Below are positions 1 through 64,000 of a stretch of DNA of 64,000 nt, piece by piece. The number at the start of each line of letters is the position of its first letter. The stretch's first letter is position 1. The position numbers and the translations under genes were made by a program. This DNA comes from Arenicola marina (taxonomy: Eukaryota > Annelida > Polychaeta > Arenicolidae). Where the stretch lies: positions 23,559,639 through 23,623,638 of the forward strand of contig OZ025263.1 of the NCBI GenBank assembly GCA_964019135.1, given 5' to 3'. A model generated the notes under the pieces. It was given only the letters and a program-made list of their open reading frames with translations. It searched no databases and had not been told where the DNA came from.

Positions 1-117
1 AGCAGGTGTAGGCATTGCCCGTGGAGTTGTGTTCCGCGGCGTCCGCGTCCGTACACTGGATGCTGGCTTGGCAGGGATTCGCCAAACACCCGTTCACTTC
101 AGTATGGCAGAAGTCGC
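1..117 (-). CDS. Partial EGF-like exon, runs off the left edge
   Basis: Acceptor TGCTCCAG at 118-119, phase 1. Encodes GDFCHTEVNGCLANPCQASI then QCTDADAAEHNSTGNAYTC. At least five Cys in EGF spacing. The exon end and downstream C-terminus (probably more EGF and a membrane segment) are outside the window. Confidence 0.72.
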
Positions 118-3100
118 CTGGAGCAAGCATGGCATATAATACACAGCGTGAGATGACATCATGACAAACTATACGCCGCGTGAGATGGCGTCATGGCAGA
201 CTATACGCCGCGTGAGATGGCGTCATGGCAAACTATACGCCGCGTGAGATGGCATCATGGCAGACCCTACGCCGCGTGAGATGGCATCATGGCAGACCAC
301 ACGCCGCGTGAGATGACATCATGACAAACTATACGCCGCGTGAGATGGCGTCATGGCAGACCATACGCCGCGTGAGATGGCATCATGGCAGACCACACGC
401 CGCGTGAGATGGCGTCATGGCAAACTATACGCCGCGTGAGATGGCGTCATGGCAGACCATACGCCGCGCGAGATGACATCATGGCAGACCACACGCCGCG
501 TGAGATGGCATCATGGCAGACAACACACCGCGGAAGAGGGCCACAATAATAACTTTGGACTAGCGATCAGTTCATATGAATATAAATAATATGGGTTCGG
601 AAGTGGCCAAACATTTTATTTCATAACGTCACATTGATCTCCCAATCCTCGCTAATCTTCGCTCCCAACAAGTATATAGCGGCTACTCACCTTCCCAGGC
701 CGGGAAACAGTCGCAGTATGTGACCTGGAAGGTGTCCGTCTTGTTGTAGGCGCTGAGAAGATGCTCGTAGTCGCAGACCCCTTGATTCACGGAACACGGG
801 CACATGCGGACGAGGGTTATCAGCGCCACCGCCCTGGCACCCTGCGAATCCGTGCCAGTGAATCTGCAGAGGAATGGTAGTAACGAAGATGAGGATAGCA
901 GTGACCTATTTCACATACATAGTTTAGCCAGGCTACGGCGCTTAGATGGCAAAAATCGCCCATCATTTTTACATGGCAACTTAAGCCCACTAAGCCCCGT
1001 AGTCGGCTAAACTACGTTCGCGAAATCCACCAGTGGACTTACATGAGCTGAGCTGAGGCGGCTACCTCAACAAATACATAAGTCCGGGGATCGTGCGTTG
1101 GCGCAGAAAGGACCATTGTACTCGCATTACCTCATTGCGTATATGTGGGATTATATTGATTAAATTGATTAAATATAGTTATTATGCTGACACCAGGTTA
1201 AGTTGATATCATTACATAAGGCGATCACGTGACTAATTAAGCAATTAATTTGGGAGCGCGGCCTTGAAGTTGACCTCCTTGACCCCTAATGCTTGCTACC
1301 CGTACCTGAATGTTTCTGTGGGGTTGAGGTTCTGTGGGGTCCACGTGAGTGTGGCCGTCTGGCCTGTGACCATGAATGTGGCTCCTGGAGGGAGGGTGAA
1401 GTCGGCTATCAGAGTCACCGTGTCCCCCTCGGGGTCGTTGGCTGTGATGACCATGGTGGCTTCCACCATGAGCTGCACGTCCAGCACTGTGAGACCCACG
1501 ATAGTAGGCGGATCGTTGTCTGGGAAACGTGGGGCAGAGAGACGCAGACCGTGAGACGAGGGATGATAATCAGAGCATCATAGGTCCCAGGCAGATCGGA
1601 TTTATTCCAGGTGACATGATGAGGATGATGGAAATATCTATACGATCAATTTCTCAATTTGTGTTTTCAGTTACAGCTGATGACATCGGTCTCTTATTTT
1701 GCATTTTTTTGTATTTATTTCTGTATTTTTGTTTTATTTCTCGATGTCGTAAGCAATATTGTTGATAATTTATGGATTCAAATTAATTAAGGTTTAGTTA
1801 ATTAAGTGCTTAACCACATATAAACCATTGAATTCCAAGGATCACCGATGCATAGATTTACTCACTGAGTAAGTCATCCATCTTGGCATTCTCCTCCTGG
1901 ATTTCTTTGGTTGCCTGGGCAACGGCAGGGTCCCCGGTGACGAAGAGGTCGTAGAGGCACTGTAAGTTGCTTGCGCCGCACAGGGTAACGGCGGTGGTTT
2001 CGGCGGCGGCGTCCGGCCAGATGACGTCATCTTGGAAGAGAGGCTGGAAGAGCTCGTTCTGGAAGGTGAAGTAGTCCGTCCCCGGGGGGTAGTAGAACAG
2101 GGAGTCCACCGGTGCAATCCTCCCTGCAATTCGCAAAAGAAACATCGGCTTTTAGTATCCACATGAGATACACCTGCAACAATACAAAATACACGTAGTG
2201 TCTCGTCACATAGATGAAAACTACAGCGTCACCGCTCATGTCAACGAAATCAGTCACGCCAACGCCCTCGTCACGCCGTGCCTGTTCCACGTGACGTCAC
2301 CAAAACTTACATTGCGGGCCGAAGTCGGCGAAGATGTCCCTGTCCGAGGCGGTGAAGGGGTAGACAGTGCCGTCCGGCAGTGCGAGGTCGTCCTCCGGTC
2401 GGTTGTTGAACACTCCCAGGAGGCCATGTGTCCTTCCCAGCAGGCCACTGGTCAACAGCACACGGAAGTACAGCTGCCCAGGCGCCGCTCCCAGGATTAG
2501 AGCCACGCCTCAAATAAGAAATACATTTATTATGAAATACAGTAAATCATATAATTATTAAATTCAGTTCATAAAAATCATATAATTATTAAATTCAGTT
2601 CATAAAAAACATATAATTATTAAATTCAGTTCATCAAAACCATATAATTATTAATTCAGGGCATAAAAATCATAAAATTATTAAATTCAGGTCATAAAAA
2701 TCATTAAATTATTAAATTCAGGTAATAAAAATCATAAAATTATTAAATTCAGGTCATAAAAATCTTCGTTTTTTTAATACAGACAAATCTAAACCAGATG
2801 TCTAAGTTATCGAAATGGCTGGCAATATAAATGATGGCAAAAAGCCCTCACAAGCTCTCTTATTATAGACACAAGAATAGATATGTAACAGTTTTCCTCA
2901 TACTGACCCTAACTGGATTATGTTACATTCTGCAAATCGATTACGTTAATAAATCCCTCGATTGCAATTGGTTGACTGCCTTATTGTAGTTGAATATTTT
3001 GGTCTCAACTTGTTTTCAAGCTCTGAACAAGGGTCAAGCAGGCGTGTCCAGAAGGCGCCACAGCTCAGTAGATTAAAGCATAGACAATTCTTGGCGTACC

Positions 3101-6100
3101 AGCGGGAACCCTGCTTGGGGCATCCAGCAGGGACATTGCTAGGAGCGAAGAGCAGGAAGCCAGCTTGGGGTGTCAGCAGGGACCCAGCTTGGGGTGGTCA
3201 GTAGGGAGCCAGCTTGTGGCGGCCAGCAGGGACCCAGATAGGGGCGGTCAGCAGGTACCCTGATTAAGGCAGCCAGCAGGAAGCCAGCGTGGGGCGGCCA
3301 GCGGCGACCCAGGTAGGGGCGGTCAGCAGGGACCTAGCTTGTGGCGGTCAGCAGGGAGCCAGCTTGTGGGGGCCAGCAGGGACCCAGATAGGGGCGGTCA
3401 GCAGGGACCCTGTTTAAGGCAGCCAGCAGGAAGCCAGCGTGGGGCGGCCAGCGGGGACCCAGGTAGGGGCGGTCAGCAGGGACGAAGCTTGGGGCGGTCA
3501 GCAGGGACCAAGCTTGGGGCGGTCAGCAGAGACCAAGCTTGGGGCGGTCAGCCGGGACCCAGGTTGTGGCGGCCACCAGGGACCCAGCTTGGAGATGCCA
3601 GCAGGGACCCAGCTTGGGGCGGCCAGCAAGGAGCCAGTCTGAGGCGGCCAGCAGGTTGGTTGGTTGATTATTCAGGACGCTATGACCACTTTTGGTCATA
3701 TCGCGTCAATTGGAGAAAGAAGGGACAGTGGAGCCATGTCCCCGGGAGTAACCCCCTACCGGCCAGCCGGGAGCCAGCTTGGGGCTGCCAGCTGGGACCT
3801 GGCTTGGGGCGGCCAGCAGGGACCCAGCTTGGGGCAGCCAGCAGGGAGCCAGCTTGTGGCGGTCAGTGGGGACCCAGCATGGGGCAGCCAGCATGGACCC
3901 AACTAGGAGGGGTCAGCAGGGAGCCAGTTTGAAGGGTTCAGCGGGGACCTTGCTTGGGGCATCCAGCAGGAACCCAGTTGGAGGCGGCCAGCAGGGAGCC
4001 AGCATGGGGCGGCTAGAAGGGGCCCGGCGTGGGACGGCCAGCAGGGAGCCAGCATGGGGCGGCTAGCAGGGACCCAGCATTGGGCGGCCAGCTGGGACCC
4101 AGCATGGGGCGGCCAGCAGAGACCCAGCTTGGGGAGGCCAGCAGGATACAGTCGAGCTCTCACCGGATTGGAAGGCCACATACAAAGTGGCGCCATCTTT
4201 GCGGAGAATCATGCTCTCAGCTACCATCTCGTCGCCGTCCGCAGCGTTGAGGAACCAGTCAGTGAAGGACTGGGTCTCATCCACAATAATCTCCAGCCCT
4301 GGAATTTATGTATTTCAATATATATATAACTAGATAATTTAAGTAATTAAATATGGAGTTAGCGTTATTGGATTGCTCCCGGTCAGCGAGAAAACATCAA
4401 CTATCACAAACCTTCTAGATGAGTAAAATGAGCGAAATTACTCAATCCCGGAATTGATGGTTATAACATGATATAAGTAATAATATTACATTATTTCGCA
4501 TGCAGCGAAAACTGATTAAATTCGTGGTTAAATGTGTAGGCCGACGAGAGGCCATCAGTGCAAGTATGGCTTAGCGAACGGCCATTCCAATGGTAATGAG
4601 TGTTTGACATTGCCGTGTTTGGCGGTGTACCCACCGGAGAAGTCGGCATTGACGGCCACGTATATCCGGGCCGAGGCGCCCTGGGTGTCCCCCACGGTGG
4701 ACGAGTCCTTGGCGGCGATGGCCCGCCACAGCGTGGCCTGGACCGGGGAGCTGTCCGGCGCCGTTGCCTGCGCAGCCCGGCCCTGCAGGTTGAAGGTCTG
4801 GTTCTTGATCAACCAGTACTCGCCCAGCCCGTTAAAGGTGTACTGCAGGCCGTCCACAGTAGTGATGTGCGGGTCGCCGAAACCGTCACCTGCGTAACGG
4901 GAGAAAGTTTAAGTTCATGTAGACATTGTAACTGTGACGTCATCAGGGGAAGTAGGTATTCATGCACTGAACAGGAATGGAGACCTAAGGGCAACTAACT
5001 TGTTTCTATAAGGTTAAACGACGAACTATAAAAGGGAACCAAAGCGCGGGGTGAGTAGGTATCAAGTTCCATACCATAACAATGTCAACGACAAACTGCA
5101 GCAAGGCTAGGGGTGGGCGTAGGGACGGGGAATTGACGAGACGGGTGTTGCGGCTGCCTCAATCTGCCACCGTTTTTTTTTACTATAGTTTTGTTGACCA
5201 TTATAATAATAGTATTATTATTACATTTTTACCTTATAATTTGTGCGTTATTGTAATATTTTTTTAGTATCATAATTTTGCATTATTAAAAATGATTGTG
5301 TTATTAATTTTTTTGGTATTATTATAATTTTCGTATTATTTTGTATTATATTAATGGTTATATTTTTATTTATTAAAAAAAAAGCATCTGGGCACTTACA
5401 GGTTGTAGGGGCCACGTAGTTCGCACAGCTGGCCAGAGGTCGCACTTCATAGAAGAGGTCGCACTGGTCGGACAGTTCGCAACATTGGTCCTTCGGTATG
5501 ATGTCTTCCTGCTGGTGGAGCTCAGGGTAGTAGAGGGGGTTGTACCTCAGCAACGACCCAGAATCGAAGTCCTGGATGGTGCGGAGAGTTCCATAGAGCT
5601 CCGTGGCGCCTGGGGAGGTGTCCGCCTCATAGCAGCATCGCTAAACCACGTTATGACACGTTTTTTAGCATATACATGTATATAACATTCGAACATAATG
5701 TTGAATTGATTGCCTAAAATACTTGCAACATATTTAGCAGTCAATAAATTATTCCCCCGCAAATACTGATTTCTATATACACTTACAATTTATAAATATA
5801 CCTTTATATATATATGACTCAAAACTGGATAATTTTTTTTCTTTAAAAAATGTACATGCTTAGACTGGTATATTTCTTGCACCAGAGGTTGTGCGTGAGC
5901 TTGTAGTGGAAGATTAATACACATAAAGCGTATACCAATGTGTTTCAGGGGCGGATCCAGGGGGGGGGGGGGGTGGCAACCCGGCCCCGCCACCCCCACC
6001 CCCCCTTTAGAGCCGAAATTTATACCATATAAAAACCAAACTCGCCCCCCCCTATACAGCATATCTGTAACCGACCCTGATAAACGCCCCCCCCCCCCCC

Positions 6101-9100
6101 CCCGATATCCAGGTTTTCCGGATCCGCCCCTGGGCTTTATCAAGACGTACCTGCGCCCATTCACCGAGGGCGATGAGGGCGAAGGAGTCCGCACACCCGG
6201 TGAGGATGTCACGCTGATAGCGAGCATCCAGACCGGCCAGCTCCCAGGTACAGGGACAGTGCGGCAGCTGATCCAGGGCGTCATCAATCTCGTCCAGGCG
6301 GCTGTCTTGGTAGAAGACTCGGCACAGGTAGTCGGCTGTGTCCTCCGTCTCCTCGCACGTGACGTCACTGGTCTGGAAGACCCAGATCTTCGCCTCGCCT
6401 ATGGAGGGGTACATTCGTGCGCCGCATGTATTGCAATGGTCATAGGTAAGGGGGTTACTAGGACGGGAAGCTGCGCCGCTATAACGGCGGGGGTGGGGTT
6501 GAGGGTGGCGAGTGTTGGGTGGGACGTGGGGCGTAACTAAGGAAGCGTTGTCGCTATTACTTCAATGGGGACGCCTAATGATGCATGGCATTTCGTCAAG
6601 GGTGCGCTGTTGTCATGGTTACTGATGATACGTGGGCGGGGGATGTATCCCGCCATGGGCATGTTAAATTAGCCGACAAAGCGTTACCATACCGAAATTC
6701 CATCGCGTAATGTAGTGATGTAAGTCACGATGGTCGTCACCATGGGAACGAGCGGTGCATGTCACCCAGGCAACCGTCATTGGCTTAGGTTAGGGTTAAC
6801 TATAATACGGGTTATTAATCCCGTTCGGGAGTACCTGTGTTGCCCAGTGAGTCCGGGTCATCCAGGTTGGTGCCTTCCGTAGACAGGGAGGAGAACATGT
6901 TAAAGGTATCGAGAGCGGACACCATGTCGGCGCTCGGCATCTGATACCCCTGGGCGGCCGGGTACGTGGGATCCAGATCCAATTCGTCGTACAGGAAGAT
7001 CATGTAGCTTCTGGATCTGGACGAGTCCGACATCAGCACCAGTTGGAAGGTCGCCGTCTGAGCAGAAGAATGGAAGAATTTGAACCAGAACGATGATACA
7101 TGCAATGTCATATATATATATATACATAAATATATATATATATATATGTATACGTGACAGGTCCAGGATACCTCCATTATGACTCGTGGTCGCTGGCATC
7201 AAGGCCACCTCAGCAAAAAAAAAAATTATCGCGAATAATTAAGGTGAATTAGAATCTTGAATAGTACGGACAATGAATGGCGAGAAACCCGTAGACAAGA
7301 TCACCTATGGTGACGGTAAATATAAAATAAGGCTGATCAAGCTGGTCAAATTGATCAAAAGCTAATTATTGATTAATGCGACAATGAAACCCACCAACCA
7401 CCCCACAGCATATTAGCGCATATCTAGTGTATTGAATCAAAAGTGGATGTTTTTTTTTACGGCGGCCTTCTCATATTTCGCATAAATACGAATTACACAT
7501 AAGCATCAGTTTGGCATATAAAATCTCAGATACTCACAGATGTGCCTATGTAGTTGACGAAAGGGAAAGGGACCATGTTGGACCACGTGATCACCGCCAC
7601 TTCGTCTGGGCTGAAGCCATCATCTCCCTTTGTTCTCCGGATGTCCATGATGGCGCGTTGCATCACGAGCGCCGTCCCAGCGTCCTTGTATTGGTCGGGG
7701 GTGAAGCGTCGGTAGACCTACACAAACCATTATATAGAACACTTAGTGGTTTAGGCCATGCATCTGTCTCGGGGTCCTTGTATTGGTCGGAGGTGAAGCG
7801 TTGGTAGACCTACACAAACCATTATATAGAACACTTAGTGGTTTAGGCCATGCATCTGTCTCGGCGTCCTTGTATTGGTCGGGGGTGAAGCGTCGGTAGA
7901 CCTACACAAACCATTATATAGAACACTTAGTGGTTTAGGCCATGCATCTGTCTCGGCGTCCTTGTATTGGTCGGGGGTGAAGCGTCGGTAGATCTACATA
8001 AACCCTTATATAGAACACTTAGTGGTTTAGGCCATGCATCTGTCTCGGCGTCCTTGTATTGGCTATGCGTGTAGCGTCGGTAGACCTACACAAACCATTA
8101 TATAGAACACTTAGTGGTTTAGGCCATGCATCTGTCTCGGCGTCCTTGTATTGGCTATGGGTGTAGCGTCGGTAGACCTACACAACCCATCATATAGAAC
8201 ACTTAGTGGTTTAGGTCTAATAAGGTTACCTGGTGGTAAAGAATTCCTTCGGATCCATTCGGGGCAGCCCCGGTCGTGTCGAAGTCCATCCAGAAGGGGG
8301 CGATCATGGCCTTGTCGGTATCGTCCAGAGGGAAAAACTGCGGGTCGTAGATGACGTACTCCTCCAGAAAGTTCACATATCCATTGATGGACGCCTGCGA
8401 GAAGCCGAGGACACAAGTATCGATTATTGACGGTGACTCAAGTACATGCAAGAAATAGCAGAGAACGTGGATGAATTATCCCCAAAATCGGGGAGAAGCA
8501 ACCCACAAATAATATGCTTGCAAGTAAAATTCTCACATGCCTTTTGAGGTCATGATAACAGACGTACTTAAACTAGTGAATATTGTCGAATTATTTAATC
8601 ATATTTTGTTAGGCAATATTAATTTGCTGCGCTGGCAAAATAGGGAAATCCTAGTTTGATGTGTACTCACGAATATATTTGGATAGGTGACACATCCAAA
8701 AAGGAATCCGTACTCCATCCAGATGGGGGCAGAGAAGCCGTCGTCGCTGTTGGTGAGTGACTGGTCTCTCGCACCCAGTCCGTAGGGGTAGAGCCCGGAC
8801 GTACGCACTGTTAAATGACAAATAACATATTACCATGTATTCATCAAGTGATATGTGCATGACATTTTCTCACAAATACAGGTTTCGCCGGTATTTAATG
8901 ACTGTATCATATTTTAAAATTTAATGAAATTTAATTAAACATTTTTAATGACAAATTCATTTCAGACACACCCGTTTTTTTGCCTCATTCATCAGACAAG
9001 GCATTTGTATCCACACATCAAACGTGTATCAAATTTGTAACGTCTCACACTTATAATGATAAACGATTAATTATTGATTTATACACATTAATAAAGCAAC

Positions 9101-12100
9101 GACACATTAAGTTCCCATCCAGTTAGCGGTTTTTTCTCGATTAATATGTTACACTATGTAACGCAACGCAGGGTAACGCAGGGTCGAATCCAGATATGTT
9201 GGATAGGGGGGCTTCGGTTTCGGTTTTCCGATGTTAAAGGGTACAGATTTCGGCCCAAAAAGGTGGACCGGGGCGGGGTCGCCACCCCACCCCCCTGGAT
9301 CCGTCCCTGCGCGACATCGTTATGCATCAATAGTAATGCTTACCCATCTGGCAGTTAGGTCCTGTAAATCCCACAGGACAGCTGCAGTAGTACGTATTGA
9401 CCATGTTGGTGCAATTGGCAAGACCTTGACATGGCTGAGAGGCGCACCAATCTGTTTCAATGAACAAAAAATGTTATTATTCTGTGACGGAGAGATGATC
9501 GAAAACGATTCTCGTAACATATATAATATTCGTCAGTGTCGCTGAAATAATGATTTACGCCGGCAAAAAAACATTGATATTCTAATGAACAAACAACAAT
9601 CACTGTTTGACATTATAATATTGAGCCAATGACGTCATAGTGTGCGTGAATAGCGCATGTCGGGTCTCACCTATCGGGCCAGGAGCTGTACCATTGGCTG
9701 AAATTGACAAGAAAGTGATTATTTTAGATGACCTTTTAAGACGGAAATTTAAGCAAGGATATTACAGGTTTTGCTGTGATAACAATAACGGCAAGTGGTG
9801 GCATAATAGGCCAGGTCATTGCCACCACCACATTCTCTCGCTTAAACCCGCCCTGTTTGATTATGAAAAATGCATTAATGAAGAGGTCAAATCTGGCACA
9901 TGTTTTTCATCATCCTTATTTCTCAGCATATTTAGGCCTCGGCATGCAGTTAATTATAACGTGAGCACCGTTCTATATCAGTGTCGCTAATCCTGTAATT
10001 CTCACCGCAATACGGGTTGAAGCATGTTTCGCACTGGGTGCTGTTGTTGAATATGTCCTCGCAGTATTGGCCCAATTCGCACTCGGACTCGTCGACACAG
10101 AGGCGGCTGACGGAGCTCAGCGCACCGCTACCGTCCCGTACCACCTCATGCTTGCACCGCGACTGAAAACCCGCAGCTATATATCAAACTATGAGCCCGT
10201 ACCCCTTCATGCTCGCACCGCGACTGAGCTATTGATCAAACAACTGTCCCTTACCATATCATGCTTGCACCGCGACTGAAAACTCCAAGCTATATATCAA
10301 ACGATGAGCCCGTACCAACTTATGCTTGCACCGCGACTGAGCTATTTATCAAACGACTGTCCCGTACCACATCATGCTTGTACCGCGACTGAAAACCCTG
10401 ATCTATATATATCAAACGACTGTCCCGTACCACATCATGCTTGTACCGCGACTGAAAACCCTGATCTATATATATCAAACGACTGTCCCGTCCCACATCA
10501 TGCTTGCACCGCGAAAGAAAACCCCAAGCTATTTATCAAACGACGAGCCCGTACCAACTTGTACTTGCACGGCGACTGAGCTATTGATCAAACAACTGTC
10601 CCTTACCATATCATGCTTGCACCGCGACTGAAAACTCCAAGCTATATATCAAACGATGAGCCCGTACCAACGTATGCTTGCACCGCGACTGAGCTATTTA
10701 TCAAACGACTGTCCCGTACCACATCATGCTTGCACCGCGACTGAAAACCCCCAGCTATATATCAAACGAAGACTCTTTACCACCGCATAGTATATAAAAT
10801 ATAGTAATAAAACGATGGTGATTTAAGTCAATGATAATAAGATATTATTAACATTATATAAGCGATAGTAAGTTAACAAATATAATGATAATACGAATTA
10901 ATGATACGGCCATAATGAGTTAACAGGGGATAAAACTACCAAGACCATATCTCTTACAATACTGAAAAAAACGAAAACAGTTGCAAGGAAAAAAAATTCA
11001 AAGATAATTATTACAACAAATAACACGTCACTATTGCTAACAAATTGCGGATAATTACAAGACATTGTATTATGAAATGCGGAATGGGAACATATTGAAG
11101 TTCTTTCCACAGAAGGTTGACTCACGTTAGGGTTGTTGCACGGCACATCGACAGCAACTTCGTCGCATTTACTCCAAGACTCAGACTTGATGCAGACCGG
11201 GCAGAAGCCATACTGTGTATCCGCTTGACAAACAGAGTTTGGGTCTACAAGAAACCATAACTATATATGATAAATCAACGCTCAGGATTGTATTCAACAT
11301 TACCTTCAATGTAGTTTGATATGATTATGTTTTTGCAGCTTGGGAGTATCGTTTTACTTAAATTGACTATAGAGTATAGATATAAGTTATTTATTGGTTT
11401 CGGAGATGTAAACATGTTCAGATATATAAATACTTTAAATAAATGCATACAAACCTGCAAGAAATTTAAACATCGATGTCAAGATATGTGGCTCCGTTAC
11501 AAAATGGCCATACATTGCTAAGCATTATTTAATGTTTATTTGTGACATTGCAGTTAGATCATCTTGCCACGAGTACGTCCAAACATACTCACGTTGTGAT
11601 ACATAAGTCGCAGAAAATGCATGTGTTATTCCGAACGGGTATTGTCCTGTTACAAGTACACAGTGAAGTGTATCACCAGCACACACATGCACAAAACACT
11701 ACCCCGACAAAAGGGAGTTTACGACAATTGTGACGATTAAGAAATACATTTATATTAGCAAAGGAAGACTGACCTGCGCAGACAGGGCTAGAGACGCACT
11801 GCTCGCAGCGAGTGCCGTCCGCGTCGGCACCATAGTCCCATGGGACACACACGTTGTCTTCGAAGGTGGAACTGCTGTTGAAGACACAGTCCACGGTCTC
11901 GGCGCAATACCTCTTGAAGTAGATAGGGGTTCCTCGCTTGTCCAGGAGTTGTTCTTCCTGACACACGGCCTATAAATGGCGGTGCACGAACACGAGAAAT
12001 GTAATTCCCACATTGATCGCTGTCATAGTCACATAGGCCAAGCAATTATTTCTAGGACCAATGCAGCTGTTTTTGATGCTGCAATTATTACTGCCATCAT

Positions 12101-15100
12101 AAACAAGGCAACCATACATTGCTTACAGTTTGGCTACTACATGTGGTGTCATAATGTGGACGCCAATGCTAGGATTGGTACGTTCGCTATCGATGCCATT
12201 ACAAATATATTTACTGTTGTTATTACAAAATCAAGTCTTCTAGTTTTATGATTAGTTCATCACTTCACTGCCGTTCAATATCACTGATGCTACAACGTCT
12301 ATGGCTATATTACTTATCACAGTATCACTTATAACAGTTCATTCTCCATGTGCATTGTTCTTATTCCGACAGTTGCTAAGATATTTTGGGCCTAGTTCTG
12401 AGTATTCCACTTTGAGGCGACAGTGCTTGTACCAAGAATTCTGGGAATTAAATAATGCAGTCGTCATAGATAACGTCATCGAATGACGTCATAGACAACG
12501 TCACCAAATGACGTCATCGAATGACGCATCTGATGACGACATAGATAACGTCATCGAATGACGACATGGACAACGTCATCGAATGATGTCATCTAATGAT
12601 GTCATCGAATGTCATCGAATGACGTCATTTGATGAAGACATAGATTACGTCATCGAATGAAACATCTGATGACGACATAGATAACGTCATCGAATGACAT
12701 CGAATGACGTCATCGAATGACATCGAATGACTTCATCGAATGGCGTCATCGAATGGCGTCAACGAATGAGTCATCTGGTGACGACATAGATAACGTCATC
12801 GGATGACGTCACATTTTGCATGCGGCACTCACGTTGACGCCGGCACAGGACTGGACCACAGCATGGAGGTCGCACATAGTAGGCGACGTGCTGTCGCACA
12901 CGTAGCAACTTGGAACCGCAGGGCTGGTGCAGTCACCAAAGTCAGGTTCTAGCAAAGTCATACGGAGCAAAGGACATGAACAAAGCGGTAAGGCATACAT
13001 ACGTTCCATGACATAGTATCTGCGCGTTCAAATTGTGCCCATACAGATATGCAACGAGAGATTGTGTTTCAAGGCGGTGTAATTAATATGCATCGTGAAA
13101 ACGGTAGGGCCTTATTATTTAGTACCATCGATTCTTGTGCTAAGCCAAATGTGTCGCCCCAAGGGCTTAACTGGGCCCCCCTGGGGGGGGGGGGGGTGGG
13201 GGCAGGGGGGCACTATTATACAAACCTGGTGGGGAGGATCCGCGGGTGCCTTGGTGCCGGGGGTTGCCGCGGAAAATACCCCTTCCAAGCGGATTTTGGC
13301 GGCAAAAACCCGACCGAGTAGAATTTGGCGGTGAAAAAGAGGGGCTTTACCGAGGAACCCTCCAAACCCAGCAATTTATTAAGTGTTCCCCCCCCTCCTC
13401 CTCCGCCCCCCCCCCCCCGGGGAACCGGGTCAATCAACTCCTGGATCAATGACGTTGCAGGACGTGACCGCTCCAGTGACAGGTCTAAAAATATACTTAG
13501 TCATGGCATATACATGTATATACATATACATTATTAACCGGAACAAGATATTTCCCCCTCTTCTCTAAGAACAAAGATATTGTGAAGAAGAGACTGACCT
13601 GTACAGAAAGGGCTGTCGATGCACTTCTCGCAGCGAGTACCGTTCGCGTCATCACCATAGTCCCAAGGGATGCAGACCTTGTTGTCTTGGGTGGAAGTGC
13701 CGTTGAAGACACAGTTCGGGACCTCGGCGCAATATCTCGTGTAGTAGATGTAGGTTCCTCGCTTGTCCAGGAGTTCCTCTTCGAGACATACCACCTATAA
13801 ATAGACACATACGTCAGGCTAGATGGTGATCGCGAGGCAAGAGAAAATAAATTCATATTTAAAGTTGCATAACGAGCTCTTTCCCGCCAAAACTAAGCCC
13901 AGGTGACATATATATCACAGTTTGCAAAACACTCGATTGTTTCATTCTATAAATTCAGAAATAAACATGCATCGCCGCTTCGGATGTGATGTGGCAAATG
14001 TGTCTATCCCGGGACACCGCGGAACTCTGTCGCGGCACTGCTACTTATAACAAAGCATCGCGAAGCACACAAACTGTCGACGTTGATCACTAAGTTGAAA
14101 ACCTGTGGTAAATTGATATCACGTGCAAGGCTAAGAGACTCCACTCGGCAGTCTGGTATGCGTTGGAATATAGACAAAAGAAATGTTGGATAATTCTAGG
14201 GCTGATGCTGTATTTTGACTTCTTTACTTGAGGCGGTATGCATCTTTAAGAGTTGCCCCAACTGGCGTTCGTGCTCACGCTGCCGGTATGGTTACTGTTA
14301 TTCAATACCATTTACGTGATTACAGCCCAGACGGACAGCGTTGGCATTGATAAGGTTACTCTTCACACGCTCGTTGATATTGTTACTAGACCTACAACTA
14401 CAGTGTGTACGTGGGTATCAAATTGCACTGATTTCCTGGCGATGCACACTATAGAACTTATCCCTAAAAGTATGAAAAGTATCCATCAATAGAACAGTTT
14501 TGTGCAATTGATGAGGGGCGAAAACCAGAAGACATTATACGGACTATGCAAATTTATCGTCGCAGCCTTGAGAAAGAGAAGGCAAGGCGTGTTATCACCA
14601 CGTTAGCGCAATTTATTGGTCGCTGTGTGTTTTTTTTCTTTTTTGTATTAATTAATTGCACCAGGTCTGGAGGCCAGCCAAAGTACGCAATAAACTGTAC
14701 TGGCAACTTCAGTGTATATACAATTATAATGTCGCTGTTATTGTTAATAGTGGAATACATACTTATTGATCCTATCATAACAATTTCGGCTACGGTGACT
14801 ATAGTTTTCCGCCAGTCCTCGCCAAATTAAGCAAGTAAGTAAAGCAGTACAAGTAAAGGGAGCTTTTGGGTTTACGGTTGGTGACACATCATTGGCCGCC
14901 CCAGGGGCCCGTATTCATAATCGCCACTTAGGCTACGCCACTAGACTTAAGGTTAAGAGGAAGATTTGTCGAGCGATTAAGGCTTCAAAATACATGGGTC
15001 TGAATTAAGAAAGTGCTAAAATTATATTAAAAATAATTTATTAATCATGAGCACCACCACAATGAGCTGGTGAGGCTAAGACGAAAATGCACTTTTCGTG

Positions 15101-18100
15101 CTTAACTTGCGAGGAGATTATGATGAATATTGCGACTCGGGCGACTACTTGGTGACTATTATTCATTTTGAACCCGATATTCGCTCGACAAATCTTCCAC
15201 TTGGAGTTAAGTCTAGTGGCGTAGCCTCAGTGGCGATCATGAATGCGACCTCTGGGGTTTATGCTCGGGTTACTTACGTCTCCGCCAGCACAGGATTGGA
15301 CGACGGCGCTAGCTTCGCAAGCGGCAGGCGATGTGCTGTTGCACACGTTGCAGCCCGGTAAGGATTCGCCGGGGCAGTCACCACCAGGTTCTGACAAATA
15401 CAGACAGGACATTCAACAGCCTGACCTCACATTTATTCGACCCGAGCAGATATAAACGCGGTTCTACCCGATATCCATACCTTGATGAACACTCCAAGTA
15501 TCGATTTCGCGATGAACGCGGCCAAGTATCGATTCCCGGATGAACGCGGCCAAGTATCGATACCTGGATGAACGCGACCAAGTAGCGGAGCCTGGATGAA
15601 CGCGGCCAAGTATCGATATCTGGATGAACGCGGCCAAGTATCGATACCTGGATGAACGCGACCAAGTAGCGGAGCCTGGATGAACGCGGCCAAGTATCGA
15701 TATCTGGATGAACGCGGCCAAGTATCGATATCTGGATGAACGCGGCCAAGTATCGATACCTGGATGAACGCGACCAAGTAGCGGAACCTGGATGAACGCG
15801 GCCAAGTATCGATATCTGGATGAACACGGCCAAGTATCGATACCTGGATGAACGCGGCCCAGTATCGATACATGGATGAACGCTGTCAAGTATTGATACC
15901 TGGATGAACGCGGCCAAGTACTGATACATGGATGAACGCTGTCAAGTATTGATACATGGCTGAACGCGGCCAAGTATCGATACCTTGATGAACGCGGCCA
16001 AGTATTGATACATGGATGAACGCGGCCAAGTATTGATACATGGATGAACGCTGTCAAGTATCGATACATGAATGAACGCTGTCAAGTATCGATACATGGA
16101 TGAACGCGGCCAAGTATCGATACATTGATGAACGCGGCCAAGTATCGATACATGGGTGAACGCGGCCAAGTATCGATATGAACGCGGCGTTGATGAATAC
16201 GCGTCGCCGTCGGAACCTTATTGGATATGGCGGGGTTCTAGGTATTGTACAGCCATAACAACACAACCGAAGCTTAAATATTATTTAGTTGTAATGATTA
16301 CTATATTATAATTATAAATATCACCATTGCTATCATTAAAGTCATTATTAATATCCATATTATGGTTATCATGGGTTTGCACTTTCAAAGTTTAATGCTA
16401 CTGACCTGCACAATCTTGCGTAGGGGTGCAGGTTTCACACAATTCATCGAAGTCATCGCCAATATATTTGCACATTTCTGTGTATATGTCTGAGCCGTTG
16501 TTTGAGCAAGCACTCTTTGAGACGCACTCTCTGACCACCTCGATGACGCTTCCCCTCTTGTTCCTCAGATCCCTCTCAATGCAGAATGACTGGCAACGGC
16601 GAAAATAAACCAGTAACATTAGTTTCAAAACCAAATGAATCATTTCCCGCTGTAATATATTTTACCAATAAATATGTGCGTTTATACATGAATATGTATG
16701 TCTAGTTATATGGTATGTCGCAGAGAAAGGGGGATTTGTAGGAGTTTGGCAATCTCTGTGTCCGTTAATGCCATTCTCTCGAAAAGAGACAGCTTTGGTC
16801 CATTTATGTGAAATAATGCATACTTAGACATGCATATTTAATATCTATGTTGTGTGTTTCATCGTCATATACGAGGTATTAGTTTTCTTAACTTCGTATT
16901 TTGAGGGAAATATATAAACACATACACAGTCAGCTCTCTCTATTACTGTACCTCACTGGTATTACCACACGACCGTAATACACTGTTGGCATTGCACTCA
17001 TCCCAGCCACGGTTGGACGTACATACGGGACACGCCAGCTCCTGGCCAGACGGACATACCGGTCTTATTACCCCTGTAATGACGTCATAAATTAAGCATT
17101 AAACCAGTAGGTAGACAGGCATAGTGCCTAAGACATGTTGATCAAACGGTGAACAGTAATTTTTATCAAGGTTTTGTCGCTTTCGTCGCTTGTCAATTCT
17201 TGGACAATGAAACACATCCAACACTTTTACTTCAATTTAATTCCGCTATATTGCTGTAGAATCGATATAATATAAAATAGCATAATAATACCCAGGCTAC
17301 TAATCCGACCCGCTATACTGCTGTAGAATCGATATAATATAATATGGTATAATAATACGCATGCTACTAATCCGACCCGCTATAGTGTTGTACAATCGAT
17401 ATAATACAATATAGTATTATAATACCCAGGCTACTTACGGTCACATGTACAGTTGTAGCAAATTTGCCCTTGCAAGTCGGTGCCATCAACACAGGAGCCG
17501 GCCGTGCCTCCCGCCAGGTTGAGACAGTCATTGCTGGGCACGCACTGGCGAGACACGTTGAACACCACTCCTCGCTTGTTGATCCATTCCACGTGCTGAC
17601 AGACGTACTGCGGGCAACAACAAGCGGCATAAAGATGTGACATCTGGGGCAGGGCATTAAAGTATTAAGATGTGACACCTGGGGCAGGGCATTTAAGTAT
17701 ATAGATGTGACATCTGGGGCAGGGCATTTAAGTATATAGATGTGACATCTGGGGCAGGGCATTTAAGTATATAGATGTGACATCTGGAGCAGGGCATTTA
17801 AGCAGAAAGATGTGACATCTGGAGTAGGGCATTTAGGAAAGTGCTGGTAACATCCGGAGAGTTGTACTTACTCCATCCTCGCATTGAACTTCAACTCCAT
17901 TAGTGGCGCACTGGAGCCACGTGTCCTCGCCGCTGCATACGACGCACGGACACGCTGTTGACACGCCGAAAAAGACAGCAGTTCTAACACGTTATGTGTG
18001 TGTATATATACATGTTATCAGTTTATGATAGAGGTACGTGCGATACTGAACTATAAATATCACATTGAAACCTGTTATACGTTTTGCGAACGTTGATATT

Positions 18101-21100
18101 GGATTAGTTTTACAAGCATGAAATTCAATCTAACAATTGCCTTAAGGTGTACCGCTCATTAGGGAGTACCGCTCGTTAAGCGGATCAGAGCAAGTCTTGT
18201 ACTTACGCGTGGCGGTGGTCGTGGTGGATAACGTTGTCTCGGTAATGGTGGACTCCGTGGTGGTTGTAGGAATGGCCGTGGATGTGGTCGTCCCATTAGT
18301 TGCAGTGGGTGTTGTCACAGTTGTGGAAGTTGCTTCAGTTGTTTCAGTCGATGTTGTCCCAGTGGAAGTTGCTCCAGTATTCGTGGCAGTTGTTTCAGTC
18401 GGTGTTGTCCCACTGGAAGTGGTTCCAGTATCTGTAGCAGTTGTTTCAGTCGGTGTTGTCCCAGTCGAAGTTGTGCCAGGTATTGTGGCAGTTGTTTCAG
18501 AAACAGTTGGTCCAGTGGAAATTGTTGAAGGGACTGTGGCAGTTGTTTCAGTAACAGTTTGTCCAGTCGAAGTTGTGCCAGGTATTGTGGCAGTTGTTTC
18601 AGAAACAGTTGGTCCAGTGGAAATTGTTGAAGGGACTGTGGCAGTTGTTTCAGTAACAGTTTGTCCAGTGGAAGTTGTTTGAGTAACTGTGGCAGTTGTT
18701 TCAGAAACAGTTGGACCAGTGGAAGTTGTTGGAGGGACTGTGGCAGTTGTTTCAGTAACAGTTTGTCCAGTGGAAGTTGTTTGAGTAACTGTGGCAGTTG
18801 TTTCAGAAACAGTTGGACCAGTGGAAGTTGTTGGAGGGACTGTGGCAGTTGTTTCAGTAACAGTTTGTCCAGTGGAAGTTGTTTGAGTAACTGTGGCAGT
18901 TGTTTCAGAAACAGTTGGTCCAGTGGAAGTTGTTTGAGGGACCGTGGCAGTTGTTTCAGAAACAGTTGGTCCAGTGGAAGTTGTTTGCGGGACCGTGGCA
19001 GTTGTTTCAGAAATAGTTGGTCCAGTGGATGTTGAACGTTGTACAGTGGCTGTCGTCCCAATAGGGGTAGTTTCAGTCACCGTACTGGTGCCAGTAGCGC
19101 TCGTGGCGCTAAAAGTCACTGTCTGTGTGGTTTCCGGAGGGGTGGTCTCGGTGACAGTCGACGTAGGAGAGGTCTCAGAAAGCGAGAACGTCACTGTCTG
19201 TGTTGTTTCCGGAGGGGTGGTCTCGGTAACAGTCGACGTCACAGAGGTCTCAGAAAGCGAGTACGTCACTGTCTGTGTGGTTTCCGGAGGGGTCGTCTCG
19301 GTTGCCGTCGCGGTGGTTGCTGATTGGCTTTGGGTCACCGTTTGTGTTGTCTCAGTGGCTGTCTCTGTTGAGAGCAAATGCACAGTCCAGGAATGAGCAA
19401 TGATTTTAAACAAGTACCATGAAGGCAAAATCAATGCACACGTAGCGTACAAATTCAGCTCCATATAGAGCGACCAACTATATATTTAAATGTTACTAAA
19501 CTTTATCTTTGTCACATTTACATTAGATCGTTGTCTGTAATAGCGATAATTGACCAGTCAATTTATACAGCAGCTTAATCTACTTCATGCTAACATAGAG
19601 TGCGCACTTTACCACAGACACAGCGTCATACTCCGCTTCGCAAATACACCAGTATTAAATTTGTGAACAATAACAGGGAGTAAAATATATAGTTGAATTT
19701 TCCTTTCCATTCCCTTGTGCATGCCTATTTCAGTGTACATGTGAATAATAAGCTACAACGTGCATATATATAATCATACATATTCTTTTATGTACATATA
19801 TATATAATATATCATGCACATAATAACAATGCATGCAATGCAGTAAAAAGAACACATATTTATCAATGATTAATGTGACATGCAGTTTATGTTTTCCAAG
19901 TATGGTACGTTATGTATGCTATACATCCTATCCACTATATCATATTGCCTACCACCCCGTCTCAAGTAGCCTGCATAACCCGCCTTTTAATATTATGCTG
20001 CCTACTTACCATGCCCCTAATATCATACTGCCTACCCATCATGTCTCCAAAATCATACTGCCTACTTACCATGCCCCTAATATCATACAGCCTATCCATC
20101 ATGTCTCCAAAATCATACTGCCTACTTACCATGCCCCTAATATCATACTGCCTACCCACCCCGTCTCCAATATCCTACTGCCTACTTACCATGCCCCTAA
20201 TATCATACTGCCTAATCATCATGTCTCCAATCTCATACTGCCTACTTACCATGCCCCTAATATAATACTGCCTACCCACCCCGTCTCCAATATCCTAGTG
20301 CCTACTTACCATGCTCTTAATATTACACTGCCTACTTACCATGCCCCTAATATCATACTGCCTACCCATCATGTCTCCAATATCATACTGCCTACTTACC
20401 ATGCCCCTAATATCATATTGCCTACCCATCATGTCTCCAAAATCATACTGCCTACTTACCATGCCCCTAATATCATACTGCCTACTTACCATGCCCCTAA
20501 TATCATACTGCCTACCCATCATGTCTCCAATATCATACTGCCTACTTACCATGCCCCTAATATCATATTGCCTACCCATCATGTCTCCAATATCATACTG
20601 CCTACTTACCATGCCCCTAATATCATACTGCCTACTTACCATTCCCTTAATATCATACTGCCTACCCACCCCGTCTCCAATATCCTACTGCCTACTTATC
20701 ATGCCTCTAATATCATACTGCCTACCCATCAAGTCTCCAATATCATACTGCCTAGTTACCATGCCCCTAATGTCGCACTGCCTACAAACCCTGTCTCCAA
20801 GATCCTATTGTCTACGTACCTTCTCTTCTAATATTATGTTTCCTACTTACCCTGTCTCTACTATACTATTGCCTACTTACCATGCCCCTAATATCATATT
20901 GCCTACCTACCATGTCTTCTAATGTGATATTGCCTACTTAAACTGTCGCCTAACATCATATTGCCGATCAAAATTGTATTGCCTATTCCCCTTATGCCAT
21001 ATACGAACCTCCCCATATCGCATTGTCACGTCATCTATATGATTCTGTCACACATATTGACGTTGTAGCTTCTGTGCAGTATGTGCTTGTTACATTGCGA

Positions 21101-24100
21101 CAATATTGACATATTATTATTATACAATTTCATTACGCTACACACTATGCTACGGCATAGGTTATACAGTATGTAATACATTTACAATATTTCGCAGACG
21201 TTACAGTTTACGGTACCTGAGGTTCCGGAGGTGGCGGAGGTGCTGGAAAACGGAACTGTAGCGGTTGTTTCTGTCCCAGTTGTTTCTGTGATGCTCGACA
21301 GAGGGACGGTTTGAGTTGTCTCAGACACAGTTGCTCCAGTGGTGCTTGAACCCGGCACTGTTGCAGTTGTTTCCGTCGCCGTCACTTCAGTGGTACTGGA
21401 CACAGGGACCGTCTGGGTGGTTTCCGTTTCAGTGGGGGTCGTCACTGTCGTGCCACTGGTGCTTGTACCTGGCACTGTGGCGGTTGCTTCTGTCGCTGTC
21501 ACTTCACTGGTACTGGACAAAGGGACGGTCTGGGTGGTTTCCGTCTCAGTCGGGGTCGTCGCAGTCGTTTCCGAGGTGCTGGAGGCCGGGACTGTGGCTG
21601 TGGTCTCGGTGGCCGTCGCTCCGGACGTGCTGGAGGCCGTGACTGTGGTTGTGGTCTCGGTGGCCGTGGTCTCGGTGGCCGTGGCTCCGGACGTGCTGGA
21701 GGCCGGGACTGTGGCTGTGGTCTCGGTGGCCGTCGCTCCGGACGTGCTGGAGGCCGTGACTGTGGTTGTGGTCTCGGTGGCCGTGGCTCCGGACGTGCTG
21801 GATACCGGCACAGTCGCTGTGGTCTCGGTCCCAGTGGTCTCTGTCCCTGTGCTGGACCCCGTCACTTCAGTGGTGGAAAACAACACGGTGGCTGTTGTTT
21901 CAGGCGGCGTGGTCCCGGTAGTCGTCTGGCCCGTGGTGGAGGTGAGAGGGACCGTCTGGGTGGTCTCCTCCGGGGTGGTGCTGGTCCCCGCCGTGTCCGA
22001 GAGGGTCACGATGACCGTGGTTTCCGCCGGGGTGGTGCTCACCGGCACCGTGCTCTCCGTGAAGGTGATGGTTGCCGTGGTCTCCTCAGCAGTGGAAGCT
22101 GAACGCGTGGGAACAAGTTTAAACTATAGTGTGTGTATAGGATTATAGGTGCGTAATGCAAGTTTTGCGAACAGCGCACACATCAATCAGGGCAAAAGCA
22201 AAGATAAAAACAGTTTATGTATTGCACAATTGATAATATAGTATTATGGGAATTAAAATCTGAAATGACGTAAAATAAGACATCATCAAAATACACCATA
22301 AATATTTTAATTCAACGAAAATATTTAAAATACACAAATAATTAAACCTAAGATACACAATAACTAAATCTGTATTGGAATGTTACCAAGGTATGTACGC
22401 TTATAGCACCAACAATTATGTCTGAGCACATATAGTATACGATGTGCACGCTATTCATAATTAGCATAATATTTCATCACATCGCAATATCGTCTTCCAT
22501 CAACAGCCATTAACATGCGACACACACACGAATGTATGAACATACACAGGTTACAACAACACGAGAACGGCCTTCAATTCATGGATGTGGCCCCCCCCCA
22601 CCCCCCCCCCCCCTCCGGAAAGAACTAAAAAAAGTAAACAATCAATTATGCCTTCATATTAATGTACCTTATTCCCTTGCTTAAAGCCAATTTATTAAAT
22701 GATATCTCTCGCGATTTAAGGCTTTGCGCTATGTGTACAGTAACCAATGTATCTTCAAACCAGTATGCATGCTTTGGAAAGGAAAGGGGCTTTCTCGGCA
22801 ATGGCAGCTTCACAGGTGTCTTAACATTTATTTTGAGGCTTTTAGCTTATCATGGGAGAACAATATGTGGCATACTTCATTGTGCAAAGACATTTACGTG
22901 AAGATAATATTTGGCATAAGTTATTATGTACAGATCATATTTAATGGGGTCTATATTGTCCAAAGAAATGTATGTGTAAATAAATACGAATAGCAATCAA
23001 ATATCTCAGAACCTGCCATACAGCCGAGAATTCCCACATTATTTTTCATATGCCATGGTCGGATAGACACTATAATAGAGATAGTAGCATGATAAAGCAG
23101 AAAATATATGCACGGGCACATTCATTTCATTCCTTTAAATATGCAAATAAGTTAACATGAAACTATATGCATGAATATATACTTATACAAATGGCGAAAA
23201 AAGAAAAAAAAAAGGTTGGAAATAATAGGGCGTGGGGACAATATCATTGAACAGAATGAATACAACAAAATAAAGATTTGCTTCGCCGAAGAACTGGAAA
23301 ACAAATCAAGTCAAAATGACGTGTGGACGGTGAGTTGCGTGAACGTATAAGGACTTCTTGCAACACACAGACATGGGTGTAGCCATGGTGAGGGTGTTTG
23401 TTGCCATGGTCAAATTTGCTATGTTTGGCTAACTTACCCGAAAATGATTGCGTGCTGTCAAACCCCGTCGTAGCCGTAACGCTGGAAGTCTCAGATTCAG
23501 TCACAGTCGGAGTCGTTTCAGTGGTAGACCCTGTTGTTTCAGTCACTGTCTGCGTTGTTTCAGTGGGAGTCGTTTCAGTGATAGAAGTAGTCTTTTCAGT
23601 GCTAGACCCTGCTGTTTCAGTCACTGTCTGTGTTGTTTCGGTGGGAGTCGTTTCAGTGATAGAAGTAGTCTTTTCAGTGGTAGACCCTGCTGTTTCAGTC
23701 ACTGTCTGTGTTGTTTCAATGGGAGTCGTTTCAGTGATAGAAGTAGTCTTTTCAGTGGTAGACCCTTCTGTTTCCGTCACTGTCTGTGTTGTTTCAATGG
23801 GCGTCGTTTCAGTGATAGACGTAGTCTTTCCAGTGGAAGACCCTGCTGTTTCAGTCACTGTCTGTGTTGTTTCAGTGGGAGTTGTTTCAGTGATAGAAGT
23901 TGTCTTTTCAGTTGTAGACCCTTCTGTTTCAGTCACTGTCTGTGTTGTTTCAGTGGGAGTCGTTACAGTGATAGAAGTAGTCTGTTCAGTGGTAGACCCT
24001 TCTGTTTCAGTCACTGTCTGTGTTGTTTCGACTGGCGTAGTTTCAGTGATAGACGTTGTGGCTTCGCTGACGGTTGTGGTTTGTTCTGTGGTAGACTCTG

Positions 24101-27100
24101 CTGTCAATGTGACAGTCTGTGTTGTTTCAGCGGGAGTCGTTTCAGTGATAGAAGTAGTCTGTTCAGTGATAGAAGTAGTCTGTTCAGTGGTAGACCCTTC
24201 TGTTTCAGTCACTGTCTGTGTGGTTTCAGGGGCAGTCGTTTCAGTGATAGAAGTAGTCTGTTCAGTGGTAGACCCTGCTGTTTCAGTCACTGTCTGTGTG
24301 GTTTCAGGGGGAGTCGTTTCAGTGATAGAAGTAGTCTTTCCAGTGGAAGACCCTGCTGTTTCAGTCACTGTATGCGTTGTTTCAGTGGGAGTTGTTTCAG
24401 TAATAGAAGTAGTCTGTTCAGTGATAGAAGTAGTCTGTTCAGTGATAGAAGTAGTCTGTTCAGTTGTAGACCCTTCTGTTTCAGTCACTGTCGGTGTTGT
24501 TTCAGGGGGAGTCGTTTCAGTGATAGAAGTTGTTTGTTCAGTGGTTGAACCTTCTGTTATAGTCACTGTCTGCGTTGTTTCGACTGGCGTTGTTTCAGTT
24601 ACAGATGTTGTCTCTTCGATGACAGTCGTAGATCCTTCTGTCTCGGTCACTGTCTGTGTTGTTTCGGGTGGCGTTACAGATGTTGTCGCTTGCGTCGGTG
24701 TCACAGTCTCAGTCGTATCCAGCTTGGTGGTGGCAGATGTTTCTGTGGTCGGCGAAATGGTAGTCTCCGTAAATGTCACCAATCGTGTTGTCTCCGTCGG
24801 CGTTATTGCCACTGAGGTCTCGGTCTGAGACACCGTGTTGATCACCGTGCTCTCAGGAACGGTCGCTGCCGTGCTCTCCTCTATCGTCCGGGGAATCAAA
24901 ACGATATGCCAAGATATATATGATATATATGTACATACATTATGCATAGATAACAACATATATGTCCAAAAGTGCATGCAACAGACAATACATTAAATAC
25001 AGATATAATATATGCCATAATATTCATAAAATCATGATTGTAGCGGCTGCGGCTGTAGCATTTATAAAAGGCAACCGTTATTATTTCATACAAATAAACA
25101 TAACATAAACATAAGCAAGTTGTCAGATAAAGCAATATAGTGAGTTGCGTTAGATAAGTATCGATGAAAGCGATGCAAAAGAAACGCAATCCTATGCATT
25201 ATAAATACTGGTAAAATAAAACTCGCATTTATTGTTAATTGCACAAAAAAGACGTTGGCACAAATTCAGGGAACGTTCAAACCAAACATGATGATTAATA
25301 TTGTGTCGCTACTGTAATAGACTGTTACGTTGGGTCTTAACTATAGAACCAATTCAGCTAACTAACTATACTGTAATATACTGTAAGTAACCATTGAACC
25401 ACGTCCGCCGTTGAACTATATTATTACACACTGTGACATTGGGTATTAACCAGTTAGCCAAGTTAGCCAATGAACTATACTATAAGATACTGTGATATTG
25501 GGTATTCCCCAGTTAATCAATTGAGCAACTGAACTATACTGTAACATACTGTGTTATTGTGCATTATCCAGTTAACGAAGTTAACCACTGAACTATACTG
25601 TAGCATACTGTGATATTCGGAATTAACCATTTAACCAAGTTAGCCACGGGACTATCTTATAACATGCTGCAATATTGGGTATTCACCATTGAGCCAATTG
25701 AGCTACTGAACTATACTCTGATGTTAAACTGTAGACATGGAACACAGTGAGCTACTGAGTTATAGTTAGGGTAATTTAGGCTAATAAATATTGTGTTACA
25801 ACTTATGAAAATAAATAACCCAAATGATTATATACATGTCAGCTGATGGAAAAATTATCCCGTCTAAAGTATAATCATGGTCATGTTAAAGTACCTTCAC
25901 CGAGCTTTTCCACCATAAAGTAAACTAACACTAATTTAATTCTAATTAAACCAATTACAGAAATTGTCAAAACTATCGGATTTATGAGCTGGGATTGTGT
26001 GTTGTATGACCTTCCTTAACTGGGATGTTACGACACCGGTTATAGGTGCGTGCAATTCAATTAAGGCATTACAATTGATGATCATATGATGTTGCGGACA
26101 GGGCGGTCTGTGTGGTTTCTACTGTGAGTCAGTGGTAATTACCGGCTAATCCTTGGCTAATCTACCGCACACCATGCACTGCGACATTACGTAAAGGAAC
26201 CCTGCTTACCAGTAACAAGCGAGGTGGTGGTTTCGGAGAAGGCACTGGTGGTGCCCTCCGCTGTCTGAGTGGAGAGTGGCTCTGCTGTCGTTACCGTGGT
26301 TACGGCCAGGGAGGACTCCGATGGCGTCCCAGTCTCTGTGAGTCTCGTGCTTTCTGTGGCTTCACTGGTGCTGACACCCTCTGTCGTATCGATTGGAGTC
26401 GTTTCCGTGACGTCAGAGGTGACAGTGGGGCTGGTGGCTCCAGGGGACGTCTGTGTAACCGTACTCGCAGCTATCGTGCTTTCAGTTATCGTGCTCTCAG
26501 TTGGCGTGCTTTCTGTCACTGTCCTTCCGGTTGTCGCGCTTTCAGCAATCGTGCTTTCTGACGACGTGGTGGCAGCAGTGGAACTCCCAGGAATCGTACT
26601 TTCAGCGCTGGTTCTCTCGGTTGTCGAGCCTTCTTCTATCGTGCTTTCAGTTATCGTGCTCTCCGTCAAAGTCACAAACTGGGTTGTTTCCAGAGGAGTT
26701 TGGCTTGTTTCCAGAGAAGTCTCCACTGTTGTCGTTTCAACAGCTGTTGTCTTCTCAGATGTCAGGGAGACAGTAGACTCACTGACTGTTGTCTCAGTAA
26801 ATGTGACAACGGCTGTGGTTTCTGCTGCCGTACTTGATTCTAGGACTGTTGTTTCCTCAACGGTTGATGTCACACCTGCTGTTGTTTCGGTGAAAGCCGT
26901 TATTTTAGCTGGTATGCGAACAACAAACGTTGAATGAATATAAGAAAAATAACGAATGCACTAATGCGTGGTATAGAAAATCGGTGTAAAGTTATCCAAT
27001 TCATGTGACATATTGGACATGCAAGCGCGTAAACATTAAAATACTGTTGCACAGAAGCCAGGATGATTGAAAACAGACAAACATAGCGATACTGACATTA

Positions 27101-30100
27101 AGCCCAGAGCGGGTTGGCCGGGTATCACCGAACCCGTCACCTGCGATTATCAAACGTAAAAATGGCGATAATTAAAGCGTACGGGATATACAAAGGGGGA
27201 TAGCCGAAGTAACGTCGACACAGTTCATGAAGCACATACACAATAAACTCGAGCGATATATACACGTACAGAATAATGAATTTACAGCTTACCAGTCGAA
27301 GTCTGGTCGGTTACTGCAAAGTCTGTGGTTTCGGACAAGGCACTGGTGGTGCCCTCTGCTGTCTGAGTGGAGATTGGCTCTGCTGTCGTTACCGTGGTTA
27401 CGGCCTGGGTGGACTCTGATGGGGTACCAGTCTCAGTGAGTCTCGTGCTTTCTGTGGCTTCACTGCTGCTGACGCTCTCGGTCGTATCGATTGGAGTCGT
27501 TTCCGTGACGTCAGAGGTGACAGTGGGGCTGGTGGCTCCAGGGGACGTCTGTGTAACCGTGCTCGCAGCTATCGTGCTTTCAGTTATCGTGCTCCCAGCT
27601 GGCGTGCTTTCAGTCACTGTCTTTCCGGTTGTCGCGCTTTCAGCAATCGTGATTTTTGACGACGTGGTTGCAGCAGTGGAACTCCCAGGAATCGTACTTT
27701 CAGCGCTGATTATCACATTTTTCGTGCCTTCATATAGTGTGCTTTCAGTTATCGTGCTTTCCGTCAAATTCACAAACTGGGTTGTTTCCAGGGGAGTTTG
27801 GGTTGTTTCCAGAGATGTCTCCACTGTAGTTGTTTCAACGGCTGTTGTCTTCTCAGATGTCAGGGAGACAGTAGACTCGCTGACTGTTGTCTCAGTCAAT
27901 GTGACAACGGCTGTGGTTTCTGCTGCCGTACTTGATTCTAGGACTGTTGCTTCCTCAACTGTTGGTGTCACACCTGCTGCTGTTTCGGTACAAGCCGTTA
28001 TTTTAGCTGGCATGCGAATAACAAACGTTGAATTAATACAAGAAAAGGAAGTAATGCGCGGTACATTACCAAGACAATCGGCATAAAGTTATCCAATTCA
28101 TGTGACATGTTGGACATGCAAGCGCGGAAACATTGAAATACTGTTGCACAGAACCGAGGATGATTGAAAACAGACAAACATAGCGATACGGACATTAAGC
28201 GCCGAGCGGGTTGGTCGGGTATCACCGAACCCGTCACCCGCGAATATCAAACGTAAAAATGGCGATAATTAAAGCGTACATGATATACAACGGGGGATAG
28301 CCGAAGTAACGTCGACACAGTTCATAAAGCACATACAATAAATTCCAGCGATATATACACGTACAAAATACTGAGTTCACAGCTTACCAGTCGAAGTCTG
28401 GTCGGTTACTGCAAAGTCTGTGGTTTCGGAGAAGGAACTGGTGGTGCCCTCCGCTGTCTGAGTGGAGAGTGGCTCTGCTGTCGTTACCGTGGTTACGGCC
28501 AGGGTGGATTCTGATGAGGTCCCAGTCTCCGTGAGTCTCGTACTTTCTGTGGCTCCACTGCTGCTGACGCCCTCTGTCGTATCAATTGGAGTCGTTTCCG
28601 TGACATCAGAGATGACAGTGGGGCTGGTGGCTCCAGGGGACGTCTGTGTAACCGTGCTCGCAGCTATCGTGCTTTCAGTTATCGTGCTCCGAGCTGGCGT
28701 GCTTTCAGTCACTGTCTTTCCGGTTGTCGCGCTTTCAGCAATCGTGCTTTCTAACGACTTGGTTGCAGCCGTGGTACTCCCAGGAATCGTACTTTCAGCG
28801 CTGGTTCTCTCAGTTATCGTGCCTTCCACCGTGCTTTCGGTAACCGTACTCTCCGTTGAGGAACTCTCTAAGCTCGTGCTTGGGGCTGTCGAGCTTTCCG
28901 TTTCACTAAATGTGGTTTCCGTTGCTGGGGAAATGGTTGTTTCCGCAGAAGTCAAAAACTGGGTTGTTTCCAGAGGAGTTAGGGTTGTATCTGCAGTCGT
29001 CTCCACGGTAGTTGTTTCAACGACTGTTGTCGTCTCAGAGGTCATAGAGACAGTTGACTCACTGACTGTTGTCTCAATCCCGGCTGTGGTTTCTGCTGCC
29101 GTGGCTGATCCAAGTACTGTTGTTTCCCCACTTATTGTTGTCACTGCGGAAACTGTTTCCGTAGCAACCGATGTCTCTGTTGCGATGGAGATATGTAACG
29201 TTGGGTAGATTCATTTATAAACGAAGAACATTAGAAGAATGATGTGTTTTCAAAAAGATCCTACTTTGTAAGACGCTGCAAAAATAACGTAGTGAGAGCA
29301 TATTTCTGCGACATTGGCATGCACATAGTGCCGTGGAATGAAACGAGATAAAAGTTATATTTAAAAAAATAAGCGGGACATCAAATGATCGGTGGTTTCA
29401 GGCGAATACATTACGGGATGCTACAACATTGGATGACGATATAGTTTAGAAGTACATACAATACAGGGCAGTCAATGTGGCGATCTTTGACGACGACAGA
29501 GCTTAGAGGAAGTACATACAATACACCGCGGTAATGGCCTACGCGCGAAGAGATCAGTTCGCAGCGACAGGCAAATGATCATAGCTTACTGGTCGAAATC
29601 TGGTCGGTTACTGTAAAGCCTGTGGTTTCCGAGAAGGCACTGGTGGTGCCCCCTGCTGTCTGCGTGGAATGGAATGGAATGTTGGTGTTTTAGGCCACTT
29701 GCTGTCTGCGTGGAGAGTGGCTCTGCTGTCGTTAACGTGGTTACGGCCAGGGTGAACTCTGATGGGGTCCCGGTTTCCGTGAGTCTCGTGCTTTCTGTGG
29801 CTTCACTGCTGCTGACGCCCTCTGTCGTATCGATTGGAGTCGTTTTCGTGAGGTCAGAGGTGATAGTGGGGCTGGTGGCTCCTGGGGACGTCTCCGTAAC
29901 CGTGCTCGTGATCGTGCTTTCAGTTTTCCTGCTCTCAGTTGGCATGCTTTCAGTCACTATCCTTCCGGTTGTCGCGCTTTCAGCTGTCGTGCTTTCAGCT
30001 ATCCTGCTCTCAGTTATCGTGCTCTCAGTCACTGTCCCCTCTGTTGTTGCAGTGGACGTTTCCGCCATTTCCGTTAATGTGCTTGGAGCAGAAGAGGCCT

Positions 30101-33100
30101 CAGTAATTGTGCTTTCAGCTGTCGTGCTGTCCGCTTCACTGGATGTGGTCCCAGTGGTTGGCAAAATGGTCTCCGTCGGAGTCGCAAACTGTGTTGTTTC
30201 CAAGGGAGTTGTCTCCGTCTGGGTAGTTTCCACATTTGTTTCCAAGGAAGTTGTTTCTTCTTGGGTTGTTTCGAAGGAAGTTGGCTCTGTTTGGGTTGTT
30301 TCCAGTGAAGTTGTCTCTGTTTGAGTTGTTTCCACTGACGTTTCCAAGGGAGTTGTCTCCGTTTGGGTTGGTTCCACAGTTGTTTCTAGGGGAGTTGACT
30401 CCGTTTGGGTTGTTGCCACAGTTGTTTCCAAGGAAGCCGTCTCTTTTTGGGTTGTTTCCAGAGATGTTTCCAGGGAAGTTGTTTCCGTTTGGGTTGTTCC
30501 CACAGTTGTTTCTCAGGGAGTTGTCTCCGTTTGGGTTGTTTCCACTGTTGTTTCCAGGGGTGTTGTCCCTGTTTGGGTTGTCTTCACAGTCGTTTCCAAG
30601 GAAGTTGTCTCCGTTTGGGTTGTTCCCACAGTCGTTTCTCGGGGAGTTGTCTCCGTTTGGGTTGTTCCCACAGTTGTTTCTCGGGGAGTTGTCTCCGTTT
30701 GGGTTGTTCCCACAGTTGTTTCTCGGGGAGTTGTCTCCGTTTGGGTTGTTTCCACTGTTGTTTCCAGGGGTGTTGTCTCTGTTTTGGTTGTTTTCACAGT
30801 TGTTTCCAAGGAAGTTGTCTCCGTTTGGCTTGTTTCCACAGTTGTTTCCAAAGAAGTTTTCTCTCTTTGGGTTGTTACCAGAGTTGTTTCCAGTGGAGTT
30901 GTCTCCGTTTGGGTTGTTCCCACTGTTGTTTCCAGGGGGGCTCTCTCCGTTTGGGTTGTTTCCACAGAGGTCTCCACCGGAGCTGTTTCACTGAGTGTCT
31001 CAGAAGTCAGGGAGACAGTTGTGGTTGTGGTTTCTGCTGCCGTGGTTGATCCAAGGACTGTTGTTTTCCCACTGAGTGTTGCTTCACCTGAGGTTTGTTC
31101 CGTGATGGCTGGTGTTTCGGCTGGCAAGCGAACATAAAATGGATGACAATCGGTCGCATTATAGTTAATATGGAATAACTGGGTGATAACAGAAGAACGT
31201 GAGCCAAAACAAAACGCCCTGCGGAAAAAGACGCTGCATACCGGTCTCCATAGCATTCTGTTAACCCCTTAGATATGTAAAGACAATCGATGACAAAGAA
31301 ACAAGCAATATTGGCGGTGACGAAGCAATGTAACATGATCTAGTGCAGGCGATGACGCAATACTATGACACGGTCCATTGTTGACGATGACGCAATAGTA
31401 TGACACAGTCTATTTGTGGCAATGGCGTAACAATATTCCATCGTCTATTGTTGGCCAGGCCATAAGAAGATAAGACAGTCTATTGCAGGCAAAGACGTAA
31501 GAAGATAGGACGGTCTAATGTTGGCGATGACGTAACCGGGTAAGACGGTCTATTGTTGGCGATGGCGTAACAAGGTAAGACGGTCTATTGTTGGCGATGA
31601 CGTAACAAGGTAAGACGGTCTGTTGTTGGCGATGACGTAACAAGGTAAGACGGTCTGTTGTTGGCGATGACGTAACCTATAACAAGATTAGTCATATACG
31701 AAGCAATTTGAAGAACAATCGCCCGAGAATATACACCCAGTCTGCCATTTTAGGCGGGTTGGGGAGAACCGTCATTATGTTTTATATACAATGTTGTGAA
31801 GGTCGTGCTATATGGTATATATTATCAATGGAGACCTTCGAGTTGTGGCTTCCTCTGCTGTCTGATGCGGTTAGTCCGTTTTAATGCTGACATTGACTAT
31901 GGTTGCATCCTTGTGTGTTTTTGCTCCCGCCGCTTGTGACGTCATTGACAAGATTGATATGCTTGTGTTTATATGCCATCATTCTGCCTTCTGTAACGCC
32001 ATTGGCTGATGCTGTTCGCTATGGATTCCTCTGTACAGTTCTTGTGGGCTCTCGTGCTGCCACCGCTCGTACTGTCAACACTCCCGTGCTCCAACGTTTC
32101 GCTCTTACAGCTCTGGTGCTGTCAGCGCTCGTACTGTCAACAGTTCTGCCATCAACTCTCGTGCTCTGAAGTCTCGCTCTGACATCTATGGTGCTGTCAG
32201 CGCTCGTACGGTCAACACTTCTGCAATCAACTCGCCTGCTCTGAAGTCTCGCTCTGACATCCATGGTGCTGTCAGCGCTCGTACTGTCAACACTTCTGCC
32301 ATCAACTCTCGTGTTCCAAAGTCTCGCTCTTACATATATGGTGCTGTCAGCGCTCGTACTGTCAACACTTCTGCCATCAACTCGCGTGCTCTGAAGTCTC
32401 GCTCTGACATCTATGGCGCTGAACACTTCAGCCGGAGAGTCCCGTCCTGTCGCCGTCTTGTCTTGCGATCTTCAATGCCTCACTTTCCGTAAACAGATAA
32501 GGTCGCGGCGTTCCTATGTATATATGTACACCAGATCCCGCGATAGATGTACGTACCCGCGGGGCGGGGGGGAGGGGGGGGGGGCTCCCGAGAACTTGTG
32601 GCGGATGGCTATAATTACAATCACCATGATTTCTCGCTATGCTGGTTACCACCAGTGTTCCTTGCAATGTTACTTCCACGCCTATGATGGCGCCAGGTAA
32701 GGTCTTAATTAACGCTATATTAAAGCATATTGCATATGTTGGGTTAGATGCCATAAACGCCATTACAGCTTCAGTTCCATCGGTTGTGGTAGCCATAAAC
32801 GGGGACTTTAATGATAGTAATATCACCACAGCGTCTGGCAGTTGCTGTTTTTTACTTCTTAATACCCAACGTATGCAAGTCGTTGATGAGCAGTAGTCGT
32901 GCAGGTGAACGATAGTTGTAGATGAGGTCGGTAGTTGTAGATTTCATCAGCTGTTGCATGTAACATCGATTTCGATGCATGTGGACGGTAGTTGTAGATT
33001 TGCATCTAAAATAGAGATAAACCATACTATGCATATGTGATCAGTAGTTGTATATGCGATCAGTAGCTGCGAGTGTTATAAGTAGTTGTAGATGTGATCA

Positions 33101-36100
33101 GTAGCCGTGGATGTGATTAGTATCTGTGGATGTGATTAATGGCTGTGGATGTAATCAGTAGCTGTAGATGTGATCAATAGCTGCGTATGTGATCAGTAGC
33201 TGTAGATGTGATAACTAGTTGTATATGGGATAAGTAGTTGTATATGGGATAGGTACTTGTAGATGTGATCAATAGCTCTAGATGTGATTAGTAGCTGTGG
33301 ATGTGATCAGTAGCTGCGTATGTGATCAGTAATTGTTGATGTGATCAGTAACTGTAGATGTGATCAGTAGCTGCGTATGTGATCAGTAGCTGTAGATGTG
33401 ATCAGTAGCTGTAGATGTGATCAGTAATTGTTGATGTGATCAGTAACTGTAGATGTGATCAGTAGCTGCGTATGTGATCAGTAATTGTTGATGTGATCAG
33501 TAACTGTAGATGTGATCAGTAGCTGTAGATATGATCAGTAGCTGTAGATGTGATCAGTAGCTATAGATGAGATCAGTAACTGTAGATATGATCAGTAGCT
33601 GTAGATGTGATAAGTAGTTGTAGAAGTGATCAGTAATTGTTGATGTAATCAGTAACTGTAGATGTGATCAGTAGCTGTAGATATGATCAGTAATTTTTGA
33701 TGTGATCAGTAGCTATAGATGAGATCAGTAACTGTAGATGTGATCAGTAGCTGTAGATGTGATAAGTAGTTGTAGAAGTGATCAGTAATTGTTGATGTGA
33801 TCAGTAACTGTAGATGTGATCAGTAGCTGTAGATATGATCAGTAATTTTTGATGTGATCAGTAGCTATAGATGAGATCAGTAACTGTAGATGTGATCAGT
33901 AGCTGTAGATGTGATAAGTAGTTGTAGAAGTGATCAGTAATTGTTGATGTGATCAGTAGCTGTAGATGTGATCAGTAACTGTAGATGTGATCAGTAGCTG
34001 TATATGTTATCACTAGTTGTAGATGAGATCAGTAGTTGTTAATGTGATCAGTAGTTGTAGCGGAGATTGGTCGTTGTAGATAAGATCAGCAGCTGTAGAG
34101 GAGACCAGCAGTTGTAGATGAGATCAGCAGCTGTAGAAGAGACCAGCAGTTGTAGATGAGATCAGCAGTTATAGATCTTATTATTCGTTGTATATGTGAG
34201 CAGTGGTTATAGATGAGATGGGTCGTTGTAGATGAGATCAGTAGTCGTAGATGTGATCGGTAGTTGTAGATGTGATCGATAGTTGTTGATGAGATCGGTA
34301 GTTGTCGATGTGATCGGTAGTTGTCGATGAGATCGGTAGTTGTCGATGTGATCGGTAGTTGTCGATGAGATCGGTAGTTGTACAGAATAACGTTTAGGTA
34401 TATGACAGCTATGAGTGTGATTAAGAAACAGGCGTAAACGGTACCTGCTAAACGATGGATCTTATCAGCTAATTACCACCGCATATTAATTATTCTCCTC
34501 TATATTATATACTATTATCAGCAATAAAAGCGACACCGAACTTCTGAGAAGCGATTTCCGTCGCCATACATACATATAAGTCTTCTGTAGCTTCATTATC
34601 TTCGCGGGTTCGTTCGTCGTGTAATACATGTTAATATCTTCATCTTGTCCATGTCACTACTGGGTAATCACGGTGTATGTTCCATATCCTTCATAATGCC
34701 ACTGGTTAGTGCGTGCCAGATGCATCGTCGCTGGGTAATGGGGCTGTTAACTGCCAGATGTATGTTTCACCATCCTTGACAATGACACGGGTTCGTGTTT
34801 TTCGGCTGGCCTGCGGCTACCTTCATCCTCTTCATTTCGTCATTTGGTAATGCGAAGTAAGGTATGTTTCCTCATCATTGTTTCTACCATTGCGTCCCGC
34901 TTGCTGTCTGGATATCGCATTATATTCCGTCTGTGTGGCATTGTTCGTGCCTCAACATATGTAACATTCGCGTGAGCTGAGCAGTAATTTCGTTTTCGGT
35001 CGTCCAATGGTGAAGCTGTTCAAACAAACGGACGACTTCCAATGTCACACCGGGGCAATTGGGGGGGGTTAAGGTAGGACCTATGCATCAGCAGTTGGTA
35101 TGGCGCACGCTATCAGTAAGAGTCGCCGTACTATGTATACACCAGGCGATGACTCCCTTTCTGGCCGCTGCCAGTGTGCCATATGCTTAGGTCTCCAGGG
35201 TCGAGCATCGCATACATTATACATCATCTATGCTTACTGCCATGCCTGCTTGGCATGGCAATAAACTTCTTTAGAAGCATTCCTCAACAGGGACATATGG
35301 CTGCCCATAAACGACGTTTCGGATGATGCAATTGTGTCAAGCGCCTTTTGGTTTATCTGCACGATTCACCTCTATAATTCACGTTGGGTAACCATTACTA
35401 AACGACGGGTGCCGTCTCCAAGCTGATCGAGGATCACTCGACGACATGTACGTGCCCAGAGGAAAAATAACAATGTTTCGTGAATCAAACAGAATATAGC
35501 ACACATATGTGGCGAAAACAAAAACATTAATAAAGCAATGACATAAAACAGTGAACTTCAAGAAAAGAAAGTGGCAGAGACAAAAGCAAAGCTAACATCA
35601 AGAGGCTTCATGGAGGATTCCTAATTAAGACGGAATGAATTTTGACTGTAATTTTTTTACCAGTTAAACATTCCACGACTATCCTGGTTCATTGCTTATG
35701 CCCCAACACAATACATATGTAATGATGCAATTTCGACTGTTTCTCTAATGATTCATACCATGTTGCATGGATAATCTTCTTACCAGTACAATCGGTTTGG
35801 AAATAGGCGAAGGCATATCAGCTTGAGATTAAATCTAATATAGCCACACATCAGTACCTCCAAGAAGCTCTTGAATGCAATTACTGACCTGTGGTCTGCG
35901 AGACTGTTGTGTCCTGGGCAGTTGGCGAGGTTTCTGTCGCTGTGACGCAATAAAGAGTCCTTGATATATATCGATATAGCCATAGCAATAGCACGTAGCC
36001 CATGCAAAGCCCGGATACGTAACCAAAGACAAATACGTGTCTTAAATAGCGTACCTGATCGCTCGTGGGACGGGAAGCAAGCGAACAGCACAAACATAGA

Positions 36101-39100
36101 AAGTGCGAAGTCATGCAACAAAATACACCATCCACCAATCAGGCAAAAGCAGAATTTAAAGGACGCCGGACATTTTCATCCTTAGCATAGGGACTATATG
36201 GATCACATGTAGTATCAAGTGATTCTTCGCTTTATATATGTTACTGTCAGCAGGCGCACGAGGGCGCTGTAAACGCGGATCCATGGCCTTTTCTGGTGTT
36301 TAGATGACCTACCTATGGTCGATGCTGCAACAGACAAGGTCATGCATGAGATGCTAAATACCGAGAGCAGATGCCATATAAAGCATGGTAGATATGAGAT
36401 GATAATTCTGCTTTGTAATAATAATTCGCAATATAATGCTGATTATAATGATGATATTTTGTTCATGTCTTGCCAAATCGACCTGTTCCACATATATAAA
36501 TGTCTATATCTAATGTCACCATTAAGCACCCCTTCCCATCGACTCTAAACCACACGAACACCAGTGACAGTTCCAGGAATTTCCGACAGCCGACAGGGGG
36601 GGGGGGGAGTGCGCATCCAGAGAGAACGTTGCGAAGGGGGGGGGGCGAGGCTGTTGAGGTTCCGATTGTGGCCCTTGTGCTCCGTTCTTCAGAATAACGG
36701 GGGGAACGCGCATATTTGAATGTCAAAGTAGGGGAACGTGCTGTGCCCCCCAACCCTGGATCCGCCACTGCACGCACCACAATATACACATATCCTTGAG
36801 ATAACCCAGGACCCTACTCACCGTCTGTCGTGGTGCCTGTTGTGGCGCTCGCTGTCACAGTGCTCTCAGTCTCGGTCGTAATCGGTGTTGTCGTTTGTAC
36901 TGATAAAACAAATCAAATGAGAGAAATATAAATAAATAAAAAGTCTGTATCATACCTCCTGAATCATTAGCAACTCCACGTCAATCGCGCATGCGCGTTG
37001 TGATGGTCACATGCTCACCGATACCTCAAAATAGGCTGAAGAAGAACCGTAGGTAAATAATATATATAATTGTTTGTAATACAAGTTCGTATGCACATAC
37101 AGGCGAACGATTAAAAAAATAAGAAGGGCTAAAATATTAATAAAGTTACACACCAGTTCCCGGAAATCGGTTTTGAAGAATTTGAACGGTACAAGAAATA
37201 GAAACGAGTTCATTTGTATGAGCGCGTAATGATGAGGGTGTGGGCTAAGAGGGGGTTGCTCCTCGCTTCTGCATACACGGAGCAGGCAAAAGAATGCAAA
37301 AGAATGCAATAACATATAAGTCTATAAACCTCACACTTCTCTGCAACAAGTGTGACTTAATAACGTGGTTTCTCGACACTCACCGTCTGTCGTGGTGCCT
37401 GTTGTGGCGCTGGCTGACACAGTGCTCTCAGTCTCGGTCGTAATCGGTGTTGTGGTTTGCACTGATAAAACAAATGAAATGAGAGAAATATAGAGTCTGT
37501 ATCATAACCTCCTAAAGCATTAGCAACTCCACGGCAATCGCGCATGCGCGTTGTGATCGGCTCATGAACACTGAGACCTCAAAATGGGCTGAAGAGGAAC
37601 CGTAGGTAAATAATATATATAATTTTTGTAATACAACTTAGTATGTACATACAGGCGAACGATTAAAGAAATAATTAGGACCAGGTATTAAGTAAATTTA
37701 AACACCATTTTCCGGAAATCTGTTTTGAAGAATTTGAACGGTACAAGAAATAGAAACGATTTCATTTGTATGAGCGCGTGAGGGTGAGGGTGCGGGTTAA
37801 GAGGGGGTTGCTCTTCGTTTCTGCATAGATGGAGCAGGCAAAAGACAACGAAGTTGATGCAATAACATTGCAGTCTATAAACCTCACACTTCTCTGCAAC
37901 AAGTGTGATTTAATAACGAGGTTTCTTGACAACAATAACAGACTTAGCTCCGTTACATAAGTGCATTGTTAATAAGGGATGCATCCCAGTAAATGTGCAA
38001 TGTGGAGTGAGACGTTAAGAAATATGCTTACCTGAGGGTTTCCGCACAAAGTAGTAGTTAGTGGGGAGGTGCTCGTAAAAATCGGTCGCTCACGGTAGCG
38101 AGGGGTTGAAGAGGTCGGGGAAAACTATTTACATGATTTACATGAGAACTGTGCAGCAGCTCCTGGTGCATGCGCAGAACGAACTATTACTGATATGACA
38201 GTCGCCATCGTAACCAATAAACACGTGGAGAGGGACTTTAATAGTTTCACCGACCAATAACACCGAGGCAGGGGAGGATACGACAGTCAGACACTTACTA
38301 GGTGACGTGGTTGCTCTGGTTACAACTGGGGTGAGGGTTGATGTCGGTCCAGTGACCGTAGTAAAAATACCCGTGCTCAAGGTCGACGTGGGTGCAAGCG
38401 ATGATGACGTTACGTCAGTTGGAAGAGAGGTAGACTCAGATAAAGTGGTCCCTGATGTGGTCACATCTGTGGTCTCCGTCACCGTGGACTCGGTGGTGGC
38501 TGTGGTTGTCTCGGTGGATAAAGTGGTCCCTGATGAGGTCACACCTGTGGTTTCCGTCACTGTGAACTCGGTGGTCCCTGTGGTTGCCTCGGTGGATAAA
38601 GTGGTCCTCAATGTAGTCACAACCGTGGTCCCCGTGGACTCGGTGGTCCCTGTAGTTGTCCCGGTGGATAAAGCGGTCCCTGTGGTAGTCTCGGTAGATA
38701 AAGTGGTGCCTGATGTGGTCACACCTGTGGTCTCCGTCAGCGTGGATTCGGTGGTGCCTGTGGTTGTCTCCGTGGACAAAGGGGTCCCTGATGTTGTCAG
38801 ATCTGTGGTCTCCGTCACCGTGGACTCGGTGGTCCCTGTGGTTGTCTCGGAGGATAAAGTGGTCCCTGATGTGGTCACACCTGTGGTCTCCGTCACCGTG
38901 GACTCGGTGGTCCGTGTGGTTGTCTCGGTGGATAAAGTGGTCCCTGATGTGGTCACATCTGTGGTCTCCGTCACCGTGGACTCGGTGGTCCCTGTGGTTG
39001 TCTCGGTGGATAAAGTGGTCCCTGATGTGGTCACACCTGTGGTCTCTGTCACCGTGGACTCGGTGGTCCCTGTGGTTGTCTCGGAGGATAAAGTGGTCCC

Positions 39101-42100
39101 TGATGTGGTCACACCTGTGGTCTCCGTCACGGTGGACTCGGTGGTCCCTGTGGTTGTCTCAGGAGATGAAGTGGTCCCTGATGTGGTCAGATCTGTGGTC
39201 TCCGTCACGGTGGACTCGGTGGTTCCTGTGGTTATCTCGGTGGATAAAGTGGTTCCTGATGTTGTCAAACCTGTGGTCTCCGTCACCGTGGACTCGGTGG
39301 TCCCTGTGGTTGTCTCAGGGGATAAAGTGGTCCCTGATGTGGTCAGATCTGTGGTCTCCGTCACGGTGGACTCGGTGGTTCCTGTGGTTGTCTCGAAGGA
39401 TAAAGTGGTCCCTGATGTGGTCACATCTGTGGTCTCTGTCTCCGTGGACTCTGTGGTCCATGTGGTTGTCTCGGTGGATAATGTGGTCCCTGATGTGGTC
39501 ACACCTGTGGCATCCGTCAAAGTGGACTCGGTGGTCCCTGTGGTTGTCTCTGTGGATAAAGTTGTCCCTGATGTGGACAGATCTGTGGTTTCCGTCACGG
39601 TGGACTCGGTAGTCCCTGCGGTTGTCTCGGTGGATACAGTGGTCCCTGATGTCGTCACACCTGTGATCTCCGTCACCGTGGACTCGGTGGTCCCTGCGGT
39701 TGTCTCGGTGGATAAAGTGGTCCCTGATGTCGTCACCCCAGTGGTCTCTGTCACCGTGGACTCGGTGGTCCCTGTGATTGTCTCGGTGGATAAAGTGGTT
39801 CCTGATGTTGTCACACCTGTGGCCTCTGTCAACGCTGACTCGGTGGTCCCTGTGGTTGTCTCGGTAGATAATGTGGTCCCTGATGTGGTCACACCTGTAG
39901 TCTCCGTCACCGTGGACTCGGTGGTCCCTGTGGTTGTCTCAGGGGATAAAGTGGTCCCTGATGTGGTCAGATCTGTGGTCTCCGTCACGGTGGACTCGGT
40001 GGTCCCTGTGGTTGTCTCGGTGGATAAAGTGGTCCCTGATGTTGTCACACCTGTGGTCTCCCTCACCGTTGACTCGGTGGTGGGCGCTATGGTTGTTTCG
40101 GTGGACAAAGTGGTCCCTGATGTGGCCACACCTGTGGTCTCTGTCACCGTGGACTCGGTGATCCCTGTGGTTGTCTCGGTAGATAATGTGGTCCCTGATG
40201 TGGTCACACCTGTGGTCTCCGTCACCGTGGACTCGGTGGTCCCTGTGGTTGTCTCAGGGGATAAAGTGGTCCCTGATGTGGTCAGATCTGTGGTCTCCGT
40301 CACGGTGGACTCGGTGGTCCCTGTGGTTGTCTCGGTGGATAAAGTGGTTCCTGATGTTGTCACACCCGTGGTCTCTCTCACCGTTGACTCGGTGGTGGGC
40401 GCTATGGTTGTTTCGGTGGACAAAGTGGTCCCTGATGTGGCCACACCTGTGGTCTCTGTCACCGTGGACTCGGTGATCCCTGTGGTTGTCTCGGTGGACA
40501 AAGTGGTCCCTGATGTCGTCACCCCAGTGGTCTCTGTCGCCGTGGACTCGGTGGTCCCTGTGGTTGTCTCGGTTGATAATGTGGTCCCTGATGTGGTCAG
40601 ATCTGTGGTCTCCGTCACCGTGGATTCGGTGGTCCCTGTGGTTGTCTCTGTAGATAATGTGGTCCCTGATGTGGTCACACCTGCGGTCTCCGTCACAGTG
40701 GACTCGGTGGTCCCTGTGGTTGTCTCCGTGGATAAAGTTGTCCCTGATGTGGACAGATCTGTGGTTTCCGTCACAGTGGACTCGGTGGTTCCTGTGGTTG
40801 TCTCGGTAGATAATGTGGTCCCTGATGTGGTCACACCTGTGGTCTCCGTCACCGTGGACTCGGTGATCCCTGTGGTTGTCTCGGTGGATAAAGTGGTCCC
40901 TGATGTGGTCACACCTGTGGTCTCCGTCACCGTGGACTCGGTGGTCCCTGTGGTTGTCTCAGGGGATAAAGTGGTCCCTGATGTGGTCAGATCTGTGGTC
41001 TCCGTCACGGTGGACTCGGTGGTTCCTGTGGTTGTCTCGGTGGATAAAGTGGTTCCTGATGTGGTCACATCTGTGGTCTCCGTCACCGTGGACTCGGTGG
41101 TCCCTGTGGTTGTCTCGGTGGATAAAGTGGTCCCTGATGTAGTCACATCTGTGGTCTCAGTCACGGTGGACTCGGTGGTCCCTGTGGTTGTCTCGGTGGA
41201 TAAAGTGGTTCCTGATGTTGTCACACCCTCGGTCTCTGTCACCGTGGACTCGGTGGTCCCTGTGGTTGTCTCAGGGGATAAAGTTGTCCCTGATGTGGTC
41301 AGATCTGTGGTCTCCGTCACGGTGGACTCGGTGGTTCCTGTGGTTGTCTCGGTGGATAAAGTGGTTCCTGATGTGGTCACATCTGTGGTCTCTGTCACCG
41401 TGGACTCGGTGGTCCCTGTGGTTGTCTCGGAGGATAAAGTGGTCCCTGATGTGGTCACATCTGTGGTCTCCGTCACCGTGGACTCGGTGGTCCCTGTGGT
41501 TGTCTCGGAGGATAAAGTGGTCCCTGATGTGGTCACACCTGTGGTATCCGTCAAAGTGGACTCGGTGGTCCCCGTGGTTGTCTCGGTGGATAATGTGGTC
41601 CCTGATGTGGTCACACCTGTGGTATCCGTCACAGTGGACTCGGTGGTCCCCGTGGTTGTCTCCCTGGATAAAGTTGTCCCTGATGTGGACAGATCTGTGG
41701 TTTCCGTCACGGTGGACTCGGTAGTCCCTGCGGTTGTCTCGATGGATAAAGTGGTCCCTGATGTCGTCACACCTGTGATCTCCGTCACCGTGGACTCGGT
41801 GGTCCCTGTGGTTGTCTCGGTGGATAAAGTGGTCCCTGATGTCGTCACCCCAGTGGTCTCTGTCACCGTGGACTCGGTGGTCCCTGTGGTTGTCTCGGTG
41901 GATGAAGTGGTTCCTGATGTTGTCACACCTGTGGTCTCTGTCAACGCTGACTCGGTGGTCCCTGTGGTTGTCTCGGTAGATAATGTGGTCCCTGATGTGG
42001 TCACACCTGTGGTCTCCGTCACCGTGGACTCGGTGGTCCCTGTGGTTGTCTCAGGGGATAAAGTGGTCCCTGATGTGGTCAGATCTGTGGTCTCCGTCAC

Positions 42101-45100
42101 GGTGGACTCGGTGGTCCCTGTGGTTGTCTCGGTGGATAAAGTGGTTCCTGATGTTGTCACACCCGTGGTCTCTCTCACCGTTGACTCGGTGGTGGGCGCT
42201 ATGGTTGTTTCGGTGGACAAAGTGGTCCCTGATGTGGCCACACCTGTGGTCTCCGTCACCGTGGACTCGGTGATCCCTGTGGTTGTCTCGGTGGACAAAG
42301 TGGTCCCTGATGTCGTCACCCCAGTGGTCTCTGTCACCGTGGACTCGGTGGTCCCTGTGGTTGTCTCGGTGGATAAAGTGGTTCCTGATGTTGTCACACC
42401 TGTGGTCTCTGTCAACGCTGACTCGGTGGTCCCTGTGGTTGTCTCGGTAGATAATGTGGTCCCTGATGTGGTCACACCTGTGGTCTCCGTCACCGTGGAC
42501 TCGGTGGTCCCTGTGGTTGTCTCAGGGGATAAAGTGGTCCCTGATGTGGTCAGATCTGTGGTCTCCGTCACGGTGGACTCGGTGATCCCTGTGGTTGTCT
42601 CGGTGGATAAAGTGGTTCCTGATGTTGTCACACCTGTGGTCTCCCTCACCGTTGACTCGGTGGTGGGCGCTATGGTTGTTTCGGTGGACAAAGTGGTCCC
42701 TGATGTGGCCACACCTGTGGTCTCTGTCACCGTGGACTCGGTGATCCCTGTGGTTGTCTCGGTGGACAAAGTGGTCCCTGATGTGGTCACACCTGTGGTC
42801 TTCGTCACCGTGGACTCGGTGGTCCCTGTGGTTGCCTCAGGGGATAAAGTGGTCCCTGATGTGGTCACATCTGTGGTCTCCATCACCGTGGACTCGGTGG
42901 TCCCTGTGGTTGTCTCGGAGGATAAAGCGGTCCCTGATGTGGTCACATCTGTGGTCTCCGTCACCTTGGACTCGGTGGTCCCTGTGGTTGTCTCGGAGGA
43001 TAAAGTGGTCCCTGATGTGGTCACATCTGTGGTCTCTGTCACAGTGGACTCGGTGGTCCCTGTGGTTGTCTCCGTGGATAAAGTGGTCCCTGATGTGGAG
43101 GCGGGTAAGCTTGTGGTTTCACTCAATTCTAACCCCGCTGCAAAGTCATTAGTTTACATTTAGTTTACCCATAATGATAAATTAGAAGCCTATATTAGTC
43201 TTGCCTTATGTATATATTCCGCGCACAATGAAACTGAAATACACATTCTGTAGCAATAGGTTGCAATATCAGCCCTATCTGGTCACTTTAAACTTGATAT
43301 ATGTAAACGTAATTACGTCTTCAATACTGATGTGCGAAACTTTAAACCTATTTTTCATCAAAGCAATATACAATGAAATATATTCACTGCAGATTTGAAA
43401 AATGCAAGACAGACATAAAGACTTTTCGAAATTTAGACGCGTTTCATCAGATGGACAGTGCGGGTAGTGATTTTATTAGCTTCAGTAGCCAATAAGAGAG
43501 ACGCAGGGAACGAGACGACCGTCAGACACTTACTAGGTGACGTGGTTGCCGTGGTTACAGCTGGGGTGAGGGTTGATGTCGGCCCAGTAACCGTGGTAAA
43601 AATATCCGTGCTCAAGGTCGACGTGGGTGCAATCGATGGTGACCTTACGTCAGTTGGAAGAGAGGTAGACTCAGATAAAGTGGTCCCTGATGTGGTCACA
43701 CCCGTGGTCTCCGTCACCGTGGACTCGGTGGTCCCTGTGGTTGTCTCGGTAGATAATGTGGTCCCTGATGTGGTCACACCTGTGGTCTCCGTCACCGTGG
43801 ACTCGGTGATCCCTGTGGTTGTCTCGGTGGATAAAGTGGTCCCTGATGTGGTCACACCTGTGGTCTCCGTCACCGTGGACTCGGTGGTCCCTGTGGTTGT
43901 CTCAGGGGATAAAGTGGTCCCTGATGTGGTCAGATCTGTGGTCTCCGTCACGGTGGACTCGGTGGTTCCTGTGGTTGTCTCGGTGGATAAAGTGGTTCCT
44001 GATGTGGTCACATCTGTGGTCCCCGTCACCGTGGACTCGGTGGTCCCTGTGGTTGTCTCGGTGGGTAAAGTGGTCCCTGATGTAGTCACATCTGTGGTCT
44101 CAGTCACGGTGGACTCGGTGGTCCCTGTGGTTGTCTCGGTGGATAAAGTGGTTCCTGATGTTGTCACACCCGTGGTCTCCGTCACCGTGGACTCGGTGGT
44201 CCCTGTGGTTGTCTCTGGGGATAAAGTGGTCCCTGATGTGGTCAGATCTGTGGTCTCCGTCACGGTGGACTCGGTGGTTCCTGTGGTTGTCTCGGTGGAT
44301 AACGTGGTTCCTGATGTGGTCACATCTGTGGTCTCTGTCACCGTGGACTCGGTGGTCCCTGTGGTTGTCTCGGAGGATAAAGTGGTCCCTGATGTGGTCA
44401 CATCTGTGGTCTCCGTCACCGTGGACTCGGCGGTCCCTGTGGTTGTCTCGGAGGATAAAGTGGTCCCTGATGTGGTCACACCTGTGGTATCCGTCAAAGT
44501 AGACTCGGTGGTCCCCGTGGTTGTCTCGGTGGATAATGTGGTCCCTGATGTGGTCACACCTGTGGTATCCGTCACAGTGGACTCGGCGGTCCCCGTGGTT
44601 GTCTCCCTGGATAAAGTTGTCCCTGATGTGGACAGATCTGTGGTTTCCGTCACGGTGGACTCGGTAGTCCCTGCGGTTGTCTCGGTGGATAAAGTGGTCC
44701 CTGATGTCGTCACACCTGTGATCTCCGTCACCGTGGACTCGGTGGTCCCTGTGGTTGTCTCGGTGGATAAAGTGGTCCCTGATGTCGTCACCCCAGTGGT
44801 CTCTGTCACCGTGGACTCGGTGGTCCCTGTGGTTGTCTCGGTGGATGAAGTGGTTCCTGATGTTGTCACACCTGTGGTCTCTGTCAACGCTGACTCGGTG
44901 GTCCCTGTGGTTGTCTCGGTAGATAATGTGGTCCCTGATGTGGTCACACCTGTGGTCTCCGTCACCGTGGACTCGGTGGTCCCTGTGGTTGTCTCAGGGG
45001 ATAAAGTGGTCCCTGATGTGGTCAGATCTGTGGTCTCCGTCACGGTGGACTCGGTGGTCCCTGTGGTTGTCTCGGTGGATAAAGTGGTTCCTGATGTTGT

Positions 45101-48100
45101 CACACCCGTGGTCTCTCTCACCGTTGACTCGGTGGTGGGCGCTATGGTTGTTTAGGTGGACAAAGTGGTCCCTGATGTGGCCACACCTGTGGTCTCCGTC
45201 ACCGTGGACTCGGTGATCACTGTGGTTGTCTCGGTGGACAAAGTGGTTCCTGATGTTGTCACACCTGTGGTCTCCGTCACCGTGGACTCGGTGATCACTG
45301 TGGTTGTCTCGGTGGATAAAGTGGTTCCTGATGTTGTCACACCTGTGGTCTCTGTCAACGCTGACTCGGTGGTCCCTGTGGTTGTCTCGGTAGATAATGT
45401 GGTCCCTGATGTGGTCACACCTGTGGTCTCCGTCACCGTGGACTCGGTGGTCCCTGTGGTTGTCTCAGGGGATAAAGTGGTCCCTGATGTGGTCAGATCT
45501 GTGGTCTCCGTCACGGTGGACTCGGTGATCCCTGTGGTTGTCTCGGTGGATAAAGTGGTTCCTGATGTTGTCACACCTGTGGTCTCCCTCACCGTTGACT
45601 CGGTGGTGGGCGCTATGGTTGTTTCGGTGGACAAAGTGGTCCCTGATGTGGCCACACCTGTGGTCTCTGTCACCGTGGACTCGGTGATCCCTGTGGTTGT
45701 CTCGGTGGACAAAGTGGTCCCTGATGTGGTCACACCTGTGGTCTTCGTCACCGTGGACTCGGTGGTCCCTGTGGTTGCCTCAGGGGATAAAGTGGTCCCT
45801 GATGTGGTCACATCTGTGGTCTCCATCACCGTGGACTCGGTGGTCCCTGTGGTTGTCTCGGAGGATAAAGCGGTCCCTGATGTGGTCACATCTGTGGTCT
45901 CCGTCACCTTGGACTCGGTGGTCCCTGTGGTTGTCTCGGAGGATAAAGTGGTCCCTGATGTGGTCACATCTGTGGTCTCTGTCACAGTGGACTCGGTGGT
46001 CCCTGTGGTTGTCTCCGTGGATAAAGTGGTCCCTGATGTGGAGGCGGGTAAGCTTGTGGTTTCACTCAATTCTAACCCCGCTGCAAAGTCATTAGTTTAC
46101 ATTTAGTTTACCCATAATGATAAATTAGAAGCCTATATTAGTCTTGCCTTATGTATATATTCCGCGCACAATGAAACTGAAATACACATTCTGTAGCAAT
46201 AGGTTGCAATATCAGCCCTATCTGGTCACTTTAAACTTGATATATGTAAACGTAATTACGTCTTCAATACTGATGTGCGAAACTTTAAACCTATTTTTCA
46301 TCAAAGCAATATACAATGAAATATATTCACTGCAGATTTGAAAAATGCAAGACAGACATAAAGACTTTTCGAAATTTAGACGCGTTTCATCAGATGGACA
46401 GTGCGGGTAGTGATTTTATTAGCTTCAGTAGCCAATAAGAGAGACGCAGGGAACGAGACGACCGTCAGACACTTACTAGGTGACGTGGTTGCCGTGGTTA
46501 CAGCTGGGGTGAGGGTTGATGTCGGCCCAGTAACCGTGGTAAAAATATCCGTGCTCAAGGTCGACGTGGGTGCAATCGATGGTGACCTTACGTCAGTTGG
46601 AAGAGAGGTAGACTCAGATAAAGTGGTCCCTGATGTGGTCACACCCGTGGTCTCCGTCACCGTGGACTCGGTGGTCCCTGTGGTTGTCTCGGTAGATAAT
46701 GTGGTCCCTGATGTGGTCACACCTGTGGTCTCCGTCACCGTGGACTCGGTGATCCCTGTGGTTGTCTCGGTGGATAAAGTGGTCCCTGATGTGGTCACAC
46801 CTGTGGTCTCCGTCACCGTGGACTCGGTGGTCCCTGTGGTTGTCTCAGGGGATAAAGTGGTCCCTGAAGTGGTCAGATCTGTGGTCTCCGTCACGGTGGA
46901 CTCGGTGGTTCCTGTGGTTGTCTCGGTGGATAAAGTGGTTCCTGATGTGGTCACATCTGTGGTCCCCGTCACCGTGGACTCGGTGGTCCCTGTGGTTGTC
47001 TCGGTGGGTAAAGTGGTCCCTGATGTAGTCACATCTGTGGTCTCAGTCACGGTGGACTCGGTGGTCCCTGTGGTTGTCTCGGTGGATAAAGTGGTTCCTG
47101 ATGTTGTCACACCCGTGGTCTCCGTCACCGTGGACTCGGTGGTCCCTGTGGTTGTCTCTGGGGATAAAGTGGTCCCTGATGTGGTCAGATCTGTGGTCTC
47201 CGTCACGGTGGACTCGGTGGTTCCTGTGGTTGTCTCGGTGGATAACGTGGTTCCTGATGTGGTCACATCTGTGGTCTCTGTCACCGTGGACTCGGTGGTC
47301 CCTGTGGTTGTCTCGGAGGATAAAGTGGTCCCTGATGTGGTCACATCTGTGGTCTCCGTCACCGTGGACTCGGCGGTCCCTGTGGTTGTCTCGGAGGATA
47401 AAGTGGTCCCTGATGTGGTCACACCTGTGGTATCCGTCAAAGTAGACTCGGTGGTCCCCGTGGTTGTCTCGGTGGATAATGTGGTCCCTGATGTGGTCAC
47501 ACCTGTGGTATCCGTCACAGTGGACTCGGCGGTCCCCGTGGTTGTCTCCCTGGATAAAGTTGTCCCTGATGTGGACAGATCTGTGGTTTCCGTCACGGTG
47601 GACTCGGTAGTCCCTGCGGTTGTCTCGGTGGATAAAGTGGTCCCTGATGTCGTCACACCTGTGATCTCCGTCACCGTGGACTCGGTGGTCCCTGTGGTTG
47701 TCTCGGTGGATAAAGTGGTCCCTGATGTCGTCACCCCAGTGGTCTCTGTCACCGTGGACTCGGTGGTCCCTGTGGTTGTCTCGGTGGATGAAGTGGTTCC
47801 TGATGTTGTCACACCTGTGGTCTCTGTCAACGCTGACTCGGTGGTCCCTGTGGTTGTCTCGGTAGATAATGTGGTCCCTGATGTGGTCACACCTGTGGTC
47901 TCCGTCACCGTGGACTCGGTGGTCCCTGTGGTTGTCTCAGGGGATAAAGTGGTCCCTGATGTGGTCAGATCTGTGGTCTCCGTCACGGTGGACTCGGTGG
48001 TCCCTGTGGTTGTCTCGGTGGATAAAGTGGTTCCTGATGTTGTCACACCCGTGGTCTCTCTCACCGTTGACTCGGTGGTGGGCGCTATGGTTGTTTAGGT

Positions 48101-51100
48101 GGACAAAGTGGTCCCTGATGTGGCCACACCTGTGGTCTCCGTCACCGTGGACTCGGTGATCACTGTGGTTGTCTCGGTGGACAAAGTGGTCCCTGATGTC
48201 GTCACCCCAGTGGTCTCTGTCACCGTGGACTCGGTGGTCCCTGTGGTTGTCTCGGTGGATAAAGTGGTTCCTGATGTTGTCACACCTGTGGTCTCTGTCA
48301 ACGCTGACTCGGTGGTCCCTGTGGTTGTCTCGGTAGATAATGTGGTCCCTGATGTGGTCACACCTGTAGTCTCCGTCACCGTGGACTCGGTGGTCCCTGT
48401 GGTTGTCTCAGGGGATAAAGTGGTCCCTGATGTGGTCAGATCTGTGGTCTCCGTCACGGTGGACTCGGTGATCCCTGTGGTTGTCTCGGTGGATAAAGTG
48501 GTTCCTGATGTTGTCACACCTGTGGTCTCCCTCACCGTTGACTCGGTGGTGGGCGCTATGGTTGTTTCGGTGGACAAAGTGGTCCCTGATGTGGCCACAC
48601 CTGTGGTCTCTGTCACCGTGGACTCGGTGATCCCTGTGGTTGTCTCGGTGGACAAAGTGGTCCCTGATGTGGTCACACCTGTGGTCTTCGTCACCGTGGA
48701 CTCGGTGGTCCCTGTGGTTGCCTCAGGGGATAAAGTGGTCCCTGATGTGGTCACATCTGTGGTCTCCATCACCGTGGACTCGGTGGTCCCTGTGGTTGTC
48801 TCGGAGGATAAAGCGGTCCCTGATGTGGTCACATCTGTGGTCTCCGTCACCTTGGACTCGGTGGTCCCTGTGGTTGTCTCGGAGGATAAAGTGGTCCCTG
48901 ATGTGGTCACATCTGTGGTCTCTGTCACAGTGGACTCGGTAGTCCCTGTGGTTGTCTCGGTTGATAAAGTGGTCCCTGATGTGGAGGCGGGTGAGCTTGT
49001 GGTTTCACTCAATTCTAACCCCGCTGCAAAGTCATTAGTTTACATTTAGTTTACCCATAATGATAAATTAGAAGCCTATATTAGTCTTGCCTTATGTATA
49101 TATTCCGCGCACAATGAAACTGAAATACACATTCTGTAGCAATAGGTTGCAATATCAGCCCTATCTGGTCACTTTAAACTTGATATATGTAAACGTAATT
49201 ACGTCTGCAATACTGATGTGCGAAACTTTAAACCTATTTTTCATCAAAGCAATATACAATGAAATATATTCACTGCAGATTTGAAAAATGCAAGACAGAC
49301 ATAAAGACTTTTCGAAATGTAGACGCGTTTCATCAGATGGACAGTGCGGGGAGTGATTTTAGTAGCTTCAGTAGCCAATAAGAGAGACGCAGGGAACGAG
49401 ACGACCGTCAGACACTTACTAGGTGACGTGGTTGCCGTGGTTACAGCTGGGGTGAGGGTTGATGTCGGCCCAGTAACCGTGGTAAAAATATCCGTGCTCA
49501 AGGTCGACGTGGGTGCAATCGATGGTGACGTTACGTCAGTTGGAAGAGAGGTAGACTCAGATAAAGTGGTCCCTGATGTGGTCACACCCGTGGTCTCCGT
49601 CACCGTGGACTCGGTGGTCCCTGTGGTTGTCTCGGTAGATAATGTGGTCCCTGATGTGGTCAGATCTGTGGTCTCCGTCACGGTGGACTCGGTGGTTCCT
49701 GTGGTTGTCTCGGTGGATAAAGTGGTCCCTGATGTGGTCACACCTGTGGTCTCCGTCACCGTGGACTCGGTGGTGGGCGCTATGGTTGTTTCGGTGGACA
49801 AAGTGGTCCCTGATGTTGTCACACCTGTGGTCTCCCTCACCGTTGACTCGGTGGTGGGCGCTATGGTTGTTTCGGTGGACAAAGTGGTCCCTGATGTGGT
49901 CACATCTGTGGTCTCTGTCACCGTGGACTCGGTGCTCCCTGTTGTTGTCTCGGTGGATAAAGTGATCCCTGATGTGGTCACACCTATGGTCTCCGACACC
50001 GTGGACTCTGTGGTCCCTGTGGTTGTCTCGGAGGATAAAGTGGTCCCTGATGTGGTCACATCTGTGGTCTTCGTCACCGCTAACTCGGTGGTCCCTGTGG
50101 TTGTCTCTGTAGATAATGTGGTCCCTGATGTGGTCACACCTGTGGTCTCCGTCACCGTGGACTCGGTGGTCCCTGTGGTTGTCTCCGTGGATAAAGTTGT
50201 CCCTGATGTAGACAGATCTGTGGTTTCCGTCACCGTGGACTCGGTGGTCCCTGTGGTTGTCTCGGTGGATAAAGTGGTCCCTGATGTGGTCACCCTAGTG
50301 GTCTCTGTCGCCGTGGACTCGGTGGTCCCTGTGGTTGTCTCGGTGGATAAAGTGGTTCCTGATGTTGTCACACCTGTGGTCTCCGTCAACGCTGACTCGG
50401 TGATCCCTGTGGTTGTCTCGGTGGATAAAGTGGTTCCTGATGTTGTCACACCTGTGGTCTCCGTCACCGTGGACTCGGTGGTCCCTGTGGTTGTCACGGT
50501 AGATAATGTGGTCCCTGTGGTTGTCACGGTAGATAATGTGGTCCCTGATGTGGTCACACCTGTGGTCTCCGTCACCGTGGACTCGGTGGTCCCTGTGGTT
50601 GTCTCGGTGGATAAAGTGGTCCCTGATGTGGTCACATCTGTGGTCTCCGTCACCGTGGACTCGGTGGTCCCTGTGGTTGTCTCGGAGGATAAAGTGGTCC
50701 CTGATGTGGTCACATCTGTGGTCTCCGTCACCTTGGACTCGGTGGTCCCTGTGGTTGTCTCGGTGGATAAAGTGGTCCCTGATGTGGTCACATCTGTGGT
50801 CTCCGTCACCGTGGACTCGGTGTTCCCTGTGGTTGTCTCGGTGGATAAAGTGGTCCCTGATGTGGTCACATCTGTGGTCTCCGTCACCGTGGACTCGGTG
50901 TTCCCTGTGGTTGTCTCGGTGGATAAAGTGGTCCCTGATGTGGTCACACCTGTGGTGATAGATGCGGTTTTGTGGTTTCACATTAACTTGCGCTAGCTGT
51001 ACCAATGCTGCGCTCTGTTAACTCTAGTGTAATAAGTACAGTACATCATGTTAATGCGTCTAGTATTAGTTGTCCCATTAATAAATAATCCTCTAATTTG

Positions 51101-54100
51101 GACACTGAAATAAAAAAAAAATCTGTTCTATTGGATTCGACAAGTGATCATGGGAATTGAGCTATGTGTTAAGTCGCATAATTTAGTCGGTAAGTTCGTT
51201 GGCTTATCTTATCGTCATGTTATTGTTCTAATTTAATTATCTTTCAGACGTGAAAATACAATATAGTGTCAGCGCTAAGTAAATAAATAAAATATAAAGT
51301 ATGTATAGGACACACAATATGTGGTATAACATCCCGCATTAAGCGTTGGGACCGTACCCGGGAGCTTTAGTGCTAAAGGCCCAATTACGGCGTTGGGACC
51401 GTACCCGGGAGCTTTAGTGCTAAGGGCCCAATTACGGCTCCTCTCGCGCTGTGGTTTCCACTAACTTCTAGCACCTATTGCATGTATCAGTAATGAAGGG
51501 GATGACAAGTTTTTCACTGCAATTACTCTGTCGAAGTCTCAGAACATCTAATGTGGCATATTTAGTGACGCATCTCCGCAATATTCTACAGACTAACGTA
51601 TGAATGTCAGGCTTCTAAGTTTCTGCACGCCATCAAGTGTGTGCCTCACTATCAGGCCTTGATATGTGTGTACCGAGCCACACGAATGGCGACAGTGTCT
51701 GTTTCTGTGCAGGCTCAAGACTCAATTCCCTCGTTACATACATTGGAGTCAATGGCGGTTTACATGGCACGTATGCTTGTATGTTCCATTCATAGAAGTC
51801 AGACGATGATTATCAAACCAACTAACAGAAATCAGTGGTTTAATTGCGGCGAAACAAAACATACATACGTCACTGAGTGTTGTCAGTAATAACATTACGG
51901 ATGTTGGCCCGTGAAAGATTGGTGGGCGTCATACAATTGTGCATATGTTAATATACAAACATAGAAGAAAGAATCAATGCAATCGCTATAGTCCGAGCCA
52001 AGAAGGTGTAAGCCCAGACCGAAATAGTACATACAAATCATTATGCATAATACAACTTTGAAAGCGGAAGCAATATGACATAAAGTTAAATGTGAACAAC
52101 ATCTGTCATCGTATGACAGAATAATGCATTAAAGGTGGCGCCTTCATGTCCACATCGCTGTGATGTATCTTTGACTAGTCTAAGACACTTACCGGTAGTG
52201 GTTTCACCAACGGTTGTTGTGGGTTTATCTGAAGGATCGGTAAAAATTGTTTTTCCAGTCCCTGATGTGGTCACACCAGTGGTCTCCGTCAAAGTGGTTT
52301 CCGTGCTAGCCGGAGTAGTGGTTTCTGTGGTAATTGTGCTTCCAGATGTTGACGGCAAGCTGCTGATGGTACTGGACGTTTCTGTGGTTTGTTTTACACT
52401 CGTTGTTTCTGTTTTAATAAGACATATCACATGCTGGCGACATCAAAATATAAAAGACTGCACATGGTTTCTAAGCGCTTGAATCGGAAGCAAAACCTGC
52501 AATAGGAGTGACTACAGCCTATGAAACAGATGCGGCGTGACACATCTAGGAAAAATCGCAGATCGAAAGAACAAAACCCACCGTAGAAAACGTAAAGAGG
52601 GTGGAGAAAAAAAAAAAACGTATTTAATATCATTCAAACGACCAGATGCACTTACAATTCGATTGCTATACTGAGTCATTTGCAGAATGGTAATTAGGGC
52701 ACAAATTATGTCTTCATTGGATTCACAATAAATGCTCGGCGGCGATGTGCGTATAATATACATATTATCAATAGTGACGTCACAACGAAAAGCACATTAA
52801 GTACTAAACATTGAAGTTCCTGCTTTTACTAAAAAATAGTTGACTGATCATAGTTTGAAGCGAACAGCCTAGAAAACCCGAAAAAAGCCAGAGGAAGTTG
52901 CTCGAGGTTGACCTTGCGATGAAGGCATGTGGAGCGAGGTAGAGATGACTGGGGGAGCAAAGAGAGAGATAGGGCACTGTTCTGCAGTGAGGCTATGCTA
53001 TGTGAGCACCACACCGACAAGTAGCAGCTGACCTGTTTGGGAGACCGTGATTGTGGTTTCCGTTTCCGTGGTGATGGGACTGGTCGTTGACGTGGGCACC
53101 TCTGTTGACGACCAACGTATGTTCCGTCAAACCAACGGTAATGTAACGCTCAGACAACGTGAATACAACGTTGACAACCTAACGCAGGGTATTGGCGGCA
53201 CCAACACATTGTAAAATGTAGGTTAAGGGCAAAACTGAAAAAATAGCTTGAACTCCGACCAAGGTACGGAAATGTATAACATGGGAGGACACCTGGGGAT
53301 GAAGATAAACTGAATATAAGATGAGGAAAAAGAAGGCAGGTGGCTGGTGCCACTGGAGAGCGTGGTCGTCAGTGTTCATGGGAGCTCAAGCTACGCTACA
53401 TGATATTGCTACTTCAAATTAAATGATACATGACAGGCCAATAGTTATTAAAAATAAAAGTGAGTAAATGTGATCTCTTGTTGGTCTATGGTGTCCGTAA
53501 CAACTACTGGCAAAAACCAAATATGCGCAACAGGCCCATAAACATGATGATTTGGGGATTATTATTAATATTCGTATGACGTCATGTACTACTAATAGGG
53601 TTATGAAGTCTCGTTCGCCCAGAATTCCGATTTACTCATTTTGTGGACAAACAAGCACGTGTTTGGAACGAGTTTATAATCACTGCGCACATTGGTATCC
53701 CGACTATCTGTGACGTAGGCGTGACCTGCATGTTACGCAAAGAGAGTGACTGGGAACCAGACTACCTGCGCAAGAGCCAGGTACCGAGGGGTGGGTCCAT
53801 TGCGGAAGGCCTAGCGATACGAATAAGAATATTTAAGAAATATAGCTGCACAAAACGGATAGACGACATAGTTTTCCTTTATTTGCGCCATCACAATGAT
53901 GAATATTCGTTACGACGGGCCAACACGGCTAAGAAACTAACGTTTATTTGTATATCCTACGAAAACGAGGCGTTATGACGTCACACGGATTCTCTCCGGT
54001 GACAACGTTGGCGCAACGCTTCAAACAGAAAACTTACAAATAATGATAAAGCTTGGTCTTTTCGGGATCTAAAAGTGATACGGTATATGAAAACGTCCAA

Positions 54101-57100
54101 CTGATCTCATTTTGCCTTTACATGTGGTTTAATGACGCATCCGTATGTTGTTACTCCATGCACTGCACATTTTGACAGCGGAATGGCTAAGTCGATCATT
54201 TGCTCTCGCCACATTTGTTACCGCGGAGGCACGTGAAACTCTGTGACGTCACTCGTGAAAGCCCGGGTGCAGGGCCAAATTTAGAACGCTATTTTTAGCT
54301 TTCGAGTGTTTTGAAGACGGATTTTTCCTTGCATATTCCCAAAGTTCTGCGCTTCATCACCTCTAAATATTCTAACGTATACCTTCCAAAGCTATGTTTA
54401 GTGAAATGGTACTCATAGTCTTTAGAATAAACCTGGAAAGAAATTGACCTATAGGTGCCTATACTTCAACATGGAGCACGTGTGTTTGTTTGTCCCCAAA
54501 CCTGAAGTCTCACGGCCCGATCGCGGGAACTGTACAGCCCTATACCGTGGGCCAAGGGCCTCCTGGTGACAATGCTTAAAAGTGTGACATTTTAGTTTTC
54601 TAATTATTGTCATAACGATAAAAACAAAAGGTCTGATTTTCCTGCATGTTTTAAAGTAGATCTTTCTGTGAAGTGGTCTCAACGCTGTCATGGGGCCTTT
54701 AACGCCTAATGCTATATCTAAGACAGGCGATCTTGTATATGACGGAGCGTTGGGGGAGACCAACCACTCACTACCTTAACGTGTTCGCACTATACAATAT
54801 CCTGCAGAGCGCATTTTTTATGCAATAGAGATCGAAGCATGCAAGGCGCAAGACAAGATCACTGACTCGACCCCGATCTATAGTAATCCGCCAATGACGT
54901 TATCTAGCCCAGGATGACCAACGATGAATAACGAGCCACGATGGCCTGCTACAGGTCAATGTTGGGCCGATATGTTATGCCCTCAACAGTCCTTTGATAT
55001 AAAAACAATGTACAATAAAAATGTATCATGCATTTCGCATTATATGTGTTTACTTACAGGTATATTATGAAACCACTATATGTTTATTTCTCATGTAATT
55101 GTAGGTAGACAGATTAGCGTTGACTTTTACCAAATATGTTGCTGTCACAATAGTTTGTCTGCAACTCAAAAGTTGGTTTCGTTTCTGTTTGGAAAAAAAG
55201 AGAGGTTTCACCGCGGAGCACGCGACTTACCAGAGGTGGTCGCTGTGGCTGTCGATGTGGGGAGGGTGATGGTACTGAATTCATCCGTGGTTTGGGTGGT
55301 ACTTCCAGCAGTGACTTCAGTGGTACTCCCGGTGCTTAGGACGCCTGATGTGGTCCCTGTCACTGTCGACTCGGTGGTCCCTGTGGTTGTCTCGGTGGTT
55401 AAAGTGGTCCCTGATGTGGTCACACCCGTGGTCTCCGTCACCGTGGATTCCGTGGTCCCTGTGGTTGTCTCGGTGGATAAAGTGGTCCCTGATGTGGTCA
55501 CACCCGTGGTCTCCGTTACCGTGGATTCCGTGGTCCCTGTGGTTGTCTCGGTGGATAAAGTGGTCCCTGATGTGGTCACACCCGTGGTCTCCGTCACCGT
55601 GGATTCCGTGGTCCCTGTGGTTGTCTCGGTGGATAAAGTGGTCCCTGATGTGGTCACACCTGTGGTCTCCGTCACCGTGGACTCGGTGGTCCCTGTGGTT
55701 GTCTCGGTGGATAAAGTGGTCCCCGATGTGGTCACACCTGTCGTCTCCGTCACCGTGGACTCGGTGGTGGGCGCTGTGGTTGTCTCAGTGGATAAAGTGG
55801 TCCCTGATGTGGTCACACCTGTGGTCTCTGTCACCGTGGACTCGGTGGTCCCTGTGGTTGTCTCGGTAGATAAAGTGGTCCCTGATGTGGTCACACCTGT
55901 CGTCTCCGTCACCGTGGACTCGGTGGTGGGCGCTGTGGTTGTCTCAGTGGATAAAGTGGTCCCTGATGTGGTCACACCTGTGGTCTCCGTCACCGTGGAC
56001 TCGGTGGTCCCTGTGGTTGTCTCGGTAGATAAAGTGGTCCCTGATGTGGTCACACCTGTGGTCTCTGTCACCGTGGACTCGGTGGTCCCTGTGGTTGTCT
56101 CGGTAGATAAAGTGGTCCCTGATGTGGTCACACCTGTGGTCTCCGTCACCGTGGACTCCGTGGTCCCTGTGGTTGTTTCGGTGGACAAAGTGGTCCCTGA
56201 TGTGGTCACACCTGTCGTCTCCGTCACCGTGGACTCGGTGGTGGGCGCTGTGGTTGTCTCAGTGGATAAAGTGGTTCCTGATGTTGTCACAACTGTGGTC
56301 TCCGTCACCGTGGACTCGGTGGTGGGCGCTGTGGTTGTCTCGGTGGATAAAGTGGTCCCTGATGTGGTCGCACCTGTGGTCTCCGTCACCGTGGACTCTG
56401 TGGTCCCTGTGGTTGTTTCGGTGGACAAAGTGGTCCCTGATATGGTCACACCTGTGGTCTCTGTCACTGTGGACTCGGTGGTGGGCGCTGTGGTTGTCTC
56501 AGTGGATAAAGTGGTTCCTGATGTTGTCACAACTGTGGTCTCCGTCACCGTGGACTCGGTGGTGGGCGCTGTGGTTGTCTCGGTGGATAAAGTGGTCCCT
56601 GATGTGGTCACACCTGGGGTTTCGGTAGTTCCTGACGTCGTTGTAGCCGTGGTTTCGCTGCTTGTGGTGGCAGTTGTACTAGTTGGCACTGCAGGTTTAC
56701 ATTGCAAAGTTACATTTCAATTTCATTCCAATTTCTATTCAAACGTGCCTCATAATGGACCGTTAACATGAAAAGAAAGCCACCACAGATATTTAAATTA
56801 TATAGCCTCCTCAAACGACCATACACTTGCAATCAGACTGGACTTGTTTTTACATAATGCGATGGTATTGCAAGCACAAAGTATATCTTTAAATTTGATT
56901 GTCCATAAATAAGTACAGCGGCTGCGTAGTGTGCATATAATATACATCTAGTCACCAGTGACGCCATAACAAACGCTACAATAATCACCAACAATTTAAA
57001 TTCCTGCTTTTGTTTTAAAGGTTTACTGATCAAAGATTGAAGCGGACAATCCAGGGTGTCCGAAGAAGGCATGGGGAGCGAGGTAGAGGTGACTGGGGGA

Positions 57101-60100
57101 GCAAAGAGAGAGATAGGGCGATGTTCTTTAATAAGGCTAGACCATGTGAGCATCACATCGACAAGTGGCAGCTGACCTGTCTCCGAGGCCGTGATTGTGC
57201 TTTCCGTTTCCGTGGTGATGGGACGGGTCGTAGTAGGCGTGGTTTCAACGCTGGTTGTGGCCGTTGTAGTAGTTGGCACTGCAGGTTCACATTGGAAAGT
57301 TACAAACCATAGCAACTTCTGTTCAAATGTGTCTCATCAAGGACAGACATGAAAGAATTCCTAAACATATTAAAGCTGTATAATAACTCAAGTAAAACTA
57401 GACTACAAGAAAGAGTGTCACTCCAGCTAGCCCTTCCGCCAGTCGCTACCTATCAGCCTTATGGCGAATGAGTAGGGTGGATACATTGACAATTCCCTGA
57501 TGATCAGCTTGGTTCCAACCCGGAAATGGAAATACTAGTCGCAATCATGGCATTTATATAACGTTTATATAAATTTTGTAAAGAAACGTCCATGCTTTTG
57601 ATGTGATAGCACACTGTGCAAGTAATATCCGACTGCTAATACTGCATTCCAATCGAATGAATTACGATACGCATGCCCATATATATCTATCTGACACAAT
57701 GCAATTGAGACCACCATGTATAAAATGAACCTGATATTACAAAAAGTAAATGTAAAAGTAATAATGAAAAAATATTGATGACAGGTTTGGCCTCGTAGCA
57801 CTCACGCTTCTGCACGTCTTTGCGGTTTGAAATGCGCACCAGAAACGCAATAAAGGTCAAAAGCAAACAGCACTGCATGAGCGCTGGAAGGTGAGGAACT
57901 GTTAGCATTGAGCACGACGCGAGTTAGCCCGGGTAAAATGCACTGACCGGTCTGCGAAGCTGTAATCGTGGTCTCCGTGGCGGTCGTAATGGGACTTGTC
58001 GTGGATACCGCTGTCGATCCTAAAATGAAAGTCACATGGTTTCTCAAGAAATTGCGACATTAATCTGATGGGCGAAATAGATGTGCATAAGTTGGTACGA
58101 GGGTATAATATCCTAGTACGTACATGGGCACATGGTTGATAATTTATGCGTGGCATGGCGGAAGATCAAAATGATCACAGCTTGCTTAAGACATAGAAAC
58201 AACTGTAAATATGCATGAAGTTGGTATGTCATATGGCATTCACGGAGGCTAGGGAGCTAAATTCTAAACGACAAAAACTAGCACACAAGGGACATAATTT
58301 ACCATAGCAGAGGCAGCAGCAGTTGGACAGATACACACGCTACAAACAGTGTCACCATGGTGCAAACACCACCCATAGACAAAAGGCACGATGTTGTAAT
58401 CCTGTACCAAGATTACATTTGTCGATATGTGGTTATGTGGCTATCGTTTCTGCATCTATATATCTATATATGTACATATATGAAAATGTGAGAACGAGGC
58501 ACCCATATGGGTCACACGCGATGGCATGGAGAAATGTAAGTGAGCCAAAGCACCACGTCATACAAAACAGATACCCGGCTCTACCCCGCGTGTGAGGCGA
58601 CGAAGAGAGGCTGCACGCATTCAGCTGATGAATAGGTTATGACAAGCGCTCATCCTAATGAATCGGCTACATAAGACTAATATAAGCTACTCAGCAACAC
58701 GTGTGTGTTAATCCCATCCATTACGAGACGATTGCCTGTATTTGTCAACTATCAGGGGCGGCTTTACGCCAATTAAATCGCAAACCAGAAACTAAAACAG
58801 GATAAGTTCTAAAAACAAATACGTTCTCGTGGTGGTGTGAAGGAAATTCCCACCTCTAACTTTTTTCCCGACAACGCATTAAGTATGCGACGTTGGAGGA
58901 GGTTAAATGATAACACGATGAAAGCCAAACAAATTCACAGACACGGCGACATGATAACACAATGAAAGCCAAATCAATCATATCAATTGTTAATCGTTAG
59001 AAAACTTGAAGCCAATTACCCACACGATCACTTGGTTAAGGCGATATAGACGGAACTGTCAGGTCCATTGTGGATAAAGAGCCAGAGGCCACGAAGTCAG
59101 TTTCGAATTCTGCTACTCTAATTCGAAGACAGGTGTATGGATTTGACCTATGACGCCATAGGAACCAGTAAACGCGTTACCTCTAATTCCCGGTCATATA
59201 TCTAAAAGCGTTGGCAGGCCTAGCCATCTACCGAATACTGCCCTAATAACCTTACCAGTGGTTTCGCCAGAAGTACTCGAGGAGGATAAAGTGGTCCCAG
59301 ATGTGGTCACACCTGTGGTCTCCGTCACCGTGGACTCGGTGGTCCCTGTGGTTGTCTCGGAGGATAAAGTGGTCCCTGATGTGGTCACGTCAGTGGTCTC
59401 CGTCACCGTGGACTCGGTGGTCCCTGTGGTTGTCTCGGAGGATAAAGGGGTCCCAGATGTGGTCACATCTGTGGTCTCCGTCACCGTAGACACGGTGGTC
59501 CCTGTGGTCGTCTCGGTGGATAACGTGGTCCCTGATGTGATCACACCCGTGGTCTCCGTCACCGTAGAGTCGGTGGTCCCTGTGGTTGTCTCGGAGGATA
59601 AAGTGGTCCCTGATGTGGTCACATCAGTGGTCTCTGTCACCGTGGACTCGGTGGTCCCTGTGGTTGAATCGGAGGATAAAGTGGTCCCTGATGTGGTCAC
59701 ATCTGTGGTCTCCGTCACCGTGGACTCGGTGGTCCCTGTGGTTGTCTCGGAGAATAAAGTGCTCCCTGATGTGGTGACATCTGTGGTCTCCGTCACCGTG
59801 GACTCGGTGGTCCCTGTGGTTGTCTCGGAGGATAAAGTGGTCCCTGATGTGGTCACACCTGTGGTCTCCGTCACCGTGGACTCGGTGGTCCCTGTGGTTG
59901 TCTCGGAGAATAAAGTGGTCCCTGATGTGGTGACATCTGTGGTCTCCGTCACCGTGGACTCGGTGGTCCCTGTGGTTGTCTCGGAGGATAAAGTGGTCCC
60001 TGATGTGGTCACACCTGTGGTCTCCGTTACCGTGGACTCTGTAGTCCCGGCGGTTGTCTCGGTGGATAAGGTGGTTCCTGATGTGGTCACAGCCGGGGTT

Positions 60101-63100
60101 GATGATAAAGTTGATTCAGTGGTCCCCGTGCTTGTCTCGGTGGTGATAGTGGTGCTAGTCTCTGTGGTTGGCACTGTGGTGTGCACGATAAGAAATCGTT
60201 TTGATATTTCCGATAATGACAATGGGTTAGTCGCGACATGTGAATATAAAAGAAAAGCATAGTTGAAGAAAGGCAGGATCAATAATGACAATTTATCCGA
60301 ACATCTCTAGAGTATATGAATGTAAAACATCATTTTTTCATATAATATCCAGGGTAACCTTCAGATCTAGTAGCATAGTGTTGCAGAACGTAAAGAGTTG
60401 TTTCTGATTTGGTTGCTATGACAAGTCTGCCCCCTACATGGTGGCCAATGCTGACCTGACTGAGAGGCCGTGACCGTGGTTTCTGTGGCCGTTGTGATGG
60501 GACTCGTAGTGACTTCACTTGTCGCTAAGATCGAAGACGCAAGCATAATTTCACTGTGTTATCCTCTAAACTACGACTGATTGGTGAGTCAGCTACGATA
60601 CCAGAAACCATAGGGCTAAATATGACAGGCTTTGGTGCGGAGAGACAGATTCTGCTACTGGGTCTGGTGTCAACGGGGTGACGACAAGGGTGTTAAATAG
60701 ATGGCATGCCCTTACCACGCCGGGGCCATTAGGCACGGGCGGCTACACCAACAAGCCGGGTCCCAGGAACCATCAGAAAACTTCATGCACAAGATGATGT
60801 GCCAACGGATCAGCCCAGTAACCGTGTGCGTTCTATCGCGCCTAGTGATAATGACACTATGCCCGGGTCTACTAGGGTAGGCTACCAATACAGCATGTAT
60901 TGCATGAGGTGTAGACATGGTCGACTTGATATGTCCATTCTCAGTTCTACTGTATTGAAGCAGTGACCTAATGTAGATTTATTGATCCAGTGTGTTAAAG
61001 CGGTGATGTAATTGTGATCTACCTCATTAAAGCTATGACGTTACACTGGTGTTCTATTGACCTAGATGCGTAAAGCTGCGAAGTCACTCAGATCTTGTGA
61101 GCTAGTTAATGAAACAGTGATGTCATGTAGATCTAATGACCTAAGGAAATTAAGGCAGTGACGTCATGTTTATCAATTGATCTGGATTATGAAAGCAATG
61201 ACGTATGTAGAACTATTGATCTTGCGAAGTACTGAAGTGCCGACAATTACATCTACTTATCTAACGTAAACATGGAGTGACGTCATGTAGATCTATTCCC
61301 AGAAAGTATGCTTTTAGTAAGGCTATGTGCATCTACTAAACTAGCACAATGAAGCAGCTTGGCAAGGTTCATCCACTGGTCGAACCTGTTCAATATAGTG
61401 ACATCAAACGTATGCGCTATGTAACTTGAGCAATACAAAGGTTCGCTATGAATCTACTGATAAAGAGTTAGTACCACTGTGAAGTCCCATTGAGTAGCAA
61501 CAGCCGTATCTATAGATACCCAACTACCAAGGCTGGGCATCTCATCTTAAGGTTACAAGCAAGCCAATCGATGCCAGCAGTTGACGTCTGGAAATGACTT
61601 CGCCAAGGGTAACTACTTTCGCATATTGGCCCAATTTTGACGCGCAATACACTTCAATTGATATATGCTTGTTTCTGTTGATATTGTTGTGTGAATTCTT
61701 CATTATTATGATGTTATTTTCATAGCCAACATATATATAAACTTCGCAATTGTGTTTCTGCCACAATTTCGTTTCAAACGAGCGGATTTTGTGGCTTCAC
61801 ATAAAGTGGCCGCATAATTATCAGTATTACAAATTAGACATAGGGCCTTATTCGTGCAGTCTGAGTTCCAACGTTTCACACGGGTAACAAAATCCTCACC
61901 AGTAATAGAAACGGATGAAATCGAGCCTGGTTTCGGCGTAGTTTGAGTGGTCCCTGTGGTTGTCTCGGAGGATAAAGTGGTCCCTGATGTGGTCACATCA
62001 GTGGTCTCCGTCACCGTGGACTCGGTGGTCCCTGTGGTTGTCTCGGAGGATAAAGTGGTCCCAGATGTGGTCACATCTGTGGTCTCCGTCACCGTGGACT
62101 CGGTGGTCCCTGTGGTTGTCTCGGTGGATAACGTGGTCCCTGATGTGATCACACCCGTGGTCTCCGTCACCGTAGAGTCGGTGGTCCCTGTGGTTGTCTC
62201 GGAGGATAAAGTGGTCCCTGATGAGGTCACATCAGTGGTCTCCGTCACCGTGGACTCGGTGGTCCCTGTGGTTGAATCGGAAGATAAAGTGGTCCCTGAT
62301 GTGGTCACATCTGTGGTCTCCGTCACCGTGGACTCGGTGGTCCCTGTGGTTGTCTCGGTGGATAACGTGGTCCCTGATGTGGTCACACCTGTGGTCTCCG
62401 TCACCGTGGACTCGGTGGTCCCTGTGGTTGTCTCGGAGGATAAAGTGGTCCCTGATGTGGTCAGATCTGTGGTCTCCGTCACAGTGGACTCGGTGGTTCC
62501 TGTGGTTGTCTCGGAGGATAAAGTGGTCCCTGATGTGGTCACATCTGTGGTCTCCGTCACCGTAGACTCGGTGGTCCCTGTGGTTGTCTCGGAGGATAAA
62601 GTGGTCCCTGATGTGGTCACATCTGTCGTCTCCGTCACCGTAGACTCGATGGTCCCTGTGGTTGTCTCGGAGGATAAAGTGGTCCCTGATGTGGTCACAC
62701 CTGTGGTCTCCGTCACCGTGGACTCGGTGGTTGTCTCGGAGGATAAAGTGGTCCCTGATGTGGTCACATCTGTGGTCTCCGTTACCGTGGACTCTGTAGT
62801 CCCTGCGGTTGTCTCGGTGGATAAGGTGGTTCCTGATGTAGTCACAGCCGGGGTTGGTGATAAAGTTGATTCAGTGGTCCCCGTGCTTGTCTCGGTGGTG
62901 ATAGTGGTGCTAATCTCTGTGGTTGGCACTGTGGTGTCACGATAAGAAATCGTTTTGATATTTCCGATAATGACAATGGGTTAGTCGAGACATGTGAATA
63001 TAAAAGAAAAGTATAGTTGAAGAAAGGCAGGATCAATAATGAACAATTCATCGGAACATCTCTAGAGTATATGAATGTAAAACATAATTTTTTCATATAA

Positions 63101-63282
63101 TATCCAGGGTAACCTTCAGATCTAGTAGCACAGTGTTGCAGAACGTAAAGAGTTGTTTCTGATTTGGTTGCTATGACAAGTCTGCCCACTACAAAGTGGC
63201 CAATGCTGACCTGACTGAGAGGCCGTGACCGTGGTTTCTGTGGCCGTTGTGATGGGACTCGTAGTGACTTCACTTGTCGTCG
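1..63282 (-). CDS. Giant MUC4-like mucin gene, partial at both ends (exons listed separately)
   Basis: Forty-eight predicted exons chain on the minus strand with compatible splice phases. Order from the 5' side: 23 Thr/Ser/Glu-rich exons, five two-exon cysteine modules, a short linker, EGF, NIDO, AMOP, VWD, an Ig/cadherin-like exon, and two EGF-like modules that run off the left edge. Known family: MUC4 and related NIDO-AMOP-VWD proteins are large O-glycosylated epithelial surface mucins. The likely role here is a cell-surface or secreted gel/adhesion glycoprotein (inference). About 27 kb of coding sequence (about 9,000 codons) lies in the window. The repeats are rich in Thr, Ser, Glu, Val and Gly and poor in Pro, unlike classic PTS mucins. 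The first exon, signal peptide, C-terminal membrane segment and UTRs are outside the window. Three exons carry disabling changes. The region could instead be two adjacent genes, but phase continuity favours one. Confidence 0.72.
140..538. repeat. 32-bp minisatellite, about 12 copies
   Basis: Unit built on CGCCGCGTGAGATGGCGTC plus ATGGCAGACC; starts within about 25 bp of the acceptor of the leftmost exon. The rest of the intron to 690 shows no gene. Confidence 0.9.
691..863 (-). CDS. EGF-like exon after the beta-sandwich
   Basis: 173 bp, acceptor TCTGCAG, donor GTGAGT, phase 2 to 1. Encodes FTGTDSQGARAVALITLVRM then CPCSVNQGVCDYEHLLSAYN and TYCDCFPAWEG. The C.C...G.CDYE...C.C...W.G pattern resembles the EGF-like segment after VWD in MUC4-type proteins. 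Confidence 0.77.
864..1305. other. Intron without recognisable content
   Basis: A/T-rich sequence between the beta-sandwich and EGF exons. I see no repeat or gene. Confidence 0.55.
1306..1519 (-). CDS. Ig/cadherin-like beta-sandwich exon
   Basis: 214 bp, acceptor TTTCCCAG, donor GTACGG, phase 1 to 2. Encodes NDPPTIVGLTVLDVQLMVEA, later TANDPEGDTVTLIADFTLPP and TATLTWTPQN. The N.PP start, DPEGD...L and TW.P motifs recall putative Ig/dystroglycan-type cadherin-like domains. Phase 2 at the donor agrees with the next exon. Confidence 0.76.
1520..1865. other. Intron without recognisable content
   Basis: T-rich stretch near 1690-1760; nothing else seen. Confidence 0.55.
1866..2123 (-). CDS. VWD C-terminal extension exon
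   Basis: 258 bp, acceptor AATTGCAG, donor GTGAGT, phase 1-1. The split codon makes W, giving GPQW then RIAPVDSLFYYPPGTDYFTF, which fits the post-VWD segment of MUC4-type proteins (W......SLF.Y..G). It contains two Cys (TLCGASNLQCLYD) and ends with a helical acidic stretch. Confidence 0.8.
2311..2487 (-). CDS. VWD domain, exon 3
   Basis: 177 bp, donor GTAAGT, phase 1-1. Encodes APGQLYFRVLLTSGLLGRTH then GLLGVFNNRPEDDLALPDGT and YPFTASDRDIFADFGPQ. The GLLG..N..P.DD...DG motif is the conserved VWD core. The acceptor (CCTGGGAG at 2488-2489) has a poor pyrimidine tract, so the 5' boundary is less certain. Confidence 0.78.
2535..2765. repeat. A/T-rich minisatellite, about 31-bp unit
   Basis: Seven or eight copies of a unit containing ATAATTATTAAATTCAG and TCATAAAAATC, close to the acceptor of exon 2311-2487. 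Confidence 0.88.
3105..4150. repeat. 25-bp G-rich minisatellite, about 35-40 copies
   Basis: Unit GCAGGGACCCAGCTTGGGGC plus GGCCA, 25 bp, interrupted near 3655-3760. G runs lie on the + strand, so the pre-mRNA is C-rich. The array ends about 15-20 bp from the donor of exon 4164-4298. Confidence 0.9.
4164..4298 (-). CDS. VWD domain, exon 2
   Basis: 135 bp, acceptor ATTCCAG, donor GTGAGA, phase 1-1. Encodes LEIIVDETQSFTDWFLNAAD then GDEMVAESMILRKDGATLYV and AFQS. Middle strands of the VWD fold. The donor opens into a 1-kb minisatellite intron. Confidence 0.82.
4299..4634. other. Intron without recognisable content
   Basis: Between VWD exons 1 and 2; A/T-rich, no repeat seen. Confidence 0.55.
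4635..4889 (-). CDS. VWD domain, exon 1 (with GDPH)
   Basis: 255 bp, acceptor TTACGCAG, donor GTGGGT, phase 1-1. Starts DGFGDPHITTVDGLQYTFNG then LGEYWLIKNQTFNLQGRA, the opening of a von Willebrand type D domain. GDPH is coded at about 4867-4878. In MUC4 and some gel-forming mucins this sequence is a self-cleavage site (known); cleavage here is inferred. I preferred the first of two possible GT donors because it matches the next exon's phase. Confidence 0.88.
4890..5399. other. A/T-rich intron
   Basis: Between AMOP exon 2 and VWD exon 1. From 5165 to 5390 almost all A/T with poly-T and poly-A runs; no gene. Confidence 0.6.
5400..5640 (-). CDS. AMOP domain, exon 2
   Basis: 241 bp, acceptor GGTTTAG, donor GTAAGT, phase 0 to 1. 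Starts RCCYEADTSPGATELYGTLR and ends with DQCCELSDQCDLFYEVRPLA then SCANYVAPTT. The CC....C.LFYEVRP..C..Y pattern is the AMOP C-terminus and leads straight into VWD, as in MUC4. Confidence 0.88.
5946..6132. mobile_element. Miniature inverted-repeat element, hAT-like ends
   Basis: 187 bp bounded by inverted CAGGGGCGGATCC at 5946 and its complement ending at 6132, with internal G12 and C16-type runs. No transposase. Ends beginning CAGGGGCGG are typical of hAT-derived MITEs; no clear 8-bp target duplication is seen. Lies in the intron between the AMOP exons. Confidence 0.65.
6151..6398 (-). CDS. AMOP domain, exon 1
   Basis: 248 bp, acceptor CTCCATAG, donor GTACGT, phase 1 to 0. Encodes GEAKIWVFQTSDVTCEETED, and later HCPCTWELAGLDARYQRD followed by CADSFALIALGEW. 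The CPCTW motif is the hallmark of AMOP (adhesion-associated domain in MUC4 and other proteins). The end of a miniature element lies 19 bp downstream of the donor. Confidence 0.86.
6399..6834. other. Intron without recognisable content
   Basis: Between the NIDO linker and AMOP exon 1; no repeat or gene seen. Confidence 0.5.
6835..7057 (-). CDS. NIDO domain, exon 4, and NIDO-AMOP linker
   Basis: 223 bp, acceptor CTGCTCAG, donor GTACTC, phase 0 to 1. Starts TATFQLVLMSDSSRSRSYMI then FLYDELDLDP, the closing TFQ.VL.SD.....F..Y strands of NIDO. An acidic linker follows. A (TA)n microsatellite lies in the adjacent intron. Confidence 0.84.
7111..7148. repeat. (TA)n microsatellite
   Basis: Alternating TA with one ACATAAA interruption. 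Confidence 0.9.
7538..7717 (-). CDS. NIDO domain, exon 3
   Basis: 180 bp, acceptor TTGTGTAG, donor GTGAGT, phase 0-0. Encodes VYRRFTPDQYKDAGTALVMQ, then RAIMDIRRTKGDDGFSPDEV and AVITWSNMVPFP. The ITW strand is the usual NIDO feature. The acceptor and first 40 bases are repeated in the upstream intron (7670-8222). Confidence 0.86.
7670..8222. repeat. 92-bp minisatellite spanning the NIDO exon 3 acceptor
   Basis: Six copies at exact 92-bp spacing (GGTAGA at 7711, 7803, 7895, 7987, 8079, 8171). Each contains the complement of GTGTAG|GTCTACCGACGC, i.e. the 3' splice site plus about 40 exon bases (the 7987 copy has a changed acceptor base). The first copy is the real exon edge. Confidence 0.93.
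8230..8394 (-). CDS. NIDO domain, exon 2
   Basis: 165 bp, acceptor TCTCGCAG, donor GTAACC, phase 0-0. Encodes ASINGYVNFLEEYVIYDPQF, FPLDDTDKAMIAPFWMDFDT and the GILYHQ strand. The NG.(V/I).F and IAPFW.D.DT motifs are diagnostic for NIDO. Confidence 0.9.
8671..8807 (-). CDS. NIDO domain, exon 1
   Basis: 137 bp, acceptor TTTAACAG, donor GTGAGT, phase 1 to 0. Begins RTSGLYPYGLGARDQSLTNS then DDGFSAPIWMEYGFLFG, the N-terminal signature of nidogen-type (NIDO) extracellular domains (LYPYG...D...DDG.S). Found in nidogen, alpha-tectorin and MUC4. Confidence 0.87.
8808..9178. other. Intron without recognisable content
   Basis: A/T-rich; a short repeat of AACGCAGGGT near 9165-9185 only. Confidence 0.5.
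9179..9311. mobile_element. Decayed miniature element
   Basis: Left end CAGGGTCGAATCCAG and right end complement CAGGGACGGATCCAGG form imperfect inverted repeats around a G-rich/C-rich core, similar to 5946-6132. Confidence 0.45.
9344..9451 (-). CDS. EGF-like domain exon
   Basis: 108 bp, acceptor GAAACAG, donor GTAAGC, phase 1-1, as usual for EGF exons. Six Cys in the EGF order: WCASQPCQGLANCTNMVNTY, YCSCPVGFTGPNC. The Gly-Phe-x-Gly turn before the last Cys is present. N-terminal to the NIDO domain. No calcium-binding consensus (no D-x-D/N-E before Cys1). Confidence 0.87.
9671..9697 (-). CDS. Possible 9-codon linker exon between cysteine module 5 and EGF
   Basis: 27 bp with acceptor AATTTCAG and donor GTGAGA, phase 1-1, encoding NGTAPGPI. 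It fits the phases on both sides, but skipping it also would. Transcript evidence is needed. Confidence 0.4.
   Translation of the reverse strand, partial: PMVQLLAR
9698..10005. other. Intron without recognisable content
   Basis: No repeat or gene seen. Confidence 0.5.
10006..10162 (-). CDS. Cysteine module 5, second half
   Basis: 157 bp, acceptor TTTTCAG, donor GTGAGA, phase 0 to 1. Encodes SRCKHEVVRDGSGALSSVSR then LCVDESECELGQYCEDIFNN and STQCETCFNPYC. It lacks the KRG motif of modules 1-4. Its acceptor and first 35-40 bases are copied about ten times in the adjacent minisatellite (10110-10775), so the true acceptor is the most exon-proximal of many. Confidence 0.72.
10110..10775. repeat. 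Minisatellite spanning the acceptor of cysteine module 5, second half
   Basis: About eleven copies of CATGCTTGCACCGCGACTGA at alternating spacings near 61 and 52 bp. Each copy carries a CAG acceptor and the first 20-35 bases of exon 10006-10162. The first copy is the true exon edge. Confidence 0.9.
11126..11244 (-). CDS. Cysteine module 5, first half
   Basis: 119 bp, acceptor CTTGTAG, donor GTGAGT, phase 1 to 0. Encodes PNSVCQADTQYGFCPVCIKS then ESWSKCDEVAVDVPCNNPN. Shares CPVC...W-x2-C...C with module 2. Confidence 0.74.
11245..11773. other. Intron without recognisable content
   Basis: A/T-rich, no repeat or gene seen. Confidence 0.5.
11774..11969 (-). CDS. Cysteine module 4, second half
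   Basis: 196 bp, acceptor TTTATAG, donor GTCAGT, phase 0 to 1. Encodes AVCQEEQLLDKRGTPIYFKR then YCAETVDCVFNSSSTFEDNV and CVPWDYGADADGTRCEQC, ending SSPVCAG. Same exon length as its module 3 counterpart; acidic loop DYGADADGT. Confidence 0.8.
11970..12479. other. Intron part without recognisable content
   Basis: No gene; the minisatellite follows at 12480. Confidence 0.5.
12480..12815. repeat. Degenerate minisatellite rich in TGACGTCA
   Basis: Words such as ATCGAATGACGTCATC and GACGACATAGATAACGTC repeat irregularly. Several copies contain the palindrome TGACGTCA. Confidence 0.85.
12833..12948 (-). CDS. Cysteine module 4, first half
   Basis: 116 bp, acceptor TTGCTAG, donor GTGAGT, phase 1 to 0. 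Encodes PDFGDCTSPAVPSCYVCDST then SPTMCDLHAVVQSCAGVN. Paralogue of the module 3 first half. A TGACGTCA-rich minisatellite begins just beyond its donor. Confidence 0.76.
13180..13425. repeat. Poly-G / poly-C bounded intronic segment
   Basis: A long G run near 13184-13196 and a long C run near 13406-13418 could pair. The inner sequence contains GGATCCGCGG. Possibly a decayed miniature element; no clean terminal repeats. Confidence 0.4.
13599..13794 (-). CDS. Cysteine module 3, second half
   Basis: 196 bp, acceptor TTTATAG, donor GTCAGT, phase 0 to 1. Encodes VVCLEEELLDKRGTYIYYTR then YCAEVPNCVFNGTSTQDNKV, CIPWDYGDDANGTRCEKC and DSPFCTG. Very close to 11774-11969, so modules 3 and 4 are a duplication. 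Two N-glycosylation sequons (NGTS, NGTR). Confidence 0.8.
13795..14900. other. Intron part without recognisable content
   Basis: No repeat or gene seen before the foldback element at 14905. Confidence 0.5.
14905..15258. mobile_element. Foldback/MITE-like element with about 40-bp inverted arms
   Basis: Left arm 14909-14950 (GTATTCATAATCGCCACTTA...ACTTAA) and right arm 15207-15248 are near-perfect inverted repeats, with two mismatches over about 40 bp. About 256 bp lies between the arms; no coding capacity. Confidence 0.75.
15278..15390 (-). CDS. Cysteine module 3, first half
   Basis: 113 bp, acceptor TTGTCAG, donor GTAAGT, phase 1 to 0. Encodes PGGDCPGESLPGCNVCNSTS then PAACEASAVVQSCAGGD. 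Close paralogue of 12833-12948 (shared CNSTSP/CDSTSP and AVVQSCAG). A foldback element ends about 20-30 bp downstream of the donor. Confidence 0.75.
15475..16195. repeat. 28-bp minisatellite, about 25 copies
   Basis: Unit TGAACGCGGCCAAGTATCGA plus TACCTGGA, 28 bp. Most copies hold the perfect palindrome GTATCGATAC. Confidence 0.92.
16406..16589 (-). CDS. Cysteine module 2, second half
   Basis: 184 bp, acceptor TTGCCAG, donor GTCAGT, phase 0 to 1. Encodes SFCIERDLRNKRGSVIEVVR then ECVSKSACSN and a longer acidic loop (YIGDDFDELC), ending CTPTQDCAG. Same Cys layout as modules 3 and 4, with a divergent loop. Confidence 0.76.
16590..16951. other. Intron without recognisable content
   Basis: A/T-rich, no repeat or gene seen. 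Confidence 0.5.
16952..17073 (-). CDS. Cysteine module 2, first half
   Basis: 122 bp, acceptor ATTACAG, donor GTACAG, phase 1 to 0. Encodes VIRPVCPSGQELACPVCTSN then RGWDECNANSVLRSCGNTSE. The pattern CPVC...W-x2-C...C is shared with the module 5 first half. Confidence 0.72.
17243..17435. repeat. 67-bp tandem repeat, three copies
   Basis: CCGCTATA at 17243, 17310 and 17377. The unit includes CCCAGGCTAC, which also abuts the donor of exon 17439-17607. Confidence 0.82.
17439..17607 (-). CDS. Cysteine module 1, second half
   Basis: 169 bp, acceptor CCCGCAG, donor GTAAGT, phase 0 to 1. Encodes YVCQHVEWINKRGVVFNVSR, then a segment with six further Cys ending ICYNCTCD. The KRG motif after the first Cys recurs in modules 2, 3 and 4. 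Two potential N-glycosylation sites (NVS, NCT). Confidence 0.76.
17630..17835. repeat. 35-bp minisatellite, six copies
   Basis: Unit with GATGTGACATCTGGGGCAGG plus GCATTTAAGTATATA, exact 35-bp spacing, starting about 25 bp from the acceptor of exon 17439-17607. Confidence 0.9.
17872..17954 (-). CDS. Cysteine module 1, first half
   Basis: 83 bp, acceptor CAACAG, donor GTAAGT, phase 1 to 0. Encodes CPCVVCSGEDTWLQCATNGV then EVQCEDG, a CxC-x2-C...W-x2-C...C pattern. Together with 17439-17607 it makes one extracellular disulphide module. The two-exon structure and Cys spacing recall uPAR/Ly6 three-finger domains (tentative). Confidence 0.72.
18207..19364 (-). CDS. Thr/Ser-rich mucin repeat exon (386 codons), last before the cysteine modules
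   Basis: 1,158 bp, acceptor CTCAACAG, donor GTAAGT, phase 1-1. The first part has TETTPPETTQTVTYSLSE units; the rest has 17-residue units (TSTGPTVSETTATVPQT). It is Pro-containing, so closest to a classic PTS composition. It ends with TETTLSTTTTATR and splices in phase to the first cysteine exon. Confidence 0.78.
19365..19954. other. Intron part without recognisable content
   Basis: A/T-rich sequence, no gene. Confidence 0.5.
19955..20945. repeat. 30-bp minisatellite with 60-bp higher-order period
   Basis: Two alternating 30-bp variants: CCTACTTACCATGCCCCTAA and CCTACCCATCATGTCTCCAA, each followed by TATCATACTG. About 32 units. The multiple-of-3 period keeps a + strand frame open, with no sign that it is a gene. 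Confidence 0.92.
21217..22098 (-). CDS. Thr/Ser-rich mucin repeat exon (294 codons)
   Basis: 882 bp, acceptor GCGTTCAG, donor GTACCG, phase 1-1. Units of about 17 residues (TETTATVPASSTSGATA). The entry segment STAEETTATITFTESTVPVS resembles the entries of 23438 and 26210. The donor is weaker than most, but phase and frame agree with the next exon. Confidence 0.74.
22099..23437. other. Intron without recognisable gene
   Basis: A/T-rich; a C-rich run at about 22589-22612. No exon-like segment found. Confidence 0.5.
23438..24880 (-). CDS. Thr/Ser/Glu-rich mucin repeat exon (481 codons)
   Basis: 1,443 bp, acceptor GACGATAG, donor GTAAGT, phase 1-1. About fifteen 26-residue units built on TETEGSTTEKTTSITETTP and TETTQTVT, a repeat different from the 38-63 kb family. 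Some units carry extra TTSITEQ steps. Ends with ESETSSVTATTGFDSTQSFS. Predicted O-glycosylated, with notable Glu/Lys content. Confidence 0.77.
24881..25329. other. Intron part without recognisable content
   Basis: A/T-rich, no gene. Confidence 0.5.
25330..25745. repeat. Degenerate tandem repeat, about 60-bp unit
   Basis: About seven copies containing AACTATACTGTAACATACTG and words like TGGGTATTAACCAGTTA. Confidence 0.8.
25746..26209. other. Intron part without recognisable content
   Basis: No repeat or gene seen. Confidence 0.5.
26210..26908 (-). CDS. Ser/Thr-rich mucin exon (233 codons)
   Basis: 699 bp, acceptor TACCAG, donor GTAAGC, phase 1-1. Starts KITAFTETTAGVTSTVEETT; contains ESTTAESTI-type words and the SPGATSPTVTSDVTETTPID block; ends SETTTSLVTG. 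Most 3' member of the four-exon tandem cluster. Confidence 0.76.
27293..28006 (-). CDS. Ser/Thr-rich mucin exon (238 codons)
   Basis: 714 bp, acceptor ATGCCAG, donor GTAAGC, phase 1-1. Starts KITACTETAAGVTPTVEEAT and includes one Cys, unusual in this region. It has ESTITESTIAASTVTQ words and the SPGATSPTVTSDVTETTPID block. Near-copy of 26210-26908, duplicated with its intron (about 1.09-kb unit). Confidence 0.76.
28388..29176 (-). CDS. Ser/Thr-rich mucin exon (263 codons)
   Basis: Open over 789 bp, acceptor CGCAACAG, donor GTAAGC, phase 1-1. Degenerate Ser/Thr segment with repeated TESTVTESTV-type words and the conserved block SPGATSPTVISDVTETTPID near its end, then AEPLSTQTAEGTTSSFSETT. Paralogue of 27293-28006 and 26210-26908, with an added segment of Ser-rich words (FSETESSTAPSTSLESSS). 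Confidence 0.76.
29177..29589. other. Intron without recognisable content
   Basis: Two copies of an AGAAGTACATACAATAC word near 29450-29525; no gene. Confidence 0.5.
29590..31120 (-). pseudogene. Damaged mucin repeat exon: TGA plus 46-bp frame-breaking insertion
   Basis: Acceptor TTGCCAG and donor GTAAGC match its neighbours. The 5' half has about twenty units of the type VGTTQTETTPLET (about 13-14 residues). A TGA at 30513-30515 replaces the CGA seen in neighbouring units, a CpG-type transition. Further 3', a 46-bp insertion near 29665-29710 duplicates GCTGTCTGCG around TGGAATGGAATGG. It shifts the frame, so the exon ends in phase 2 and the next exon would hit a stop about 30 codons in. Exon length 1,531 = 3n+1 shows the lesion. 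The 3' segment SPGATSPTITSDLTKTTPID is shared with the next three exons. Confidence 0.65.
31350..31680. repeat. Minisatellite, about 36-bp unit
   Basis: Eight or so copies of GTTGGCGATGACGTAACAAG plus GTAAGACGGTCTATT, more degenerate at the left. Confidence 0.87.
32040..32430. repeat. 75-bp tandem repeat, five copies, open in the minus frame
   Basis: GGTGCTGTCAG at 32115, 32190, 32265 and 32340, then GGCGCT at 32415 (exact 75-bp spacing). The minus strand encodes a basic/acidic 25-residue repeat (SADSTIDVRARLQSTRVDGR) of 135 codons with no clear splice sites. Confidence 0.85.
32890..34385. repeat. 19-bp minisatellite, about 75 copies
   Basis: Unit GTGATCAGTAGCTGTAGAT with AACTG/AATTG variants, longest minisatellite in the window. 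The TGATCA palindrome occurs in most units. Confidence 0.92.
34386..35888. other. Intron part without recognisable gene
   Basis: No exon-like segment or repeat found. Confidence 0.5.
35889..35939 (-). CDS. Very short Thr/Ser linker exon (17 codons)
   Basis: 51 bp, acceptor GTCACAG, donor GTCAGT, phase 1-1. It encodes TETSPTAQDTTVSQTT. The splice sites and the SPT/TVSQT wording match the linker exons, but its shortness makes the call less secure. It is followed by the longest intron (about 4.8 kb), filled by minisatellites. Confidence 0.5.
35940..36561. other. Intron part without recognisable content
   Basis: No repeat or gene seen. Confidence 0.5.
36562..36770. mobile_element. Decayed miniature element, hAT-like ends
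   Basis: Left end CAGTGACAGTTCCAGG and right-end complement CAGTGGCGGATCCAGG are imperfect inverted repeats around G-rich runs; no coding capacity. Confidence 0.55.
36822..36899 (-). CDS. Short Thr-rich linker exon (26 codons)
   Basis: 78 bp, acceptor TTATCAG, donor GTGAGT, phase 1-1. It encodes QTTTPITTETESTVTASATT and GTTTD, one residue different from 37384-37461. A decayed miniature element ends about 50 bp downstream of its donor (36562-36770). Confidence 0.66.
37384..37461 (-). CDS. Short Thr-rich linker exon (26 codons)
   Basis: 78 bp, acceptor TTATCAG, donor GTGAGT, phase 1-1. It encodes QTTTPITTETESTVSASATT and GTTTD. It forms a tandem pair with 36822-36899 (offset 562 bp), including flanking intron sequence. 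The ITTETEST core relates it to the other linker exons. Confidence 0.66.
37926..38298. other. Intron next to the giant exon
   Basis: No repeat. 38200-38298 resembles the same position in the 2.94-kb copies (CAATAA...GACAGTCAGACACTTAC), a sign of older shared origin. Confidence 0.55.
38299..43137 (-). CDS. Giant Thr/Ser/Glu-rich mucin repeat exon (1,613 codons)
   Basis: 4,839 bp open without interruption, acceptor TTTGCAG at 43138-43139, donor GTAAGT, phase 1-1. It holds about sixty copies of the 26-residue unit (78 bp; cores GTTESTVTET and GVTTSGTTLST) with 27-residue IAPTTE variants. Entry LELSETTSLPAS, degenerate downstream units, then a non-repetitive tail TSSSLAPTSTLSTGIFTTVT. About half of each unit is Thr; Pro is almost absent, and Cys, Trp and Tyr are lacking in the repeats. 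Predicted extended O-glycosylated rod. Its 5' 2.5 kb is the intact parental version of the two damaged exons upstream. Confidence 0.82.
43534..46080 (-). CDS. Mucin repeat exon with internal stop codon (copy A of the 2.94-kb duplication)
   Basis: Same length (2,547 bp), splice sites and phase as 46477-49023, nearly identical in sequence and offset by 2,943 bp. In-frame TAA at 45152-45154 (G to T on the coding strand, GAA to TAA). Local differences from copy B include a repeat-unit exchange near 45235-45310 and an Asp/Glu change on the antisense frame near 46867. The high identity means either a very recent duplication or an assembly duplication of two haplotypes. Confidence 0.6.
46477..49023 (-). 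CDS. Mucin repeat exon with internal stop codon (copy B of the 2.94-kb duplication)
   Basis: 2,547 bp between acceptor TTTGCAG and donor GTAAGT, phase 1-1. About thirty-two 26-residue units, with entry LELSETTSSPAS and the tail TSTLSTDIFTTVTG. An in-frame TAA at 48095-48097 replaces GAA of an STETTIAPTTE unit and would end translation after about 309 codons of the exon. The same change is present in copy A at 45152-45154 but not in the parental exon (42209-42211). The exon is nonfunctional if included, but could be skipped in frame. Confidence 0.6.
49420..50949 (-). CDS. Thr/Ser/Glu-rich mucin repeat exon (about 510 codons)
   Basis: Open to a shared donor (CCTA|GTAAGT), with about eighteen 26-27-residue units. 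It ends in the same tail (TSLPTDVTSPSIAPTSTLST) as the next three exons downstream. The 5' boundary is the least certain: in the repeat frame a stop lies about 25 bp upstream, so I chose the CACCACAG acceptor at 50950-50951, which keeps phase 1-1. The usual first segment of its sister exons (SETTSLPAS) is missing, so its 5' end has been replaced or lost. Confidence 0.6.
50950..52192. other. Intron, with a 47-bp direct duplication
   Basis: CGTTGGGACCGTACCCGGGA repeats at about 51342 and 51389 (unit 47 bp, containing the palindrome CTTTAGTGCTAAAG). Otherwise A/T-rich without gene. Confidence 0.6.
52193..52408 (-). CDS. Small Thr/Ser-rich exon (72 codons)
   Basis: 216 bp, acceptor TAAAACAG, donor GTAAGT, phase 1-1. 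It encodes a non-repetitive Ser/Thr segment starting ETTSVKQTTETSSTISSL and containing one partial copy of the repeat core (TLTETTGVTTSGTG). It looks like a contracted or founder version of the large exons. The 3' part carries FTDPSDKPTTTVGE, unusually charged for this gene. Confidence 0.62.
52409..53032. other. Intron without recognisable content
   Basis: No gene. 52830-53032 is similar to 57000-57176, an old duplication. Confidence 0.5.
53033..53101 (-). CDS. Short Thr-rich linker exon (23 codons)
   Basis: 69 bp, acceptor CAACAG, donor GTCAGC, phase 1-1. It encodes VPTSTTSPITTETETTITVS and QT, matching the linker family. The flanking sequence (GCAGCTGACCTG and upstream AGAGATAGGGC) is shared with the region around 57177, so the two linkers are old duplicates together with part of their introns. 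Confidence 0.62.
53102..55230. other. Intron without recognisable gene
   Basis: No exon-like segment fitting the phase pattern and no tandem repeat found. Confidence 0.5.
55231..56688 (-). CDS. Thr/Ser/Glu-rich mucin repeat exon (486 codons), very regular
   Basis: Open over 1,458 bp, acceptor CCTGCAG, donor GTAAGT, phase 1-1. It contains about sixteen near-identical units of 26 residues, plus 27-residue variants with TTAPTTEST in place of TTGTTEST. Low divergence between units points to recent expansion or gene conversion. The tail is less repetitive (GSTTEVTAGSTTQTTDEF, then TATATTSG). Predicted O-glycosylated rod; no Cys. Confidence 0.77.
56689..57176. other. Intron without recognisable content
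   Basis: Partly similar to 52620-53030; no gene. Confidence 0.5.
57177..57278 (-). CDS. Short Thr-rich linker exon (34 codons)
   Basis: 102 bp, acceptor CCTGCAG, donor GTCAGC, phase 1-1. It starts PTTTTATTSVETTPTTTRPI and continues to a TESTITASET ending, so it combines the PTTT-type entry of the large exon 55231-56688 with the ITTETE/TASQ-type ending of the linkers. It may descend from a large exon that lost its repeats (inference). Confidence 0.65.
57279..57947. other. Intron without recognisable content
   Basis: No repeat or gene seen. Confidence 0.5.
57948..58019 (-). CDS. Short Thr-rich linker exon (24 codons)
   Basis: 72 bp, acceptor CATTTTAG, donor GTCAGT, phase 1-1. It encodes STAVSTTSPITTATETTITA and SQT, the same linker family as 60456 and 63211. 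It sits alone in an otherwise featureless 2-kb stretch, which supports it being a real conserved exon. Confidence 0.65.
58020..59255. other. Intron without recognisable gene
   Basis: A single CAGGGGCGGCTTTACGCC near 58753 resembles a hAT-type end but has no partner. No exon seen. Confidence 0.5.
59256..60173 (-). CDS. Thr/Ser/Glu-rich mucin repeat exon (306 codons)
   Basis: Open over 918 bp with acceptor CCACAG and donor GTAAGG, phase 1-1. It has about eleven copies of the 26-residue unit (GTTESTVTETTDVTTSGT core) and ends in SSSTSGETTG. Unit variants alternate LSSE and LFSE. Sister of 61900-62928 in the 2.76-kb tandem duplication. No Cys and almost no Pro or aromatic residues. Confidence 0.75.
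60456..60524 (-). CDS. Short Thr-rich linker exon (23 codons)
   Basis: 69 bp between an acceptor ending in TTAG and donor GTCAGC, phase 1-1. It encodes TSEVTTSPITTATETTVTAS and a few more residues, one codon shorter than its duplicate at 63211-63282. It lies between the repeat exons 61900-62928 and 59256-60173. Confidence 0.65.
60935..61420. repeat. Degenerate tandem repeat, about 50-60-bp unit
   Basis: Words AGTGACGTCATGTAGATCTA and TTAAAGC recur irregularly. A second copy is at 63690-64000 through the 2.76-kb duplication. Confidence 0.7.
61421..61899. other. Intron part without recognisable content
   Basis: No repeat or gene seen. Confidence 0.5.
61900..62928 (-). CDS. Thr/Ser/Glu-rich mucin repeat exon (343 codons)
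   Basis: Open throughout, with acceptor CCACAG and donor GTGAGG, phase 1-1. It holds about twelve copies of a 26-residue unit (78 bp) with the core GTTESTVTETTDVTTSGT. The entry segment PTTEISTTITTETSTG is shared with 59256-60173, and the 3' tail (KPGSISSVSI) is unique. Expected to be a densely O-glycosylated stalk. One unit is shortened (SSETTTESTV). It is paralogous to 59256-60173 through a 2.76-kb tandem duplication. Confidence 0.75.
63211..63282 (-). CDS. Short Thr-rich linker exon (24 codons)
   Basis: Acceptor ATTTTAG and donor GTCAGC bound 72 bp, phase 1 to phase 1. It encodes a short Thr/Ser segment containing SPITTATETTVTASQ. This motif recurs in the other short exons at 60456, 57948 and 53033 and is modified at 57177. 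It is the 5'-most exon seen, and it is the duplicate of 60456-60524, differing by one extra Thr codon. Its length and motif suggest a spacer between large glycosylated repeat blocks (inference). Confidence 0.65.
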
Positions 63283-64000
63283 CTAAAATCGAAGACGCAA
63301 GCATAATTTCACTGTGATATCCTCTAAACTACGACTGATTGGTGAGTCAGCTACGATACCAGAAACCATAGGGCTAAATATGACCGGCTTTGGTGCGGAG
63401 AGACAGATTCTGCTACTGGGTCTGGTGTCAACGGGGTGACGATAAGAGTGTTAAATCGATGGCATGCCCTTACCACGCTGGGCCATTAAGCACGGGCGGC
63501 TACACCAACAAGCCGGGTCCCAGGAACCATCAGAAAACTTCACGCACAAGATGATGTGCCAACGGATCAGCCCAGTAACCGTGTGCGTTCTATCGCGCCT
63601 ACTGATAATGGCACTATAACCGCGTCTACTATGGTAGGCTACCAATACAGCATGTATTGCATGAGGTGTAGACATGGTCGACTTGATATGTCCATTTTCA
63701 GTTCTACTGTATTGCAGCAGTGACCTAATGTAGATCTATTGATCCAGTGTGTTAAAGCGGTGATGTAATTGTGATCTACCTCATTAAAGCTATGACGTTA
63801 CACTGGTGTTCTATTGACCTAGATGCGTAAAGCTGCGAAGTCAATCAGACCTTGTGAGCAAGGTAAGGAAAAAGTGACGTCATGTAGATCTAATGACCTA
63901 AGGAAATTAAGGCAGTGACGTCATGTTTATCAATTGATCTGGATTATGAAAGCAATGACGTCATCTAGAACTATTTATCTTGCAAAGTACTGAAGTGCCG

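Follow-up and report, generated by a model that had tools for sequence, protein, structure and literature searches.

The host gene and its authentic acceptor

The window, by which we mean the whole 64,000-nucleotide stretch of Arenicola marina DNA analysed here, carries a gene on the minus strand for which 23 exons were chained from 17954 to 691. All of these exons lie between AG and GT, their phases are coherent, and the model has no stop in 1329 codons. Pfam listed ten families for the C-terminal 845 residues; the five above cut-off were NIDO, VWD, C8-3_MUC4, Big_9 and EGF, and AMOP fell below it (E 0.043). The combination NIDO-AMOP-VWD is the mark of MUC4-type mucins. Upstream, Thr/Ser-rich open reading frames (retained at more than 33% Thr+Ser) reach up to 1671 residues with 62% Thr+Ser. 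Taken together, the Pfam families and these reading frames point to a predicted MUC4-like mucin. Within the Thr-rich part, reading frames of equal length recur between 43436 and 49039, shifted by 2943 bp (43436-45151 and 46379-48094; 45155-46096 and 48098-49039), reflecting either a tandem duplication of ~2.9 kb or an assembly repeat in the mucin part. ARAGORN reported no genes and Rfam no matches at gathering score.

Five two-exon cysteine modules, possibly an uncharacterised three-finger-like domain, occupy positions 10006-17954 of the mucin-like gene. Their alignment has 16 invariant columns, and Cys occupies 11 of these. The modules matched no Pfam family up to E 0.1, and there was no significant profile match to a Ly6/uPAR-type domain. 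A search of the PDB with the module profile gave three hits, all to Ly6/PLAUR domain-containing proteins 6/6B (E 0.20-0.23). This weak resemblance may serve as a lead. In all five modules the second exon begins two codons ahead of an invariant Cys (codon 3). By comparison with the four paralogous modules, the position of this Cys therefore places the module 5 acceptor at 10162|10163 without recourse to the repeat described below. The 23-exon model gives the same junction. The exon and the intron in front of it are:

10006..10162, minus strand: the authentic 157-nt exon (phase 0 in, phase 1 out), which forms the second half of cysteine module 5, from the exon model and paralogy
10163..11125, minus strand: intron that holds the array, 963 bp; the preceding exon ends TAAC|gtgagt at 11126

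Anatomy and homogenisation of the array at module 5

The acceptor of module 5 is covered by a tandem array, found by TRF with a period of 113 bp, 5.5 copies, 82% matches and a score of 880. Its parts are:

10133..10769, minus strand: boundary-spanning minisatellite with 11 copies in acceptor register, spaced by 52/61/63 bp, and a higher-order unit of ~113 bp
10129..10189, minus strand: copy 11, the authentic boundary, consisting of 27 intron bases and the first 34 exon bases
10768..10791, minus strand: possible degenerate edge copy, weak
10572..10671, minus strand: 100-bp block repeated exactly 352 bp away, pointing to recent exchange or duplication
10220..10319, minus strand: partner of the 100-bp block, an exact match at offset 352
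10347..10491, minus strand: 63-bp unit repeated exactly, with an 82-bp exact self-match at offset 63

Ten copies lie upstream of the authentic one. Each unit comprises ~27 intron bases followed by the first 34 exon bases and thus covers the boundary. The intron end reads GTTTGATATATAGC...TTTTCAG or is a variant shorter by 9 bp that ends in AGCTCAG, and the exon-like part follows directly. In this part the consensus agrees with the authentic exon at 31 of 34 positions; beyond it, homology ends. Along the minus strand, read 5' to 3', the copies are spaced by 52, 61, 52, 61, 63, 63, 52, 61, 52 and 61 bp, the 63-bp copies being 2 bp longer. CAG is kept in 10 of the 11 copies and is replaced by CTT in copy 5, so that the splice dinucleotide AG is retained in many but not all units (nine of the ten decoys). 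The authentic copy, placed at 10162 by reading frame and paralogy, sits at the edge of the array and adjoins the intact exon. At the opposite edge a partial, degenerate copy may extend the array to ~10791. In shuffles, 13 of 24 matches in register gave P 0.003 and 11 of 20 gave P 0.009, values that are not blind because the register was chosen from a prior alignment; a 34-base comparison (7 matches, P 0.74) paired strings of unequal length, out of register.

An earlier note on this DNA had described an acceptor-spanning minisatellite at cysteine module 5, and the TRF array with its 11 copies bears this out. It had placed the exon at 10006-10162, the same coordinates as in the phase-coherent model. 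Its count of about eleven copies holding CAG and 20-35 exon bases agrees with the 11 copies and 34 exon bases found here, except that one copy lacks CAG. The 61/52-bp alternation that it proposed is present and is interrupted by two 63-bp units in the middle of the array.

The array has been homogenised recently. Self-identity is 0.90 at offset 352 and 0.89 at offset 465, compared to 0.64 at offset 113, and a further exact match of 60 bp occurs at offset 352. The exact blocks and the high identity at offsets 352 and 465 therefore show that copies within the array were exchanged or duplicated recently. By which of these routes the copies became alike can only be suggested, and the instability of the array, as judged from this single case, is likewise probable rather than observed.

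Decoy acceptors and the exon-proximal copy

The upstream copies present the spliceosome with a row of potential acceptors:

10224..10742, minus strand: ten decoy acceptors, with the first exon-like base (plus coordinate) at 10740, 10688, 10627, 10575, 10514 (AG lost), 10451, 10388, 10336, 10275 and 10223
10607..10627, minus strand: copy 3, potential microexon, a 21-nt open in-frame stretch with acceptor 8.42 and donor-like ATG|gtaaggg 5.65
10255..10275, minus strand: copy 9, an identical 21-nt stretch within the duplication at offset 352 and hence dependent on copy 3

Acceptors were scored with a matrix built from the positions of the 22 other modelled acceptors of the gene, that is, from few sites of one gene and with branch points outside the matrix. 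On this scale the nine AG-bearing decoys reach 4.8-8.7, the AG-less one -3.7 and the authentic acceptor 7.9, so that three of the ten decoys (copies 1, 3 and 9) outscore the authentic site. The 95th percentile of 436 other intronic AGs, a background set which includes the AGs of a second array described below (nido2), is 6.8. Splicing to any of the decoys would add 61-578 nt, and in 10/10 cases a stop follows after 22-64 codons. Because no other choice leaves an open reading frame, we infer that the exon-proximal copy is the acceptor in use.

These features make the locus a well-preserved array of the type called "mirage", in a mucin-like gene. It is a clear new example of a phenomenon that is already known. 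Very probably, an acceptor segment was duplicated by chance and expanded, the exon-proximal copy being functional and the other copies neutral intronic decoys. On this account a segment of ~61 bp over the 3' splice site (~27 intron and 34 exon bases) would have been duplicated in an ancestor, and a length difference of 9 bp would have given rise to the 52/61 dimer. The array might then have grown by unequal exchange, conversion or slippage in steps of 63, 113 and 352 bp. Selection on the protein would keep only the copy adjoining the full exon functional, while the remaining copies would drift neutrally as intronic decoys and the spliceosome would use the exon-proximal one. The presence of AG in nine of ten decoys does not by itself show neutrality.

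The earlier note mentioned boundary-spanning minisatellites in amphioxus, and two papers bear this out (PMC3087553, PMC3902484). Tandem repeats over exon-intron boundaries are described there for amphioxus globin genes and were named mirages after work on Adh3 (PMC3087553); PGBD5 and TnC are further mirage genes (PMC3902484). Publications on repeats of this type go back to 2002 or earlier (the Adh3 paper, as cited in PMC3087553). According to the same text, regular splicing is maintained, splice signals occur in many but not all units, mirage copy number is not the same in the haplotypes of BflGb6 (6 vs 3), and mirages have been proposed as a path to intron gain. The anatomy seen here is that of the globin and Adh3 cases and is similar to what the available sections report for PGBD5 and TnC. 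Amphioxus units, which measure 10-72 bp in Adh3 and 150-160 bp in the globins, are likewise arranged in tandem over the boundary. As in the excerpts on BflGb6, BflGb9 and Adh3, the splice signal is present in many but not all copies, the cluster is homogenised and there is an authentic copy, transcribed in amphioxus and here deduced to be used from the frame. Unlike the amphioxus mirages, the present array lies in a NIDO-VWD mucin-like gene and has 11 copies spaced by 52/61/63 bp with a higher order of 113 bp.

Minisatellites at boundaries have also been surveyed, as internal tandem repeats, in human segmentally duplicated genes (PMC2812944). As in the accessible part of that survey, minisatellite expansion at an exon-intron boundary alters gene structure. 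There, 66% of intron modifications also have transcripts that retain the repeat, whereas here 10/10 decoys bring a stop. The Rogers model, in which introns are gained when AG/GT proto-splice sites are duplicated in tandem (cited in PMC3087553), also has a counterpart at this locus, as the duplicated segment holds an AG together with a GT resembling a donor; unlike in the model, a new intron or exon is not in evidence. Among the matches listed from the open-licence literature (titles and beginnings of abstracts), there was no genome-wide amphioxus survey of such arrays and no report of arrays in this gene. A search of the open-licence literature returned no paper combining at least three of the terms tandem acceptor, minisatellite, exon definition and decoy.

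The array provides a natural test of 3' splice-site choice, with nine AG decoys, three of them scoring above the real site and each fatal to a reading frame that the modelled part of the gene otherwise keeps open. RNA and long reads from this locus could reveal how the exon-proximal copy wins and whether introns or microexons arise from arrays of this kind.

Array placement and competing readings

The earlier note had pointed to an array near 7.7 kb of the same architecture and independent sequence. This second acceptor-spanning array was recovered with a different unit:

7680..8215, minus strand: sister acceptor-spanning array at exon 7538-7717, 92 bp x 5.8 by TRF

It contains six copies including the authentic one, and 5/5 decoys run into a stop. 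Exons 8230-8394 and 7538-7717 are separated by an intron of 512 bp that consists almost entirely of the 92-bp repeat, leaving no more than 15 bp free at the donor. This intron (region 7680-8229) is an example of an intron enlarged by mirage-type expansion.

The earlier note went further and suggested that minisatellites are specifically seeded at 3' splice sites by a repeated, acceptor-linked mechanism. We consider this unlikely. Acceptors are indeed spanned by two arrays with different units and donors by none, when spanning is defined as at least 10 bp on either side of the junction. Counted over the 23 modelled exons, with the Thr/Ser-rich part (18-64 kb) lying outside the model, this amounts to 2/23 versus 0/23 (Fisher P 0.49). 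The placement tests used the eight loci that the modelled range (691 to 17954) holds once overlapping TRF rows have been merged and the AT dinucleotide repeat at 7110-7152 has been set aside; TRF rows at 128-532, short of 691, and those past 17954 fall outside the exon model and did not enter. When arrays were slid within their own introns with an overhang of up to 40 bp, a mean of 1.1 acceptors was spanned, and P was 0.30 for at least two and 0.13 for at least two with no donor. With intron-like placement, in which deep invasion of exons was barred, the mean was 0.53, and the corresponding values were P 0.10 and P 0.06. Unconstrained placement of the eight arrays even leads one to expect more spanning (mean 4.7 acceptors, P 0.99 for at least two). 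Copies of the repeats were found at 82 of 300 intron-interior positions, above the rate at acceptors in the same test, and at exon-interior positions (n = 200) there were none with at least two copies and 19 with at least one. The alignment threshold for junction copies recovers eight of the ten decoys of the 10133-10769 array as spanning. Mirages at 5' boundaries are also described in the available parts of PMC3087553 and PMC3902484. These local data, from one gene, lend no support to the seeding proposed for 3' splice sites.

The ends of arrays do crowd junctions at some cut-offs. Nine of 16 ends lie within 40 bp (P 0.0002-0.005, depending on the null), and the six non-spanning arrays alone give P 0.005 at the same distance, a cut-off that was picked after the data had been seen; nine cut-offs were computed in all. 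Crowding depends on this choice, as it is not significant at 10-20 bp and, with a 40-bp overhang, yields P 0.24 at 25 bp and P 0.16 at 30 bp. It also involves donors as well as acceptors. Unconstrained placement spans as many donors as acceptors, with P 0.0006 for none, so donors are hit less often by the real arrays than by randomly placed ones. We read this avoidance as selection against exon invasion. What is seen locally fits a dense population of minisatellites that selection restrains from invading exons.

Alternatively, the decoy row itself could be functional. Copy number would then tune decoy splicing and transcript destruction and act as a heritable expression dial of the mucin-like gene. 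The decoy features described above are compatible with such a role, since nine of ten decoys have AG, three of ten outscore the authentic acceptor and all ten give premature stops. A young, homogenised array would retain AG without selection, and the accessible text on amphioxus describes mirages that leave regular splicing undisturbed in Adh3 and globin genes (PMC3087553) and yield no aberrant mRNAs in Adh and TnC (PMC3902484). We regard a dial of this kind as quite improbable.

Even less credence is given to the reading of copies 3 and 9 as in-frame microexons of 21 nt, with exon or intron birth under way, a reading akin to the route to intron gain that has been proposed for mirages. The acceptor (8.42) and the donor (5.65) enclose 21 open nucleotides with phase 0 preserved, and the donor exceeds the leave-one-out scores of 5 of the 23 modelled donors. 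Against this, among 689 intronic GTs the donor's score falls between the 95th percentile (4.2) and the 99th (6.6), and sites of comparable score (GTs at 5.78 and 5.88) are present inside copy 10 and the authentic exon. Copies 3 and 9 belong to one duplicated block and count as a single event, and an exon of 21 nt is very short. It is similarly far-fetched to join both ideas in a variable splicing dial, by which germline and somatic shifts in copy number might redirect transcripts to stop-bearing decoys or to the 21-nt microexons (copies 3 and 9) and so tune the mucin-like protein per individual or cell.

That the array was inflated or mis-joined during assembly is just as hard to credit: tandem arrays assemble poorly, and one mirage was apparently misassembled in a genome draft according to the part of PMC3087553 available, but the ten units between successive acceptors include just one identical pair (copies 3 and 9) and their spacing is uneven.

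Several further intronic repeats stop 4-37 bp short of a donor or acceptor without crossing it (17243-17435, 17629-17835, 12462-12811, 3099-4145 and 2544-2764). A short MITE-like element with inverted ends (CAGGGGCGGATCC...GGATCCGCCCCTG) is present at 5946-6132, its end lying 18 bp inside the intron that adjoins exon 6151-6398. Ends similar to those of this element are located near 9294 and 36755.
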